The notes under the pieces: model-generated
The model's database searches: none
Told to the model about the DNA's origin: nothing
The model's input: the letters and a program-made list of their open reading frames with translations, nothing else
Origin: Methylibium petroleiphilum PM1
GTDB lineage: Bacteria; Pseudomonadota; Gammaproteobacteria; Burkholderiales; Burkholderiaceae_C
Reading direction: 5' to 3'
Length of the DNA stretch: 64,000 bases
NCBI RefSeq assembly: GCF_000015725.1
Contig: NC_008825.1
Location: 2,418,001-2,482,000, forward strand
Program-made: the position numbers and the translations under genes
In this document: piece after piece, positions 1 to 64,000 of the stretch
How the letters are laid out: the number at the start of each line of letters is the position of its first letter
Position numbering within the stretch: position 1 is the stretch's first letter

Positions 1-1485
<1,485 letters not shown>

Positions 1486-1489
1486 TCGT

Positions 1490-2008
1490 CTATTGTCCCA
1501 GCGCTTCCAGGCGCCGATCGAGATCGTGCGCAAAGCGCTCGACGAACATGAGGGCTCTGACCTGCTGCGCTGCGGCAGCCCAGTCGCGGCGCTCGTCGAG
1601 CGTGGACTCCAGTTCAGCCAGGGCCGCGCGGCGGAACGCCAGCACCTCGTCGTTGAGCGACTCCACGGCCGCGCCGTCGCGCGCGTCGTCGAGCGCCTCG
1701 CGCCAGGCCATCTGGTGGATCAGGAAGCTCGCTGGCATCGCCGTGTTGTTCTCGGCATCGACCTTCGCGCCCTGCAACTCGCACAGGTAGGCCGCGCGCT
1801 TCAGCGGATCCTTCAGCCGTGCATAGGCCTCGTTCACGCGCACGGCCCACTGCATCGCGACGCGCTGCGCCGCCGCGCCCTCGGTCGCAAACCGATCAGG
1901 GTGCACCTCGGCTTGCAGCGCCTTCCAGCGTGCATCGATCTGCACACGATCCTGGGCACAGCGCCTCGGCAGGCCGAAGAGTTCGAAATCGTCGCTGTCG
2001 AGCTTCAT
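1490..2008 (-). CDS. hscB: Fe-S assembly co-chaperone HscB (J-domain protein)
   Basis: J-domain co-chaperone that brings IscU to HscA and stimulates its ATPase. The 172-residue product has the J domain at the N terminus with the HPD motif at residues 36-38, followed by the C-terminal helical IscU-binding domain; the length is normal for the family. It lies in the isc cluster directly before hscA. There is no good Shine-Dalgarno sequence before ATG 2008, and a strong intrinsic terminator ends only about 15 bases upstream. HscB and HscA are therefore probably made at lower levels than IscSUA. Confidence 0.95.
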
Positions 2009-2023
2009 CGTCGTCGGGGGATC

Positions 2024-2055
2024 AAAAAAAGGGCGCGGCCGTGCCGCGCCCTTTT
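2024..2055 (-). terminator. Intrinsic terminator inside the isc operon (iscA/hscB junction)
   Basis: On the minus strand an A4 tract is followed by a perfect 9-bp GC stem (GGGCGCGGC, arms at 2043-2051 and 2031-2039), a 3-base loop and seven T residues ending at 2024. The structure lies between the iscA stop (2070) and the hscB start (2008). It has all the hallmarks of a Rho-independent terminator and probably attenuates transcription into hscBA. Confidence 0.85.
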
Positions 2056-2069
2056 ATGCATAGTCGGTT

Positions 2070-2393
2070 TCAGATCCGGAACGATTCACCGCAACCACAG
2101 CGGTCGCGTTCGTTCGGGTTGTTGAACTTGAAGCCCTCGTTCAGACCTTCGCGCACGAAGTCGAGCTGCGTGCCTTCGATGTACGGCAGGCTCTTCGGGT
2201 CGACCAGCACCTTCACGCCCTGGTCCTCGAAGATCACGTCCTCGGGTGCCGCCTCATCAGCGTACTCGAGCTTGTAGGCCAGGCCGGAGCAGCCGGTGGT
2301 CTTGACACCCAGACGCACACCGACGCCTTTGCCGCGCTTGCCCAGGTAGCGCGTCACGTGGCGTGCCGCAGCAGGAGTCAGGGTGACGGCCAT
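2070..2393 (-). CDS. iscA: A-type Fe-S carrier/scaffold IscA
   Basis: A-type carrier that accepts or delivers Fe-S clusters during maturation of [4Fe-4S] proteins. The 107-residue product has the three family cysteines: C35 in TTGCSGLAY, and C99 and C101 in RCGCGESF near the C terminus. I chose ATG 2393 because it gives the normal family length and sits 5 bp after the iscU stop. The same frame stays open upstream into iscU, but that extension has no homology to the family. It is part of iscRSUA and is followed by a terminator. Confidence 0.95.
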
Positions 2394-2398
2394 CGTGG

Positions 2399-2815
2399 TC
2401 AGTGCGTTGCGGTCGCGGCGGCAGGCTGCGCGTTGCCATGCTTGGCCTTGTAGTCGCTCACGGCCGCCTTGATCGCGTCCTCGGCCAGGATCGAACAGTG
2501 GATCTTCACCGGCGGGAGCGCCAGCTCCTCGGCGATCTGGGTGTTCTTGATCGTCAGCGCTTCGTCGAGCGACTTGCCCTTGACCCATTCGGTGACCAGC
2601 GAGCTCGACGCGATCGCCGAACCGCAGCCATAGGTCTTGAACTTGGCGTCCTCGATCAGCCCGGTCGCCGGGTTGACCTTGATCTGCAGCTTCATCACAT
2701 CGCCGCAGGCCGGAGCCCCAACCATGCCAGTGCCGACCGTGTCGTCGCCCTTCTCGAAGGAACCGACGTTGCGGGGATTCTCGTAGTGCTCAACGACTTT
2801 TTCGCTATAGGCCAT
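2399..2815 (-). CDS. iscU: Fe-S cluster scaffold IscU
   Basis: Scaffold on which IscS-derived sulfur and iron are assembled into [2Fe-2S] clusters before HscAB-driven transfer. The 138-residue product carries the ligand set C37, D39 (ACGD), C64 (YGCGSA), H106 and C107 (KIHCSI), and the LPPVK motif recognised by HscA at residues 100-104. Length and order match bacterial IscU. The C terminus has a short Ala/Thr-rich tail beyond the conserved core. It lies 45 bp downstream of iscS. Confidence 0.97.
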
Positions 2816-2860
2816 GCTGCTGCTCCTGAAACTCGGTCGAACGGGGTGCCGGGGCGAGGC

Positions 2861-4081
2861 TCAGTGCGCCGCCCACTGGATGGTGCTGATATCGACGCCG
2901 TCCTGGTACATCTCCCAAAGCGGCGACAGTTCGCGCAGTTTGGCCACGTTGTGGCGGATGGTGCCGATGGCGTAATCGATCTCTTCCTCGGTCGTGAAGC
3001 GGCCGATGGTCATGCGCAGGCTGGAGTGCGCCAGTTCGTCGCTGCGGCCCAGCGCGCGCAGCACGTAGCTCGGCTCCAGGCTGGCCGAGGTGCAGGCCGA
3101 ACCCGACGACACCGCGAGACCCTTGATGCCCATGATCAGCGACTCGCCCTCGACGAAGTTGAAGCTCATGTTCACGTTGTGCGGCACGCGCCGCTCGGCG
3201 TGGCCGTTCAGGAAGGTCTGCTCGATGTCGGCCAGGCCGTCGATCAGGCGCTTCTGGAGCATGCGAATGCGCTCGCTCTCGGTGCCCATCTCCTCGCGCG
3301 CGATGCGGAAGGCCTCGCCCATGCCGACGATCTGATGCGTGGGCAGCGTGCCGGAGCGCATGCCACGCTCGTGGCCGCCGCCATGCATCTGCGCTTCCAG
3401 CCGCACGCGCGGCTTGCGGCGCACGTACAGCGCACCGATGCCCTTGGGACCGTAGGTCTTGTGCGAGGCCAAGCTCATCAGGTCGACCGGCAGCGTGGCC
3501 AGATCGATCGCGACCTTGCCGGTCGCCTGGGCCGCATCGACATGGAACACGATGCCGCGCTCGCGGCACAGTGCACCGATCGCCGGGATGTCCTGGATGA
3601 CGCCGATCTCGTTGTTGACGAACATCACCGAGACGAGGATCGTGTCAGGCCGGATCGTGGTCTTGAGCAGGTCGAGGTCGATCAGACCGTCTTCCTGAAC
3701 CTCCAGGTAGCTCACCTCGAAACCCTGGCGCTCGAGTTCGCGCATGGTGTCGAGCACCGCCTTGTGCTCGGTCCGGACCGTGATCAGGTGCTTGCCGCGC
3801 GTCTTGTAGAACTGCGCCGCGCCCTTGAGCGCGAGGTTGTTGGACTCGGTCGCGCCGGAGGTCCAGACGATCTCGCGCGGGTCCGCACCGATCAGTGCCG
3901 CCACCTCGCCGCGTGCCTTCTCGACCGCCTCTTCGGCCTCCCATCCCCATGCGTGGCTGCGCGAGGCTGGATTGCCGAAGTGTTCACGCAGCCAGGGAAT
4001 CATCGCGTCGACGACGCGGGGGTCGACCGGCGTCGTGGCGCCGTAGTCCATGTAGATCGGAAAGTGCGGGGTCATGTCCAT
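2861..4081 (-). CDS. iscS: Cysteine desulfurase IscS
   Basis: PLP-dependent desulfurase that converts cysteine to alanine and supplies persulfide sulfur to IscU and to thiolation pathways. The 406-residue product has the PLP lysine K208 ([10 protein letters not shown]) and the mobile-loop catalytic cysteine C330 ([10 protein letters not shown]). The N terminus begins near [14 protein letters not shown] 4081 or the ATG two codons later are both possible starts. It is the second gene of the isc operon and lies 54 bp downstream of iscR. Confidence 0.97.
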
Positions 4082-4135
4082 GGCGGGCGGCTCCCTGGCA
4101 TCAGGGCGTGGCTGGCGGGAGCGGAAGGCGGTTGA

Positions 4136-4669
4136 TTACTTGCTGAAGGAGCTGCCGAGCGCGAACACGGAGTTCGGCGCAGTGATCTTGATCGGCTTGA
4201 CGACCGGCTGCGACGAGATCGCCCGCTTGACCGGCGCCTCCTCGATCGACACACCCTTGGCGAGCTGGTCGTCGACCAGCTTGCGCAGCGAGATCGAGTC
4301 CAGGAACTCGATCATCTTGGTGTTCAGGCTGGCCCACAGGTCGTGCGTCATGCAGCGGCCCGAATCCTCGCCCATGCAGTTTTCCTTGCCGCCGCAACCT
4401 GTGGCGTCGATCGGCTCGTCGACCGCGACGATGATGTCGGCGACCGTGATCTCCTCGGCCTTGCGACCCAGCGAATAGCCGCCGCCCGGGCCACGGGTCG
4501 ACTCGACCAGCTCATGACGGCGCAGCTTGCCGAACAGCTGTTCCAGGTAGGACAGCGAGATCTGCTGGCGCGAACTGATCGCGGCAAGCGCAACCGGGCC
4601 GCTGTGCTCGCGCAGGGCCAAGTCGATCATGGCGGTGACGGCAAAGCGGCCTTTGGTGGTGAGACGCAT
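4136..4669 (-). CDS. iscR: Fe-S-responsive transcriptional regulator IscR (Rrf2 family)
   Basis: [2Fe-2S]-binding Rrf2-family regulator that represses its own operon when Fe-S supply is sufficient. The 177-residue protein has the winged helix at the N terminus (RLTTKGRFAVTAM and the ISLSYLEQLFGKL recognition region). Its cluster-binding loop contains C92, C98 and C106 with H109. The C98-C106 spacing is two residues longer than the C98-C104 spacing I recall for E. coli. A long tail follows the core. It is first in the operon, and two IscR-like boxes overlap its own promoter. Confidence 0.96.
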   Translation of the reverse strand: MRLTTKGRFAVTAMIDLALREHSGPVALAAISSRQQISLSYLEQLFGKLRRHELVESTRGPGGGYSLGRKAEEITVADIIVAVDEPIDATGCGGKENCMGEDSGRCMTHDLWASLNTKMIEFLDSISLRKLVDDQLAKGVSIEEAPVKRAISSQPVVKPIKITAPNSVFALGSSFSK

Positions 4670-4740
4670 ACTGAACTCCTTGAGGCGCGTGGCTGGCGGA
4701 CCGGGTATCCGGGGGTCGCTTCACTGCGAGCCATCGGGAC

Positions 4741-4792
4741 TTAATCCCGACTGAATAGCTCAATTATAGGTGAAGCCGACTTATTTGGTCGG
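4741..4792 (-). promoter_or_regulatory. isc operon promoter with two IscR-like operators
   Basis: On the minus strand a perfect -10 hexamer TATAAT lies at 4763-4768. A 17-bp palindrome CCGAC-N7-GTCGG at 4776-4792 covers the expected -35 region. A second related element (TTGAGCTATTCAGTCGGG on the minus strand) at 4746-4763 overlaps the -10 and the likely start site. Both resemble the cluster-dependent (type 1) IscR site of proteobacteria. This fits autorepression of iscRSUA-hscBA by holo-IscR. Confidence 0.75.
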
Positions 4793-4812
4793 ACACGTCC
4801 CCGTAAGTTCCC

Positions 4813-5322
4813 CTACTTGCGACCCGGAGTTCGAGCCAGGTGCTCGACCAGCCCGTCGCAGGCCGCCTCGACCAAGTCCAGCACGTGGTCGAACCCGGCT
4901 GCGCCACCATAATAGGGGTCAGGTACAACTTCACTGCCCGCCGTGCGGCCGAATTCCATCAGCCGCCGGAGCTTGCGCTGGGCCTGCGGTGGGCAGCGCT
5001 CCTGGAGCAGCGCCAGATTGTCCCAATCCATCGCCAGCAGCAGGTCGAAGCGCTCGAAATCGTCGTCATCCACCGCGCGGGCCCGTTGCGCCGACAGATC
5101 GTAGCCGCGCCGCGCGGCATACGCCCGGCTGCGCTCGTCCGGCGGCTCGCCCACATGGTAGGCATGGGTGCCCGCCGAATCGACGAGCACCCACTCGGCC
5201 ATCCCGGCCGCGGCCAGCCGTGCGCGGAGCACGCCTTCGGCCGTGGGGCTGCGGCAGATGTTCCCCATGCAGACCATGAGGACACGGAACGGTGGCGGGG
5301 CTTCGGGCACGGGCTTCTCCAT
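4813..5322 (-). CDS. Low-molecular-weight protein tyrosine phosphatase
   Basis: Cytoplasmic LMW protein tyrosine phosphatase; the cellular substrate cannot be read from sequence. The 169-residue product from ATG 5322 contains the P-loop CMGNICRSP (C18 to R24, CX5R) and the general-acid loop DPYYGG near residue 137. The frame extends further upstream, but ATG 5322 gives the normal family length. In many Burkholderiales I recall this gene between uvrB and iscR. Here it keeps its iscR neighbour, but the phenol island separates it from uvrB. Confidence 0.9.
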   Translation of the reverse strand: MEKPVPEAPPPFRVLMVCMGNICRSPTAEGVLRARLAAAGMAEWVLVDSAGTHAYHVGEPPDERSRAYAARRGYDLSAQRARAVDDDDFERFDLLLAMDWDNLALLQERCPPQAQRKLRRLMEFGRTAGSEVVPDPYYGGAAGFDHVLDLVEAACDGLVEHLARTPGRK

Positions 5323-5430
5323 CGAGAGCCGCGATTCTCGACGAAGCCTCCGCGCCGGCACGCCACGCGCACCATCACACCGAGGCGAACCCGGCGCTGT
5401 CGGCCGGCCCACCTGCCGAGCTGCGAATCC

Positions 5431-5622
5431 TCAGCGGCCGAGCGCCTTCGCGGAGACGCCGCCGATGCCCCAGTTCTCCTTGGGTACATCGTGGATCCAC
5501 ACGCGCACGTTCTCCTTCGGCGCCCCCACCGCCTCCATCATGGCCTGGGTGACCTTCTCGATCACGGCGCGCTTCTGCTCTTCGGTGCGACCTTCGATGA
5601 GGTAGATCTGTGCGAACGGCAT
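5431..5622 (-). CDS. dmpI: 4-oxalocrotonate tautomerase family enzyme
   Basis: Isomerises 2-hydroxymuconate to 2-oxo-3-hexenedioate in the dehydrogenase branch of catechol meta-cleavage. The 63-residue protein begins MPFAQIYL, so proline becomes the N-terminal catalytic base after Met removal; an arginine is present in the GRTEEQK segment. The size matches the 60-70-residue 4-OT class. It is the last gene of the lower operon, 35 bp after dmpG. The assignment rests on size, the Pro-1 motif and context. Confidence 0.9.
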   Translation of the reverse strand: MPFAQIYLIEGRTEEQKRAVIEKVTQAMMEAVGAPKENVRVWIHDVPKENWGIGGVSAKALGR

Positions 5623-5657
5623 GAGCCTCTCCTGTGTCCTGTGGTCGGTCGCGGCAC

Positions 5658-6707
5658 TCAGGCGGCGGCCTTGTGCGCGGCGGCGGCGCGCTCGCGCGCC
5701 AGCGTCATCGCGGTGTCCTCGATCATGTCCTCCTGGCCGCCCACCATGCCGCGGCGGCCCAGTTCGACCAGGATCTCACGGGCCGGCACGCCGTATTTCT
5801 TCTCGGCGCGCTTGGCGAACAGCAGGAAGGACGAGTACACGCCGGCATAGCCCAGCGTCAGCGAGTCGCGGTCGACACGGATGATGTGATCCATGATCGG
5901 CACCACCAGGTCCTCGGCCACGTCCTGGATCCGGAACACGTCCACGCCGGTCGCGATGCCCATGCGGTCGCACACGGCGATGAACACCTCCATCGGCGTG
6001 TTGCCCGCGCCCGCGCCCAGTCCGGCGGCCGCCGCGTCGATGCGGTTCGCACCGGCGTCGACCGCGGCGATCGAGTTGGCCACGCCCATCGCGAGGTTGT
6101 GATGACCGTGGAAACCCAGTTCAGTCTCGGGCTTCAGGGCGCCGCGCACCGCGCGCAGCCGCACCGTCACGTCGTCGGGCAGCATGTAGCCGGCCGAGTC
6201 GGTGACGTAGATGCAGTTGGCCCCATAGCCTTCCATCAGCAGCGCCTGGCTCACCAGCTTCTCGGGGCTGGCCATGTGGGCCATCATCAGGAAGCCCACG
6301 GTGTCCATCTCGAGCGAGCGCGCCTTCGAGATGTGCTGCTCGGACACGTCGGCCTCGGTGCAGTGGGTGGCCACGCGCACGGTGTGCACGCCGAGGTCCT
6401 TGGCCATCAGCAGGTGGTCGACGGTGCCGATGCCCGGCAGCAGCAACGCCGACACCTTGGCCTGCTTCATCAGCGGGATCACCGCACCGAGGTATTCCTC
6501 GTCGCTGTGGGCCGGGAAACCATAGTTGACCGACGAGCCGCCCAGGCCGTCGCCGTGCGTCACCTCGATCAGCGGCACACCGGCGGCGTCCAGGCCGCTG
6601 GCGATGCTCTTCATCTGATCCAGCGTCATCAGGTGGCGCTTGGGGTGCATGCCGTCGCGCAGCGTCATGTCATGGACGGTGATCTTCTTGCCTTGCAGGT
6701 TCATCAT
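5658..6707 (-). CDS. dmpG: 4-hydroxy-2-oxovalerate aldolase
   Basis: Cleaves 4-hydroxy-2-oxopentanoate to pyruvate and acetaldehyde; the acetaldehyde is channelled to the partner dehydrogenase DmpF. The 349-residue product is a TIM-barrel aldolase with the N-terminal motif [15 protein letters not shown] carrying the catalytic Arg/Asp/His, metal-ligand histidines in GFHGHHN, and a C-terminal communication domain. ATG 6707 is followed directly by a second ATG at 6704, and AAGGAGA lies about 6 bases upstream. The frame is open further upstream, but only this start gives the family length. The gap to dmpF is 20 bp. Confidence 0.95.
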
Positions 6708-6727
6708 GGCGTTCTCCTTCGTCCGGG

Positions 6728-7639
6728 TCAGGCCGGCACAGCTTCGAGCTTGAGCGTGCCGGCGATCAGTTCCTCGGCGAACATCTCGGCGGTGCGTGCG
6801 GCGGCGGCGGTCATGATGTCCAGGTTGCCGGCGTACTTGGGCAGGTAGTCGCCCAGGCCCTCGACCTCCATGAAGACCGAGACGCGCTTGCCGTCGAACA
6901 CCGGGCCATTGACCAGCTTGTAGCCCGGCACGTACTTCTGCACCTCGCGGATCATCTGGTGGATCGATGCGGTAATCCGGTCGCGGTCGGGCTCGTCCAC
7001 CGTCAGACAGTGCACGGTGTCGCGCATGATCAACGGCGGCTCGGCCGGGTTGATGATGATGATGGCCTTGCCCTTCTTCGCGCCGCCGACCTTCTCGACC
7101 GCGCCGGCCGTGGTGCGGGTGAACTCGTCGATGTTCTTGCGCGTGCCGGGGCCGACCGAGCGGCTGGAGACGGTGGCGACGATCTCGCCGTAGGCCACTG
7201 CCTGCACCTGCGACACCGCGGCCACCATCGGGATGGTGGCCTGGCCGCCGCAGGTGACCATGTTGACGTTCATCTCGCGCCGCCCGAGGTGCTGCTTCAG
7301 GTTCACCGGGGGCACGCAGAACGGGCCGATGGCCGCCGGCGTGAGGTCGATCATCATCACGCCCAGCGCGTTGAGCTTGCGCGAGTTCTCGGCGTGCACA
7401 TAGGCACTGGTCGCGTCGAAGGCGATCTGCACGCCGTCGGCCTTGACATGCGGCAGCAGGCCGTCGACACCCTCGGCGGTGGTCTTGAGCCCCGCGTCGC
7501 GGGCCCGCTTGAGGCCGTCGGAGCCGGGGTCGATGCCGACCATCCACACCGGCTCGAGCACCGGGCTGCGCTGGAGCTTGGCAAGCAGGTCGGTGCCGAT
7601 GTTGCCCGGCCCGATGAGGGCGCACTTGATCTTCTTCAT
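6728..7639 (-). CDS. dmpF: Acylating acetaldehyde dehydrogenase
   Basis: Converts acetaldehyde, NAD+ and CoA to acetyl-CoA in complex with the aldolase DmpG. The 303-residue protein starts [18 protein letters not shown] with the nucleotide-binding glycine motif, and has the catalytic cysteine in [11 protein letters not shown] near residue 130. Length is normal. It is followed 20 bp later by dmpG in the usual order. Unusually it is preceded by the DUF1302/DUF1329 module instead of dmpE, from which it is separated by about 7.8 kb. Confidence 0.95.
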
Positions 7640-7701
7640 GAAAAACTCCGGGAGTGAACAGATTCAAGGGCCGGCGACCCGCGTCGCCGGCCGTGGGCTC
7701 G

Positions 7702-9012
7702 TCAGTCGCCGCCTCGCATGTTCTGCACCTGGAACAGGCTGGGCGGGTTGAGCTTGGGATCGACCTGGCCCTTGAACTGGCCGGTGGTGCAGTGCTTGGC
7801 CTGCACGTCGATCATCGAGAACGAGTCGTCGATCGCGATGCCGGTGCCCTTGTTGACCGGCAGGTGGTGGTCGGGGTGCGACTTGCCGATCGTGAAGGTC
7901 TTCCACAGCTCGCCCTTGCGGTCGTAGATCAGCGTGCGGTTGATGTTGAAGACCTGCGCATCGACGTGGAACACGCGCTTGCTCACCGGGTGGCTGGCCA
8001 GCACCGGTGCGGCCTCGAGCACGTAGACCTTGCGCAGCTGCCAGGTGATCTTCGGGAAGCAGCCGCCCTGCCCGCCGAAGTCCACGAACTTGTAGCCGCT
8101 CGGGTCCTTGAACTCGTCGGTCAGCTGCAGCTCGTTGTGGTTGTAGTAGGGCATCAGGATGTTCTTCGTGCCCTTGAACGTCCACTTCATGTCCGAGATG
8201 CGGCCGTTGTAGCCCTCGAAGTCCTCGATCATCAGGTCGGCGCCCAGGAAGGCATCCGTCGTCTGCCCGGTGGCGAGCCGGCGCACGCGGCGCTGGAAGC
8301 CGAGGTAGAGGTAGGCGTCGTCGAACTTCAGGTCGTCCTCGTAGCGCTGGATCAGGAGCTGCGTGTTCTTCAGGTCCTGCGGCTCGAGCACCTTCACGTA
8401 GATGCCGCGGAACAGCTCCGACGGGTTCGGCGTCACCTCGGGCACCGGGGCGTGCTGCACGCGGTGCTTGAAGTTCAGGAAGTGGAAGTTGAACTTCAGC
8501 GTGCGCTCGACCTGGCCGCTCGTCATGTTGCGGTACTTCCAGTAGAACGGGTAGATCGCGGCGTTGTCGCCCCAGTTGAGGCCGTACTTGAAGTTCCAGG
8601 CCAGCTTCTCGCCGGCGCGCGGGTCGTCGGCCTTGGGCTCCTCGGGGAAGGGCCGGCCGGCAACGAAGCCGGTGATCTCACCGTTCTGGGCACCGAGCTT
8701 GGCGGTGTTCAGGTTCTTCTTCGTGGCCTCGACGTAGAACTTGTCCATCGCGAACTGCGTGGTCGGTCCGACCTTGATCTCGTCCCAGCCGTTCTTGACG
8801 ATCTGGTAGAGGCCCGGGTCCAGGGCGTCCTTGAACTGCTCGACATTGCCCTTGTTCACGACGGTGCCGGCCGCCAGCCCGGGGAAGCTCGGGAAGCCGT
8901 TCTTGTACGGGTTGAACGCGGCCTCCACGTCGGCCTCGGTGGCGGCGCCGGCGGCCAGGGCGAAGCCCGCCGTGACCAGGGCCAGCCCGATCTGATGAAT
9001 CTTCGTTGTCAT
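7702..9012 (-). CDS. DUF1329 family exported protein
   Basis: DUF1329 proteins are outer-membrane-associated, LolA/LolB-like in fold, and usually encoded with DUF1302 and MMPL/RND proteins in clusters for hydrophobic compounds. The 436-residue product has a signal peptide ([19 protein letters not shown], cleavage near AGAA). A mature domain rich in aromatic residues and Asp follows, ending about 8 codons after the segment LFQVQNM. ATG 9012 is preceded by GCAGGAGACA and lies 17 bp after the DUF1302 stop. The substrate is unknown; context suggests import or handling of phenolic or alkyl-aromatic compounds. Confidence 0.88.
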
Positions 9013-9029
9013 GATGCTTGTCTCCTGCT

Positions 9030-11063
9030 TCAGAACTGATACCGCGCGGTGAGGAAGATCTCGTTCTCCTTCCATGCGGCGCCGATGGGGCCGGCGCGGA
9101 AGCGCCCGAGGGGCTCGAAGCCGCCGAAGCCGCGCGAGTAGGGGGTGGTGGGGTCGGCGTCACCGAAGGGCGCGGTGAACGGCCCCCACGGGTTGCACGA
9201 GCGGCAGTCGTCGAACTTCCAGCGGTCCTCGCCGTTGCGCAGCTTGAAGTTGCCCCCGAAGCTGATCTTGAACTTGTCGGTGACGATCCAGTCGACCTGC
9301 GGGGAGGTGACCAGCGCGCGGGCCTGCACGTCGTAGGCCGTGATCAGCTGCGGGCTGACGCGGTCGTTGACGAGGAAGGCCTTCATCAGCAGCGTGGCGA
9401 TCACGTTGTTCTCCCAGTCGGGCATGCCCACCGGGCCGAACTGGCCGCGCTCGTACTCGTGGTCGAAGATGTGCTGGTAGAACAGCTGCGCGGAGAACAG
9501 CGTGGTGCGGTTGGGGTTGATGAAGGGCACGAAGGTGGGCCGGTCGAAGCCGACCACCGAGCGGAACACCTTGTTCTTCGAGTACAGCTGGGGCTTGAGG
9601 GTGTTGGCGAACTCCTCGCCGTTGGTGAAGGCCGCCTCGACCCGCACCGCCGCCTTGGCCGCCTGCCACTCGAAGTCCATCGAGCCGCCGATGAGGTTCA
9701 CGCGCGGGAAGTGCATGTCGAAGGCGATCAGGTAGGGCCAGCCGCCCTGCGCGTCGGTGCGCGTCTCGCCGGTGAAGGCGTTGGTCGCGCCCTTGCCGCC
9801 GCGCAGCGAGGGCAGCTGCGAGCGGTAGGTCAAGGCGTTGAGCGAGAACGACAGGCCGTCCTGGCTCACGCCCTCGTACTTCAGCCCGAGCTGGGTGTTC
9901 TTCAAGCTCCAGTTGGGCAGCTTCACGTCGCGCAGGCCGATCTGGCCGGGGCCGAAGTCGGTGGCGAGCAGCACGCCGGGGCCGACGTTGGCGAAGTTGG
10001 CCACCGTGCCGCCGTTGTCCCACAGGTTCTTCATGCCGCGGAAGAAGCAGCCGGCGTCGAGGATGACGTTGGCGGTGCCGCACTGGCCGAGGTTGTTGGG
10101 GCGGAACTTGTCGAAGTTCCACACCAGCTGCAGGTTGCGGTCCTGCATGCTCTCGCTCGGGCCCATGCGGTACTCGGCCTGGGCGATCCACATGGGGATG
10201 CGGATGTCCTGGAGTTCGTCGTAGATGTTGTTGCGCGAGTAGTCGACCGGGTTGATCACGTCGAGCACGCGGAACAGGTCGGTGCGGCCCCACACCACCT
10301 GCTGCTTGCCCAGCTTGAGGAAGAGCTGCTTGCCGTCGGCCAGGCCGACGGTGTTGGTGACGAAGGCTTCGCGGATGACGTCCCAGCGTTCGTTGAACTC
10401 GGGCAGTTCGAGCTCGCTGCGCTTCTTGTCGCCGTAGCCGCCGAAGTCGGCGCAGCCGCGCCGGTCGGTGTCGCAGGGGCGCACGGGGGTGGCGAACTCC
10501 ACCCCGCCGTTGAGCGAGTCGTGCCAGCGGTCACCGAGCAGGCGCAGGCCTTCGTTGGGGTTGTAGTTGGGCGCGGCGGGGTTGGTGGAGTTGAAGCCGA
10601 AGACGTTGTTGACCAGCCCGAGGCCGTCGACCAGGCCCTTGTTGACGATGCCGCTGCCGTGGGGCACCGGGGGCGGTCCGCCCTGGGACTCGAGCAGCAC
10701 GCCGCCGCCGGCCTTGCGGCCGTACTGGTCGTCGTTCATGCGGTAGACGCCGTCGAAGCTGCCGCGCAGGATGCTGCGGAACTTCCAGCCGCCTTCGAGC
10801 TTCTTGTCGGCCTCGACCTGCAGGGTGTTGCGGAACTTGGAGAGTCCGACGCGCTCGCCGGTCGCGTCCTTGCCCCGGAAGCGGGTGTCGTTCTCGTAGT
10901 AGATGTCGACCTTCCAGGGGTCGACCGGCGCGGCGGCGTCCTGCGCCTGGGCCAGGCCGCACACGGCCAGGCCGCCGGCCAGCGCCGCGCGCGCGAGGCG
11001 GCGGGACTGGCCCGCGCGGGGGGTCGCGCCGCTTCGGCGCGCAGTGTCTTGTCTGTTCTTCAT
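9030..11063 (-). CDS. DUF1302 family outer-membrane protein
   Basis: DUF1302 proteins are predicted outer-membrane beta-barrels that co-occur with DUF1329. The 677-residue product has an N-terminal signal sequence after an Arg-rich start (cleavage near GLAQAQDAAA), then repeated amphipathic strands, and ends in EIFLTARYQF with the terminal Phe typical of Bam-dependent barrels. The cysteine-containing segment CDTDRRGCADFGGYG near residue 200 may be a surface loop. ATG 11063 has GAGGAGACAACG upstream. The same frame continues upstream through the MMPL gene but only as an antisense-type shadow. Confidence 0.88.
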   Translation of the reverse strand: MKNRQDTARRSGATPRAGQSRRLARAALAGGLAVCGLAQAQDAAAPVDPWKVDIYYENDTRFRGKDATGERVGLSKFRNTLQVEADKKLEGGWKFRSILRGSFDGVYRMNDDQYGRKAGGGVLLESQGGPPPVPHGSGIVNKGLVDGLGLVNNVFGFNSTNPAAPNYNPNEGLRLLGDRWHDSLNGGVEFATPVRPCDTDRRGCADFGGYGDKKRSELELPEFNERWDVIREAFVTNTVGLADGKQLFLKLGKQQVVWGRTDLFRVLDVINPVDYSRNNIYDELQDIRIPMWIAQAEYRMGPSESMQDRNLQLVWNFDKFRPNNLGQCGTANVILDAGCFFRGMKNLWDNGGTVANFANVGPGVLLATDFGPGQIGLRDVKLPNWSLKNTQLGLKYEGVSQDGLSFSLNALTYRSQLPSLRGGKGATNAFTGETRTDAQGGWPYLIAFDMHFPRVNLIGGSMDFEWQAAKAAVRVEAAFTNGEEFANTLKPQLYSKNKVFRSVVGFDRPTFVPFINPNRTTLFSAQLFYQHIFDHEYERGQFGPVGMPDWENNVIATLLMKAFLVNDRVSPQLITAYDVQARALVTSPQVDWIVTDKFKISFGGNFKLRNGEDRWKFDDCRSCNPWGPFTAPFGDADPTTPYSRGFGGFEPLGRFRAGPIGAAWKENEIFLTARYQF

Positions 11064-11122
11064 CGTTGTCTCCTCGCTGCGTGGGTTCCTTGGATGGAAT
11101 CGAATGCACACCTTCTCTTGGA

Positions 11123-11142
11123 GCGGGCAGTCCCCTGCCCGC
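11123..11142 (-). other. Perfect intercistronic hairpin between the MMPL and DUF1302 genes
   Basis: The 110-bp gap between the MMPL stop and the DUF1302 start holds a perfect 8-bp stem (GCGGGCAG/CTGCCCGC) with a 4-base loop. No T tract follows, so a simple terminator is unlikely. It may protect or process the mRNA so that the barrel gene is expressed differently from the transporter gene. Confidence 0.5.
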
Positions 11143-11173
11143 GCGTCTTCACTCCTGGGTTCGGGGCGGCGTC

Positions 11174-13573
11174 TCAGGCGGGCTGGAGCGCCGCGGGGGT
11201 CTTGTCGTCGCGGTCGGGGGTCTCGGCGGTCACGAAGCGGGGCTTGAAGACCACGCACCAGGCCGGCACGATGAGCATGGCGGCGACGGCGTTGACGATG
11301 AGCATGAAGGAGAGCAGGACCGCGGCGTCGGACTGGAAGCGCAGGTCGGAGAGGAAGATCCACATGACGACGCCGGCGATCAGGGTGAGCGCGGTGAAGC
11401 TGACCGCGTAGCCGGTGGTGCTGAAGGCGTTGATGGCGGCCTGGCGGATGTCGTGGGTGGCTTCGTACTCTTCGCGGATGCGGTCCATGAAGTACACCGC
11501 GTAGTCGATGCCCACGCCCACGCCGACGGCGATGACGGGGACGGTGTTGACGCTGATGCCGATGCCCTGGATGCCCATGTAGGCGTAGGTCATGACGGTG
11601 GAGAACAGCATGGGCAGGACCATCAGCCAGCCGGCATGGAAGGACTGGTAATAGACCATCACCAGCAGGAAGGCGATGCCCATCACCAGGGGGATGATGA
11701 GCATGTGGTCGGCGTGCAGGGCTTCGTTGGCCGCGGCGGTGACGCCGATCAGGCCGCCACCGAGTTCGATGGTGAGGCCGGGCACGCGCTGCTCGATCTC
11801 GGCGGCGCCTTCCTTGGCGAGTTCGACGGCGCGGTTGATGGTCTCGGCGCGCTGGTCCTTGTAGAAGAAGACCATGTTGGCCTCGTTCTCGTCGGCGTTG
11901 ACGAACTCCTTGAGCGCGCCGGGGATGGGGCTGGAGGCCATGTAGGCGAACATGAGGCCGCCGACTTCGGCGGCGTTGTCGGGCAGCTGCATCCAGCGGG
12001 GGTCGTCGCTGTGGGTGAGGCGGTTGACGGCACGCACCATGGCCGGGATGGCCTTGACGCCGCCGAGCGCGGGGTCGGCCTGCATGTGTTGCTGGAAGTC
12101 CTCCATGGCCTGGAGCACTTCGGGGCGCTTGATGCCGCCCTTCTCGGCGGTGCGCGCGACGATGTGGAGTTCTTCGGAGCCGGGGAAGCGGGCGTTGATG
12201 GCCTTGGTGGAGAGGTTGAAGTCGTGGTCGCGCTTCAAGATGGGCGAGCCGGGCTCGGATTCGCCGATCTGCACGCGCGCGGCGTACAGGCTGCCGCCGG
12301 CCATGAGCACGGCCGAGACGGCGAGGATGGCGATGGCGCCGCCGCGGGTGCCGCCGGTGCGGGTCATGACGGCAGCGAGGAAGCTGCGCATGCCCTGGTT
12401 CTTGTTCTCGGTCTTCTTGGGCTGGGGCAGCACGGTGAGCGCGAGCGGGACCATGAAGTGGACGGTGAAGATGACGGCCAGGCCCCAGAAGCCGGCGGAG
12501 ACGCCGAGCTTCCAGTTGAAGGGGGCCGCACCGAGCACGAGCACGGCCAGGCCGAGGGCGTCGACGACGATGGCGAGCGAGCCGGGCCGGAACAGGGCGT
12601 CGAGGGCGTTGCGCGCGGCTTGCTTGCCGCTGTGGGTGACGGCGAGTTCTTCGTAGTAGCGCGCCACGAGCTGTACGCCGTGCGAGGTGGCTCGCGCGGC
12701 GATCAGGAAGGGGATGGGCATGGACAGGGGCTCGAGGTTGTAGCCGAGCCAGGCCATGAAGCCCAGACCCCAGATGGAGCTCAGCGCGATGCCCAGCAGC
12801 GGGAGCGCGACGCCGTAGAAGCGGCGGAAGTAGACGATCAGCAGCAGCGCCAGCAGGGCCAGCGTGGAGAACATGATCGCGATGATCTGGTTGAGGTAGG
12901 TGTAGACGTAGCCGGTGAGCACCGGGTTGCCGGTGACGTAGACCTTGTGGCCGGGTTGTTCGAGCTTGTGGCGCACGTCCTGCAGCGCGGCGAAGGTCTT
13001 GGCGTAGTCGATGTCGCCTTCGTTGAGCTGGGCCTTCACCAGCGCGGCCTTGAGGTCGGGCGAGACGAGCAGGCCGTAGATGCGGGGGTTGGCGATGACG
13101 TCCTTGCGCAGTTGTTCGAGCTGCTCGGCGCTGCGCGCGGGCTGGGCCGGGTCGTAGTAGGACTCGGAGGCGAAGTTGCCGTCGGCGGTGAGGTAGACCT
13201 TGCGCGCGGTGCGGTGGGTGAGGCTGGCGACGAGGTTGTGGTTGACGCTGGGGAGGTTGTCGATGCCCTGGGTGGCCTGGTCGATGAGCGCGAGGGTGCG
13301 GTCGTTGAAGATGGTGCCCTGCTCGACTTCGATGGCCATGACGATCATGTTGGCGCCGCCGAAGTTCTCCTTGATGCGGTTGTAGGTCTGGATGTAGGCG
13401 TGCTTCTGCGGCAGCAGGTCGCTGAAGTCGGTGTAGATCTTGAGCGCGGGCAGCTGGGTGGCGAAGCCCAGGGTGACCGCCAGGATGATGCCGAGGACGT
13501 ACTTGGGGTTGGCGAAGAGCCATTCTTCGCCGCGCTGCAGGACAGCGACGATGCGTTGGCGCAGGCCGTTCAT
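11174..13573 (-). CDS. MMPL/RND-superfamily transporter
   Basis: Inner-membrane RND-superfamily protein of the MMPL (patched-like) type. The 799 residues show one TM helix near the N terminus (YVLGIILAVTLGFATQLP), a periplasmic domain, a block of TM helices around 220-400, a second periplasmic domain, and a final TM block with GVGVGIDYAVYFMDR. The Asp/Tyr in this last motif are typical proton-relay positions. ATG 13573 overlaps the stop of the upstream lipoprotein gene by 4 bp, so the two are translationally coupled. With DUF1302 and DUF1329 it probably forms a trans-envelope transport system; the direction of transport is not determinable. Confidence 0.9.
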   Translation of the reverse strand: MNGLRQRIVAVLQRGEEWLFANPKYVLGIILAVTLGFATQLPALKIYTDFSDLLPQKHAYIQTYNRIKENFGGANMIVMAIEVEQGTIFNDRTLALIDQATQGIDNLPSVNHNLVASLTHRTARKVYLTADGNFASESYYDPAQPARSAEQLEQLRKDVIANPRIYGLLVSPDLKAALVKAQLNEGDIDYAKTFAALQDVRHKLEQPGHKVYVTGNPVLTGYVYTYLNQIIAIMFSTLALLALLLIVYFRRFYGVALPLLGIALSSIWGLGFMAWLGYNLEPLSMPIPFLIAARATSHGVQLVARYYEELAVTHSGKQAARNALDALFRPGSLAIVVDALGLAVLVLGAAPFNWKLGVSAGFWGLAVIFTVHFMVPLALTVLPQPKKTENKNQGMRSFLAAVMTRTGGTRGGAIAILAVSAVLMAGGSLYAARVQIGESEPGSPILKRDHDFNLSTKAINARFPGSEELHIVARTAEKGGIKRPEVLQAMEDFQQHMQADPALGGVKAIPAMVRAVNRLTHSDDPRWMQLPDNAAEVGGLMFAYMASSPIPGALKEFVNADENEANMVFFYKDQRAETINRAVELAKEGAAEIEQRVPGLTIELGGGLIGVTAAANEALHADHMLIIPLVMGIAFLLVMVYYQSFHAGWLMVLPMLFSTVMTYAYMGIQGIGISVNTVPVIAVGVGVGIDYAVYFMDRIREEYEATHDIRQAAINAFSTTGYAVSFTALTLIAGVVMWIFLSDLRFQSDAAVLLSFMLIVNAVAAMLIVPAWCVVFKPRFVTAETPDRDDKTPAALQPA

Positions 13574-14580
13574 CGGGCGGCTCCTTGGCTGGGGGTGTGG
13601 GGGTCGTGGGCGGCGAGCGCGATCTGGCCGGGCGCGGTGACGACGTGCAGGGCGCCGGCGGAGCCGGCCACGAGCATGGAGCGGGCGTCGAGCACGGCGC
13701 CGGCTGCGAGGTAGGCGGGCGGGACGAGGCCGTGGTCGAAGCGTTCCCAGGTGTCGCCTCGCTTGACGACCATGAGGCCGCCTCCGCCGAGGCCGTAGAG
13801 TTCGTCGCCCTGGCGCAGCAGGGTGTACATGGGGGCGGCGGCGCGGTTGTCCTGGGCGCGCCAGGTCTTGCCGCCGTCGGCGGTGTGCCAGATGACGCCG
13901 CCCAGGCCGCTGGTCCAGCCGTTCGAGCGGTCGGTGAAGACGGTGGCGTAGGGGTAGAAGTCGCCGGGGATGGGGGCTTGCTTGACCCAGGTCTTGCCGG
14001 CGTCGGCGCTGGTGAGGACGGTGCCGAATTCTCCGGTGACGACGGCGTGCTGGTCGTCGATGAACTGGAGGGTGGTGAGGAGCGCGTCTTCGTCGAAGTC
14101 GCGGGCTTCCCAGGTCTGGCCGCGGTCGGCGCTGGAGAGGAGCGTGGTGTGGCTGCCGGCCACCCACAGGCGTCCGTCGGGGGCGCAGGCGATGGCCATG
14201 GGGTTGATCTTGCCGGGCAGGGGTCGCGCGCTCCATTGCTGGCCGGCAGCGTCGCCGATCCAGACTTTGCGGTAGAAGTCCAGGCCGATGAAGCTGCCGT
14301 CGGCGCAGGCGGTCAGGGCAATGACGGAGGCCGGCGAGGCCAGGCGCTGGCGGCTCCAGCTGCGCCCCGCATCGGCCGAGCTGACCAGCGCCCCGCTCGC
14401 GGTCCCCGCCACCAGGACCTTGCCGTTGCTCGACGCGGACTGGAAGGTGTCGGACCTCAGCACAGACTTCTCGCGCTCAGCCATCACCGCACTGAAATCA
14501 GGCGCCTGCATGCAGCCGCTCAGACCTTGCAGACCAAGGAGCAGCAGCAATGCGCTCAGGCCTCGGCGGATCGTGTTCAT
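13570..14580 (-). CDS. YCF48/BNR-repeat lipoprotein
   Basis: Predicted beta-propeller lipoprotein. The 336-residue product starts with a lipoprotein signal ending in LSGC (C23). It has at least four Asp-box repeats of the S/T-x-D-x-G-x-T/S-W type: SSADAGRSW, SSADRGQTW, TSADAGKTW and TADGGKTW. It is encoded 35 bp after dmpH and overlaps the MMPL gene by 4 bp. Such YCF48-like proteins accompany MMPL, DUF1302 and DUF1329 genes in many catabolic clusters, where an assembly or adaptor role is suspected but not shown. Confidence 0.88.
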   Translation of the reverse strand: MNTIRRGLSALLLLLGLQGLSGCMQAPDFSAVMAEREKSVLRSDTFQSASSNGKVLVAGTASGALVSSADAGRSWSRQRLASPASVIALTACADGSFIGLDFYRKVWIGDAAGQQWSARPLPGKINPMAIACAPDGRLWVAGSHTTLLSSADRGQTWEARDFDEDALLTTLQFIDDQHAVVTGEFGTVLTSADAGKTWVKQAPIPGDFYPYATVFTDRSNGWTSGLGGVIWHTADGGKTWRAQDNRAAAPMYTLLRQGDELYGLGGGGLMVVKRGDTWERFDHGLVPPAYLAAGAVLDARSMLVAGSAGALHVVTAPGQIALAAHDPHTPSQGAAR

Positions 14581-14615
14581 GGGTGTCTCGTCTCTCTCGT
14601 TCTTCTGTTCAGGTC

Positions 14616-15404
14616 TCAGACGAAGCGCATCGACACGCTGCCGAGATCCTGGAAACGCACGTTGACCGCGTCGCCCGCCTCGACCGCGATCGCCTCGGTG
14701 ACGCCGCCGGTCATGATGAAAGTGCCGGCCGGGATTTCCTGCCCGCGGGCACCGAGGTGGTTGGCCAGCATCGCCACCGCCGCCGCCGGATGGCCCAGCA
14801 CCGCGGCGCCGGCCGCCATCGCGACGACCTGGCCGTTCTTCTCGAGCACCACGCCGAGCGTGCGCAGGTCGAGCTCGGCCAGGTCGCGCATGCGCCCGCC
14901 GACGACGAAGCGCGAGGCCGAGGTGTTGTCGGCCACCACGCTCTTCAGGTCGAACTTGAAGTCGCGGTAGCGCGAGTCGATGATCTCGACCGCCGGCACC
15001 ACGAAGTCCACCGCGGCGAGCACGGCGCCGACGTGGCAGCCCGGGCCTCTCAGCGGCGCCTTGGTGACGATGCAGATCTCGGCTTCCACCTTCGGGTGGA
15101 TCAGCTCGGAGGCCTGGATCTCGCCGCCGTCGGGCCGGCTCATGTAGTCGCTGACGAAGCCGAACACCGGGCTGGTCACGCCCATCTGCTTCATCTTCGC
15201 GAACGAGGTCAGGCCGGCCTTCAGGCCGACGGTCTTGTGGCCGCGCGACTCCTTGCGACGACGGATCTCGTCCTGGATCGCGTAGGCGTCGTCCCAGTCC
15301 ATGCCGGGAAAGTCGTCGGTGATCTTGGTGACGTCGCGCGCCTGCAGTTCGGCCGTTTCCAGGTGCTCGGCGAGCTGGGCGATGGTCTTGGCATCGAGGT
15401 TCAT
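14616..15404 (-). CDS. dmpH: 4-oxalocrotonate (2-oxo-3-hexenedioate) decarboxylase
   Basis: Mg-dependent decarboxylase of the meta pathway that forms 2-oxopent-4-enoate and works in complex with hydratase DmpE. The 262-residue product belongs to the hydratase/decarboxylase family, with the metal-ligand segment VEAEICIV and the downstream VVPAVEIIDSRY. I prefer ATG 15404 over the upstream ATG at 15422 because GGAAGAA lies just before it and the N terminus then matches DmpH. It follows dmpE with a short gap and is paralogous to it. Confidence 0.93.
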   Translation of the reverse strand: MNLDAKTIAQLAEHLETAELQARDVTKITDDFPGMDWDDAYAIQDEIRRRKESRGHKTVGLKAGLTSFAKMKQMGVTSPVFGFVSDYMSRPDGGEIQASELIHPKVEAEICIVTKAPLRGPGCHVGAVLAAVDFVVPAVEIIDSRYRDFKFDLKSVVADNTSASRFVVGGRMRDLAELDLRTLGVVLEKNGQVVAMAAGAAVLGHPAAAVAMLANHLGARGQEIPAGTFIMTGGVTEAIAVEAGDAVNVRFQDLGSVSMRFV

Positions 15405-15418
15405 GTCGTTTCTTCCGC

Positions 15419-16204
15419 TCATTCGACGAAGCGCACCGAGGTACTGCCGAGGCCCCCGACGCTGCAGTACAGGCTGTCGCCGGCCACCACCGGCACGAGC
15501 GGCGATTGCGAGCCCGACAGGATCACGTCACCGGCCTTCAGCGCGATGCCGAGACGGCCCAGCGTGTTGGCCAGCCAGGCCACGGCATTGACCGGCGAGC
15601 CCTGCACCGAGGCGCCGGTGGAGGTGCTGACGATCTCGCCGTTCTTCTCGAGCACCATGCCGGCCAGTGCGAGATCGAGACGGCGCGGATCCTTGCGCAC
15701 ACCGCCGAGCACCAGCACACCGCAGGAGGCGTTGTCGGCCACGGTGTCCTGGATCTTGATCTTCCAGTCCCTGATGCGCGAGTCGACGATCTCGAAGCAC
15801 GGCATCACGCAGTCGGTGGCGCGCAGCACGTCGGCCGCGGTGACGCCGGGGCCGATCAGGTCGCGCTTGAGCACGAAGGCCACCTCGGCTTCTGCCTTCG
15901 GCGCGATCAGCGTGCTCATGCGGACCGGCTCGCCCTCGTTGAAGGCCATGCCCGAGAGCAGGTGGCCGAAATCGGGCTGGTTGACCTTGAGCATGTCCAT
16001 CACGACCTTGCTCGTCACGCCGATCTTCTTGCCGATCACGGTCTCGCCGGCATCGAGCCGACGCTGGATCATGCGCAGCTGGATCTGGTAAGCGTCGTCT
16101 ATCGTGATCTCGGGTTCGCGCTCGGTCAGCGGCGCCACCGGCGTGCGATTCAGCAGCGCCTGGTAGAGCTCGTCGCCGTAGCCCTGGATGCGTTGGAGGT
16201 CCAT
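15419..16204 (-). CDS. dmpE: 2-oxopent-4-enoate hydratase
   Basis: Hydrates 2-hydroxypenta-2,4-dienoate to 4-hydroxy-2-oxopentanoate, the substrate of aldolase DmpG. The 261-residue product shows the family metal-binding segment KAEAEVAFVLKRDL and the following CFEIVDSRIRDWKIK. It is paralogous to DmpH encoded next to it. It lies 24 bp after dmpD; the order dmpC-D-E-H is a compact catabolic run before the envelope module. Confidence 0.94.
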   Translation of the reverse strand: MDLQRIQGYGDELYQALLNRTPVAPLTEREPEITIDDAYQIQLRMIQRRLDAGETVIGKKIGVTSKVVMDMLKVNQPDFGHLLSGMAFNEGEPVRMSTLIAPKAEAEVAFVLKRDLIGPGVTAADVLRATDCVMPCFEIVDSRIRDWKIKIQDTVADNASCGVLVLGGVRKDPRRLDLALAGMVLEKNGEIVSTSTGASVQGSPVNAVAWLANTLGRLGIALKAGDVILSGSQSPLVPVVAGDSLYCSVGGLGSTSVRFVE

Positions 16205-16228
16205 GGTCTGGAATCGGGAAGTGAGAAT

Positions 16229-17104
16229 TCAGGGGGTGGCGCTGGCGGCGGCATCGGCTTCCGCGAGGAAGTCGCCGACCAGCCGGACGAAGCGCTCGGT
16301 GTGCTCGATCTGCGTCCAGTGACCGCAGCGGCCAAACAGGTGCAGCTGGGCGTCCGGGATCCACTGCGCCAGCGTCAGCGAGGTGCTCATCGGAATCACC
16401 TGGTCGTCGCGGCCGTGGATCACCAGCGTGGAATGCGGCAGCGCGCGGATCGCGGCCTCCGGGCTGGCGAGCGCGTCGACCCAGCGCTGGCGCGGCGCCG
16501 GGAACATGGCCCCGAACGACTCCTGGAAGCCGGGGCGGATGCTGGCCTCGTAGCGCAGCTTCGCGAGCTCGTCGTTGACGAGCCGGCGGTCGTGCGCGAA
16601 CACGTCCATGATGCCGCGCATGTTCTCGAACGACGGGGTGTAGCCCCACACCGCGTCGAGCCCCGGCGTGATCGGGAAGCGCACGCCGACACTGCCCATC
16701 AGCACCAGCCGGCGCACCCGTTGAGGATGGCGGATCGCCAGAGCAAGCGACAGCGCACCGCCGAAGGAATTGCCCACCAGGTCGGCCTGCGCGATGTCGA
16801 GCGCGTCCAGCAGGTCCACGGCCTGCTGCACCCAGGCGTCCATCGTGTAGACGCCCGACTGGTCGGCCGGCTGCGGCCGGTCGGTGTAGCCGAAGCCCAA
16901 CATGTCGGGGGCGACCACGCGGCGCTGCGTGGCCAGCCGCGGCAGCACCAGGCGCCAGTTGGCCCAGGCGCTGACACCGGGGCCGGAGCCGTGGACGAAC
17001 AGCACCGGCGGCTGGCCGGGCGCCGAGGCGCCCTGGTCGTGCACGTTGCTGTCGAAGCCGCCGGTGCGGACTTTCTTGCCAATCTCGGGATTCGCGCTGC
17101 TCAT
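16229..17104 (-). CDS. dmpD: 2-hydroxymuconic semialdehyde hydrolase
   Basis: Alpha/beta hydrolase that cleaves the C-C bond of 2-hydroxymuconic semialdehyde or its alkyl derivatives, giving 2-oxopent-4-enoate and a carboxylic acid. The 291-residue protein has the oxyanion region FVHGSGPGVSAW, the nucleophile elbow VGNSFGGAL, an Asp in VIHGRDDQVIP and the catalytic His in GRCGHWTQIE. This hydrolytic branch is needed for ketone products from methylphenols. It is spaced 10 bp from dmpC. Confidence 0.94.
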   Translation of the reverse strand: MSSANPEIGKKVRTGGFDSNVHDQGASAPGQPPVLFVHGSGPGVSAWANWRLVLPRLATQRRVVAPDMLGFGYTDRPQPADQSGVYTMDAWVQQAVDLLDALDIAQADLVGNSFGGALSLALAIRHPQRVRRLVLMGSVGVRFPITPGLDAVWGYTPSFENMRGIMDVFAHDRRLVNDELAKLRYEASIRPGFQESFGAMFPAPRQRWVDALASPEAAIRALPHSTLVIHGRDDQVIPMSTSLTLAQWIPDAQLHLFGRCGHWTQIEHTERFVRLVGDFLAEADAAASATP

Positions 17105-17114
17105 GGTCCGGTCC

Positions 17115-18569
17115 TCACAGCTTCACGCACACATTGCGCAGCTCGGTGTAGAACTCGAGCGAGTGCACGCCGCCTTCGCGGCCGATGCCCGAGGCCTTGG
17201 CGCCGCCGAAGGCGGTGCGAAGGTCGCGCAGGAACCAGCTGTTGATCCAGCAGATGCCGACCTCGACTTGCCGGGCCACGCGGTGCGCGGTGCCGAGGTT
17301 CTGGGTCCACACCGTGGTGGCGAGTCCGTAGTCGGTGGCATTGGCCAGCGCGATCGCCTCCTCTTCGGTGTCGAACGGCGCGATGTGGCAGCACGGGCCG
17401 AAGATCTCCTCGCGGATCACTGCGGCCGACTCGGGCAGGCCGGTCCAGATCGTCGGCTGCACCCAATGGCCTTCGGCCAGCGCGCCACTCATCTTCGGCA
17501 CGCCGCCGCCGGTGACGACGGTGGCGCCCTGCTCCACCGCCTTGCGGTAGTAGCTCAGCACCTTGTCGCGGTGCTCGGCCGAGATCAGCGGACCCAGGCC
17601 CACGCCGGGCTCCTCCGACGGGCCGATCTTCAGCGCCTCGGCCTTGGCCTTGAGCGCCTGCACGAACTTCTCGAAGATCGGCCGCTGCACGTAGACACGC
17701 TCGGTGCCCAGGCAGACCTGGCCGCAGTTCTCGAAGGCACTGCGGGTGATGCCCGCCACCGCCTTGTCGAAGTCGGCATCGGCGAACACGATGCCGGCGT
17801 TCTTGCCGCCGAGCTCGAAGCTGACCGGCCGCACGCCCTTGGCCGCCGCGGCCATGATGGCCTCGCCGGTGCGCGTCTCGCCGGTGAAGGTGATCGCGTC
17901 GACGTCCGGGTGCTGCGTGAGGAAGGCTCCGGCCGAGTCCGGGCCGAAGCCGTGCACGACGTTGTAGACGCCCTTGGGCATGCCCACCTTCTGCATCACC
18001 TCGCCGAGCAGCGTGGCAGTGGCCGGCGTCTCCTCGGAGGGCTTGACCACCACGGTGTTGCCGCAGGCCAGCGCCGGGCCGACCTTCCAGGTCATCAGCA
18101 GCAGCGGCAGGTTCCACGGGCAAACCACGCCGACCACACCTACCGGCGTGCGCACCGCGTAGTTCAGCGCCTGGCCGCCGTCGGGCGTGGCCATCTCGAA
18201 GGTCTCGGCCGGCACGTTCTTGATGATGTCGGCGAACACCTTGAAGTTGGCCGCGCCGCGCGGGATGTCGATGTGCGAGGCCAGGCTCAGCGGCTTGCCG
18301 GTGTCGGCGATCTCGGCCGCCAGGAAGTCGTCGAAGCGGCGGTTGATCTCGTCGGCCACCGCATACAGCAGCTCGACGCGCTTGGCGACGGGCATGCGGC
18401 CCCACTCGCCCTTCAGTGCACCGCGCGCCGCGGCCACCGCCGCGTCGACCTCGGCGCGGCCGGCTTCGTGCACCAAGCCCAGCACCCGGTTGTCGACCGG
18501 CGCACGGTTGGCGAAGGTCTTGTCCGTGGCGACGAATTCGCCATCGATGAAGTTCAGGAACTGTTTCAT
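17115..18569 (-). CDS. dmpC: 2-hydroxymuconic semialdehyde dehydrogenase
   Basis: NAD-dependent aldehyde dehydrogenase oxidising the catechol ring-cleavage product to 2-hydroxymuconate (4-oxalocrotonate branch). The 484-residue product starts MKQFLNFIDGEFVATDKTF. It contains the glutamate motif FELGGKNAGIVFADAD and the catalytic cysteine in CGQVCLGTERVYV. The frame extends further upstream, but ATG 18569 gives the family length and N terminus. It lies downstream of the HbpS-like gene. Confidence 0.95.
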   Translation of the reverse strand: MKQFLNFIDGEFVATDKTFANRAPVDNRVLGLVHEAGRAEVDAAVAAARGALKGEWGRMPVAKRVELLYAVADEINRRFDDFLAAEIADTGKPLSLASHIDIPRGAANFKVFADIIKNVPAETFEMATPDGGQALNYAVRTPVGVVGVVCPWNLPLLLMTWKVGPALACGNTVVVKPSEETPATATLLGEVMQKVGMPKGVYNVVHGFGPDSAGAFLTQHPDVDAITFTGETRTGEAIMAAAAKGVRPVSFELGGKNAGIVFADADFDKAVAGITRSAFENCGQVCLGTERVYVQRPIFEKFVQALKAKAEALKIGPSEEPGVGLGPLISAEHRDKVLSYYRKAVEQGATVVTGGGVPKMSGALAEGHWVQPTIWTGLPESAAVIREEIFGPCCHIAPFDTEEEAIALANATDYGLATTVWTQNLGTAHRVARQVEVGICWINSWFLRDLRTAFGGAKASGIGREGGVHSLEFYTELRNVCVKL

Positions 18570-18594
18570 GCTTGCTCTTGGATCACTGCGAAAT

Positions 18595-19035
18595 TCATGA
18601 CGCCTGCGCGACGAGTCCGATGGCCGCCAGCCCGGCCCGCGCACAGGCTGCGTCCTGCTCGGCCGTGCCGCCCGACACGCCGAGCGCCCCGACGCGCTGC
18701 GCGCCCTCGAAGGCCGGGACGCCACCACCGAACACCACCAGACGCGGCACCGCCGGCAGGCCGGCCTTCAGCGACGCGTCGCCCTCGAGCACCGGCCCCC
18801 AGCCCTCGGTCGGGAAGCCGAAGCTCGCCGCCGTGTAGGCCTTGTCGATCGCGATGCCACCCGAATGCAGGAAGGCGCCGTCCATGCGCAGGAAGGCCAG
18901 CAGCACGCCGCTCACGTCGACCGCCGCCGCGTTGACCCGGATGCCGAGGCCGCGCGCATGCGCGACCGCCGCCGCGACGGCGGCATGCGCCGCTTCGGAC
19001 GAGAGGTTGCGCAAGGGAACGGTGGAAGATGTCAT
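18595..19035 (-). CDS. GlcG/HbpS family protein
   Basis: Small protein of the GlcG/HbpS (DUF336) family, members of which are reported in other species to bind haem or cofactors. It is often encoded inside meta-cleavage operons. The 146-residue product has the hallmark VDVSGVLLAFLRMDGA segment, the AIDKAYTAASFG helix and a Gly-rich C-terminal half (VVFGGGVPAFEG). There is no signal peptide. ATG 19035 is chosen as it gives the normal length. Its role in phenol catabolism is not established. Confidence 0.85.
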   Translation of the reverse strand: MTSSTVPLRNLSSEAAHAAVAAAVAHARGLGIRVNAAAVDVSGVLLAFLRMDGAFLHSGGIAIDKAYTAASFGFPTEGWGPVLEGDASLKAGLPAVPRLVVFGGGVPAFEGAQRVGALGVSGGTAEQDAACARAGLAAIGLVAQAS

Positions 19036-19182
19036 CTCGGTCAATCGATCATTCGGTCTGTCGGGTCGCCCGACGCTTCGGTTCGCCACGGCCCACCTCA
19101 GCAGACGCAGCGGATCCGGCTCCGCCGGTCCGCCAGCGCCGCCCCCTTCGAGGGGGAGCGGCGCAGCCGCAACGGGGGTGGG

Positions 19183-20115
19183 TCAAGTCACGACGCTCAG
19201 GAAGGCCTCGTTGAGCTTGCGGTCGTGATAGAAGATCGCGCGGCCCAGTTCGTCGTCGGTCCAGGTCAGCGGCGGGCGGTCCGGATAGGCGATGTAGCCG
19301 CCGGAGAACACCTCGTTGCGGTTGCCGCTCGGATCGAAGAAATAGATGGTCTCGCCGCGCGTGATGCCGTGGCGCGTCGGGCCGATGTCGAGCGAGACGC
19401 GCTTGCGCGTGATGATGTCGGCCGCCTTCAGCACCTCGCCCCAGTTGTCCAGGATGAAGGACGCGTGGTGGAACTTGTTCTTCTCCGGGTGGCGGATGAA
19501 GGCCACGTCGTGCGGCTTGTTGGAGCAGGTCAGGAAGGCCGCGATCTGCAGGCGGTCCGGGCCGGCCACCACCTGCTCGGCGAGACTGAAACCCAGCACG
19601 TCGATGAAGAGCTTGACGGTGCCGTCGAGGTCGTCGCCGTACAGCAGGCAGTGGTCGAAGCGCGTCGGCGACATGCCCTTGAGGCCGTCCGGGTAGATCT
19701 CCGGGTTCTCCAGCGGCATGCCGTTGCCGACCTTCTCCTTCTCGGCGAACAATTCGATCGAGTGCCCGGTCGCCACCGTGAAGCGGAAGCGCTCGCCGGT
19801 CTTGAGCATCTCGCCGGCCTCGATCCACTGCAGCTGGGTCGCCAGACCGCTGGCCTTCACATCGGCGGCCAGCTTCTTCAGCGTGGCCGGCGAATCGACG
19901 CGGAAGCCCAGGAAGTCCATGCCGGCCTCATCGGCCTCGCGCAGCACCACGCTGTGGTGGTCGTGCTCGTCCCAGGCCTTGAAGTAGACGCGGCCCTGGG
20001 CGTCGCGGCCGCTCTCCCACAGCCCCAGCACGTTGCCGTAGTGTTCGATCGCCGCCTTCATGTCGAGCACGCGCAGCTGCACGTGTCCGGGTCTCAGTAC
20101 GCCAGTCATGGCCAT
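19183..20115 (-). CDS. dmpB: Catechol 2,3-dioxygenase
   Basis: Fe(II) extradiol dioxygenase cleaving catechol to 2-hydroxymuconic semialdehyde. The 310-residue, two-domain VOC protein has iron ligands H155 (RFDHCLLYG), H216 (KFHHASFI) and E268 (GNRNEVFSGG), with other active-site residues in the conserved C-terminal domain. ATG 20115 is supported by GAGGAGACAACC directly upstream; an ATG two codons later is also possible. It lies 30 bp downstream of the ferredoxin that reactivates this enzyme. Confidence 0.97.
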   Translation of the reverse strand: MAMTGVLRPGHVQLRVLDMKAAIEHYGNVLGLWESGRDAQGRVYFKAWDEHDHHSVVLREADEAGMDFLGFRVDSPATLKKLAADVKASGLATQLQWIEAGEMLKTGERFRFTVATGHSIELFAEKEKVGNGMPLENPEIYPDGLKGMSPTRFDHCLLYGDDLDGTVKLFIDVLGFSLAEQVVAGPDRLQIAAFLTCSNKPHDVAFIRHPEKNKFHHASFILDNWGEVLKAADIITRKRVSLDIGPTRHGITRGETIYFFDPSGNRNEVFSGGYIAYPDRPPLTWTDDELGRAIFYHDRKLNEAFLSVVT

Positions 20116-20145
20116 GGTTGTCTCCTCTTGGGGGGTGGGTCGCGG

Positions 20146-20508
20146 TCAGGAAGTCGTCGATCGCTGCGCGGCACGCGCAGCGTCGAGGAAGGAACGGGCA
20201 TGGCTGCGCTCGATGCAGCGCGCCATCTTCTCGACGGCGCACAGCCGCAGGTCGCTCTGCGGGTAGGCGCGGCAGGCCAGCACATAGCCGGCCGCCTGCT
20301 CGGCCACGCTGACGTGGGCGCGGCTCATCTTCTCGGTGCGCACGGTGCCGGTCTCGATGCGCACCTTGCAGACACCGCAGCCACCGCCGCGGCAGCCGAC
20401 CGGGATGCCGCGGCGCGCCAGCGCCTCCATGCCTTCGAGCAGCGTGCGCGTATCGGCGCAGCCATAGGCCTCGCCGGTGTTGTCGATGTGAACCTCGTAG
20501 TGCGACAT
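20146..20508 (-). CDS. dmpQ: [2Fe-2S] ferredoxin that reactivates catechol 2,3-dioxygenase (DmpQ/XylT type)
   Basis: Plant-type ferredoxin; in XylT-type systems it reduces oxidised iron in catechol 2,3-dioxygenase after inactivation by methylcatechols. The 120-residue product has cluster cysteines C39, C44, C47 and C79 in the CX4CX2C...C pattern. It is the first gene of the lower-pathway operon. The intergenic region to the divergent LysR gene carries a large inverted repeat likely to be the operator. Confidence 0.93.
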   Translation of the reverse strand: MSHYEVHIDNTGEAYGCADTRTLLEGMEALARRGIPVGCRGGGCGVCKVRIETGTVRTEKMSRAHVSVAEQAAGYVLACRAYPQSDLRLCAVEKMARCIERSHARSFLDAARAAQRSTTS

Positions 20509-20635
20509 GGCCTGCCTCAGACCTGCTCGCGCCGCGGTGCGCTGTTCATGCCTTGTCTCCTGACCGTGCGGCCGGTGCCACGTGTCTTTGCACGCGCTGC
20601 ATCACGACCGAACGGTTGAAACGATAGGGTTCGCG

Positions 20636-20688
20636 TCCGATACTGTCCAATACTGCTTTTCGCAGAATCGATACCAATCCAGTATTGG
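20636..20688. promoter_or_regulatory. Putative LysR operator between dmpQ and the LysR gene
   Basis: A perfect 9-bp inverted repeat CCAATACTG (20647-20655) and CAGTATTGG (20680-20688) is spaced about three helical turns centre to centre. The left arm is part of a 10-bp direct duplication TCCGATACTG/TCCAATACTG at 20636-20655. A small CTGC-N5-GCAG hairpin lies between the arms. The position between the divergent genes suits a LysR tetramer controlling both its own gene and the dmpQB operon. Confidence 0.65.
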
Positions 20689-20710
20689 CAAACCGACACG
20701 GAGCGCTCCG

Positions 20711-21610
20711 ATGGAACTGAGACAGATGCGCGAATTCCTGGCGTTGGCCGAGGAACGGAACTTCCGCCGCGCCGCCGAGCGGCTGCACATGGCGCAACCG
20801 CCGCTGACCCGGCAGATCCGCACGCTGGAGGAGGAACTGGGCACGGCGCTGTTCGTGCGCACGCCCAAGGGCGTGGAGCTGACCGAGGCCGGTCAGGTGC
20901 TGCTCGACGAGGTGCCCAACCTGCTGACGCTGGCCGGCCGCGCCAAGGAGCGCACCCAGCTCGCCGGCAAGGGCATGATCGGCCGCATCGACGTGGGCAT
21001 CTTCGGCTCCGGCGTGCTCGACGTGATCCCGCGGCTGCTGGCGCGCTTCCACGCCGAGCGGCCGACGGTCGAGATCGAGCTGCACCACCTGAGCAAGGCG
21101 CAGCAGATCGAGGCCCTGCGCGACCGCCGCATCACGGTGGGCTTCAACCGCCTGTTCCCGCGCGAGTCCGACCTGGTGATCGAGACCGTGCTGCGCGAGC
21201 GCCTGGTGGTCGGGCTCTACAAGGGTCATCGGCTGTGCGAACAGCGCGAGATCACGCTGCGCGACATGGACGCCGAACCGCTGATCCTCTACCCCAACTC
21301 GCCGCTGCCGGGCCTGGCCCAGCAGGTGGCCGCCGCGTTCCATCGCGAGGGCGTGCGCATGAACGTGGCGCAGTCGGTGGAGGACGTGCTGACCTGCGTG
21401 GCGCTGGTGGCCGGCGGCTTCGGGCTGTGCATAGCGACGGAATCGACGGCGAGCCTGCAGTTGCCCGGTGTGGTGTACCGGCCGCTCAACTGCCGCTACC
21501 TGAAGGACATCGAGCTCGCCTGCATCCACAGGCGCGACGATCCGTCGCCCATCCTCGCCACCTTCGTCGACGTGGTCCGGGCGTTCTCCAGGGAATGGCA
21601 GGGCCGCTGA
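20711..21610 (+). CDS. LysR-family regulator of the meta-cleavage operon (AphT-like)
   Basis: LysR-type transcriptional regulator, 299 residues from ATG 20711. The N-terminal winged helix includes FRRAAERLHMAQPPLTRQIRTLEEELG, followed by a periplasmic-binding-like effector domain. It most resembles the CatM/BenM/ClcR group, and its position divergent to the ferredoxin-C23O operon matches AphT of Comamonas testosteroni TA441. The likely inducer is a pathway intermediate such as 2-hydroxymuconate or muconate, which is inference. It is the only plus-strand gene in the phenol island and splits upper from lower pathway. Confidence 0.88.
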   Translation: MELRQMREFLALAEERNFRRAAERLHMAQPPLTRQIRTLEEELGTALFVRTPKGVELTEAGQVLLDEVPNLLTLAGRAKERTQLAGKGMIGRIDVGIFGSGVLDVIPRLLARFHAERPTVEIELHHLSKAQQIEALRDRRITVGFNRLFPRESDLVIETVLRERLVVGLYKGHRLCEQREITLRDMDAEPLILYPNSPLPGLAQQVAAAFHREGVRMNVAQSVEDVLTCVALVAGGFGLCIATESTASLQLPGVVYRPLNCRYLKDIELACIHRRDDPSPILATFVDVVRAFSREWQGR

Positions 21611-21629
21611 GTTCATCGAAGCGCCACGC

Positions 21630-22688
21630 TCAGAGCTTCCTGAACAGCGGGCTGCGCGGCGCCGCGTTCGCCGCGTCGGCCGCGGTGAAGAACTTCTCGG
21701 TGTAGATGTCACGCTCGAACAGGCGGCCCTGCATCAGCGTGGCGATGCAGCCCTCGATCATCGGCGGCGGCCCGCACAGGTAGGCCTGGTGGCCGCGGAA
21801 GTCGCCCTCGAAGCGCGCCTTCAGCGCTTCGTGGGCATAGCCGCGCGCACCGCTCCAGCCCGTGTCCGCCGGCAGGTCCGACAGCGCCGGCACGTAGTTG
21901 AAGTTCGGGTGTTTCTGCGCCAGCTGCTCGAACAGCTCGCGGAAGTAGAGCTCGCCCTCGTTGCGCGCGCCCTGCACCAGCGTGATCGGCAACGTGCTGC
22001 CTTCGGCCAGCAGATCGAGGATCATCGACTTGGGGCTCGACAGCCCGGAGCCTCCGGCCACGAAGATCAGCGGCAGTCCGGCCGACTTGCGCACGAAGAA
22101 GCGGCCGCTCGGCGCGGTGAAGTGCAGCGTCTGCCCGACCTGCAGCGTGTCGTGCAGCCAGCCGGTGGCGCGGCCCTCGGGCACGCGCCGGATGTGCAGC
22201 TCGATCAGCGCTTCGTCCGGGCTGTTGGCGATCGAGAACGCGCGCTCGCCTTCGACGCCTGGCACCTGCAGCATCACGTACTGGCCGGCCTGGAAGGACA
22301 CCGGGCGGTCGGGCTTCAGCCACAGGCCACGGATGGTGGGCGTGAGCATGCGCGCCTCCACCAGCTCGGCGCGGTAGTCCTCCAGCGGCAGGAACTGCGC
22401 GTCGGGGTCCTCGTCGATGTCGGCCTCGACGACGATGTCGGTGCTGGCCGTCGCGCAGCAGGCGAGGATCTTGCCCTCGTCGCGCTCGAAGTCCATCAGC
22501 GCGAAGCTCGACGATTCGTTGTGCTCGCACTCGCCCTCGAGCACCTGGACCTTGCAGGTGCCGCACACGCCGTGGCCGCAGGCATGCGGCAGCCAGACGC
22601 CGGCGCGCAGGCAGGCATCCAGCACGGTCTGGCCGTCGCGCACCGCGACCGCCTGGCCCAGCGGCTCGATCGTGATCTGAAAGCTCAT
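21630..22688 (-). CDS. dmpP: Phenol hydroxylase reductase component
   Basis: NADH-dependent FAD/[2Fe-2S] reductase that supplies electrons to the diiron hydroxylase. The 352-residue product has an N-terminal plant-type ferredoxin domain (C37, C42, C45, C77). A FAD domain follows with ERAFSIANSP (RxxS class), then the nicotinamide-binding segment VAGGSGLSSPKSM. It is last in dmpKLMNOP and converges with the LysR gene with a 19-bp gap. No intrinsic terminator is visible between the two stops. Confidence 0.96.
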   Translation of the reverse strand: MSFQITIEPLGQAVAVRDGQTVLDACLRAGVWLPHACGHGVCGTCKVQVLEGECEHNESSSFALMDFERDEGKILACCATASTDIVVEADIDEDPDAQFLPLEDYRAELVEARMLTPTIRGLWLKPDRPVSFQAGQYVMLQVPGVEGERAFSIANSPDEALIELHIRRVPEGRATGWLHDTLQVGQTLHFTAPSGRFFVRKSAGLPLIFVAGGSGLSSPKSMILDLLAEGSTLPITLVQGARNEGELYFRELFEQLAQKHPNFNYVPALSDLPADTGWSGARGYAHEALKARFEGDFRGHQAYLCGPPPMIEGCIATLMQGRLFERDIYTEKFFTAADAANAAPRSPLFRKL

Positions 22689-22701
22689 GGGCGCCTCTCT
22701 C

Positions 22702-23064
22702 TCAGCTGCGCGAGCCCTGGATGCCGTGCAGCCCCGGCGTGCGGAAGCGGATCACCGACTTGTGCACCAGGCCGTTGTCCGCGAGCGACTTCTCCGGGTC
22801 GGGCTGGAAGGGCTCGCTGCCATGCGTCCAGACCGCCTTCGACCAGTCGACCTGGGCGAAGTCGGGGTGGCTGCCGTAGATGCCGGGCAGCACCTGCGAC
22901 TGCAGCGCGCCGAACGGCATGGTGGCCGGCAGCGGCAGCGCCACCGGGGCGCAGAACAGCAGGTGCTCGTCCCAGCAGATGTAGAGCAGGCGGTTGCCGT
23001 GGAACTTGTCCTCGGTGTCCTCCACGGGGCCCGAGTAGCCGGGCTTCAGGGCGATGGTGGGCAT
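22702..23064 (-). CDS. dmpO: Phenol hydroxylase gamma-type subunit P4
   Basis: Small subunit of the (alpha-beta-gamma)2 phenol hydroxylase oxygenase. The 120-residue protein matches DmpO in size and layout, with the segment CWDEHLLFCAPVALPLPATMPFG and a Trp/His-containing C-terminal half. It lies between dmpN (10 bp) and dmpP (13 bp), as in Pseudomonas CF600. Confidence 0.95.
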   Translation of the reverse strand: MPTIALKPGYSGPVEDTEDKFHGNRLLYICWDEHLLFCAPVALPLPATMPFGALQSQVLPGIYGSHPDFAQVDWSKAVWTHGSEPFQPDPEKSLADNGLVHKSVIRFRTPGLHGIQGSRS

Positions 23065-23074
23065 GGCGGGCTCC

Positions 23075-24658
23075 TCAGGCGGCCTTGGGCTCGGCGGCAG
23101 GCGGCGTTAGGTCCTGGCCGGTCCAGCGTTCCCAGTTGTGGCGGTCGGGCGAGGTGTTGAAGTCGCCGCTGTCGGCGCCCGGCTTCATGTGGTAGTAGTC
23201 GAGCACCGCGGCCAAGGGGTTGAAGCCCGGCACCGTCGGGTCGGTGCCCTCGGGGAAGCAGTTGCCTTGGTAGATCTGGTGCACCGGCATCCAGGCCTGG
23301 ACGTACTTCTCGGGCTCGTCCTTGAAGATGTCCATGCAGCCATCCGAGCAGCAGTGGTACTTCATGCCGTGGTACGAGGTCTCGCGCAGGCTGATGCGCG
23401 TCGGGTCCGACACCTCGGTGAATATGCACGGCACCTGGCACACCTGGCACAGCAGCGGCAGCGTGTCGTTGCGCCACATCTTCCCGTGCTCCTTCTCGTA
23501 TGCGGCCAGCCACTCGAAGCGCGGGCGGTAGACGGCATCGAAGGTGTCCGGATACTTCTGGCTCAGCCAGTCCAGTTCGTCGGGCTGCGGCACCCAGGAG
23601 TTGAAGTCGGCGGCGTGGCCGTAGTTGTTGAAGGTGGCCCAGGCGATGTGCGAGAGGTGACCCTTCTCCGCCTTGGCGACCTCGTGGTACTTCGGCAGGC
23701 GGATGCCGTAGCGCGCCAGGTCCTCGAACAGCGCGCCGCCGTTCTGCTCGAAGTACATCTCCCAGGCCTCGCTCCAGCTCATCACGCGCTTGGGCAGCAT
23801 GTAGTCCATCATCATCGACACCAGCGTCAGCAGCCGGTAGCCGCGCCAGAACCACTTGTCGACCCACTTCTGGATGATCGGCACGTTGTCCGGGTCCTGC
23901 TCGAGCATGAACTTCACCACCTCGAGGCCCAGCGTCATGTGGCGCGACTCGTCGCTCTGCGCCGAGAAGCCGAAGGTCACCGTGGCCATGTCGCCATTGA
24001 AGGCAGCGCCGCTCATGAAGGGCATGAACAGCAGGTTGGTCAGCACGTACTCGAACGAGAACGAGATCGCGGTCACGAACTCGAACGGCCCGGCCGTCAT
24101 CGCGTCCTCGAAGTAGGACTTCGGCACCGACAGGTACCAGACGCGGTCGTGCATGTACTGCGGATCGTGCAGGCCGTCGAAGTACTTGTTGAAGTGGCTG
24201 ATGGTGTGGATCTGCGTCTGCGCGTGGCGCAGCTCGTCGATCGACTGCATCTGCGCCGCCACGCGCGCGCCGACGCCGCGGAACGAACGGCCGGCCATCG
24301 CGTAGCCGCGGTGCGCGGCGTACTCCAGCGGCGACACACCGGTCAGGAACAGCTTCAGGGTGTTCAGGTAGCGCGGGTCGCTGATGTTGAACTGGCCCTG
24401 GTTCTGCTGGAACGCGTCGATGATCGCGTAGAGCTTCTTCTCCTTCTCGCCCTGGAATTTCCAGTACGCGTCCATCGTCAGGCGGAACGGGTCCTCCCAC
24501 TTGTCCCAGTCGTGGATCTTGATGCCCTCGAACTTGTCGAACGGGAACACGTCGTCCATGGACTGGTAGGTGGTCTCCCACCCGAGGCCGCGCGTCATCA
24601 TCGCGTAGCGTTCCTTGATGCCCAGGCGCTTGCCGGGCTTGGCGGCGGTTTGGCTCAT
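23075..24658 (-). CDS. dmpN: Phenol hydroxylase large (alpha) subunit, diiron
   Basis: Catalytic subunit of the bacterial multicomponent monooxygenase that ortho-hydroxylates phenol to catechol. The 527-residue protein carries both iron-binding helices: E112, E142 and H145 (IDELRHAQTQ) and E203, E237 and H240 (SDESRHMTLG). The spacing is as in toluene/phenol monooxygenases. The C-terminal region has Cys pairs (CQVCQVPC, CCSDGC). Activity on toluene, benzene or TCE is common in this family and cannot be excluded. Confidence 0.97.
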   Translation of the reverse strand: MSQTAAKPGKRLGIKERYAMMTRGLGWETTYQSMDDVFPFDKFEGIKIHDWDKWEDPFRLTMDAYWKFQGEKEKKLYAIIDAFQQNQGQFNISDPRYLNTLKLFLTGVSPLEYAAHRGYAMAGRSFRGVGARVAAQMQSIDELRHAQTQIHTISHFNKYFDGLHDPQYMHDRVWYLSVPKSYFEDAMTAGPFEFVTAISFSFEYVLTNLLFMPFMSGAAFNGDMATVTFGFSAQSDESRHMTLGLEVVKFMLEQDPDNVPIIQKWVDKWFWRGYRLLTLVSMMMDYMLPKRVMSWSEAWEMYFEQNGGALFEDLARYGIRLPKYHEVAKAEKGHLSHIAWATFNNYGHAADFNSWVPQPDELDWLSQKYPDTFDAVYRPRFEWLAAYEKEHGKMWRNDTLPLLCQVCQVPCIFTEVSDPTRISLRETSYHGMKYHCCSDGCMDIFKDEPEKYVQAWMPVHQIYQGNCFPEGTDPTVPGFNPLAAVLDYYHMKPGADSGDFNTSPDRHNWERWTGQDLTPPAAEPKAA

Positions 24659-24704
24659 GCGGATCTCCTGCTGCTGAGGGGGAATGTTTCGGCGGGCGGG
24701 CGGC

Positions 24705-25022
24705 TCAACGGCGCGCGCCCCACTGGAGGGTGAACTCTTCGTCGGTCTCGTCGATGTTTCCGGACAGCGAGATCAGGCTGAGGTGCAGTTCCTGCACGTC
24801 CCAGCGCCGGCCGAGCCGTTCCTCGACCGACTCGCGGCGGATCACGAGACGCCCGGGCGCGTCGATCTTGACCATCGCCGGGTACTCCGAAACGGTCGCC
24901 TCGGGGTTGTCGGCGACGATGGCGTCGACGATGCCGCGCGAGATGTCGTTGGTCTGCAGCGAGATGAACACGGGCTGCCGCGAAGCGCCGGCGGCGGGAG
25001 CGGTGGGGGCGTTGGAGCTCAT
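24705..25022 (-). CDS. dmpM: Phenol hydroxylase effector (coupling) protein
   Basis: Cofactor-less regulatory protein that binds the oxygenase and couples electron transfer to hydroxylation. The 105-residue product begins with an Ala/Pro-rich tail, then the conserved VFISLQTNDISRGIVDAI and ends DEEFTLQWG. Its position between dmpL and dmpN is standard. The long N-terminal extension of about 17 residues is slightly unusual. Confidence 0.95.
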   Translation of the reverse strand: MSSNAPTAPAAGASRQPVFISLQTNDISRGIVDAIVADNPEATVSEYPAMVKIDAPGRLVIRRESVEERLGRRWDVQELHLSLISLSGNIDETDEEFTLQWGARR

Positions 25023-25055
25023 GGGGTGTCCTCGGTGGTCGGGTCTGGGGCGCGA

Positions 25056-26054
25056 TCAGGCTGCGAGACGCAGGCGCGCGACGCGGGCATCGAACTCGGC
25101 GCGCACGTCGGCGAGCGCCGCAGTGCCCTGCTCGCCGAGCGCCAGCGCGGCCAGCGGTCCGAGTGCGCGCAGCACCTCGTCGCGCCACATGCCCACCCAC
25201 TCGGCCAGACGCGCGGCGTTGGCCGGCGACTCCTCGGCCGCCGTCTTGACGGTGGCATCGACCCAGCGTGCGCTTTCCGCATACCAGTCGTTGATGAACT
25301 CGGTGAGCATCGCCAGCGCATTGCCCGTGCGCGGGCTGACCTCATCGACGTAGTGGCGGAAGATCAGCGGGTACAGCAGGCCGTCGAACACCAGGTTCTG
25401 CGCGACGAACAGCTCGAACCAGTCCTTGGTGACGAACAGGTTCTCCATCACGCGGCGTACGCCCTGCCAGGCGGGGTCCGACAGCCAGGCGATCTTGCCG
25501 GCGTCGAGCGAGCTGCCCTGGCTGCCGTCGAGCAGCAGGCCGATGCGCGAGAGCTGCTGCGCGATGCCCAGCCGGTCCATCGCCGCGTACGAGCAGGCCT
25601 GGGTGACGGCCGTGCCGTAGCCGTAGGCACAGCAGTAGGTGTTGTTCATGTTGCTGCCCCACTCGTAATGGCGCAGCGGCACCAGCACGCGGGTCAGCGA
25701 ATCGCGCGCCGCGTCGTCGAGCAGGCCGAGCAGGTTGCGCTTCTCGGCGAACTCGAACTGCTTGTCCACGCCCTCCTGCTGCTTGGCGCGCGCCATCGTG
25801 TAGACGCCGTAGTAGAAGTGGCGCGGGTCCTTGAACGTGTACCAGTCGGCCATCACGATGCTGGAGCGACGCACGTCGAACACGTGATGCTCCGCGTCCC
25901 AGAGCGGCCGGTAGTGCCAGTTGGTGGTCGGCTGCATGTCCAGCGTCGCCTCCTGGTAGCGCGACGCGGGCTTGTCCGCACCCAGACGACGCGCCACATG
26001 CGCGAAGGTCTGGCGGACCGGATGGATGTCGGTGGTCTTGATGTCGACTTGCAC
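25056..26054 (-). CDS. dmpL: Phenol hydroxylase beta subunit (GTG start)
   Basis: Structural beta subunit of the phenol hydroxylase oxygenase. The 332-residue product has the ferritin-like fold but lacks the paired ExxH iron ligands. Recognisable segments are PASRYQEATLDMQPTTNWHY, MADWYTFKDPRHFYYG and GSNMNNTYCCAYGYG. The frame is open upstream to an ATG at 26141, which would overlap dmpK. GTG 26054 is preceded by CAGGAGAC at proper distance, and the protein then begins MQVDIKTTDIHPVRQ like DmpL. I therefore choose GTG. Confidence 0.94.
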   Translation of the reverse strand: MQVDIKTTDIHPVRQTFAHVARRLGADKPASRYQEATLDMQPTTNWHYRPLWDAEHHVFDVRRSSIVMADWYTFKDPRHFYYGVYTMARAKQQEGVDKQFEFAEKRNLLGLLDDAARDSLTRVLVPLRHYEWGSNMNNTYCCAYGYGTAVTQACSYAAMDRLGIAQQLSRIGLLLDGSQGSSLDAGKIAWLSDPAWQGVRRVMENLFVTKDWFELFVAQNLVFDGLLYPLIFRHYVDEVSPRTGNALAMLTEFINDWYAESARWVDATVKTAAEESPANAARLAEWVGMWRDEVLRALGPLAALALGEQGTAALADVRAEFDARVARLRLAA

Positions 26055-26107
26055 GGCCTTGTCTCCTGTGGTGCTCTGTCTGCTGTCTGGTTGGCGATCG
26101 ATCTCGA

Positions 26108-26395
26108 TCAGTCGGTGATGCCGGGGGCGCCGAAGCGCCACTTCATGCGCTCGAAGTCCAGCCGCGCGCCTTCTTCGGCGCTGAGGTGGGTGACCTCGTG
26201 CGTCGCGCAGAACTCGCGGAACTGCTCGAACTGCATCACCAGTTCGACCGACAGCTCCGGGTCGCCGATCGCGAACTCGAACTCCACGAAGCGCTCGTCC
26301 AGGGTGCCGGTGACGCGCACGTAGCAGGGCTGGCCGGTCATCCGGGCCGCCGAGCCCGACGACGACCGGGCAGTCTTGGGGAGCGCGAGCTTCAT
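26108..26395 (-). CDS. dmpK: Phenol hydroxylase assembly protein DmpK
   Basis: Auxiliary protein thought to help load iron into apo-hydroxylase; not needed for turnover. The 95-residue product contains CYVRVTGTLDERFVEFEFAIG and a C-terminal FERMKWRFGAPG. It is the first gene of dmpKLMNOP and starts about 42 nt downstream of the predicted sigma54 transcription start. Confidence 0.93.
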   Translation of the reverse strand: MKLALPKTARSSSGSAARMTGQPCYVRVTGTLDERFVEFEFAIGDPELSVELVMQFEQFREFCATHEVTHLSAEEGARLDFERMKWRFGAPGITD

Positions 26396-26447
26396 TTGTT
26401 CAATCCATCACTTCGGCCCTGGCGAACCGCCTGGACGGACTGATAAG

Positions 26448-26463
26448 GGCAACGGCCGTGCCA
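26448..26463 (-). promoter_or_regulatory. Sigma54 promoter of the phenol hydroxylase operon
   Basis: On the minus strand the sequence reads TGGCACGGCCGTTGCC, a full match to the sigma54 -24/-12 consensus TGGCAC-N5-TTGC. The -12 GC lies at 26449-26450, which puts the start site near 26437, upstream of dmpK at 26395. This is the expected promoter class for a DmpR-controlled operon. Confidence 0.9.
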
Positions 26464-26538
26464 ATTGCGCTAAGTGCTTGATTCACAAGCCCTCGAAGCC
26501 GGCGCCAGCGCGAACCCAGGGTTGCCCCGGATACGGAG

Positions 26539-26577
26539 CTGATCAGTTGCTGCAGCGCAGCTTGATCATTTGGTGAA
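26539..26577 (-). promoter_or_regulatory. Putative DmpR upstream activating sequences
   Basis: The 16-mer TTGATCATTTGGTGAA at 26562-26577 closely resembles the TTGATCAATTGATCAA-type UAS of Pseudomonas Po/Pu promoters. A second, weaker copy CTGATCAGTTGCTGCA begins at 26539. They lie about 110 and 133 bp upstream of the predicted start, a normal enhancer distance. Spacing between copies is 23 bp, shorter than the roughly 29-30 bp I recall for Po. Confidence 0.65.
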
Positions 26578-26592
26578 GTGCCGGCGCACACG

Positions 26593-26630
26593 AAAAAGCC
26601 GCCCGGCCGCCGGGAGGCGACGGGGCGGCT
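26593..26630 (-). terminator. Intrinsic terminator after the dmpR-type gene
   Basis: Minus-strand hairpin AGCCGCCC...GGGCGGCT (arms 26623-26630 and 26597-26604) with a GC-rich 18-base loop, followed by TTTTTCG. It lies 26 bp after the regulator stop and just upstream of the UAS. It insulates the regulator gene from the same-direction phenol hydroxylase operon. Confidence 0.85.
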
Positions 26631-26655
26631 CGAGCCACGGGCCGGCGGAGCGAGT

Positions 26656-28308
26656 TCAGCCGGTCGGCAGGCCTTCCTTCTTGAGCCGATAGGCCAGCTG
26701 CGGTCGGGTGATGCCGAGCAGGCGCGCGGCCTGCGACAGGTTGCCCTTGGCGCGCTGCATCGCCGCCTGCATCATGCGGCGCTCCAGCGACTCGAGGTCG
26801 ATGTGGTGCTCGAAGGCCTCGTCGCACAGGCGGCCGAGGGCGTCGGGGTGGACCTCGGTCACGCGGCCCTTCGCATCCAGGCTGCCCTCGCTGGCGCGCA
26901 GCGCCGGTTCACCGAACAGGTGACAGGCCTCGATCGGGCCGTTGGCCGGCGCCAGCAGCACGGCGCGCTCGATCACATTCTCCAGCTCGCGGATGTTGCC
27001 GGGCCAGGCGTGGCTCAGCACCTGGCGCATCGCCTTGTCGGTCAGGCCGCGCAGTTTCTTGTTGTAGAGCTCACCGTATTTCTCCAGGAAGCGCTCGATC
27101 AGCGCCGGGATGTCGGTGGTGCGCTCGCGCAGCGGCGGGATGGTGATCGGGAAGATGTTGAGCCGGTAGAACAGGTCGCTGCGGAAGCGGCCGGCCTGCA
27201 TCGCCTGCTGCAGGTCGACATTGGTGGCCGCAACGATGCGCACGTCGATCTTGGTGGCGTGCTCGGAGCCGAGCCGCTCCACCTCGGCGGTCTGCAGCGC
27301 GCGCAGCAGCTTCACCTGGGCCGCCAGCGGCAGGTCGCCCACCTCGTCGAGGAACAGTGTGCCGCCGCTGGCGCGCTCGAAGCGCCCGGCGCGCGCCAGC
27401 TGTGCCCCCGTGTAGGCGCCCTTCTCCACGCCGAACAGCTCGGCCTCGATCAGCTCGTGCGGGATGGCAGCGCAGTTCACCGCGATGAACGGGCCGCCGG
27501 CGCGCGGGCCGTTCTCGTGCAGCCAGCGCGCGAACATCTCCTTGCCCACGCCGGTCTCGCCCAGCAGCAGCACGGTGATCGCGCTGCCGGCCGCGCTGCG
27601 CAGCAGCTCGAAGGCGGCGCGGAAGCCCGGCGACACGCCGATCAGCTTGCGGTCGTACTGCCGCCTCGCCTGCACCGCGCGCAGCTGCTCCAGGCCGATG
27701 CTGTAGTCGATCAGCTGCTGACCGATCACCTGCGGGCGGAAGTAGCTGAGATAGGCCTCGTCGCGCCAGGCCTCGGCTGGCTGGCCGATGATGCGGCAGC
27801 GGCTGTCGCCCTGGCTGCGGCATTCCATTTCCTTGAACACCACCAGCCGGCCCATGAAGGCGCTGGTGTAGCCCGAGGCGTAGCCGATCTGCGTCCAGCA
27901 GGCCGGCTCCTCGCCGAAGCCGAAATCGGCGATGTTGGCCTCGTCCTCCCAGGAGTTGGTCCACAGGAAGTCGCCGAAGAAGTGGCCGGTGGCGAGGTCC
28001 ATCTCGAGCGCCACCTTCTCCACGCTGACCGCACCTTCCAGCGCGTGCAGCTGCGGCCCGAGCAGGAAGGCCTCCTCGTTGCTCTTGCCGCTGCCGCGCT
28101 GCTTGACCGCCAGCTCGCCGTCGTGACGGCCGGAAGCGAAGCCCATGCGCACCAGCAGGCCTCGGGCGCGCTCGACGCCCAGGGAGTCGAACAGTTCCTT
28201 GCGCAGCGCGGCCAGCGCGCGCGCGTGCAGCAGCAGCATGCGCTGCTCGTCGAGCCAGATGTGCCCGGATGCCGCACTGAATCTCAGCAGCGACAGAGGA
28301 TCGCCCAC
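26656..28308 (-). CDS. dmpR: XylR/DmpR/MopR-type sigma54 activator for phenol catabolism
   Basis: Phenol-sensing bacterial enhancer-binding protein, 550 residues. Residues 1-210 form the XylR_N/V4R sensor. C137, E160, C163 and C171 reproduce the zinc site spacing of MopR, and H88 and W116 align with the phenol-contacting H106 and W134 of MopR. The AAA+ domain has Walker A GETGVGKE (250-257) and the sigma54 loop GAYTGA (297-302) in place of GAFTGA. A Fis-type HTH (LSQAARLLGITRPQLAYRLK) ends the protein. The gene points the same way as dmpK and ends in a terminator, whereas dmpR in Pseudomonas CF600 is divergent. Confidence 0.95.
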   Translation of the reverse strand: MGDPLSLLRFSAASGHIWLDEQRMLLLHARALAALRKELFDSLGVERARGLLVRMGFASGRHDGELAVKQRGSGKSNEEAFLLGPQLHALEGAVSVEKVALEMDLATGHFFGDFLWTNSWEDEANIADFGFGEEPACWTQIGYASGYTSAFMGRLVVFKEMECRSQGDSRCRIIGQPAEAWRDEAYLSYFRPQVIGQQLIDYSIGLEQLRAVQARRQYDRKLIGVSPGFRAAFELLRSAAGSAITVLLLGETGVGKEMFARWLHENGPRAGGPFIAVNCAAIPHELIEAELFGVEKGAYTGAQLARAGRFERASGGTLFLDEVGDLPLAAQVKLLRALQTAEVERLGSEHATKIDVRIVAATNVDLQQAMQAGRFRSDLFYRLNIFPITIPPLRERTTDIPALIERFLEKYGELYNKKLRGLTDKAMRQVLSHAWPGNIRELENVIERAVLLAPANGPIEACHLFGEPALRASEGSLDAKGRVTEVHPDALGRLCDEAFEHHIDLESLERRMMQAAMQRAKGNLSQAARLLGITRPQLAYRLKKEGLPTG

Positions 28309-28408
28309 GACAAGTCTCCTGCAAGAGCGCGGCCGGGCCGCACGGGCGGGGCTCGAACGGCCCCGTTGACTATCCCGTGCGGATTATCGGAGACGCGGCG
28401 ACCACGGG

Positions 28409-30541
<2,133 letters not shown>

Positions 30542-30675
30542 CGTGGGCCCCGGTTCGAGCGGGGTGGTTGCGGCGGCCCGAGCGGGGCCGGGCCAATCCG
30601 CCAGCCTACAGCAAGCGGGATGCCGGGGTCACCCGCGGGTCACCAGTCGCGCCCTCCCCGATGCCGCCGCCCGGT

Positions 30676-31755
30676 TCACTCCTGGGATGGCATCGTCACG
30701 CCGCCATTCAAGGTCGCGGCCGGCCGGCCGGTGCCGGCCTCGTAGAGCGTGGTGCCGGAGAACGCGAAGCTCCGCTCGGCCGCCGGGTTGCCGGCATCTC
30801 CGCGAACGCTCATCGACACGCCACCGCAACGCGTGTCCCGGCACGACAGCGTGCCCAGCGTCACGCCATCGATCGTGCCGTCGGAGCCCACGGCCACCGC
30901 CAGCGCGCGGCCTTCCAGGTCACGGAAGGCAAAGCGCGTGGGGCCGTCATCGGCCACCTCGAAGCCGGCCCCCCCCAGGGCACAGAAATCGATCACGGCG
31001 CCCTGGTTGTTCACGATCGTCACGCCACGCCCGGCACACGCCAGCGCCGAGTCGTTGCGATCGGGCTGGGCACTCAGGACGGCCTTCACGCTCACCGTGG
31101 GACGGGCCTGCCCGGCCGCACTGCCAGCGGCGGCCAGGTCCGGGCTGCGCCTCGCGCCGGGCAAGGGCCGTCGCCAACGCTGGCCGGGCGGCAGGGCCTG
31201 CAGCCGGGTGTCGTCCAGGGTCAGCGCGCGTGCGCCGTTGGCATCGGGGGTGGCCAGCGATGCGCCCTGGCAGGCCACACCGTCACAGACATAGAGACGC
31301 TCGGGCGACGTGCCGATCGCCCCCTGCCTGAGGCGCACCGAAATCACCTGCCCCCCGGCGGCGTCGATCGTCATGTGCCAGTTCGACACGCCCTCGGCCT
31401 GCGTCCCGTAGCTGCGCACGCTGCCGCTCTGGCGCGTGCGCGTCGCCGACAGACAGCCGCGCTGCAGCAGGCCATCTGCGCCGGTGATGTCGACGTGCTG
31501 ATGCGGGCAGGACGGCAGTGCGGCGGGCGCCGCAGATGCCGGCACGGCCACCGGGTCGGCCACGACCGGCAGCGCGAGCGGAGCCGGCTGAGGCGCTGCC
31601 GTCTCCACCCGGACCCGCTGGACGGCGTCAGCCGGTTGGCTCCAGCGCGCCCACACCAGCCAGCCGGAGAACAGCAGGGCCGACAGCATCACCGCGGCCA
31701 GCACCCAACCGCGGCCATGGAGCTCGTCGTCGAGCCAGCGTGGGAGGTAGATCAT
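30676..31755 (-). CDS. Membrane-anchored periplasmic protein with C-x4-C-x-G repeat units (paralog A)
   Basis: Not recognised as a named family. The 359-residue protein begins MIYLPRWLDDELHGRGW, followed by one TM helix (about residues 15-33). A Pro/Ala linker and a Cys-rich periplasmic part follow. That part contains two copies of an unnamed unit with C-x4-C-x-G (CDGVACQG, CRDTRCGG) and an R-x-F-x-F-S-G-T-T-L...LNG ending. It shares N-terminal (W-[LF]-D-[DE]), middle (CPHQHVDI, QSGSVRSYG, GVSNW) and C-terminal motifs with the gene just upstream, so the two are tandem paralogs. ATG 31755 is 8 bp after that gene's stop. Confidence 0.75.
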   Translation of the reverse strand: MIYLPRWLDDELHGRGWVLAAVMLSALLFSGWLVWARWSQPADAVQRVRVETAAPQPAPLALPVVADPVAVPASAAPAALPSCPHQHVDITGADGLLQRGCLSATRTRQSGSVRSYGTQAEGVSNWHMTIDAAGGQVISVRLRQGAIGTSPERLYVCDGVACQGASLATPDANGARALTLDDTRLQALPPGQRWRRPLPGARRSPDLAAAGSAAGQARPTVSVKAVLSAQPDRNDSALACAGRGVTIVNNQGAVIDFCALGGAGFEVADDGPTRFAFRDLEGRALAVAVGSDGTIDGVTLGTLSCRDTRCGGVSMSVRGDAGNPAAERSFAFSGTTLYEAGTGRPAATLNGGVTMPSQE

Positions 31756-31763
31756 CGTCAGCG

Positions 31764-32753
31764 TCAGAACGGAGGCAGCACCGCGCTGCCGTTCAACAGG
31801 GCCGCGGCACCGCCGCGCAGCCCGTCGGTCACGGTGGTGCCGGAAAAACTGAACCGGCGGCCACTTTCGCTCGCCGGGTCGTCTCCCGGCTGCGTCGTGG
31901 CGCCAGAGCAGGCCAGTCCCTGGCACTCGAGGGCACCGATCTGCACGAAATCGACCGCGCCGCCGGCGTCCACCCCGACCAACAGCGTGTCGCCGGCCGC
32001 ACCGCGCAGGCTGTAGAGGCGGCGCTCGTGCTCCAGGCGGACCACGCCACCGCCGCCGGAGGGGCACAGCGTGAGCACCGCGCCGCTACGCTCAACGATG
32101 GCGATGCCGGGCTCGTTGCAGGCCAGGTCGGCATCCTGCTGGTCACCGGGCGCCTTGAGGCTGGCGCTCAGGTGCATCGCCACGCCGTCCTCGGCCGTGA
32201 GCACGGCCCGGCTCACTACCAGCGTGCGCCCTCCGTGCGCGTCGCGCGGGCCGATCGAGAAGCCGGCGCATGTGTCTTCCTCGCAGCGGTAGTCGCCGCG
32301 ACCGGGCGCTGACAGGCTGGCCGCCATCACCCGTCCGTCCCCGCTGTCCACGCGGAGCGTCCAGTCGGAGACGCCCTGCGGTTCGAGCACGTAGCTGCGC
32401 AGGTCGCCGCTCTGCAGCGTGCGGGTGGTCGCCACGCAGGCCCGCTGCACCTTGCCGTGCGCCGTCACGAGATCAAGTTGCTGGTAAGGGCAATTCGGAA
32501 GCGCAGGCTTTGCCGGCGCGGCCGTGCCGCCCGCGTCGATGCGAACGCCGGGCTGCATCGGCAGCCCGACCCGCACCGCCACGTCCGGACCTCGCGGCGA
32601 CACAGCCACCGCCGGCACCGTCGCCGGCGAGGGCTGATCGCGCCAGAGATTGGTGCCGACGGCCACCAGCAACACCGCCAGCACCGGCAGCAGCAGGAGC
32701 AGCCACCCCAGGTGGCGTGGCCGCTCGTCGAACCAGAGGGAGTTCCTGCTCAT
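31764..32753 (-). CDS. Membrane-anchored periplasmic protein with C-x4-C-x-G repeat units (paralog B)
   Basis: Unrecognised family. The 329-residue product has a short cytoplasmic start MSRNSLWFDERPRHLGW and a TM helix (about residues 16-34). A linker and a periplasmic domain follow, starting at CPYQQLDLVT and containing QSGDLRSYVLEPQGVSDW. Two repeat units are visible: CEEDTCAG...RTLVVSRAVL and CQGLACSG...RRFSFSGTTV...LLNGSAVLPP. Conserved paired cysteines suggest disulfide-stabilised small beta domains. It is co-directional with paralog A and lies 48 bp after the secreted-protein gene, so an operon is likely. Confidence 0.75.
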   Translation of the reverse strand: MSRNSLWFDERPRHLGWLLLLLPVLAVLLVAVGTNLWRDQPSPATVPAVAVSPRGPDVAVRVGLPMQPGVRIDAGGTAAPAKPALPNCPYQQLDLVTAHGKVQRACVATTRTLQSGDLRSYVLEPQGVSDWTLRVDSGDGRVMAASLSAPGRGDYRCEEDTCAGFSIGPRDAHGGRTLVVSRAVLTAEDGVAMHLSASLKAPGDQQDADLACNEPGIAIVERSGAVLTLCPSGGGGVVRLEHERRLYSLRGAAGDTLLVGVDAGGAVDFVQIGALECQGLACSGATTQPGDDPASESGRRFSFSGTTVTDGLRGGAAALLNGSAVLPPF

Positions 32754-32801
32754 GTCAACGTCGAGGGCCTCGCTCCCCTCACCCGCTTCCGGCTTCTGGC
32801 C

Positions 32802-33659
32802 TCAGGGCTTGCAGACGTAGCCGCTGGTGCTGATGCTGATGATGGGCTGCCCCTCCTCGCCGCCCTCGCGTACACGCGTCTTGAAAGTGATGTTGGCCGG
32901 CGCCGTCTCCACGCCGTTCGGGCAGGTCACGCGGTGGTAGACCCAGGCGCTGATCGGGTTGTTCTTCGAGTACGGCTCGCAACGCTCCGGATCGCTGGCG
33001 TTGACGTCGGTGCGGAACGCGACCTTGGTGTTGTCGCGCGTGATGGTCTGGTTGAGCCCGCTGTTCGTGCGCCCCACGTACTCGACGTACTTGGTCGACA
33101 GCCCGGTGTCGACGCTGGTGCCGCTCGTGCCCATGTAGTACCCGGCCTCGACGGTGGCGGTCGAAGGCACGGTACGGAAGAAGTCGTTGATCTCGAAGGT
33201 GAGGTTGGGCGGGTTGGCGACCGTGGTGTTCAGGATCGCGCGGGTGGCGAACACGTAGACCTTGCTGGCATTGCAGGTGGTGGTGCCCGAGCCGGCGCAG
33301 TAGACCCGGTCGTACAGCGTGCCCACGGTCTTGGCCGGGCTGCCGGTCTGCAGTGTGTAGGAGGTCGCGGCGACCGGCGTCGACGCATAACCCGGCATCG
33401 CGGCGCTGCCCGGCAGGCCGGTGAACTTGCCGGTGGCGAGCGACGCCGACTGCTGTTCGACCGGCAACTGGTCGCCGGTCGGCGCCACGCCGGTGTTGGT
33501 GCAGGTCGCCGGCGTCGGCGAGACGACGGTCTTCGGGTTGACGGTCTGCAGGATCGTGCCGGAGGTCGGCAGCGACACCCATTGGGCTTGGGCGGGCATG
33601 GCGACGCCGAACACGGCGGCGACCGCCGCCAGCGCGGTCAGGTGAGAACGGATATGCAT
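32802..33659 (-). CDS. Secreted protein of unknown family (paralog 1)
   Basis: Exported protein of 285 residues with a clear signal peptide (MHIRSHLTALAAVAAVFGVA, cleavage after AQA). The mature part is Thr/Ser-rich with four to six cysteines and ends in SGYVCKP. It aligns at low identity with the next upstream gene over FATRAIL/FGVRVQM, FEINDFFR/FNVNDVLR, VEAGYYMG/VEVAYFAG and AFRTDVNAS/DFRIDANAA. Function is unknown. GGAGACCACC precedes ATG 33659. Confidence 0.75.
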   Translation of the reverse strand: MHIRSHLTALAAVAAVFGVAMPAQAQWVSLPTSGTILQTVNPKTVVSPTPATCTNTGVAPTGDQLPVEQQSASLATGKFTGLPGSAAMPGYASTPVAATSYTLQTGSPAKTVGTLYDRVYCAGSGTTTCNASKVYVFATRAILNTTVANPPNLTFEINDFFRTVPSTATVEAGYYMGTSGTSVDTGLSTKYVEYVGRTNSGLNQTITRDNTKVAFRTDVNASDPERCEPYSKNNPISAWVYHRVTCPNGVETAPANITFKTRVREGGEEGQPIISISTSGYVCKP

Positions 33660-33700
33660 GGTGGTCTCCTGTTGTGGGTTGCTCTCGGGTCCGCGACGCG

Positions 33701-34459
33701 TCAGTCGTCGTCGTCCTCTTCGGGCGCGCACGCTTCGCTGGTGCACACCGGCTGGTAGCCCAGCGCGTAGATGCTGTTCTGGTCGACGTCCTCGTTCTCC
33801 GAGTTCAGCAGACGCAACGCGAAGTCCTGGAGGCTGTAGCCCTCGGGAGCGCGCGTCTTGGTCAGCAGCCACGGCGAGTTCGGGCTGCTCGGGCCGCTCG
33901 CCTCGGCGGCGTTGGCGTCGATGCGGAAATCGACCCAGGCGTTGTTGCGCGGCGGCTTCGCGGTGTCGTACTCGTTCAGGCCCGCGAAGGTGCGGCCGGC
34001 GGCCTTGAGCAGCTTGGTCGCCGCCGGGCTGCCCGCGAAATAGGCGACTTCCACCGCCTTGTCGGTGCGAACCTGGCGCAGCACGTCGTTGACGTTGAAG
34101 GCGGCGCCCGTCTCGTCCCACTGGTTCGCGTTCATCTGCACGCGCACGCCGAAGATGAAGAGCTTCTTGTCGGTGCAGTGCCGCCACACCTTCTCGAGCT
34201 GGGTGCCCACGCTCACGCCATTGATGATGATCGGCGCCGAGCGCGACGCCACCAGATCGAAGCCGCTCTCGCCCGGCAGGCTGGTGACCTTGCAGGTCGT
34301 CACGCCGCTCGAACTCGTCGGGTTGCAGGTCTTCAGCACGTTGGCGCCGTTTGCGCTCAGCGTCTCGAAACCCGCGGCCTGCGCCGCGCCCGTACCGGCC
34401 AGCACCAGGCCGATGGCCATGGCCATGCCACGCCGCCGCAGCGGCAATCTCTTCTTCAT
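33701..34459 (-). CDS. Secreted protein of unknown family with acidic tail (paralog 2)
   Basis: Exported protein of 252 residues. Basic N terminus MKKRLPLRRRG, hydrophobic stretch and AQA/A cleavage site. The mature domain has the same scaffold motifs as paralog 1 (FNVNDVLRQV, VEVAYFAGSP, GRTFAGLNEYD, VDFRIDANAA). It ends in a cysteine pair followed by EEDDDD. ATG 34459 is preceded by GAGGAGACCGAC. It lies 41 bp upstream of paralog 1. No enzyme motif is visible; a structural or binding role at the surface is possible. Confidence 0.75.
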   Translation of the reverse strand: MKKRLPLRRRGMAMAIGLVLAGTGAAQAAGFETLSANGANVLKTCNPTSSSGVTTCKVTSLPGESGFDLVASRSAPIIINGVSVGTQLEKVWRHCTDKKLFIFGVRVQMNANQWDETGAAFNVNDVLRQVRTDKAVEVAYFAGSPAATKLLKAAGRTFAGLNEYDTAKPPRNNAWVDFRIDANAAEASGPSSPNSPWLLTKTRAPEGYSLQDFALRLLNSENEDVDQNSIYALGYQPVCTSEACAPEEDDDD

Positions 34460-34586
34460 GTCGGTCTCCTCTCTCCGTTGGAACGCCACACCCGCCGGCC
34501 CTTCCGGCGGATGCCACCCTCCCGCCTCGCGGGAAGCCCCTTGATCTGTCATCCGCCCTTCCCTGCAGACCGTCGCGCGCGGCGCA

Positions 34587-36569
34587 CTAGGGCGGCGGCG
34601 CGACGAAGCTTCCGTTCAAGGTGATCGTTCTAGTGCCGGGCAGATTGGCAGACTCGATCTCGCGCAGAACCGCGCCGCTGAACGTCACTTGCCGTTCACC
34701 GGCCACATTGGGTGCCCCCACGGTGATCCCCGTGCATCCACCGGTGCAGGCGTACTGCTGCGCGTCGACAAGCGAGATCCGCGCGCCCCCTCCGCCGGCC
34801 GGCACGACGACCCCGAGCATCGGCGAAGGCAGGCCGGACCCATCAGGCGTCGAGCCGGTCACATTGAGGGTCAGTTCACCGTCGGGCGCCACGAACGTGT
34901 TCTTGACGCCGCTGACGGGATTGGGGCAGATGCGAACAGGGTCCGCGCGGAAACTGAGCTGGCCTTCGACGAGGTCCGTCGCACCCGCGCAGTCGTTCAG
35001 CGTCGGTGGCGGCTGGATGTACTCGATCGTCAGGAACGTGCCCTGCAAGGTCGCCGCGCCGAGGGCGGCCGCCGTACCGTCGGCATTCAGCGCCCGCAGT
35101 TGCACACCGGCGAGCGTCAGGCTGCGCAGGGTGAGCTCGGGCCCATAGTCGTAGTTGAGTTCCGGCTCACCGAGAACCGCGCCCGCGCATTCGGCGCCCA
35201 CGCACTTGAAGAACACCGGCTGGCCGGTGCCCGGGTCGGTGAGCGGCTGCAAGGCCGTGATGCTGAGCAGGCTGCCGTCCTCGAAGTACACGGACAGGGC
35301 GCTGCCGAACGTGACGGCGGTCCGTGGCAGGCCGGCGTCGCCACCGAACATGCCGCCGATGCCGAACGGATCGCTGGCATCGACGCATTCGGCAGCAAAG
35401 CTGAAGTCCGGATATACCAGCGCATAGCGGTTGTTGTCGCAGGGCAGCACCGGGATCGCGGGGCCTGGCGCCGGCAGCGTCAGGCTGCCGTTCAAGGTCG
35501 CGGCGCCGATCCGCGCGTCGGTGAAGGTGGCCGGGCGACTGAGGTCGCCAGCCGGTGCGCCGAGCACGAGCCCGGTGCAGCCCGCCGCGCTGCAGTCGTA
35601 GGCCGCGCCTTCCGCTGTGACGTAGCGTTCGGTGAGCAGGTCGTTGCCGCGCACGCGCAGCGTCAGCGTGGCGCCGTTCGGGTCGGTGAACACGTAGGCC
35701 ATCACCGTGGGGTCGGCCGTCTCCGGCAGGCCGCTCTTCGACGCCGTGCAGAAGCGGCTCGTGGAGCCGCCGAGGCTGATCGTGATCGATTCGGTGAGGC
35801 ACAGGCGGGCCTGGGCCGCGATGGTCTGCGACAGGTCGGTCAGCGTGATCCCGTCGGCGGCGAGCTTCGCATTGAGCGCGACCATCGTGTCGTACATCGG
35901 ATCACCGTCCTTGGCCTCGAACGCCACCTGGGTGAAGCTCGCGCTGCCGGACCGCACCGGGATGCCCAGCACGTTCTGCAGGTAGGTGGTCACCGCGGTC
36001 TGCGCCTCGGCGATCCGCGCATCGGTGATGCGCGCGATGTTGGCGGTCGAGGCAGCGCTGTAGTTGTCGAAGGCCGTCGCCGGGTCGGCACCCAGCAGCT
36101 GTGCGACCAGCAGGGTGGTGAGAGCGGTGACGTTGGCGCGGCCCGGCTCGGTGGCGACGGACACCAGGAAGCTGCCGTCGACCAGGCTGAAGCGCAGCAT
36201 GTAGGGCGCGTCCAGCTCGGCCAGGCTGGTGCGGTGCTCGTCGGCCGGGCCGGCGCCGAAGCTGTCGCTGGTGCGGATGATCCCGCGGCTGCCCTTGACC
36301 GAGACGACGATGCGGCCGGTGATCGGCGAACTGCCGGGCTCGGGGATCTGTGCATCCAGGTCGAATCCCGGGCTGACGACCCCGGCCAGTTCGGCGCGCA
36401 CCGCGGGCGGCTGTTCGTCGGTGTCGCCGGTGGTGCCGCCGCCGCAGGCCGACATGAGCACCGCGCACGCGCACGCGCAAGCCCGTGACGCGCCGCGACG
36501 GCCGCGAATCAGGTCGAGCACCACGTGCACGGCGCGCAAAGCGCCCGCCTCAATCCGCGCCGAGCGCAT
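34587..36569 (-). CDS. Large lipoprotein with three C-x(3,4)-C-x-G repeat units
   Basis: Unrecognised 660-residue protein. A lipobox-like LMSAC (C42) precedes a GGGTTGD linker and an N-terminal domain to about residue 275 with a helical region (TTLLVAQLLGADPATAFDNY). Three units of the repeat follow, centred on CSAAGCTG, CVGAECAG and CTGGCTG; each ends near a short LNG or LQG strand followed by Pro. The same unit occurs twice in each of the two membrane-anchored proteins at 30676-32753. The start at 36569 lies inside the end of the TonB-receptor gene (20-bp overlap), so they are probably co-transcribed. Confidence 0.75.
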   Translation of the reverse strand: MRSARIEAGALRAVHVVLDLIRGRRGASRACACACAVLMSACGGGTTGDTDEQPPAVRAELAGVVSPGFDLDAQIPEPGSSPITGRIVVSVKGSRGIIRTSDSFGAGPADEHRTSLAELDAPYMLRFSLVDGSFLVSVATEPGRANVTALTTLLVAQLLGADPATAFDNYSAASTANIARITDARIAEAQTAVTTYLQNVLGIPVRSGSASFTQVAFEAKDGDPMYDTMVALNAKLAADGITLTDLSQTIAAQARLCLTESITISLGGSTSRFCTASKSGLPETADPTVMAYVFTDPNGATLTLRVRGNDLLTERYVTAEGAAYDCSAAGCTGLVLGAPAGDLSRPATFTDARIGAATLNGSLTLPAPGPAIPVLPCDNNRYALVYPDFSFAAECVDASDPFGIGGMFGGDAGLPRTAVTFGSALSVYFEDGSLLSITALQPLTDPGTGQPVFFKCVGAECAGAVLGEPELNYDYGPELTLRSLTLAGVQLRALNADGTAAALGAATLQGTFLTIEYIQPPPTLNDCAGATDLVEGQLSFRADPVRICPNPVSGVKNTFVAPDGELTLNVTGSTPDGSGLPSPMLGVVVPAGGGGARISLVDAQQYACTGGCTGITVGAPNVAGERQVTFSGAVLREIESANLPGTRTITLNGSFVAPPP

Positions 36570-39357
36570 AGGACAGCCCCAGGAAGATGCCGCGCGGCGC
36601 GCCGGGACCGACGAAGGTCGACGGCTGCCACTCGGCCGAGTTGTAGTTCCAGCCGCTCGCGCCGATCGCGCCCACGGTCGACGGCGAGAACGGGTTCACG
36701 CCCAGGTTGCCCGCCGTGACGTAGCGGCGGTCGAACAGGTTGGTGACCTGGGCGACGACGGTGAAGCCCTTGGTGACGACGACGCTGGTGTCGAGGTTGA
36801 AGACCGCGAAGCCCGGCACCGTGCCCTTCTGCGTGAAGGTGCGGCCCGGTCGCGTCGGGGTCTGGATGTAGCCCCCATCGCTCTGGTCGCAGGCGCGCGT
36901 CTGCACGTTGGTCGAGCAGTAGTACTGGCCGGTCTCCTGGTCCGTGCCGCCGGGGCGGTGCAGGTTGTTCTCATTGCCACGCACGTAGGACATCGAGCGC
37001 AGCTGCATGCCCAGCCCGAGCTTCCACGACGGCGTGACGCGCCAGCCGAGGTTGAAGTTGAGGGCATGCGCCGGGATGCCCGGCATGCGGGCGCCGGGCT
37101 TCACCAGGATCTGGTGGTAGGTGCCGCGCCCGCCGTTCAGCGACGCGCCGGGCGAAGGCAGCAGCTGGTAGTCGCGGTAGCCCAGGTCGGCCTGGGTGCG
37201 CGAGTTCTGGTCGAAGTCCGCGCTGCTGTTGTGCGGGCTCGTCATGTAGAACGGCGACTCGAAGGTCGCCGACGTGTATGAGTAGCTCGCCTTCACGTCG
37301 AACGCGCCGGTGCGTCCCTGCAGGCCCAGCTCGAGGCCCTGGCGGCGCGTCTTGCCGATGGTGTCGAAGTAGCTGCGGCCCTGCCCCACGCCGACGTAGT
37401 AGATGTCGTCCTTCAGGTCGGTGCGGAAGAGGCTTGCGTTCCACTCCCAGTTCGCCGACAGCAGACCGCGCGCGCCGAGCTCGAACGAGGTGGAGCGGAT
37501 CTGCGGCAGGTAGGGGTCGCCGGACAGCGTGGTCGGCAGGTTGCAGCCCGGCCCCAGCAGGCTGCGCGCGGTGGTGCCGATCACCACCGGCGGGTCGTTC
37601 GGCGTCGCGCCCGGCAGCGTCACCGGCGTGGGCGTGTCGTCGAAGGCGCAGCCGAGCTCCACCACCGACGGCGTGCGGGATCCACGGCTCACGTTGGCGA
37701 AGGTGTTGAGGCCCGGTGCCGGCAGCCAGTTGAGTCCGATCGACGGATTGAGGGAGCGGTAGCTGAACTTCTCGGCCGTCAGCGTCTGCGCGTTGTCGTA
37801 GTTGGCGGGCAGCTCGTGCAGATCGACCAGGCCTTCGACGGTGCGCGTCAGCAACTGGTTGTCGACCGTGGTGTGGTTGTAGCGCGCGGCGGTGGTGAGC
37901 GTGAGCTGCGGTGCCAGCGTCCAGGTGTCGCTGGCGTAGAGGCTCTTCGTGGTCGACGTGCCCTCGAAGTTGTTGCCCGGAATGTCCATCTGCGCGGCGA
38001 TGAACGCCGGCAGCGCGGCCGGGTCCGCATAGACGCCGTGCGTGGCGTCGATCAGGCCGAGCCGCTGGAACATCGAGTAGGTCGAACGGCTGCGGTCGAT
38101 CGAGGCGCCCACCATCACGCTGCGCGTCGGCAGGTTCCAGTTGAACTGCAGCGAGGCACCGTGCGTGCGCTGATCCAGTGCGGTGTCCGTCAGCAGGCCG
38201 ATCGGCGTGCCGGTGATCACGCCGGGCGTGTTGTAGTAGGCGCCGTTGCGTGGCTGCACGCCCGCTGCCGGATTGTCCGGATCGAAGTAGCCGCCGCGCA
38301 GGCCGATCATGTCGTCGAAGCCTTCGTAGATGTCGCCGTTGAGGCCGCCGCGCCGGCTCTTGCGGGTGTAGAGCTGGCCGGTGATGTTGAAGCGCTCGGA
38401 GACGTCGAACTGACCACCGAGCGCAAGCTGCAGCACGCGGTTGTCGGAACGGTCGGGCGAGGTGAACACGGTCTCGGCGCGCTGCTCGTACAGCGACAGA
38501 GGGATCAGCCCATTGCCGATCAGCTCGTTGCTCGCGAACAGCGCGCTGGCGAACAGCGAGCCGCGATCCAGCCGCAGGTCGCCGCGGCCGAACAGCTGGT
38601 GCACGCGCGACGGCGAGTTGTCGCGCCAGCCGTCCTCGCGAAAGCCGGTGTAGGCCACGAAGCCGCCCAGCGTGTCGTCATTGCCACCGGCGCTCAGCTT
38701 GACCTGCCGGCGGCCCCAGGAACCGGCCAGCAGCTCACCCTCGACGCCGGGCGCGGTGAAGCCGTTCTTGCTGCGCACCGAGATCGCGCCGCCCAGGGTG
38801 TTCAGCCCGAACAGTGGGTTGCTGCCGGGGAACAGGTCGAAGCGCTCGATCGCGTTGAGCGGGATCAGGTCCCAGTTCACCACGTCGCCGAAGGGCTCGT
38901 TCACCCGCACACCGTCGAAGAACACCGACAGGCCCTGCGGCGTGCCGATCTGCGGGCTGGCCGTGAAACCGCGGTAGTTCACGTCCATCTGGAAGGGGTT
39001 GCCGGCGTAGTCGTTGACGCTAACCCCTTGCAGCTGAGTGTTCATGTAGTCGCCGATGTTCAGCGCCCGCGATTCCTTGATCTGCTCCTTGGTCGCGCTC
39101 TGGATGTTCGCGGGGATCTGGTCCTTCGTGACCGCCAGGCCCGGCATCGGCCCGACGTCGGTGGCGCGCTTGCCCGGTACCAGCACGGGGTTGAGCCGCA
39201 CGGCGGCATCGGACGGGGCGGCTTCGGGCGCCGAGGCCGCGGCCGCGGGCGCCTGCTGGGCCAGCGTCGACAACGGCGAGGCCAGTGTCGCCAACGAAAG
39301 CACCGCGCGCTTCAGTGGCGTCAGGCGGTGCTTTCGGGCTCGGGATCGGACGCTCAT
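36550..39357 (-). CDS. TonB-dependent outer-membrane receptor
   Basis: Outer-membrane receptor of 935 residues. Signal sequence (RAVLSLATLASPLSTLAQQ), then an Ala/Pro-rich stretch. The plug domain lies at about 85-215 (LNIGDYMNTQLQGVSVNDYA, FFDGVRVNEPFGD, NTLGGAISVRSKNG). A 22-strand-type barrel follows and ends in GIFLGLSYALGAD. No N-terminal signalling domain is seen, and there is no sigma/FecR pair next to it. The substrate is unknown; no Fur-like or riboswitch element was seen in the 283-bp upstream gap. It heads the block with the lipoprotein and secreted proteins. Confidence 0.92.
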   Translation of the reverse strand: MSVRSRARKHRLTPLKRAVLSLATLASPLSTLAQQAPAAAASAPEAAPSDAAVRLNPVLVPGKRATDVGPMPGLAVTKDQIPANIQSATKEQIKESRALNIGDYMNTQLQGVSVNDYAGNPFQMDVNYRGFTASPQIGTPQGLSVFFDGVRVNEPFGDVVNWDLIPLNAIERFDLFPGSNPLFGLNTLGGAISVRSKNGFTAPGVEGELLAGSWGRRQVKLSAGGNDDTLGGFVAYTGFREDGWRDNSPSRVHQLFGRGDLRLDRGSLFASALFASNELIGNGLIPLSLYEQRAETVFTSPDRSDNRVLQLALGGQFDVSERFNITGQLYTRKSRRGGLNGDIYEGFDDMIGLRGGYFDPDNPAAGVQPRNGAYYNTPGVITGTPIGLLTDTALDQRTHGASLQFNWNLPTRSVMVGASIDRSRSTYSMFQRLGLIDATHGVYADPAALPAFIAAQMDIPGNNFEGTSTTKSLYASDTWTLAPQLTLTTAARYNHTTVDNQLLTRTVEGLVDLHELPANYDNAQTLTAEKFSYRSLNPSIGLNWLPAPGLNTFANVSRGSRTPSVVELGCAFDDTPTPVTLPGATPNDPPVVIGTTARSLLGPGCNLPTTLSGDPYLPQIRSTSFELGARGLLSANWEWNASLFRTDLKDDIYYVGVGQGRSYFDTIGKTRRQGLELGLQGRTGAFDVKASYSYTSATFESPFYMTSPHNSSADFDQNSRTQADLGYRDYQLLPSPGASLNGGRGTYHQILVKPGARMPGIPAHALNFNLGWRVTPSWKLGLGMQLRSMSYVRGNENNLHRPGGTDQETGQYYCSTNVQTRACDQSDGGYIQTPTRPGRTFTQKGTVPGFAVFNLDTSVVVTKGFTVVAQVTNLFDRRYVTAGNLGVNPFSPSTVGAIGASGWNYNSAEWQPSTFVGPGAPRGIFLGLSYALGAD

Positions 39358-39640
39358 GCGGGCGGGGGCGACAAGGGGAAAACGGCCTGCGTACAGGGCT
39401 CTGGAACGAGAGGCGTCGCATGCTAGGAGCGAGGCGCAGGCCGGCGATACGGGAGACGCTCCCGACTTGGCTCGGTGGAAATCCCGAGCGTTTTGCAGCG
39501 ACTTTCGCGCGGGTTCGCGGGTCCTGTGCCAGACCGGATCATCTGCTCCAGACGGGCTCGAATAGGCAGCGCCTAAAATTGATCTAGGGCCGCACTAACC
39601 CTGTGAACGCCCCGTCCCTCCAACTTCGCTGGAACTCTCC

Positions 39641-40831
39641 ATGTCTCTGTTTGCATCCGTCGAGCTCGCTCCGCGCGACCCGATCCTCGGCCTGAACGAG
39701 CAGTTCAACGCCGACCCGAACCCGGCCAAGGTCAACCTCGGTGTCGGCGTGTACTACGACGAGAACGGCAAGCTGCCGCTGCTGAAGTGCGTGGCCGCGG
39801 CCGAACACCAGATGCTCGAGGCGCCGAAGGCGCGCGGCTACCTGCCGATCGACGGCATCGCGGCCTATGACAAGGCGGTGCAGGGCCTGGTGTTCGGCGA
39901 CGCCGCCACCGCCAGCGGTCGCATCGCCACCGTGCAGGGCCTGGGCGGCACCGGCGGCCTGAAGGTCGGGGCCGATTTCCTGAAGCGCCTGAACCCGAAC
40001 GCGCAGGTGCTGATCAGCGACCCGAGCTGGGAGAACCACCGTGCGCTGTTCACCAACGCCGGCTTCACGGTCGGCACCTATCCCTATTACGACGCCGCGC
40101 AGCGCGGCATCGCGATCGACGGGTTGCTCGGCGCGCTGAACACCGCCGCCGCCGGCACGATCGTCGTGCTGCACGCCTGCTGCCACAACCCGACCGGCTA
40201 CGACCTCTCCGCGGCGCAATGGGAGCAGGTGATCGCCGCGGTGAAGGCGCGCGGTCTGGTGCCCTTCCTCGACATGGCCTACCAGGGCTTCGGTCAGGGC
40301 ATCGCGGAGGACGGCGCAGTGGTGCAGCAGTTCCTGGCCTCGGGCCTGGACTTCTTCGTCTCCACCAGCTTCAGCAAGAGCTTCTCGCTGTACGGCGAGC
40401 GCGTCGGTGCGCTGAGCGTGGTGTGCGCGAGCAAGGAAGAGGCCTCTCGCGTGTTGAGCCAGCTGAAGATCGTGATCCGCACCAACTACTCCAACCCGCC
40501 GACGCACGGCGCCTCGGTGGTCGCCACGGTGCTCACCACCCCGGCGCTGCGCGCGCAGTGGGAGCAAGAACTGGCCGGCATGCGCCAGCGCATCAAGGCC
40601 ATGCGCGTCGCGCTGGTCGAGAAGCTGCAGGCCGCCGGCGTGAAGGGTGACCTGAGCTACATCACCACGCAGCAGGGCATGTTCAGCTACTCCGGGCTGA
40701 ACGCGGCGCAGATGCAGCGCCTGCGCAGCGAGTTCGGCATCTACGGCGTCGACTCGGGCCGCATCTGCGTGGCGGCGCTGAACCAGCACAACCTCGACGC
40801 GGTGGCCAAGGCGATTGCCGCGGTGATCTGA
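39641..40831 (+). CDS. tyrB: Aromatic amino acid / aspartate aminotransferase
   Basis: PLP-dependent class I (subgroup I-alpha) aminotransferase interconverting aromatic amino acids or aspartate with their 2-oxo acids. The 396-residue product has the cofactor lysine K246 in STSFSKSFSLYGER, the CHNPTGYDL motif, and a C-terminal RICVAALN arginine that binds the substrate carboxylate. Length and start (MSLFASVELAPRDPILGL) match TyrB/AspC. I recall this gene divergent to uvrB in many Burkholderiales; here 9 kb of accessory genes separates them. Confidence 0.95.
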   Translation: MSLFASVELAPRDPILGLNEQFNADPNPAKVNLGVGVYYDENGKLPLLKCVAAAEHQMLEAPKARGYLPIDGIAAYDKAVQGLVFGDAATASGRIATVQGLGGTGGLKVGADFLKRLNPNAQVLISDPSWENHRALFTNAGFTVGTYPYYDAAQRGIAIDGLLGALNTAAAGTIVVLHACCHNPTGYDLSAAQWEQVIAAVKARGLVPFLDMAYQGFGQGIAEDGAVVQQFLASGLDFFVSTSFSKSFSLYGERVGALSVVCASKEEASRVLSQLKIVIRTNYSNPPTHGASVVATVLTTPALRAQWEQELAGMRQRIKAMRVALVEKLQAAGVKGDLSYITTQQGMFSYSGLNAAQMQRLRSEFGIYGVDSGRICVAALNQHNLDAVAKAIAAVI

Positions 40832-40879
40832 GATGACCCCGCTCCGGTAGCGCGTTCCGGCGCGCTGCCTGTCCGAAAG

Positions 40880-40902
40880 CCGCGGCCTGCCGCGGTTTTT
40901 TT
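40880..40902 (+). terminator. Intrinsic terminator after the aminotransferase gene
   Basis: Perfect 6-bp stem CCGCGG (40880-40885 and 40890-40895) with a CCTG loop, followed by seven T residues. It lies about 50 bp after the aminotransferase stop. Confidence 0.9.
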
Positions 40903-41021
40903 GTGCGCCTCGCAAGCTCGTTTGCAATTCTTTTCAAGCCGGCCGGCGCAACCGATGCACCGATCCGGGGTCTCATGCGTTAGACAGCAGACGCCGCGCC
41001 GCGGCCCGAGGTGACTACGTG

Positions 41022-43181
41022 ATGCGCATGGACCCTACCCTGATCGCCCTCAGCCGCCGCCTGATGGCCGGCCTGTGCGCGGGCCTGCTGTTGGCCGGGC
41101 CCACGCTGGCCGAGACCGATCCGGCCGATCCCCCCGCGCGCGTGGGCAGCATCAGCGCGCTGCGCGGGCCGGTCGACAGCTCGCCCGAGGCGGGCGCGGC
41201 CTGGGATCCGGCCAAGCTCAACCAGCCCATCACCAGCGAGACCTCGCTGTGGGTGCCGCCCGGCAGCCAGGCCGAGGTGCGCATCGGCAGCAGTTCGGTG
41301 CGCCTGGACGGCAACACGCAGGCCGTGTTCTCGCAGCTCGACGACCACGGCATCGCGATCGACGTGGCCCAGGGCACCGTGCGGGCCCGGGTGCGCAGCC
41401 TGGCCACCGGCGACAGCTTCAGCTTCTCGGCCGACGGCGTGCGCGCCGAGGCTCAGGGCCCGGGCGATTACCGCGTCGGCTACGACCCCGACCGCCGCGC
41501 CTACACCGTGCGCGCGCTGTCCGGGCGGCTGCGCGTGGTGACGCCGAACAACGCCTTCAACCTGGAATCGGGCCAGGAAAGCCTGGTCGAGAACGGCGGC
41601 AGCGAGTTGCAACTGCGCGCGATGGGCCAGCGCGACGACTTCGATGCGTGGGCCGAGGCACGCGACCGCGATCAGGACCGCCTGGCCTCCGCGCGCTATG
41701 TCTCGCCCGAGACCACCGGCATCGAGGCGCTCGACGAGCACGGCTACTGGACCACCGCGCCGGACTACGGCGCCGTCTGGTACCCGCGCGGCCTGCCCTA
41801 CGGCTGGGCCCCCTACCGCTACGGGCACTGGGCCTACGTGCGGCCCTGGGGCTGGACCTGGGTCGACGACGCGCCCTGGGGCTTCGCGCCCTTCCACTAT
41901 GGCCGCTGGGCGTTGATCGGCGGCAGCTGGGGCTGGGTGCCCGGCCCCATCGTGCCGCGCCCGGTGTATGCGCCGGCGCTGGTGGGCTACGTCGGCGCCC
42001 ATTCGGGCAATGTCAGCCTGAGCATCGGCTTCGGCAGCGGCGCGCCGGTCGGCTGGTTCCCGCTCGGCCCGCGCGAGTGGTACTACCCGCCCTACCGCTA
42101 CTCGCCGCGCTACGTGCAGCAGATCAACGTCATCAACGTCGTCAACCCGCCGCCGCACGGCCCCGGGGACCGGCGCGCCACGCGGCCCACACCGGTCGAG
42201 CGGCCGTCGTACCGCTATGCGCAGCGCCCGGACGCCGTCACCATGGTCAGCGAGGACCAGTTCCGCAACGCCCGGCCGATCGGCCGCGACCGCCTCGACC
42301 TGACGCCCGGCCAGATGGCCCGGTTGCAGCCGGTCGCGGCCAGCCTCAATCCGCCGGGACGTCCGGGCGGCGCGGTACCAGGTCCGGCTGGCCGCCCTGG
42401 CGGTGCGGCGAGCGGCCTGCCGTCGGCGCTGCTGCCGGCACCGGGCCGCGCGCAGCGTCCTCAGGAGCCCCGGCGCGCGCCGGTGTACGGCACGCGAGAC
42501 GACGCGCCGTCGATGACCCCTGCCCCAGGCGGCTCGGCGCAACGTCCGCCGCCGATGGGCCAGGACCGTCGCCGTGACGAGGGCGAACCGACTGCGGCGA
42601 TGCCGGTCCCGGGCCGCGGTATCCCGGCGGCCGGACCTCCGAATGTGCAGCGGACCCCGGTGGTCCCGCAACCTCGGCCGGCGATCGTGCCGGGTGAACG
42701 GACCGGTTCCATGCAGGACGGACGTGACGCCGCCGACCGCCCACGTTCGGCCCAGCGAGAACCCGGCCCACCGCGCGGTGACGACCGCGACGATCGCGGC
42801 CGCCGCAGTTACGTCGACCCCGGCAGCGCCGAGCGCGGCCCGCACGGCCAGCGCATCCCACGACCCGACGCTGGGGGTGCGGCGCCCACGCAGCCCGTGC
42901 CCCGACCGCAGCTCTCGCTGCCACAGGCCACGCCCTCTCCCCAGGCGATCCCGCGGCCGGTGCCGGTGCCCGCACCGCAGGCCCTTCCCCGTCCGCAGGT
43001 GGTGGTGCCCAATCCCCCGCCGCAACCGATGCCCCAGGCCCGCGAACCACGCCAGCCCCTCCAGCAACAGCAGCAACGCGGGCGCGAATCGGTGAACGAA
43101 CAGCGCGGCGCCGGGGGCGGTGAGCGCCGCGGCGGCGGCGGCGAGGGGGGGCAGCGGGGCTGGAGCCAACGCGAGCGCTAG
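41022..43181 (+). CDS. FecR/DUF6600-type exported protein with long Pro-rich tail
   Basis: Exported protein of about 719 residues. A signal peptide (LMAGLCAGLLLAGPTLAE) is followed by a FecR-like beta domain at about 40-190 (GSISALRGPVDSS, VWVPPG-like strand, GTVRARVRSL). A Trp/Tyr/Gly-rich region of DUF6600 type lies at about 240-370 (YGWAPYRYGHWAYVRPWGW). The remaining 330 residues are Pro/Arg/Gly-rich and low-complexity, ending in RGWSQRER. It may bind peptidoglycan or other envelope polymers; function is unknown. ATG 41022 is preceded in frame by GTG 41019; ATG 41028 is also possible. Confidence 0.82.
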   Translation: MRMDPTLIALSRRLMAGLCAGLLLAGPTLAETDPADPPARVGSISALRGPVDSSPEAGAAWDPAKLNQPITSETSLWVPPGSQAEVRIGSSSVRLDGNTQAVFSQLDDHGIAIDVAQGTVRARVRSLATGDSFSFSADGVRAEAQGPGDYRVGYDPDRRAYTVRALSGRLRVVTPNNAFNLESGQESLVENGGSELQLRAMGQRDDFDAWAEARDRDQDRLASARYVSPETTGIEALDEHGYWTTAPDYGAVWYPRGLPYGWAPYRYGHWAYVRPWGWTWVDDAPWGFAPFHYGRWALIGGSWGWVPGPIVPRPVYAPALVGYVGAHSGNVSLSIGFGSGAPVGWFPLGPREWYYPPYRYSPRYVQQINVINVVNPPPHGPGDRRATRPTPVERPSYRYAQRPDAVTMVSEDQFRNARPIGRDRLDLTPGQMARLQPVAASLNPPGRPGGAVPGPAGRPGGAASGLPSALLPAPGRAQRPQEPRRAPVYGTRDDAPSMTPAPGGSAQRPPPMGQDRRRDEGEPTAAMPVPGRGIPAAGPPNVQRTPVVPQPRPAIVPGERTGSMQDGRDAADRPRSAQREPGPPRGDDRDDRGRRSYVDPGSAERGPHGQRIPRPDAGGAAPTQPVPRPQLSLPQATPSPQAIPRPVPVPAPQALPRPQVVVPNPPPQPMPQAREPRQPLQQQQQRGRESVNEQRGAGGGERRGGGGEGGQRGWSQRER

Positions 43182-43292
43182 GCATCGGCTGCCCCTGCAC
43201 CCGAAACGACCGCAAAACTGTCACGCTTTGGTGCAGTTCGGCCCCACCGAGCTGCGGGTTGGCCTCCATGCACCGGTCGGGCGCTTTCCTCC

Positions 43293-43319
43293 TACACTGC
43301 TGCAGCGCACCAACGGTGC
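43293..43319 (+). promoter_or_regulatory. Possible promoter and operator of the PHB depolymerase gene
   Basis: A -10-like TACACT (43293-43298) is followed by CTGCAGCGCA. A 13-bp palindrome GCACC-AAC-GGTGC (43307-43319) lies about 75 bp upstream of the start codon. No good -35 is visible. The palindrome could bind a regulator at the start site; its identity is unknown. Confidence 0.3.
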
Positions 43320-43392
43320 ACGTTTGCGGCCTGCCGAACGGCGACCGCTCGGTGGCATCCGCGGGCCGAACGATCCGCCTCCGGGGAATTCC

Positions 43393-44427
43393 ATGCTCTA
43401 TCAGCTCTACGAGACCCAGCGCGCGCTGCTCAGCCCGTTCTCAGAGTTCGCCAGCGCCTCGTCCAAGCTCTACAGCCACCCGCTCTCCCCCTTCGCACAG
43501 GGCCCCGGGGCCCAGCGGCTGTCGGCCGGTTTCGACCTGATCCACCGGCTGACCAAGGAATACGAGAAGCCGCAGTTCGGCATCACCAGCATCCAGGTCG
43601 ACGGCATCGACGTGGTGGTGCAGGAGAACGTGGCGATCGAGAAGCCCTTCTGCAAGCTGCTGCGCTTCAAGCGCTACACCGACGACGCCCGACTGCTGAC
43701 CCGGATGCGCGACCAGCCGAGCGTGCTGGTCGTGGCGCCGCTGTCGGGCCACCACTCCACGCTGCTGCGCGACACCGTGCGCACGCTGCTCAAGGACCAC
43801 AAGGTCTACATCACCGACTGGATCGACGCCCGCAAGTCGCCGACCGCGGTGAACAACCTGGCGATGAACAAGAGCATCGAGTGGTTCGAGCACAACGTGA
43901 TCTACCGCGTGCCGCCCAACTACCCGGGCGCGGGCCGGCTGGTCTACCCGGGCTTCCTGCAGCACAGCGGCTTCGTCGCGATGAACCCGGACCGCCACAT
44001 GACGGCCCACTACGACTACTTCCTCGACCTGGTGCGAGGCGACGACGACAGCGCCGACGCCCACCGCGAGTTCTACGACGAGTACAACGCCGTGCTCGAC
44101 ATGCCGGCCGACTACTACCTCGAGACCATCAAGACCGTGTTCCAGGACTTCGCGCTGGTGAACGGCACCTGGCGCGTCGCGGGCGAGCCGGTGCGCCCGC
44201 AGGACATCAAGACCACCGCGCTGCTGACGGTGGAAGGCGAGCTCGACGACATCTCGGGCGCCGGCCAGACCGCCGCGGCGGTGGACCTGTGCGCCGGCAT
44301 CCCCAAGGCGCGCAAGCGCCACTACGAGCTCAAGGGCGCCGGCCACTACGGCATCTTCGCCGGCCGTCGCTGGCGCGACTTCGCCTACCCCGAGATCCGC
44401 GACTTCATCGCGAAGCACCACAAGTGA
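43393..44427 (+). CDS. phaZ: Intracellular polyhydroxyalkanoate depolymerase with internal in-frame deletion
   Basis: Homologue of Cupriavidus necator PhaZa1, which mobilises PHB granules using a Cys183-Asp355-His388 triad. The 344-residue product matches from [10 protein letters not shown] to the C terminus. D285 and H318 keep the exact 33-residue spacing of Asp355 and His388, and both are offset by 70. The segment that should contain the Cys nucleophile (VCQP-type) is absent: after DWIDAR (142-147) the protein continues directly with KSPTAVNN, which in the full-length enzyme follows a second IDAR. No other cysteine is at the right place. Recombination between the two IDAR-coding repeats would give this. 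The product is probably inactive, or the assembly collapsed here. Confidence 0.85.
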
Positions 44428-45110
44428 ACGCGCTCCAGCGCCCCGCCGACGCGCCGGACGCGCGGCAGGCAGCGCTGGCCGACGCGATCGACGCCGCGCT
44501 GCCGCAGACGCAGTGCACCCGCTGCGGCGAACCCGACTGCCGGCGCTATGCCGAGGCCGTGGCCGCCGGTCGCGCCGACATCAACCAGTGCCCGCCGGGC
44601 GGTGCGGAAGGCATCGTCCGGCTCGCGGCGCTGACCGGCCGCGCGGCGCTGCCGCTGAACCCTGCCAACGGCAGCGAGGGCCCTCGCCGGCTCGCCGTGA
44701 TCGACGAGACCTGGTGCATCGGCTGCACGCTGTGCATCAAGGCCTGCCCGGTGGACTGCATCGTCGGCGCGGCCAAGCAGATGCACACCGTCGTCGAATC
44801 GCAGTGCACCGGCTGCGAGCTGTGCATCCCCGTGTGCCCGGTCGACTGCATCTCGCTGGAGGACGCCACGCAGACCACCGGCTGGGCCGCCTGGTCACCG
44901 GCCGAGGCCGACGCGGCGCGCGCCCGCTACACCGCGACCACCCGGCGCCGCGAGCGGGGACGGCGCGAGCACGACGAGCGGCTCGCCGCGAAGGCCGCGC
45001 ACAAGCTGGCCCACCTGGACACCGAGACGAAGCCCGGCAACGCCGACGAGACCGCCCGCAAGCGCGCCGTCATCGAAGCCGCGATGGCGCGCGCACGCGC
45101 GCGGCGTTGA
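44424..45110 (+). CDS. rsxB: RnfB/RsxB-like Fe-S electron-transfer protein
   Basis: Cytoplasmic Fe-S protein of 228 residues. An N-terminal four-Cys cluster domain ([12 protein letters not shown]...CPPGG) is followed by two [4Fe-4S] ferredoxin motifs, [15 protein letters not shown] and [15 protein letters not shown], and a basic helical tail. It lacks the N-terminal membrane anchor of RnfB, and no other rnf genes are near. GTG 44424 overlaps the stop of the depolymerase gene by 4 bp, so translation is coupled. Short RnfB-like proteins next to nth are common in Burkholderiales, possibly supplying electrons or clusters to the Fe-S protein endonuclease III. Confidence 0.88.
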
Positions 45111-45112
45111 TG

Positions 45113-45305
45113 TGAGCCCCCGGCCGCGGCGTACCGCGGCCACCCCCCGCGGGAGTCTCGGCCGGCTTGGGGCGGCCCGGCGCTCGGCCGATGAATACAG
45201 GTGAGCCCCCGGCCGCAGCGTACCGCGGCCACCCCCCGCGGGGGTCTCGGCCGGCTTGGGGCAGCCCGGCGCTCGGCCGATGCATACAGGTGAGCCCCCG
45301 GCCGC
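45113..45305. repeat. Tandem 88/89-bp GC-rich repeat, two and a bit copies
   Basis: Unit 1 (45113-45200, 88 bp) and unit 2 (45201-45289, 89 bp) differ at only a few bases, and a third truncated copy starts at 45290. Each starts GTGAGCCCCCGGCCGC and ends CGATG-A/C-ATACAG. The array fills the gap between rsxB and nth. It has no coding signature and looks like a dispersed intergenic repeat family copied in tandem. Confidence 0.85.
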
Positions 45306-45334
45306 CGCCCCCGGCCCTGCCAGAATGCGCGGCC

Positions 45335-45973
45335 ATGAAGCCTGCCGATGTCGAGACCTTCTTCGCCACCCTGAAGGCGGCCAATCCGCAGCCGGCGAGC
45401 GAACTGGTCTACAGCTCGGTGTTCGAGCTGCTGGCCGCCGTGCTGCTGTCGGCACAGGCCACCGACGTGAGCGTGAACAAGGCGACTCGGCGGCTGTTCG
45501 CGGTGGCGCCGTCGCCGCAGCGGATGCTGGCGCTCGGCCTCGACGGCGTCATCGAGCACATCAAGACCATCGGCCTGTTCCGCAGCAAGGCGAAGCATCT
45601 GCTCGAGACCTGCCGCCTGCTGATCGAGCGGCACGGCGGCCGGGTGCCGCGCTCGCGCGAGGCGCTGGAGGCCCTGCCCGGCGTCGGCCGCAAGACCGCC
45701 AACGTGGTGCTGAACGTGGCCTTCGGCGAACCGACGCTGGCGGTCGACACCCACATCTTCCGGGTCGGCAACCGGACCGGCCTGGCGCCGGGCAAGACGC
45801 CGCTGGCGGTGGAGCTGAAGCTGCTGCAGCGCGTGCCCGCGGCCTACCTGGAAGACGCGCACCACTGGCTGATCCTGCACGGCCGCTACGTGTGCCAGGC
45901 GCGCAAGCCGCGCTGCTGGGACTGCGCGGTCGCGGACGTGTGCGACTTCCGGCCCAAGCCCCCCCGGCCCTGA
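45335..45973 (+). CDS. nth: Endonuclease III
   Basis: Bifunctional DNA glycosylase/AP lyase removing oxidised pyrimidines in base excision repair. The 212-residue product has the helix-hairpin-helix LPGVGRKTANVV with the catalytic lysine, the catalytic Asp in AVDTHIFRVGNR, and the C-terminal [4Fe-4S] loop CQARKPRCWDCAVADVC. ATG 45335 lies just after the tandem repeat and gives the normal length. The reading frame itself runs further upstream through the repeat. Confidence 0.96.
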   Translation: MKPADVETFFATLKAANPQPASELVYSSVFELLAAVLLSAQATDVSVNKATRRLFAVAPSPQRMLALGLDGVIEHIKTIGLFRSKAKHLLETCRLLIERHGGRVPRSREALEALPGVGRKTANVVLNVAFGEPTLAVDTHIFRVGNRTGLAPGKTPLAVELKLLQRVPAAYLEDAHHWLILHGRYVCQARKPRCWDCAVADVCDFRPKPPRP

Positions 45974-46039
45974 CCGGCCGCGTCTGCAGGCTATCCTCCC
46001 TCACCACAGCATCTGCCGCACTTCCAACCGGAGCCCTCG

Positions 46040-46507
46040 ATGACCTTCACGCCGACCCTGCGCGCCTGCCTCGCCCTGCTGTGCCTGGCCGCCGCCGCGA
46101 CCGCCGGCCGCGCCGAAAGCTTCGCGTCGTCGGCCTCGAGCGCCGGCTCCGCCTCGTCGGGCAGCGTGTCCGACTCGCTGCACGGTTCGAGCAACAGCTC
46201 GTCGCGCGACAAGGAGGTGGCCGAGGGCGACTACCGCATCCTCGAGGTCGCCGAGCTGCCCGAACGCCCCGGCCTGCTGCGGCTCACCCTGCAGGCGGCC
46301 CTGCCGCGCGACGACGCGCGCGCCTTCTTCCTCGACGTGCCGCGCCAGACGCTCGCGCAGCACCGCCTGGGTCGCGGCGACGTGCTCAGCGCACGCCACC
46401 GCCCCTACGGCCTGGAGTTCGCGCTCGCGCAGACACGCGAAGCCTTCTTCCTGGTGTTGCGCGACGACTGGCAACGCGAGCTGCCGCCGCACGCCGTGGC
46501 GCTTTGA
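46040..46507 (+). CDS. Exported protein of unknown function paired with DUF2145 gene
   Basis: Small exported protein of 155 residues. Signal peptide (LRACLALLCLAAAATAGRA), then a Ser/Ala-rich low-complexity stretch (about residues 25-55). A compact C-terminal domain follows with GDYRILEVAELPERPGLLRLTL and ending LPPHAVAL. I do not recognise a named domain. Its stop overlaps the next gene's likely TTG start, implying that the two products are made together. Confidence 0.75.
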   Translation: MTFTPTLRACLALLCLAAAATAGRAESFASSASSAGSASSGSVSDSLHGSSNSSSRDKEVAEGDYRILEVAELPERPGLLRLTLQAALPRDDARAFFLDVPRQTLAQHRLGRGDVLSARHRPYGLEFALAQTREAFFLVLRDDWQRELPPHAVAL

Positions 46508-47436
46508 CGGCCGGGTGGCGCGCGCGGGCGCTGGCGGCCGGGCTATGGGCCGGTGCGGCGGCCGGCTGTGCGCTGGCGGCACCGTCAGACGCCTCGCGTT
46601 TCTGCGACCGCCCCACCTCGCTCACCGCTCGGCAGCAGGACCGGCTGCTGCGCTTCGCCGCCGTGGTGCGGCAGGAGCTCGACACCTCCGGCCGCACGGT
46701 GGCGCTGATCTCTCGGTCGGGCCTGGACCTGAGCCGCTTCGACGTGCGTTACTCGCATGCCGGCATCAGTCTGCAAGCCAGCGAGAACGGGCCCTGGTCG
46801 GTACGCCAGCTCTACTACGCCTGCGATGAGTCGCGGCCCCGGCTCTACGACCAGGGGCTCGCCGGCTTCCTGTTCGGCACCGACGATCCGGCGATCGGCC
46901 ATGTGTCCATCGTGCTGCCGCCGCCGGCCGAGGCGGCAACGCTGGAACGCGCAGCGCTCGACAAGGCGCTCGCGCTGCGCCTGCTGGCGGAGCGCTACAG
47001 CGCCAACGCGCACCCCTACGGCCTGCGCTACCAGAACTGCAACCAGTGGGTGATGGAGCTGCTGGCCACGGCCTGGGGCGCGCTGGACCGTGGGCGCGAC
47101 GGCAGCCCCGAGGCGCGCGCCCGCGCGCAGGCCTGGCTGGCCGAACAGGGCTACGCGCCGGCGCCGCTGCAGGTTGGCTCGCAGCTGCTGATGTTCGCCG
47201 CGCACTTCGTGCCCTGGGTGCACCTCGACGACCATCCCGCCGAGGACCGCTATGCGCTGCAGTTCCACATCAGCATGCCGGCGTCGATCGAGGCCTTCGT
47301 GCACAGGCGGCTGCCGGAGGCCGAGCGCATCGAGCTCTGTCACGACGAACGGCAGGTCGTCGTTCGCCGCGGCTGGCAGCCCATCGGAGCGGCCTGCGAG
47401 CCCGGACCGGGAGACCGGGTGGTCGCACTCGACTGA
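46504..47436 (+). CDS. DUF2145 family exported protein (TTG start)
   Basis: Exported protein of 310 residues with a signal peptide (AGLWAGAAAGCALAAP) and a DUF2145 domain. The domain shows DVRYSHAGISL, a conserved YQNCNQWVMELLA segment with Cys/Asn/Gln, and LMFAAHFVPWVHLDDH. The Cys-His-Asn pattern recalls NlpC/P60-like enzymes, but this is not proven. No in-frame ATG or GTG exists before the domain. TTG 46504, overlapping the upstream stop (TTGA), is the only start that keeps the signal peptide. Confidence 0.82.
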   Translation: MTAGWRARALAAGLWAGAAAGCALAAPSDASRFCDRPTSLTARQQDRLLRFAAVVRQELDTSGRTVALISRSGLDLSRFDVRYSHAGISLQASENGPWSVRQLYYACDESRPRLYDQGLAGFLFGTDDPAIGHVSIVLPPPAEAATLERAALDKALALRLLAERYSANAHPYGLRYQNCNQWVMELLATAWGALDRGRDGSPEARARAQAWLAEQGYAPAPLQVGSQLLMFAAHFVPWVHLDDHPAEDRYALQFHISMPASIEAFVHRRLPEAERIELCHDERQVVVRRGWQPIGAACEPGPGDRVVALD

Positions 47437-47495
47437 GCGACTGGCCTCGTTCCGTCCTACCATCCTGGCCGGAGACCGCAAGGAGGCTCATCGCC

Positions 47496-48080
47496 ATGAC
47501 CCGCGTCCGCCCCGGCAAGCTTGCGCACGTTCTCTACCGGACCCGCCGCTTCGAGGAGATGCTGGCGTGGTACCGGGTCGTGTTCGACGCCCGGATCCAG
47601 CAGCAGAGTCCGGCGCTGGCCTTCCTGACCTACGACGACGAGCACCACCGCTTCGCATTCGCCAATCTGGCACTGCTGCAGCCCGAGGGCGAGACCGAGA
47701 AGACCGGCCTGATCGGCATCGATCACGTGGCCTACGGCTACGCCTCGCTGCACGACCTGTTCCAGAACTACGTGCAGCTCAAGTCGCTGGGCATCACGCC
47801 CTACTGGTGCGTCCACCACGGCGTGACGGTGTCGATGTACTACGCCGACCCCGACGGCAACCAGATGGAGTTCCAGGTGGAGGCCTTCGCCTCGAAGCAA
47901 GAGGCCAACGCCTTCATGCGCGGGCCGGTGTATGCCGCCAATCCGCTGGGCGTCGAGTTCGACCCGGACGACTGGCTCGCGCGGCTGGCGGCCGGGACGC
48001 CCGCGTCGGACCTGCTCGTGCGACGGGAGCACGTGCCGATGTCACCGATCCGAGGGGCGGTGGAGCGCCGGGGCCTGTAG
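47496..48080 (+). CDS. VOC-family protein, extradiol dioxygenase-like
   Basis: Single-domain-pair VOC protein of 194 residues resembling type III biphenyl-2,3-diol 1,2-dioxygenases. Candidate metal ligands are the His in KLAHVLYRT, the His in GIDHVAYGY or VHHGVTVS, and the Glu in NQMEFQVEAF. A substrate cannot be inferred. AAGGAGG lies close upstream of ATG 47496. Its 3' end overlaps the end of the convergent cobC-like gene by 39 bp. Confidence 0.85.
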   Translation: MTRVRPGKLAHVLYRTRRFEEMLAWYRVVFDARIQQQSPALAFLTYDDEHHRFAFANLALLQPEGETEKTGLIGIDHVAYGYASLHDLFQNYVQLKSLGITPYWCVHHGVTVSMYYADPDGNQMEFQVEAFASKQEANAFMRGPVYAANPLGVEFDPDDWLARLAAGTPASDLLVRREHVPMSPIRGAVERRGL

Positions 48081-48641
48081 ACGCCACAGGATCACCCGAC
48101 GTCCGTAGCCCGGCGCCTTCGGCCACGTGGCGGCCGTCGGAGCGTGCGCCTCACCGAGCGCCAGCCAGACCGCGGCGGAGAGCCAGCCCCCGTGCGTGAC
48201 CAGCAGCGCCGCGGGCGCCCGCGCGTGCACCGCCCGCACCCTCGACAGCAACACTCGCACGGACTCGCCGCCGCCCGGCGCATGACCGACAAGGTCCGCC
48301 GACCAGGCCGCGATCTCGGCCGCGTCGATCGCCTCCCAGCAGCGCCCGTCCCAGCGGCCGAAGTCCAGCTCGGCGAGCTGCGCATCGACCACGTGACGGA
48401 AGCCGAAGCGCCGCAGCCAGCGGCCCACGTCGCGGCAACGTGCCAGCGGCGAGGTCGCGACCGCACGCGGCAGACCCTCGCGGCGCGCGATCGCGCGGAT
48501 GCGGTGCGCCAGCCGCTTGGCCTTGCGGCGATCGACCGGCAGGTCCGTGCGGGCGCCGATGCAGCGGCCCGCGGCACCCTTCGGCGCCGGGTGGCGCCAG
48601 GCGTGCATCAGCGGCGCCGGACGCTCAGCATCGACGCTCAT
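48042..48641 (-). CDS. cobC: Histidine phosphatase family protein (CobC-like alpha-ribazole phosphatase)
   Basis: Probable phosphatase of cobalamin lower-ligand assembly. The 199-residue product has a phosphoglycerate-mutase fold. An N-terminal catalytic motif WRHPAP replaces the usual RHG; ARTDLPVD, a Glu/Asp in LDFGRWDGR and VTHGGW with the second His follow. ATG 48641 overlaps the cobS stop by 4 bp. The frame continues upstream inside cobS without homology. The assignment as CobC rests mainly on operon context. Confidence 0.82.
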   Translation of the reverse strand: MSVDAERPAPLMHAWRHPAPKGAAGRCIGARTDLPVDRRKAKRLAHRIRAIARREGLPRAVATSPLARCRDVGRWLRRFGFRHVVDAQLAELDFGRWDGRCWEAIDAAEIAAWSADLVGHAPGGGESVRVLLSRVRAVHARAPAALLVTHGGWLSAAVWLALGEAHAPTAATWPKAPGYGRRVILWRLQAPALHRPSDR

Positions 48642-49468
48642 CGCCCCAGCATCGCCAACATGGCCAGGTAGACCGCCAGCTCGCTGAGCTGCTGCGACGC
48701 CCCCAGCGTGTCGCCGGTCACGCCGCCCAGCCGACGGCGGAACCATCGCGCACAGGCCAGCCCGGTCATCGCGGCAGCGACCAGCGCCGCCGCCCAGGCC
48801 TGCGGCGACGGCAACGCGAACGAGTCGCTGCCGTGACGTGCTGCGGCGAACATTGCGATCAACGCCAGCGGCCACACGCAGGCCACCCCCCAGCTGCCCA
48901 CCGACACCTGCTGCGCCAGCGGCTTGGCCTTGGCGTGCGCGGGATCACCGGCATACGGCAACCAGCAGTTCAGGCTCACCGCGACGGCACGCGACAGCGT
49001 GTGCGCGACGCACAGCGCCGCGAGCGCCCAGCCCAGCGGCAGCGACATCAGCGCCAGCGCCTTCAGCCCCAGCATCACGACGATGCCGATGGCGCCGTAG
49101 GCACCGATGCGCGAGTCCTTCATGATCTCCAGCGCGCGGGCCCGCTCGGCGCTGCCGCCGAGGCCGTCGCAGGTGTCGGCGAAGCCGTCCTCGTGGAAGG
49201 CGCCGGTCAGCAGGATCGTCGCAGCCATCGACAGGCCCACGGCCACGGACATCGGCCACAGCATGGCCGCCGCGGCGAACACCAGCGCCGCGATGGCGCC
49301 GACGAAGGCGCCGACCAGCGGGAAGTAGCGCGCACTCTGGTTCAGCCACGTCGCATCCCAGCCCATCCACGCCGCGAGCCGGCCTGTCACGGGCACGCGG
49401 GTGAAGAACTGCAAGGCCAGCAGCAGCAGGCGCAGTTCGTGGGCGAGGCGGGGCTTGATGGGCTTCAT
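48638..49468 (-). CDS. cobS: Cobalamin synthase (adenosylcobinamide-GDP ribazoletransferase)
   Basis: Polytopic membrane enzyme joining adenosylcobinamide-GDP and alpha-ribazole (phosphate) to make cobalamin. The 276 residues have multiple TM helices and the signature GAFHEDGFADTCDGLGGS with the metal-binding Asp/Glu residues. It overlaps cobT and cobC by 4 bp each. The length is usual for the family. Confidence 0.95.
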   Translation of the reverse strand: MKPIKPRLAHELRLLLLALQFFTRVPVTGRLAAWMGWDATWLNQSARYFPLVGAFVGAIAALVFAAAAMLWPMSVAVGLSMAATILLTGAFHEDGFADTCDGLGGSAERARALEIMKDSRIGAYGAIGIVVMLGLKALALMSLPLGWALAALCVAHTLSRAVAVSLNCWLPYAGDPAHAKAKPLAQQVSVGSWGVACVWPLALIAMFAAARHGSDSFALPSPQAWAAALVAAAMTGLACARWFRRRLGGVTGDTLGASQQLSELAVYLAMLAMLGR

Positions 49469-50523
49469 GCGGTCGCGGTGCTCGCATCGCGCCCGCTGAT
49501 TCCGGCACTGTCGAACGAGGCCATGCCGTCGAGCAATGCCACCGCGCCGACCACCAGCGGCCAGGCCAGCGCCGCGCCCGAGCCTTCGCCGAGCCGCAGG
49601 TCCAGCGCCAGCAGCGGACGCGCACCCAGGTGCGCCAGCGCGCGGGCGTGGCCGGCCTCGTCGGAGCAGTGCGCGAACACGCAGGCCTCCAGCACCGCTG
49701 GCCGCAGCGCGTGCGCGACCAGCAGCGCGGCGGTGACGATGAAGCCGTCGACGACGATCAGCCGCCGCTCGTGCGCGGCCTGCAACATCGCACCGGCCAG
49801 CGCGGCGATCTCGAAGCCGCCGAAGGCCGCCAGCGCCTCGAGCGGCGTGGCGACGCCCGCATGGCGCTGCGCCACCTGCGCCAGAACCTCGAGCTTGCGG
49901 GCCAACCCCGCATCGTCGAGTCCGGTGCCGCGGCCCACGCAGGCGGCCAGCGGCGCGCCGGTGAAGTGTGCCGTCAGCAGCGCCGCGGCCGAGGTGTTGC
50001 CGATGCCCATCTCGCCCAGCACCAGCGCGTTGCCCGGCACCGAGCCGACGACCTCGCGGCCGAGTTCCAGCGCCTGCACGCACTGCGCCCGGCTCATCGC
50101 CGGGCCCAGCGACGCATCGGCGGTTCCGCCCGGCGCGACCGGCCGCACGATCAGACCCGGCCGCACCGCCCGCGCGCCGCGCACGCCGGCGTCCACCACC
50201 GTCAGCGGCAGGCCGTGCAGGCGCGCCAGCACACTGATCGCCGCGCCGCCGGCAAGGAAGTTCTCGACCATCTGCGCGGTCACGTCGCTCGGATAGGCCG
50301 ACACGCCGCGCGCCGCGAGGCCGTGGTCGGCCGCGAACACCAGCACCTGCGGTGCGTCCAGCCGAGGGTCCACGCGGCCCTGCAGCAGGCCGGCCTGCAG
50401 CATCAGCGCTTCCAGCTGGCCCAGCGCGCCGAGCGGCTTGGTCAGGTGGTCGATGCGCTGCCGCAGGCGAGCGGTGAGCGCTGCGTCAGCGCGGGGCGCG
50501 ACGGCCGGCGGTGTCCAGTCCAT
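49465..50523 (-). CDS. cobT: Nicotinate-nucleotide-dimethylbenzimidazole phosphoribosyltransferase
   Basis: Activates the lower ligand dimethylbenzimidazole to alpha-ribazole phosphate. The 352-residue protein has FAADHGLAARGVSAYPSDVT, EMGIGNTSAAALL, and the C-terminal catalytic Glu region in LRLGEGSGAAL. It is separated by one base from the cobQ stop and overlaps cobS by 4 bp. Confidence 0.95.
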   Translation of the reverse strand: MDWTPPAVAPRADAALTARLRQRIDHLTKPLGALGQLEALMLQAGLLQGRVDPRLDAPQVLVFAADHGLAARGVSAYPSDVTAQMVENFLAGGAAISVLARLHGLPLTVVDAGVRGARAVRPGLIVRPVAPGGTADASLGPAMSRAQCVQALELGREVVGSVPGNALVLGEMGIGNTSAAALLTAHFTGAPLAACVGRGTGLDDAGLARKLEVLAQVAQRHAGVATPLEALAAFGGFEIAALAGAMLQAAHERRLIVVDGFIVTAALLVAHALRPAVLEACVFAHCSDEAGHARALAHLGARPLLALDLRLGEGSGAALAWPLVVGAVALLDGMASFDSAGISGRDASTATA

Positions 50524-50524
50524 C

Positions 50525-52051
50525 TCAATCCTTCCCGGGTTCGGCGTCGGCCAGCAGCCGCATCAGCGCGCCCGGCTCGAAATGCCGGTCGATGAAATCG
50601 GCCAGTCCGTCGAACACCGACTCGAGGCCGCGCACGCGCGCACCGAACAGCGCGCGCAGCACCTCGGTCGATTCGAACAGGCCGTGCGCGTAGAGGCCCA
50701 GCACGCTGCCCTGCTGCCAGCCGATGGCTTCGCCCTCGGCATTGCGCAGCGCCACCGCCGCCGCCGGCAGCGCCGGGTGCTGCACGCTGCGGCCGTGGCG
50801 GATCTCGTAGCCGCCGAACTGCACGCCGCGCAGCATGCTCCATTCGTCTCCCACACCATCAAAGCAGGCGTCGGTGCGGCGCAGCAGCTTGTCGGGCTCG
50901 AAGGCCGTGACCAGCGGCAGCAGGCCCAGCCCCGGCGCATTGCCCTCGCCGTTCTCGCCCTCCACGCCGTGCGGGTCGACCAGCGCCTCGCCCAGCATCT
51001 GCAGGCCGCCGCACAGCCCGAGCACCGGGCGGCGCGCGGCGGCATGGCGCGCCAGCGCCGCGTCGATGCGCTGCTCGCGCAGCCAGGCCAGGTCGCCGCT
51101 GGTGTGCTTGGAGCCGGGTAGCACGATCCAGTCGGCGCCCGCCAGCTCCTCCGCGCTGCGCGCCCAGCGCAGCTGCACGCCGCGCAGCTGGCGCAGCGGC
51201 TGGAACTCGTCGAGGTTGCTGATGCGCGGGTAGGCCACGACGGCGATGCGCAGGCTGGCCGCGGCATTGCCGGCGCCGCGCTGCCAGCCGGGACCCTCGT
51301 CGTGCAGGCCGTCTTCCTCGGGCAGTCCGTGGCCGCGCCACATCGGCAGCACCGCGAGGGTCGGCACGCCGGTCAGCGCCAGCAGCTGCTGCGGTCCCGG
51401 TTCGAGCAGCCGCGCGTCGCCGCGGAAGCGGTTCAGCACATAGCCCCGCAGCAGTGCGCGCTCCGCCGCCGGCAGCAGCTGGTGCGTGCCGTAGAGGTGG
51501 GCGAACGCGCCGCCACGGTCGATGTCGCTCACCAGCAGGCAGGCGGCCCGCGCCGCCTGCGCGGTGCGCATGTTGACGTAGTCGCTGGCGTGCAGGTTGA
51601 TCTCGGCCGGCGAGCCGGCGCCCTCGATCACCACCACGTCGTTCTCGGCCATCAGCGCCAGCAGCGCGTCCTGCGCGAACGGCCACAGCCGCTCGCTGCG
51701 CTCGCGCCACGGCACGGCCGCGAGGTCGGCACGCACCTCGCCCAGCACGACGACCTGGCTGCCGGTGTCGTTCTCGGGCTTCAGCAGCACCGGATTCATG
51801 CGCACGTCGGGCAGCACCCGGGCGGCCAGCGCCTGGAAGTACTGCGCGCTGCCGATCTCGCCGAGCCGGCCCCCGCTGCCCGGCACCACGCGCGCGTTGT
51901 TGCTCATGTTCTGCGCCTTGAAGGGCGCGACCTTCAGGCCCTGACGCGCATACCAGCGGCACAGCGCCGTCGCCAGCCAGCTCTTGCCGGCCCCGCTGGT
52001 GGTGCCGAGCACCATGACAGCCCGCGCGGGCGATCGTGTGCGTCCGTTCAT
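50525..52051 (-). CDS. cobQ: Cobyric acid synthase
   Basis: Glutamine-dependent amidase of four peripheral carboxylates of the corrin ring. The 508-residue protein has the N-terminal P-loop VLGTTSGAGKSWL, APFKAQNMSNNA, and the C-terminal GATase domain with nucleophile Cys in LGLCGGLQMLG and His in GLYAHGLFES. ATG 52051 is 4 bp after the ATPase gene stop. Its presence with cobU, cobT and cobS suggests that corrinoid precursors are amidated and completed in this strain. Confidence 0.95.
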   Translation of the reverse strand: MNGRTRSPARAVMVLGTTSGAGKSWLATALCRWYARQGLKVAPFKAQNMSNNARVVPGSGGRLGEIGSAQYFQALAARVLPDVRMNPVLLKPENDTGSQVVVLGEVRADLAAVPWRERSERLWPFAQDALLALMAENDVVVIEGAGSPAEINLHASDYVNMRTAQAARAACLLVSDIDRGGAFAHLYGTHQLLPAAERALLRGYVLNRFRGDARLLEPGPQQLLALTGVPTLAVLPMWRGHGLPEEDGLHDEGPGWQRGAGNAAASLRIAVVAYPRISNLDEFQPLRQLRGVQLRWARSAEELAGADWIVLPGSKHTSGDLAWLREQRIDAALARHAAARRPVLGLCGGLQMLGEALVDPHGVEGENGEGNAPGLGLLPLVTAFEPDKLLRRTDACFDGVGDEWSMLRGVQFGGYEIRHGRSVQHPALPAAAVALRNAEGEAIGWQQGSVLGLYAHGLFESTEVLRALFGARVRGLESVFDGLADFIDRHFEPGALMRLLADAEPGKD

Positions 52052-52055
52052 CGTC

Positions 52056-52886
52056 TCAGGGCGCCGCGTCAGCAGGCAGGTGGGGCACGGTGATGTAGCG
52101 CTGCACGCCGCCGGGGCTCGGCAGCGGCTCGATGCGCAGCGCGCCGTCAAACACGTCGACCAGCGCGTGGTGCAGCGCCGGATCGTCGTGCTCGCCCTCG
52201 GCGCGCAGGCGCCCGGCCTGCAGCACCACCAGCCGGTCGGCCTGCAGTGCCAGCGGCAGGTCGTGCAGCACGCTGACCACCGTGTGGCCGCGCGCCAGCC
52301 GGCGCAGGAGCCGGACCAGCGCCACCTGGTGCGGTGGGTCGAGGTGGGTGGTCGGCTCGTCGAGCAGCAGCACCGGCGCACGCACTGCCAGCGCGCGCGC
52401 CAGCAGCACGCGCTGGCGCTCGCCGCCCGACAGCTCGTGCAGGCGGGCGTGCTGCCAGGCACTGCACTCGGTGGCGGCCATGGCCTCGTCGACGATGGCC
52501 TCGTCGGCCGGCCCCGGCAACGCGAACAGGCCGAGCTGCGGCAGGCGGCCGAGCTGCACCGTCTCGCGCACCGTGAGGTCGCCGCTGGTGTCGCCCTGCT
52601 GCGCCAGCCAGGCGATGCGCCGTGCGCGCTCGCGTGCCGGCCATTCGGCCAGCCGCCGCTGCTGCAGCCACACGCTGCCGCGCGCCGGCGTCAGCAGCCC
52701 GGCCAGCGTGCGCAGCAGCGTGGACTTTCCGGCTCCGTTGGGGCCGACGATGGCGGTCCAGCCCGGTTCCAGGCTCAGCGACAGGTCGTGCAGCACCGGG
52801 TGGTCGCCCAGCGCGACCTGCAGGCCGTCGGCGCGCAGGGTCGGGCCCGGCCCGCCTGTCTCGCGCGGCGCGACCGGCGCGTTCAT
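52056..52886 (-). CDS. btuD: Cobalamin ABC transporter ATP-binding protein
   Basis: ATPase of the B12/iron-siderophore class importer. The 276 residues show Walker A GPNGAGKST, Q-loop AWLAQQ, signature LSGGERQRVLLAR, Walker B VLLLDEPTTHLD and H-loop VLHD. The N-terminal extension of about 15 residues precedes the ABC core. It overlaps btuC by 4 bp and lies in the riboswitch-controlled operon, which favours cobalamin as the substrate. Confidence 0.92.
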   Translation of the reverse strand: MNAPVAPRETGGPGPTLRADGLQVALGDHPVLHDLSLSLEPGWTAIVGPNGAGKSTLLRTLAGLLTPARGSVWLQQRRLAEWPARERARRIAWLAQQGDTSGDLTVRETVQLGRLPQLGLFALPGPADEAIVDEAMAATECSAWQHARLHELSGGERQRVLLARALAVRAPVLLLDEPTTHLDPPHQVALVRLLRRLARGHTVVSVLHDLPLALQADRLVVLQAGRLRAEGEHDDPALHHALVDVFDGALRIEPLPSPGGVQRYITVPHLPADAAP

Positions 52887-53893
52887 GCCATCCCCCGGCG
52901 GTGCAGCAGCCACAGCAGGTAGCCGCCGCCGAGCACCGCGGTCAGCACACCGACCGGCAGCTCCTGCGGCGCGATCAGGCTGCGCGCCAGCACGTCGGCC
53001 GAGAGCAGCAGGCAGCCACCGGCCGCGGCGCTGGCGACCAGCGTGAAGCTCTGCGTCGCCGGCACGAAGCGCCGCACCAGGTGCGGCGACACCAGGCCGA
53101 CAAAGGCCACCAGTCCGGCCTGCGACACCGCGAGCCCGGTCGCCAACGCCAGCACCGTCACCAGCACCATGCGCAGCGTCGGCAGCGCGAGGCCCAGGCT
53201 CACGGCGCTGTCGATGCCCAACGTCAGTGCGTCCAGCACGCGCGCCAGCCGCCACGCCAGCGGCAGCGTCAGCGCCAGGCCAACGGTCAGCAGGCCGACA
53301 CTGGTCCAGCCCAGGAAACCGGTGCTGCCGAGCATGAAGGCCTGCTTGCCGCGCAGGGCCTCGGGCGCCGCCATCGTCGCCAGGTCACCGAACGCGCCGA
53401 GCACCACACCCACCACCACGCCGGCCAACAGCAGTCGCACCGTGTGCTGAGCGCCGCGCGACAGCAGCAGCGTCAGCAGCACCCCGCCCAGCGCACCGGC
53501 GAAGGCGGCCAGCACCAGGCCGGCGCGCGCCAGCAGGTCGGCCGCCGCGAGGCTGACGCCGTGGCCGGCAAGCGCGCTGCCGGCCAGCACCAGCACCACG
53601 CACAGCGAGGCCCCGGAGGCCGAGCCGAGCAGGTAGGGATCGGCCAGCGGATTGCGGAACAGGCCCTGTGCCACCGCGCCGGCCAGGCCGAGCAGCGCAC
53701 CGACCAGCCACGCACCGAGCGTGCGCGGCGCACGGATCTCGCCGACGATCAGGCCGGCATCCGGGCCCCACAGCGACCCAACCGACCAGCCCTCGCTGCC
53801 GGCCATCAGGCCGGCGACGATCAGCAGCGAGCTCAGCACCGCCAGCCCGACCGCAAGATGGCGGCGACGCGAGACGATTTCGGCGTGGGTCAT
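52883..53893 (-). CDS. btuC: Cobalamin ABC transporter permease
   Basis: FecCD/BtuC-family inner-membrane permease with about ten TM helices, 336 residues. Motifs include GEIRAPRTLGAWLVGALLG, FRNPLADPYLLGSASGAS and GLVSPHLVRR, the loop that contacts the ATPase. ATG 53893 overlaps the btuF stop by 4 bp. Confidence 0.94.
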   Translation of the reverse strand: MTHAEIVSRRRHLAVGLAVLSSLLIVAGLMAGSEGWSVGSLWGPDAGLIVGEIRAPRTLGAWLVGALLGLAGAVAQGLFRNPLADPYLLGSASGASLCVVLVLAGSALAGHGVSLAAADLLARAGLVLAAFAGALGGVLLTLLLSRGAQHTVRLLLAGVVVGVVLGAFGDLATMAAPEALRGKQAFMLGSTGFLGWTSVGLLTVGLALTLPLAWRLARVLDALTLGIDSAVSLGLALPTLRMVLVTVLALATGLAVSQAGLVAFVGLVSPHLVRRFVPATQSFTLVASAAAGGCLLLSADVLARSLIAPQELPVGVLTAVLGGGYLLWLLHRRGMA

Positions 53894-54807
53894 CGGCTCC
53901 CCGCCCCCGGCTTCGCACTGGCGGCCGACACCGGCAAAGCGGCCAGGCAGTCGGCCAGCAACAGCGCCGCTTCTCCCATGCGCGGGCCGGGACGCACCAG
54001 CACGTCGTAGGGCGCGCTCGCGAAGCCGCAGGTCTGTCGCCGCTGCAGCGCCTGCAGCGAGGCCCAGCCCGGACGTCCGGGCATCTCGGCCAGGTTGCGC
54101 TGCAGCGCCATCACGATGTCGGGCTGCGCGCGCAGCACGTACTCCGGGTTGAGGCGCGGAAACGGCCCCAGCGCCGGCGGCACGACGTTGCCGAGCCCGA
54201 GCCGCAGCAGCGTCTCGCCGATGAAGGAGCCACTGCCGGCGGCATAGGGCGTGGCATCGACCTCGAAATAGACGCGCCGGCCGCGCAGCGTGGCCGGCAC
54301 CCGCGCGGCGGCGTCGGCCAGCTGCCGCTCGATGGTCAACCACACCGGCGCGGCCGCGGCCGGCGTGCCGAGCAGCCGCGCCACGGCGTGCAACGCACGC
54401 TGCACGCCGGCATGGTCGCGCGCCTCCAGCACCACCAGCTTGAGGCCCAACGCTTCCAGCCGCTCGATCACGCGATCGGAGAGGGCCAGCAGCACCACGT
54501 CGGGCTTCAGCGCGACGATGGCTTCGATCTGTGCATCCTCCAGCCCTCCCAGCTTGGGCAACGTGCCGACGCCGGCCGGCCAATTGGAGAAGCGGTCCGT
54601 GCCGACCAGCCGCGCGCAACCGCCGAGCGCGCACACGCTCTCGGTCAGCGAGGGCAGCAGCGTGACGATGCGCTGCGGCGGCACCGCCAGCGTCAGCGTC
54701 ACGCCGCGGTCGTCGCGCAGCTCGATGGGCGCCGCTGCAGCGACGTGCAGGCCCAGCGCCCCCAGCAGCACGAGGACGCAGCACCGCAGCATCGAAGACA
54801 GGCTCAC
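53890..54807 (-). CDS. btuF: Periplasmic cobalamin-binding protein (likely GTG start)
   Basis: Class III solute-binding protein delivering B12 to BtuCD. A signal peptide (LRCCVLVLLGALGLHVAAAA) precedes PQRIVTLLPSLTESVCALG, a BtuF-type N-terminal lobe, and the second lobe with VYFEVDATPYAAGSGSFIGE. GTG 54807 overlaps the cobU stop as GTGA, matching the 4-bp overlaps that link neighbouring genes of this operon. ATG 54792 five codons later is the alternative. Confidence 0.9.
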   Translation of the reverse strand: MSLSSMLRCCVLVLLGALGLHVAAAAPIELRDDRGVTLTLAVPPQRIVTLLPSLTESVCALGGCARLVGTDRFSNWPAGVGTLPKLGGLEDAQIEAIVALKPDVVLLALSDRVIERLEALGLKLVVLEARDHAGVQRALHAVARLLGTPAAAAPVWLTIERQLADAAARVPATLRGRRVYFEVDATPYAAGSGSFIGETLLRLGLGNVVPPALGPFPRLNPEYVLRAQPDIVMALQRNLAEMPGRPGWASLQALQRRQTCGFASAPYDVLVRPGPRMGEAALLLADCLAALPVSAASAKPGAGSR

Positions 54808-55397
54808 GGATCCGCCCGCCTCACCGGCAGCTCGATGCCGGCGACCATCAGCGTGACCCGTGCGCACTGCGCCGCCACTGCCTGGTGCAGGCGGCCGAGG
54901 TCGTCGACGAAGCGGCGCGCCTCGGCGCCCAGCGGCGCCAGGCCGAGGCCGATCTCGTTGGACACCAGCACCACCGGCCCGCGCGCCGATCGCAGCGCCT
55001 CGCACAGGTCGGCGACGTGGCGGTCGAGTTCGGCGTCGGTCACGGCCGCGCCCTGCATCGGCATGCGCAGGTTGGTGAGCCACAGGCTCAGGCAATCCAC
55101 CAGCACCATCCGATCCGGCTCGCTGTGGCGCCTCACGGCAGCGGCCAGCTCGCGCGGCACCTCGTCGGTCGCGAGACCGGGCACGCGCTCGGCGCGGTCG
55201 TGTCGGTGTCGGGCAATGCGCGAGCGCATCTCGTCGTCGCCCGCCAGCGCGGTAGCCAGCAGCACGGCCGAGCGGCCGGGCAGCGCCAGCCAGTCGGCCG
55301 CGCGCGACTCGGCGCAGCGCGACTTGCCGCTGCGCTGGCCGCCGAGGATCAACTCGCCTGTCCCGCTGCCCTTCGGATGACTGCGCCGCTCGCCCAT
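54804..55397 (-). CDS. cobU: Adenosylcobinamide kinase / guanylyltransferase
   Basis: Bifunctional enzyme phosphorylating adenosylcobinamide and transferring GMP to it. The 197-residue protein has the P-loop LILGGQRSGKSRCAE, the guanylylation region ARHRHDRAERV with candidate His, and VLVDCLSLWLTNL and VSNEIGLGLAPLG. It begins 10 bp after the btuB stop. Confidence 0.95.
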   Translation of the reverse strand: MGERRSHPKGSGTGELILGGQRSGKSRCAESRAADWLALPGRSAVLLATALAGDDEMRSRIARHRHDRAERVPGLATDEVPRELAAAVRRHSEPDRMVLVDCLSLWLTNLRMPMQGAAVTDAELDRHVADLCEALRSARGPVVLVSNEIGLGLAPLGAEARRFVDDLGRLHQAVAAQCARVTLMVAGIELPVRRADP

Positions 55398-55407
55398 GCG
55401 CCTCCCG

Positions 55408-57408
55408 TCAGAAGCTGACCTTGACCGATGCCGCGAAGGTGCGACCCGCCTCCGGGTAGATCGAGGTCGTTTCGCCGCCGGCCGTGCACCCGAAGGCCTG
55501 CGTGTAGTACTTGCGGTCCGTCAAGTTGACCACGCCGAGCGCGAACTCCGCCTGCGTCCAGCGATAGGCGTAGCGCAGGTCGGCGGTGGTGCGACCCGGG
55601 ATGCTGCAGACGTTGGCGAAGTCCGGGCTCTGCGAGGACACGTAGTTCACGATCGCATCGAGCTTGTGCGCCGGCGCGGGCGTCCAGTCGGCCCGAAGGG
55701 ACAGCGTGCGCTCGGGTGTCAGCGGCACATCCTGGCCGTCGTAGGCGCCCTCGGTGAAACGGGCCCGCCGCAGCGCGCCGTTGACGCGCAGGTTCAGCGC
55801 CTCGGTCAGCGCCTGCGCCAGTTCGAGCTCGACACCCTGCCGGCGCGTCGGGTCGAAGTTGACGTTGGCGCCGAACGGCCCGAACGGTCCGACGCCGCTG
55901 GGATCGAAGCCGATCTCGTTCTTCAGCGAGCTGCGGTAGACGCGCAGCTCGGCGCTGCGGCCGGCAGCACGCCAGCGCACGCCCAGTTCGGTGTCGCGTG
56001 AAGTCTGCGGCCGCAGCGGCACGGCCGGATTGGTGAAGCTGAACTCGTCGACGTTGGCGAGGCGGAAGCTGCGGCCGACCCGGCCGTAGACCGCGCTGTT
56101 CTCGGACAGCGGCTGCAGCACGCCCAGTTCCCAGGCGCGCTGGCGGTCGTCGATGCGGTCGACCGTGCTGCTGACCGCCTTCTCGATGCGCTCGGTGCGC
56201 ACGCCGGCGCTCAGGCGGGTGCCGCCGCTCAGCGTGAGGTCGTCCTTCAGGTAGTAGCCGGTCGAGGACTGCTCGCCCACCGAGCCGATGGCGCCCAGCA
56301 CCGTGCGTTCCCATTCGTTGCGATCCACGCCGAACACCACCGCGTTGACGACCGACGCGAACTGCGTGCGGTTGCGCACCCGCAGCGAGTAGTTCTTCGC
56401 GTCGACGTCGTAGTCGTAGGCGAAGGCCCCATTGCGGCTGCGCAGCTCCTTGTCACGCCAGCCGGCGTCAAGGCCGAGTTGCCAGTCGCCGCCGAGATCG
56501 GCCTCGGCGAACACGCCACTGCGCGTGTTGCGGATATCGGCGTGGTCGTTCGGCGCAGTGGTCTGGCTCGGGTCGGCGGCGTACTGCGCCGCAGTCAGCG
56601 CGCCGGGCAGCCCGGTGTCGAGGTCGTCGTAGGCATGCCGCAGGCCGACGCGCAGCCAGTCGTTGCGCCACTGGCCGGTGAGCGATGCGCCCTCCGTCTC
56701 CGAACGGAAGTTGTCGCGATGGTTGTCGGTCGTGCGGCGGTTGGCGGCCGCATCCAGCGAGAAGCCGCCGGCCTCGAGCGTGGCGTCGGCGCGCAGGTCG
56801 CGCAGGCGATCGCTGCCGGCGGCGGCGTACACGCTGGCCCGGTTGCTGCGAGCTGTTCCGTGACCCGCCTTGGTGGTGACGATGATCACGCCGCCCGTGG
56901 CGCCCTCACCGTACAGCACGGTGCCGCTGCCGCGCAGCACCTCGATGCGCTCGACCGAATTGATCGGGATGCCGGCCAGCCGCGTGCCGCCGAGGTCGCC
57001 CTCGTTGATGCGGATGCCGTCGAGGATCACGACCTGGTTGTTGTCGGACGTGGTGCCGAAGCCGCGCAGGTCGAGGGCGTAGTCGCCACCGCCGTAGAGG
57101 TCGAGCCGACCGGGCACGCCGAGCAGCTTCATCACGGCCTCGTTCACCGTGGACACGCCCGAGTCGGCGATGTCCTGGGCGGTCAGCACGCTGACACCGT
57201 ACGGCAGCGTCGCCGAGTCCTCGACGAAGCGGCTGGCCGTGACCAGCACCGGAGGCAGCTTGCCTGCCTCGGTGACGGGCGCGGATTGCGCGCTCGCGAT
57301 GCCGCTGGCGAAGCCCAGCAGCGACAGCATCAACAACGGCGCATGCGGCAGCGCCCCGAGGCGAACAGGAATGCGAGGCGCGGTGGCCTCGAAGGGAGTG
57401 GCAATCAT
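55408..57408 (-). CDS. btuB: TonB-dependent cobalamin receptor
   Basis: Outer-membrane vitamin B12 receptor of 666 residues. After a signal peptide ending ASAQS comes a TonB-box-like region and the plug domain (PPVLVTASRFVEDSATLPYG, ILDGIRINEGDLGG, GEGATGGVIIVTTK). The barrel ends in FAASVKVSF with terminal Phe. A cobalamin riboswitch lies in its leader. ATG 57408 is preferred over upstream in-frame ATGs because it gives a plausible signal peptide. Confidence 0.93.
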   Translation of the reverse strand: MIATPFEATAPRIPVRLGALPHAPLLMLSLLGFASGIASAQSAPVTEAGKLPPVLVTASRFVEDSATLPYGVSVLTAQDIADSGVSTVNEAVMKLLGVPGRLDLYGGGDYALDLRGFGTTSDNNQVVILDGIRINEGDLGGTRLAGIPINSVERIEVLRGSGTVLYGEGATGGVIIVTTKAGHGTARSNRASVYAAAGSDRLRDLRADATLEAGGFSLDAAANRRTTDNHRDNFRSETEGASLTGQWRNDWLRVGLRHAYDDLDTGLPGALTAAQYAADPSQTTAPNDHADIRNTRSGVFAEADLGGDWQLGLDAGWRDKELRSRNGAFAYDYDVDAKNYSLRVRNRTQFASVVNAVVFGVDRNEWERTVLGAIGSVGEQSSTGYYLKDDLTLSGGTRLSAGVRTERIEKAVSSTVDRIDDRQRAWELGVLQPLSENSAVYGRVGRSFRLANVDEFSFTNPAVPLRPQTSRDTELGVRWRAAGRSAELRVYRSSLKNEIGFDPSGVGPFGPFGANVNFDPTRRQGVELELAQALTEALNLRVNGALRRARFTEGAYDGQDVPLTPERTLSLRADWTPAPAHKLDAIVNYVSSQSPDFANVCSIPGRTTADLRYAYRWTQAEFALGVVNLTDRKYYTQAFGCTAGGETTSIYPEAGRTFAASVKVSF

Positions 57409-57493
57409 GGAATGACCAACGATGAAAACGTGCGCGCCAGCTTCCCCGCGGGCGCTCACCTCATGACGCGCCGCTTGCGCAGCACGCCTCCCG

Positions 57494-57708
57494 TTGGCCG
57501 GTATCCGGGCTGGCGGAACGACCCTCGCGACCTTCCCAGAGCCGGAGACTCCAGTGGCATGTGCGCGAGAGCGGAAGTGTGAACGCAGGCGTTCTGGCTT
57601 CGTCCGCTGACCGTTGCGGGGGCAGCGCAGGCTGAAGGAGCACCCGGTGGGTCCCCCTCCTCTGCTTCCCGTTTAACTGCGCCGGCGTGAACGCCGGCAC
57701 GAGCACCA
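57494..57708 (-). promoter_or_regulatory. Cobalamin (AdoCbl) riboswitch
   Basis: On the minus strand the leader contains, in order, GGTGCTCGTGCC, GCAGTTAAACGGGAA, CTGCCCCCGCAACGGTCAG, GCCACTGG and the B12-box CCCGGATACCGGCC (57494-57510). These are the conserved core blocks of the cobalamin riboswitch class. It lies about 85 bp upstream of btuB and should repress the whole nine-gene operon when B12 is plentiful. Confidence 0.95.
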
Positions 57709-57773
57709 ACAGCCCGCAGTGTAAGCGCGGCCCGGGCCGCCCCCTACAATCGTCGCGTGCAGTGAGGAGAGGC

Positions 57774-58010
57774 ATGGCGACGATCGAAGAACTGGCCGAG
57801 CGCGTGGAGCGGTTGCTGCTGAGGCACCAGGAACTGCAGCGCACGCACGCGCTGACCCTGGAGCAGCTGGCCGGCGTCAATGCCGAACGCGACTCGCTGC
57901 GCTCCCGCCTCGCCGCCGCCCGCCAGCGCGTCGAGGCCCTGCTGGATCGCCTGCCGGCCAGCGAACCGGTCGCCGAGGCCGGCCCGGAGACCGGAAAGAC
58001 CGCCGAATGA
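57774..58010 (+). CDS. Small coiled-coil protein, TIGR02449/ZapB-like
   Basis: Coiled-coil protein of 78 residues with Leu/Ala heptads across most of its length (ELAERVERLLLRHQELQ) and a short acidic tail. Proteins of this kind (TIGR02449-like) are encoded directly before zapA and 6S RNA. ATG 57774 is preceded by GAGGAGAGGC, with a possible -10 TACAAT at 57745-57750. It overlaps zapA by 4 bp. A role near the Z-ring is inferred only from context. Confidence 0.85.
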   Translation: MATIEELAERVERLLLRHQELQRTHALTLEQLAGVNAERDSLRSRLAAARQRVEALLDRLPASEPVAEAGPETGKTAE

Positions 58011-58333
58011 AGCAGCTCGAAGTCACCATCATGGGCCAGAGCTACATCCTCGGCTGCCCCGACGGCGGCGAACGGGCCCTGCTCGAGGCCGTGGGCAACG
58101 TGGACCAGGAGATGTGCGCGATCCGCGACGCCGGCAAGGTGCGCGCCCGCGAGCGCATCGCGGTGCTCGCCGCGCTCAACCTCGCCTACCAGCTGGCCGA
58201 GCGGCCGCTGGCGGCGGCGACACCGGCGCGCAGCGCCGGGCAGGCCGCGCCGGACCCCGCACACGGCATCGACATCGAGGCCCTGATCGGGCGCATCGAC
58301 GAGACCCTCGGGCGCGACGGTCAATTGCTCTGA
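58007..58333 (+). CDS. zapA: Cell division protein ZapA
   Basis: FtsZ-ring-associated protein that bundles FtsZ protofilaments. The 108-residue product has the N-terminal globular part KQLEVTIMGQSYILGCPDGG and a C-terminal coiled coil. An Ala/Pro-rich insertion (ATPARSAGQAAPDPAHG) interrupts the region before the final helix. It overlaps the upstream coiled-coil gene by 4 bp and is followed by 6S RNA, the usual arrangement. Confidence 0.93.
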   Translation: MKQLEVTIMGQSYILGCPDGGERALLEAVGNVDQEMCAIRDAGKVRARERIAVLAALNLAYQLAERPLAAATPARSAGQAAPDPAHGIDIEALIGRIDETLGRDGQLL

Positions 58334-58373
58334 AACGCCGGTTCGTCAGCGCTGGCGGCGTACACTGATCTCG

Positions 58374-58548
58374 TCCGTCGCGTTCGCGGGAGTTTTATAT
58401 TTCCTTGAACCGATGCTCATATGAGCCCGGGCTTGGAACATTGCGAAGCGGGCGTGATCGTCTCGCGTCAGATGAACCCGAAGCTTCGCTGACCTCGCCC
58501 ACCTGAACTCCCCTGGGTTCAGGAATGCGACTCCCGGTTCGCGGCGGA
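58374..58548 (+). ncRNA. ssrS: 6S RNA
   Basis: Regulatory RNA that binds sigma70 RNA polymerase by mimicking an open promoter. The region downstream of zapA lacks codon structure and folds into a long rod. The ends CGGGAG/CTCCCG and TTCCTTGAACC/GGGTTCAGGAA pair across about 150 nt, and the middle is an interrupted stem. A -10 TACACT at 58361-58366 sets the 5' end near 58374. The position next to zapA is diagnostic. The boundaries are approximate. Confidence 0.85.
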
Positions 58549-58585
58549 CACCTTTCCCCGTTGCCCTTCCCGACCTGCTGCCGCC

Positions 58586-59049
<464 letters not shown>

Positions 59050-59050
<1 letters not shown>

Positions 59051-59862
59051 TGCTGCTCGCCTGGCCGCTGGTCGTCGAGCTGCTGCTGCTGGGCGCGGGC
59101 GCCGGCTTCCTGGCCGGCCTGCTGGGCGTCGGCGGCGGCATGGTGCTGGTGCCCTTCATCACGCTGCTGCTGACGCTGAAAGGCTTTCCGTCCGACCTGA
59201 TCGTGAAGGTCGCGATCGCGACCTCGCTCGCGACGATCTGCTTCACCTCGCTGTCTTCGGTGCGAGCCCATCATGCGCGCGGCGCCGTGCGCTGGGACAT
59301 CGTGCGCCGCCTCGCACCTGGGATCGTGCTGGGCTCGCTGCTGGGGGCGCAGGTCGCGAAGGCGCTGCCCTCGGCGCTGCTGGCCGGGCTGTTTGCGCTG
59401 TTCGTCGGCTTCTCGGCGACGCAGATGCTGCGCGGCGGCAAGCCCACGCCGGCCCGGCAGTTGCCACCCGCGCCCGGACTGTTCGGCGTCGGCGGCGTGA
59501 TCGGCGCCGTGTCGGCGCTGGTCGGTGCCGGTGGCGCCTTCATGTCGGTGCCGTTCATGACCTGGTGCAACGTGCCGATCCACAACGCCGTGGCGACCTC
59601 GGCCGCACTGGGCGTGCCGATCGCGCTGGCCGGCACCGCCGGCTACATCGCCGCTGGCTGGAACCTCCATGGGCTGCCGCCCGGCACGCTCGGCTTCCTC
59701 TACCTGCCGGCACTGCTGGTGGTGTCGACCGCCAGCGTGATGACGGCACCGCTCGGCGCGCGCACCGCACATGCGCTCGACGTGCAGCAGTTGCGTCGCG
59801 TGTTCGCGCTGCTGCTCTACGCCATCTCCGGCTACATGTTCTGGCGCGCCCTGCAGGGCTGA
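59050..59862 (+). CDS. TauE/SafE family membrane exporter
   Basis: Integral membrane protein of the TSUP (TauE/SafE) family, 270 residues with about eight TM helices in two halves. Each half begins with a Gly-rich motif: FLAGLLGVGGGMVLVPF and AVSALVGAGGAFMSVPF. Family members export sulfite, sulfonates or organic acids. Nothing here fixes the substrate. It is translationally linked to the EVE gene. Confidence 0.9.
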
Positions 59863-59889
59863 GCCCGCGTTCCGGCGCGCGCCCTGCGG

Positions 59890-60861
59890 TCAGCCGACCG
59901 TGGCCCCGCCGAAGGCGATGCTGGCCAGCGCCACGTGGTTGCCGCCACGCTGCACGGCCTGCGCCAGCGCAGTCTCGGCGGCGTGCAGCAGACCGGCCTG
60001 CGTCTGCGCGGTGTGCGGGAAGCTCGCGAGCCCCATCGACACCGTGAACCGCAGCGCCGCGCCGCCCTTGGGCACGAGCTGCGTTGCGCACTGGCGGCGC
60101 ATTCCCTCCATGCGGGCATGGGCCGTCGCCAGGCCCATGCCGGACAGCAGCAGCGCGAAGCGCTCGCCCTCGAGACGGCACGGGGCATCCATCGCACGCG
60201 TATTGCTGCGCAGCAGCCGGGCCATCGCCTCGAAGACGCGCTCGCGACCGGCGTCGTCATGGGGCGGGCTGCCGGCGGGTGGCGCATCGACGTGGATGTA
60301 GACCACGGCGAACTCACGGTGCTCGCGCAGCGACAGGTCGATCTCACGGCGCAACTGGTCGTCGAACTGCTCGCGACGGCCGATGCTGCGCACCGGCTCG
60401 CCCGACGCGTTGCGGTTCTCCGCATCGCTGCGCAGCGCCTCGTTGGCACGCTGCTGCTCCTCGAGCTGGTGCAGCGCCTGCTGCAGCTGGCCGGACAGGC
60501 GGGTGCGCTCGCTGCGCTCGACCCACACGCCCAGCAGGGCTCCACCATCGAGCGGCACGCGCGCACCGAGGAACTCGCGCCGCTCGCCGCCGAACTCGAG
60601 GCTGTGTTCACTGACGCTGGCGCCGGGCCGGGCCAGCGCGGCCTGATCGGCGGCGCGCAGCGCGCCGGCGGTCGGCGCGGTGAGCAGTTCGGCATCGGTC
60701 CGGCCGCAGGCCTCGGTGGGCACGCCGAGCGCTGCGACCGCCGCCGCGTTGAGGTGTGTGTAGCGACCCGCGGCGTCCTTCGTGTAGACGGGCAGACCGA
60801 GCTTTTCGAGCGCCTCGGCAAGGGCCGACGCGGTGGCGGAGGACTCGTAGGAAACGCTCAT
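59890..60861 (-). CDS. PAS-GGDEF protein with degenerate catalytic motif
   Basis: Cytoplasmic signalling protein of 323 residues. A PAS-like N-terminal domain (GLPVYTKDAAGRYTHLNAAA) is followed by a coiled linker (about 120-150) and a diguanylate-cyclase fold. The GGDEF site reads EGERF (in CRLEGERFALLL), so the first Gly and the catalytic acidic residues are changed. Cyclase activity is unlikely; a c-di-GMP or GTP-sensing role is possible. ATG 60861 is preferred to the GTG at 60888. Confidence 0.85.
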   Translation of the reverse strand: MSVSYESSATASALAEALEKLGLPVYTKDAAGRYTHLNAAAVAALGVPTEACGRTDAELLTAPTAGALRAADQAALARPGASVSEHSLEFGGERREFLGARVPLDGGALLGVWVERSERTRLSGQLQQALHQLEEQQRANEALRSDAENRNASGEPVRSIGRREQFDDQLRREIDLSLREHREFAVVYIHVDAPPAGSPPHDDAGRERVFEAMARLLRSNTRAMDAPCRLEGERFALLLSGMGLATAHARMEGMRRQCATQLVPKGGAALRFTVSMGLASFPHTAQTQAGLLHAAETALAQAVQRGGNHVALASIAFGGATVG

Positions 60862-60937
60862 GGTGCTCGGACCATGATAGCCCTGCACCGCAGGCGTGCC
60901 CCCCCAGCTTGAGGGTGTCGAACCCCCTAGCGCTGCA

Positions 60938-62218
60938 TCAGCCGATCAGCGTCTGCATGCTGTGCTCGATCTGCCCGGTGAGCTGCTCGAAGCGCTCGAG
61001 CAGCGTGTCGCTCGCGTCGGCCAGCTGCTGCCGGCCAGCCGGCGTGCCGGCGGCGTCGATGCCGGCGCGCATCTGCGGCCAGGCCTGCGCCGCGGCGGCC
61101 AGCGTCGCGCAGATCTCGGGGGTCGACAGCGGCGCGGCCTGCAATGCGGCCAGCGCCTCCTCGGCCTCGAGCGCGGTGCGCTCGGCCGCCTCGCGCGCCA
61201 GCGCGGCCATCGGACCCGGCAGCAGCGTGGCCAGCAGCACCTCCTTGGCCAGCCGCTGGCTCAGCATGCGCTGCCGGCCCGCGAGGTTGATCACGTGCAG
61301 GCGCGGCATGCCGCTGGCCTGCTCCAGGGCGGCGGTCAGTGTCTCGGCGGCCTGCAGCAGCGCCTCGGCCAGCGCATCGAGCTTGAGCAGGCGCGCGGCC
61401 TGCGGTGCTTCGCCGAGCATCGCGTCCAGCGGCTTCCAGGCGCTCAGCACGCCGTCCAGCAGGTCGCCGAAGGTGGGTTTGGACAGCAGGCGCCCCAGTT
61501 GGGCCAGGTTGGCCTCCAGGCGCTCGACCGCCTGCGACTGCAGAACCCGCGCCGCGCCGGCCTCCGCCTCACCGCCAGCGACCTGCAGCGCATAGAGCTT
61601 GACCAGCCGCTGCGACAGCATGCGCAGCTGGCCGGAGCGGTTGACCCCGGCCGCGTCCTGCGCGGCATCGATGAGCAGCTGGGCCGCCTGACCGACGCGC
61701 AGTTGCTGCTGCATCGCGCTCTGGCGCAGCAGCCTGAACGCCTCGTCTTCCGGGACCTGGCGCGCCAGCATCAGGATGCCCTTGGCCCGATCGACCAGCT
61801 TGCGTTCTTCGTAGCGGTTCCCCAGGTCCTCGAGCGCATCGCGCAGCCCGCGCTCGTGGCGGAAGCGCGCCTGCACGAGCTGCAGCAACGGCCGCAGCCG
61901 CGCTGCGGCGTAGCCCTGCACGACCCAGCCCTGCACGCCGCACTGCAGGGCCCGCTCCATGGCCTCGACGCCGGCGTCGCCGCTGAACACGAGCACCGGC
62001 AGGGCCTGGGTCGTGCGCAGGATGTCCAGCGCACGGAACAGCGGCTCACCCGGGTGCGAAGACCAGCCCACCAGCACGTCGGGTCCCTGCCGCAGTGCCT
62101 CCTGCACCAGCTTGTCGCATGGACAGGCACCAAGCACGTGAATGCCGGCCGCGCGCAGATCGGCTGCCAGCGGCGGCGCACCGTGATCGGGGTCGAGCAC
62201 AAGGAGAACGGAAGTCAC
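60938..62218 (-). CDS. ANTAR-domain antiterminator with PilJ/NIT-like sensor (nitrate regulator type)
   Basis: RNA-binding regulator of 426 residues from GTG 62218. A receiver-like domain (1-115) lacks an obvious phospho-acceptor set. An ANTAR domain follows at about 125-185 (LEDLGNRYEERKLVDRAKGILML). Two PilJ-type segments, NRSGQLRMLSQRLVKLYAL and INLAGRQRMLSQRLAKE, lie after it. This resembles nitrate/nitrite-responsive ANTAR proteins that read through leader terminators of assimilation genes. It is divergent to a NarK-type gene whose leader has matching hairpins. AAGGAGAACGGAA... on the plus strand is not its RBS; the start is supported by length and divergence. Confidence 0.88.
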   Translation of the reverse strand: MTSVLLVLDPDHGAPPLAADLRAAGIHVLGACPCDKLVQEALRQGPDVLVGWSSHPGEPLFRALDILRTTQALPVLVFSGDAGVEAMERALQCGVQGWVVQGYAAARLRPLLQLVQARFRHERGLRDALEDLGNRYEERKLVDRAKGILMLARQVPEDEAFRLLRQSAMQQQLRVGQAAQLLIDAAQDAAGVNRSGQLRMLSQRLVKLYALQVAGGEAEAGAARVLQSQAVERLEANLAQLGRLLSKPTFGDLLDGVLSAWKPLDAMLGEAPQAARLLKLDALAEALLQAAETLTAALEQASGMPRLHVINLAGRQRMLSQRLAKEVLLATLLPGPMAALAREAAERTALEAEEALAALQAAPLSTPEICATLAAAAQAWPQMRAGIDAAGTPAGRQQLADASDTLLERFEQLTGQIEHSMQTLIG

Positions 62219-62311
62219 GCGACGACGGGCCTTTTCAGAGGAGCGGACGCAGGGCGCGACCTGCGGGGGGCGCCAGTATGGAGCAGCCGGCGTGGCGCCG
62301 GCCGCTCCCCC

Positions 62312-62327
62312 TGGCACGGATGCTGCT
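62312..62327 (+). promoter_or_regulatory. Putative sigma54 promoter of the NarK-type transporter gene
   Basis: TGGCACGGATGCTGCT matches the sigma54 consensus TGGCAC-N5-TTGC with one mismatch in the -12 element (CTGC). The predicted start is near 62338, immediately before the first ANTAR-type hairpin. Nitrate assimilation genes are commonly under NtrC/sigma54 control. A GC-rich hairpin (62280-62308) lies just upstream. Confidence 0.6.
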
Positions 62328-62337
62328 CCGCACAACG

Positions 62338-62399
62338 CGGGCGCAGCGACGCGCCCGGATCGGCGCTCCGCACGCCCGGTCCTGTGCACACCGACGTGC
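62338..62399 (+). promoter_or_regulatory. Putative ANTAR-responsive leader RNA (two hexaloop hairpins)
   Basis: Hairpin 1 (62338-62357) has a 7-bp stem CGGGCGC/GCGCCCG with loop AGCGAC. Hairpin 2 (62386-62399) has a 4-bp stem GCAC/GTGC with loop ACCGAC. Both hexaloops have A at position 1 and G at position 4, the defining feature of ANTAR target RNAs. A GC-rich hairpin at about 62421-62444 could be the controlled terminator, but its T tract is poor. The rest of 62400-62553 shows no gene. Confidence 0.6.
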
Positions 62400-62553
62400 C
62401 CAGCTTCGTGCCTTCGTCACTCGCCCCCGGGGGCCGAGCGACTGTTCTCCCTGGAGAAGCACCATGAGCTCGCCGTCGTCGGCCGCCATCATCGCGGCGC
62501 CCCACCCCCCCTTCTCGCATCGCTGCCGCGCGTGAGCGCAGGCACGTCACGCC

Positions 62554-63810
62554 ATGGCTGATTTCAAGACCTTCGTGCGCTCGGGCCACTGGCCCACGCT
62601 GCTCGCGTCCTTCCTCTACTTCGACTTCTGCTTCGCGATCTGGGTACTGAACGGCGCGATGGCGCCCTTCATCAGCGAAAGCTTCCAGCTCACCGCCGCG
62701 CAGAAGGGCTTCATGGTGTCGGTGCCGATCCTGGCCGGCGCGCTGATGCGCTTCCCGCTGGGCGTGCTGTCGCAGTACATCGGCCGCAAGAACGCGGCGA
62801 TGGTCGAGATGGGCCTGATCGTCGCCGCACTGGGATACGGCTACGGCTACGTCGACAGCTATGACGGCGTGCTCGCGATGGGGGTGCTGCTCGGCATCGC
62901 CGGCGCGAGCTTCGGCGTTGCGCTGTCGCTGGGCTCGGGCTGGTTCCCGCCGCAGCACAAGGGGCTGGCGATGGGCATCGCCGGCGCCGGCAACTCGGGC
63001 ACGGTGCTCGCCGTGCTGTTCGCGCCGCCGCTGGCGGCCAAGTTCGGCTGGTCCACCGTCTACGGCCTGGCGGCCTGCACCATGCTGCTGCCGATGCTGG
63101 TGATGTGGTTCGCCGCCAAGGAGCCGCCGGACCGCGAGCACCAGACGCTGCGCGAGCACGTGGCCTGCCTGTTCGAGAAGGACGGCTGGGCCTTCAGCCT
63201 GATCTACATCATCACCTTCGGCGGCTTCATCGGCCTGGCGAGCTTCCTGCCGACCTACTTCTACGACCAGTTCCACGTCACCAAGATCGAGGCCGGCCAG
63301 TTGACGATGCTGGCCACGCTGATGGGCTCGGCGGTGCGCGTGCTGGGTGGCTACATCTCCGACCGCATCGGCGGCATCAACACGCTCAGCGGCGTGCTGA
63401 TGATCGTGATCGTGACGCTGGTGATGTGCGGCTTCGCGGGCGGCTCGGTCGCGGTCACCACGCTGCTCTTCATGCTGTGCTTCGCGGCGCTCGGCGCCGG
63501 CAACGGCGCGCTGTTCCAGCTGGTGCCGCTGCGCTGGCCGCTGACCACCGCGGTGGCTGGCTCGATGATCGGCGAGGTCGGCGCGCTCGGCGGCGGCTTC
63601 CTGCCCAATGCGATGGGGCAGTCCAAGCAACTGGCGGGCACCTACCTGTGGGGCTTCGTCGCCTTCGCGGTGCTGGCGCTCGTGATGCTGGTGATGCTGC
63701 GGCGCGTGCAGATCCGCTGGACCCGCACCTGGGCCGAGAAAGGCGGGCGCGCCCGCCCGATGACCGCGCCGACCGACTACGGTGCCGCCAGCCGGACCGC
63801 GCAGCGCTAG
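62554..63810 (+). CDS. NarK/NasA-type nitrate/nitrite MFS transporter
   Basis: Inner-membrane MFS transporter of 418 residues with 12 TM helices, of the nitrate/nitrite porter family. Visible nitrate signatures are GIAGAGNSGTVLAVLFAPPLA in the N-terminal half and AALGAGNGALFQLVPLRWP in the C-terminal half. Arginines lie in TM2 (LMRFPLGVLSQYIGRK) and TM8 (AVRVLGGYISDRIG). Divergence from the ANTAR regulator and the hairpin leader suggest nitrate uptake for assimilation. A nitrite or nitrate reductase would be expected nearby but is not in view. Confidence 0.9.
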   Translation: MADFKTFVRSGHWPTLLASFLYFDFCFAIWVLNGAMAPFISESFQLTAAQKGFMVSVPILAGALMRFPLGVLSQYIGRKNAAMVEMGLIVAALGYGYGYVDSYDGVLAMGVLLGIAGASFGVALSLGSGWFPPQHKGLAMGIAGAGNSGTVLAVLFAPPLAAKFGWSTVYGLAACTMLLPMLVMWFAAKEPPDREHQTLREHVACLFEKDGWAFSLIYIITFGGFIGLASFLPTYFYDQFHVTKIEAGQLTMLATLMGSAVRVLGGYISDRIGGINTLSGVLMIVIVTLVMCGFAGGSVAVTTLLFMLCFAALGAGNGALFQLVPLRWPLTTAVAGSMIGEVGALGGGFLPNAMGQSKQLAGTYLWGFVAFAVLALVMLVMLRRVQIRWTRTWAEKGGRARPMTAPTDYGAASRTAQR

Positions 63811-63864
63811 TCCCGGGGCAGCCGCATGACCCGCCTCCAGCCCGGTGCCGCCGCCTGCCCCGCT

Positions 63865-64000
63865 TCAGCGCGGCAGGAACAACAGCCACACCACGAGCAG
63901 CATGTTGAACAGCAGCGAGATCGCGAAGGCGATCTTCCACAGCGCGTTCGGGTCGCGGGCGACGAGCGGCGTCGCCGGCGGCGCGGCGAGCGGGCGCGAC
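63865..64000 (-). CDS. C-terminal fragment of a membrane protein (cut by right edge)
   Basis: A minus-strand frame enters from the right edge and stops at 63865-63867. The 45 visible residues contain a Pro/Ala-rich linker and one hydrophobic helix at the very C terminus (KIAFAISLLFNMLLVVWLLF followed by LPR). It converges with the transporter gene. Too little is present to name it. Confidence 0.55.
   Translation of the reverse strand, partial: SRPLAAPPATPLVARDPNALWKIAFAISLLFNMLLVVWLLFLPR

Follow-up and report, generated by a model that had tools for sequence, protein, structure and literature searches.

Deletions between short direct repeats, including those that arise by slippage at microhomology, constitute a known class of events. 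The depolymerase gene described here resembles that class in that both endpoints of its deletion lie in similar short arms about 207 bp apart, and differs from it in that the arms are imperfect in the nearest relative and the mechanism is read from sequence alone. The gene product is of the PhaZa1 type, the intracellular nPHA-scl depolymerases without a lipase box (TIGR01849, PF06850). In the sections of the cited papers available to us, the PhaZ family is described as having a catalytic cysteine instead of a lipase box (PMC2666664), and overexpression of either of two phaZ genes is reported to restore PHB use in a quadruple mutant of Ralstonia eutropha (PMC3430594); a third paper, in its available part, deals with PhaC and other depolymerases (PMC3227634). 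Among the matches listed for phaZ deletions with direct repeats, the titles and the beginnings of the abstracts describe no such deletion.

We analysed a 64,000-nt stretch of the Methylibium petroleiphilum PM1 genome (NC_008825.1, positions 2,418,001 to 2,482,000), which is called the window below. It carries a short phaZ coding sequence on the plus strand (43393..44427; 344 codons plus stop) without the catalytic cysteine segment. The encoded protein scored 464.2 bits against TIGR01849, in two stretches, where the curated cut-off is 300.75, and 312.8 bits against PF06850 (PHB_depo_C) over residues 144-342, where the cut-off is 27. On these two matches the gene is of the intracellular PHB depolymerase type. 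The protein is similar to PhaZa1-type enzymes on both sides of a gap and has the N-terminus, the C-terminal domain and the Asp and His of the triad in common with them, whereas 69 residues with the catalytic cysteine, and apparently two sheet strands, are gone. The codons of Asp285 (44245..44247, plus strand) and His318 (44344..44346, plus strand), the triad acid and histidine by position, align with those of Asp354 and His387 in the orthologue from G001, the reference genome used throughout. Retention of these two residues had been proposed in an earlier sequence-only reading of this DNA and is borne out by the alignment; the PhaZa1 residue numbers used in that comparison are those given in the reading itself. 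The 210 bases upstream of phaZ (43183..43392, plus strand) align to G001 without gaps at 94% identity (12 differences in 210 bases), much like the coding part and no better conserved than it. Downstream lies a ferredoxin-type gene with Fer4_21 and FeS domains (44424..45110, plus strand), whose GTG start overlaps the phaZ stop by four bases (GTGA) in the window and in G001 alike.

To define the lesion, the gene was compared with its relatives. G001, the nearest genome compared, belongs to the same genus, shares about 92% DNA identity and is collinear with the window; four blocks of 91-93% identity cover 49,522 window bases. Its orthologue encodes 413 residues, and the codon alignment with the 344-residue window protein contains a single gap of 69 codons (207 bp), with TDW on its left and the second IDAR on its right. 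This confirms the in-frame loss of the nucleophile segment that the sequence-only reading had noticed. The long form is present in all five other genomes of the genus, leaving the short form in one of six. When 250 genomes of the family were sampled, 244 gave a match, and among the matches listed only the window's own genome gave a one-piece match over residues 1-344; the matches were sorted by E-value, and a one-piece short form would be expected near the top. This search for further short homologues had been set beforehand as a test of the reading. The comparison shows one in-frame 207-bp deletion, which took place in this genome's line of descent once it had separated from that of G001. The opposite polarity, in which the short form is an old functional PhaZ variant and the long form of the genus is derived, is scarcely credible: the long form occurs throughout and is therefore ancestral by distribution, no other one-piece short form appeared among the matches listed, and we found nothing in favour of such a variant.

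Two family members have broken phaZ genes of other kinds. In G231 the gene is split over two frames and broken near residues 116-120 (G231:C1:2009732-2010968; L078, L084), and in G098 the match covers residues 236-410 alone. A separate piece in G022 (G022:C1:726335-726535) matches residues 1-67 of the window protein alone (76%). The phaZ of the same genome (L009) has the cysteine segment, with its first residues read as N, and the separate piece is perhaps a partial duplicate.

What the lost segment held was assessed in an alignment (A2) of 18 intact sequences, one of them the paralogue from the same genome. All 18 have Cys182, Asp354 and His387 (G001 numbering) without exception. The lost 69 residues contain the CQP motif with Cys182, along with 15 more invariant columns, so that the catalytic cysteine does lie in the missing piece as had been supposed. 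With this segment absent, the alignment shows that a Cys-Asp-His triad could not form in the predicted window product. A single-sequence search for a solved structure of the family gave no match at E 0.01. With the family profile, the lost segment aligned weakly (E 0.029) to the region of PhaC that carries the nucleophile (5hz2), and two lower profile matches to solved structures look like chance. On the alpha/beta-hydrolase topology, taken together with the weak PhaC match, the lost piece would comprise a helix, the nucleophile strand, a second helix and the next strand. The segment thus seems to hold strands of the central sheet, which makes a stable fold of the short protein doubtful; very probably, it does not fold as an active depolymerase. 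Structure prediction for the 344-residue protein (mean pLDDT 34.5, pTM 0.21) is not interpretable, because it was made from the single sequence without an alignment and without an intact control.

The genome encodes a second depolymerase of about 406-410 residues, which is intact and has the motif ICQPC. The search for such a gene, suggested by the sequence-only reading, was thus positive, and the paralogue is intact in G001 and G002 as well. No third PF06850 match was found in the genome, and PhaC_N (PHA synthase) was matched twice. PHB turnover, if it continues, would rest on the intact paralogue. Our main reading, to which we assign a probability of roughly 0.77, is that the window phaZ carries one recent in-frame 207-bp deletion and is predicted to be catalytically null, in a genome with an intact paralogue. 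Here, in a clear case from nature, a storage-polymer depolymerase has lost its nucleophile in one in-frame step. PHB work in this genus should not take the short PhaZ of this strain to be active; the paralogue is the target to test instead.

We then considered whether the short gene is decaying or constrained. Between the window and G001, phaZ has a dS of 0.16 and a dN of 0.020, a ratio of 0.122, which compares with 0.145, 0.191 and 0.177 in three neighbouring genes and 0.106 in the paralogue. When changes were polarised with four congeners, 15 synonymous and 7 nonsynonymous changes fell on the window branch and 13 and 7 on the G001 branch, with another 8 and 2 unresolved. Amino-acid changes are thus not in excess on the window branch, over the whole of which about 45 would be expected without constraint. 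Under a simple model, the unconstrained share of the branch had a median of 0.07-0.09 and a 95% upper bound of 0.24-0.32, the ranges reflecting the treatment of unresolved changes and of the control. The absence of other decay implies a recent deletion or else a stub that remains under constraint, and the counts fit both. If the stub is functionless, the deletion is recent relative to the split from G001.

These numbers bear on an alternative in which the short product persists without catalysis in a granule-bound or regulatory role, for example by binding polymer or phasin or by dampening the paralogue. The low ratio and the lack of excess amino-acid changes agree with it, as does the fact that the frame, the start, the upstream region, the Asp and the His are all kept. 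A recent deletion yields the same pattern, however, the apparent loss of central sheet strands makes a stable fold doubtful, and the short form is confined to one genome in six within the genus and to this genome among the matches listed from the 250-genome sample. We consider such retention unlikely. A more specific version, in which the PhaZ stub still meets granules or partners and modulates the paralogue, would make it a one-step pseudoenzyme with alpha/beta-hydrolase strands cut out between two copies of a motif, and this we regard as a slim prospect. The sequence-only reading had described the product as a granule-type protein without a nucleophile; the loss of the nucleophile stands, whereas a retained granule protein is one possible fate and a null allele the likelier one. 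In the null allele as we read it, both the reading frame and the four-base overlap with the ferredoxin-type gene are kept. The junction between the two genes is untouched since the deletion is in frame, and the downstream gene need not be disturbed.

The junction itself, GATCGACGCCCGCA (43821..43834, plus strand), extends from the last base of the W143 codon to the first base of the K148 codon, where 207 bp are absent relative to G001. In G001 the corresponding arms are GGTCGATGCCCGCA on the left and GATCGACGCCCGCA on the right, with 12 of 14 bases alike, and the left arm encodes DWVDAR, not DWIDAR. Both endpoints of the deletion thus fall within matching 14-nt arms, as expected of a direct-repeat deletion, and the arms encode nearly the same peptide, [IV]DAR. 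Within the genus the two arms stand 207 bp apart, and the other homologues examined have spacings of 207, 210 or 216 bp. A clean gap of 70 residues had been claimed; the gap is clean, but by these spacings 69 residues applies to the genus of the window, and 70 fits a homologue with 210 bp.

Exact homology between the arms is short in the genus. No run of at least 8 nt is shared in G001, G002 or G003, and 8 nt are shared in G004 and G005. The arms therein rank low among the exact direct repeats of the gene or fall below 8 nt, and the G001 phaZ contains longer exact repeats (up to 11 nt) elsewhere. An ancestor with the left arm of G001 would place the crossing to the left of ATC and leave a single base of exact homology; with ATCGACGC as its left arm, as in G004 and G005, the exact homology would be longer. 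Depending on the arms of the direct ancestor, this homology could therefore have measured as little as 1 nt or as much as about 14 nt. The likely cause would be slippage, or something similar, between two short arms that match in part, and a repeat-aided deletion is plausible. The claim that exact recombination between two IDAR repeats had removed the segment holds as far as the paired IDAR-type arms at the junction are concerned, but the exactness finds no support in G001 (12 of 14 bases, and no run of at least 8 nt), and the plausible mechanism had been overstated.

A scan for the junction pattern was made in the genome contigs of 84,980 species, a set that may lack records close to the window's genome. 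It found the junction in one further record, LFJI01000219.1 (locus L037) of Candidatus Burkholderia brachyanthoides UZHbot7. We take this organism to be a leaf-nodule symbiont of a plant. L037 is the sole locus in the UZHbot7 genome that matches the window protein, and it lacks the same segment at the same motif. Genes downstream of it resemble the ferredoxin-type gene and nth of the window. The pieces of its phaZ are spread over all three frames, so this pseudogene, with several frame changes, is plainly dead, in contrast to the window gene, which has no other lesion. The UZHbot7 genome is described, in the part of the source available to us, as a 3.5-Mb draft in 684 contigs (PMC4896955).

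Among the 31 genomes searched around UZHbot7, itself included, 24 gave a match, and in all 17 of the loci L042-L058 the frame is unbroken and the CQP motif present. In these Burkholderia-type relatives the arms are exact over up to 13 nt; in 9 of the 17 loci the gene has no longer exact direct repeat (ties counted), and in 7 the arms are exact over less than 8 nt. This ranking supports a putative weak spot at the arms in the Burkholderia-type relatives, not in the window's own genus. L037 lost this segment independently, between the corresponding paired arms, which have therefore been used twice. The occurrence of the same junction in a decaying phaZ supports the arms as the deletion site. Since the scan pattern was built on the window junction, other endpoints are invisible to it, and L037 gives no deletion frequency. 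With the same piece lost independently in a plant symbiont, the deletion resembles ordinary gene loss at a weak site, and the second loss marks the paired motifs as a possibly recurrent one. In another relative of the symbiont (G058:C23:104634-105878; L082, L083), phaZ changes frame and keeps the cysteine segment. Viral contigs searched by pattern for relatives gave five matching stretches, none of which was confirmed.

The shared junction also bears on whether the deletion is an artefact of assembly or culture, or a polymorphism confined to the sequenced isolate. The species is represented here by a single genome, and 44 of the 79 small gaps between the window and G001 are not multiples of three, a count over all such gaps, whether inside or outside genes and whichever genome is at fault. 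One long frame other than phaZ (14550-16088) also aligned over part of its length alone. Against these points, one-piece alignments to G001 cover at least 93% of the length of 30 of the 34 long window frames, the assembly consists of 2 contigs with a completeness of 100, and the same junction is present in another organism. For an assembly collapse, arms of at most 14 nt would be short. When the genome was searched at the DNA level with the G001 region, the lost segment did not turn up elsewhere in the assembly; the hits were the paralogue (72%), the short gene itself through its left flank, and two pieces of less than 50 bases, and the idea that the segment had moved was dropped. Given the short arms, the two contigs and the failure to find the segment elsewhere, an assembly artefact is unlikely, and for the artefact and isolate explanations together we see an outside chance.

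The 34 long frames were picked by a crude rule and possibly include wrong ones. The four not covered in one piece are phaZ, 14550-16088, 45280-47433 and 47252-48196. The second of these is a 513-residue frame whose one-piece alignment to G001 covers residues 1-287 alone, with a possible frame change in either genome. Between the ferredoxin-type gene and nth, the window has 168 bp (45142-45309) that are absent in G001 and consist of two similar GC-rich units. At 52027-52075, between genes that we take from resemblance to be btuD and cobQ/cbiP, G001 has a block of 1,979 bp that encodes two proteins, and the window has no such block. The products of the block are presumably CobD/CbiB-like and CobC-like, and a match to the CobD-like protein (60% identical over residues 22-310) is located on the second contig of the window's genome (C2:465872-466741).
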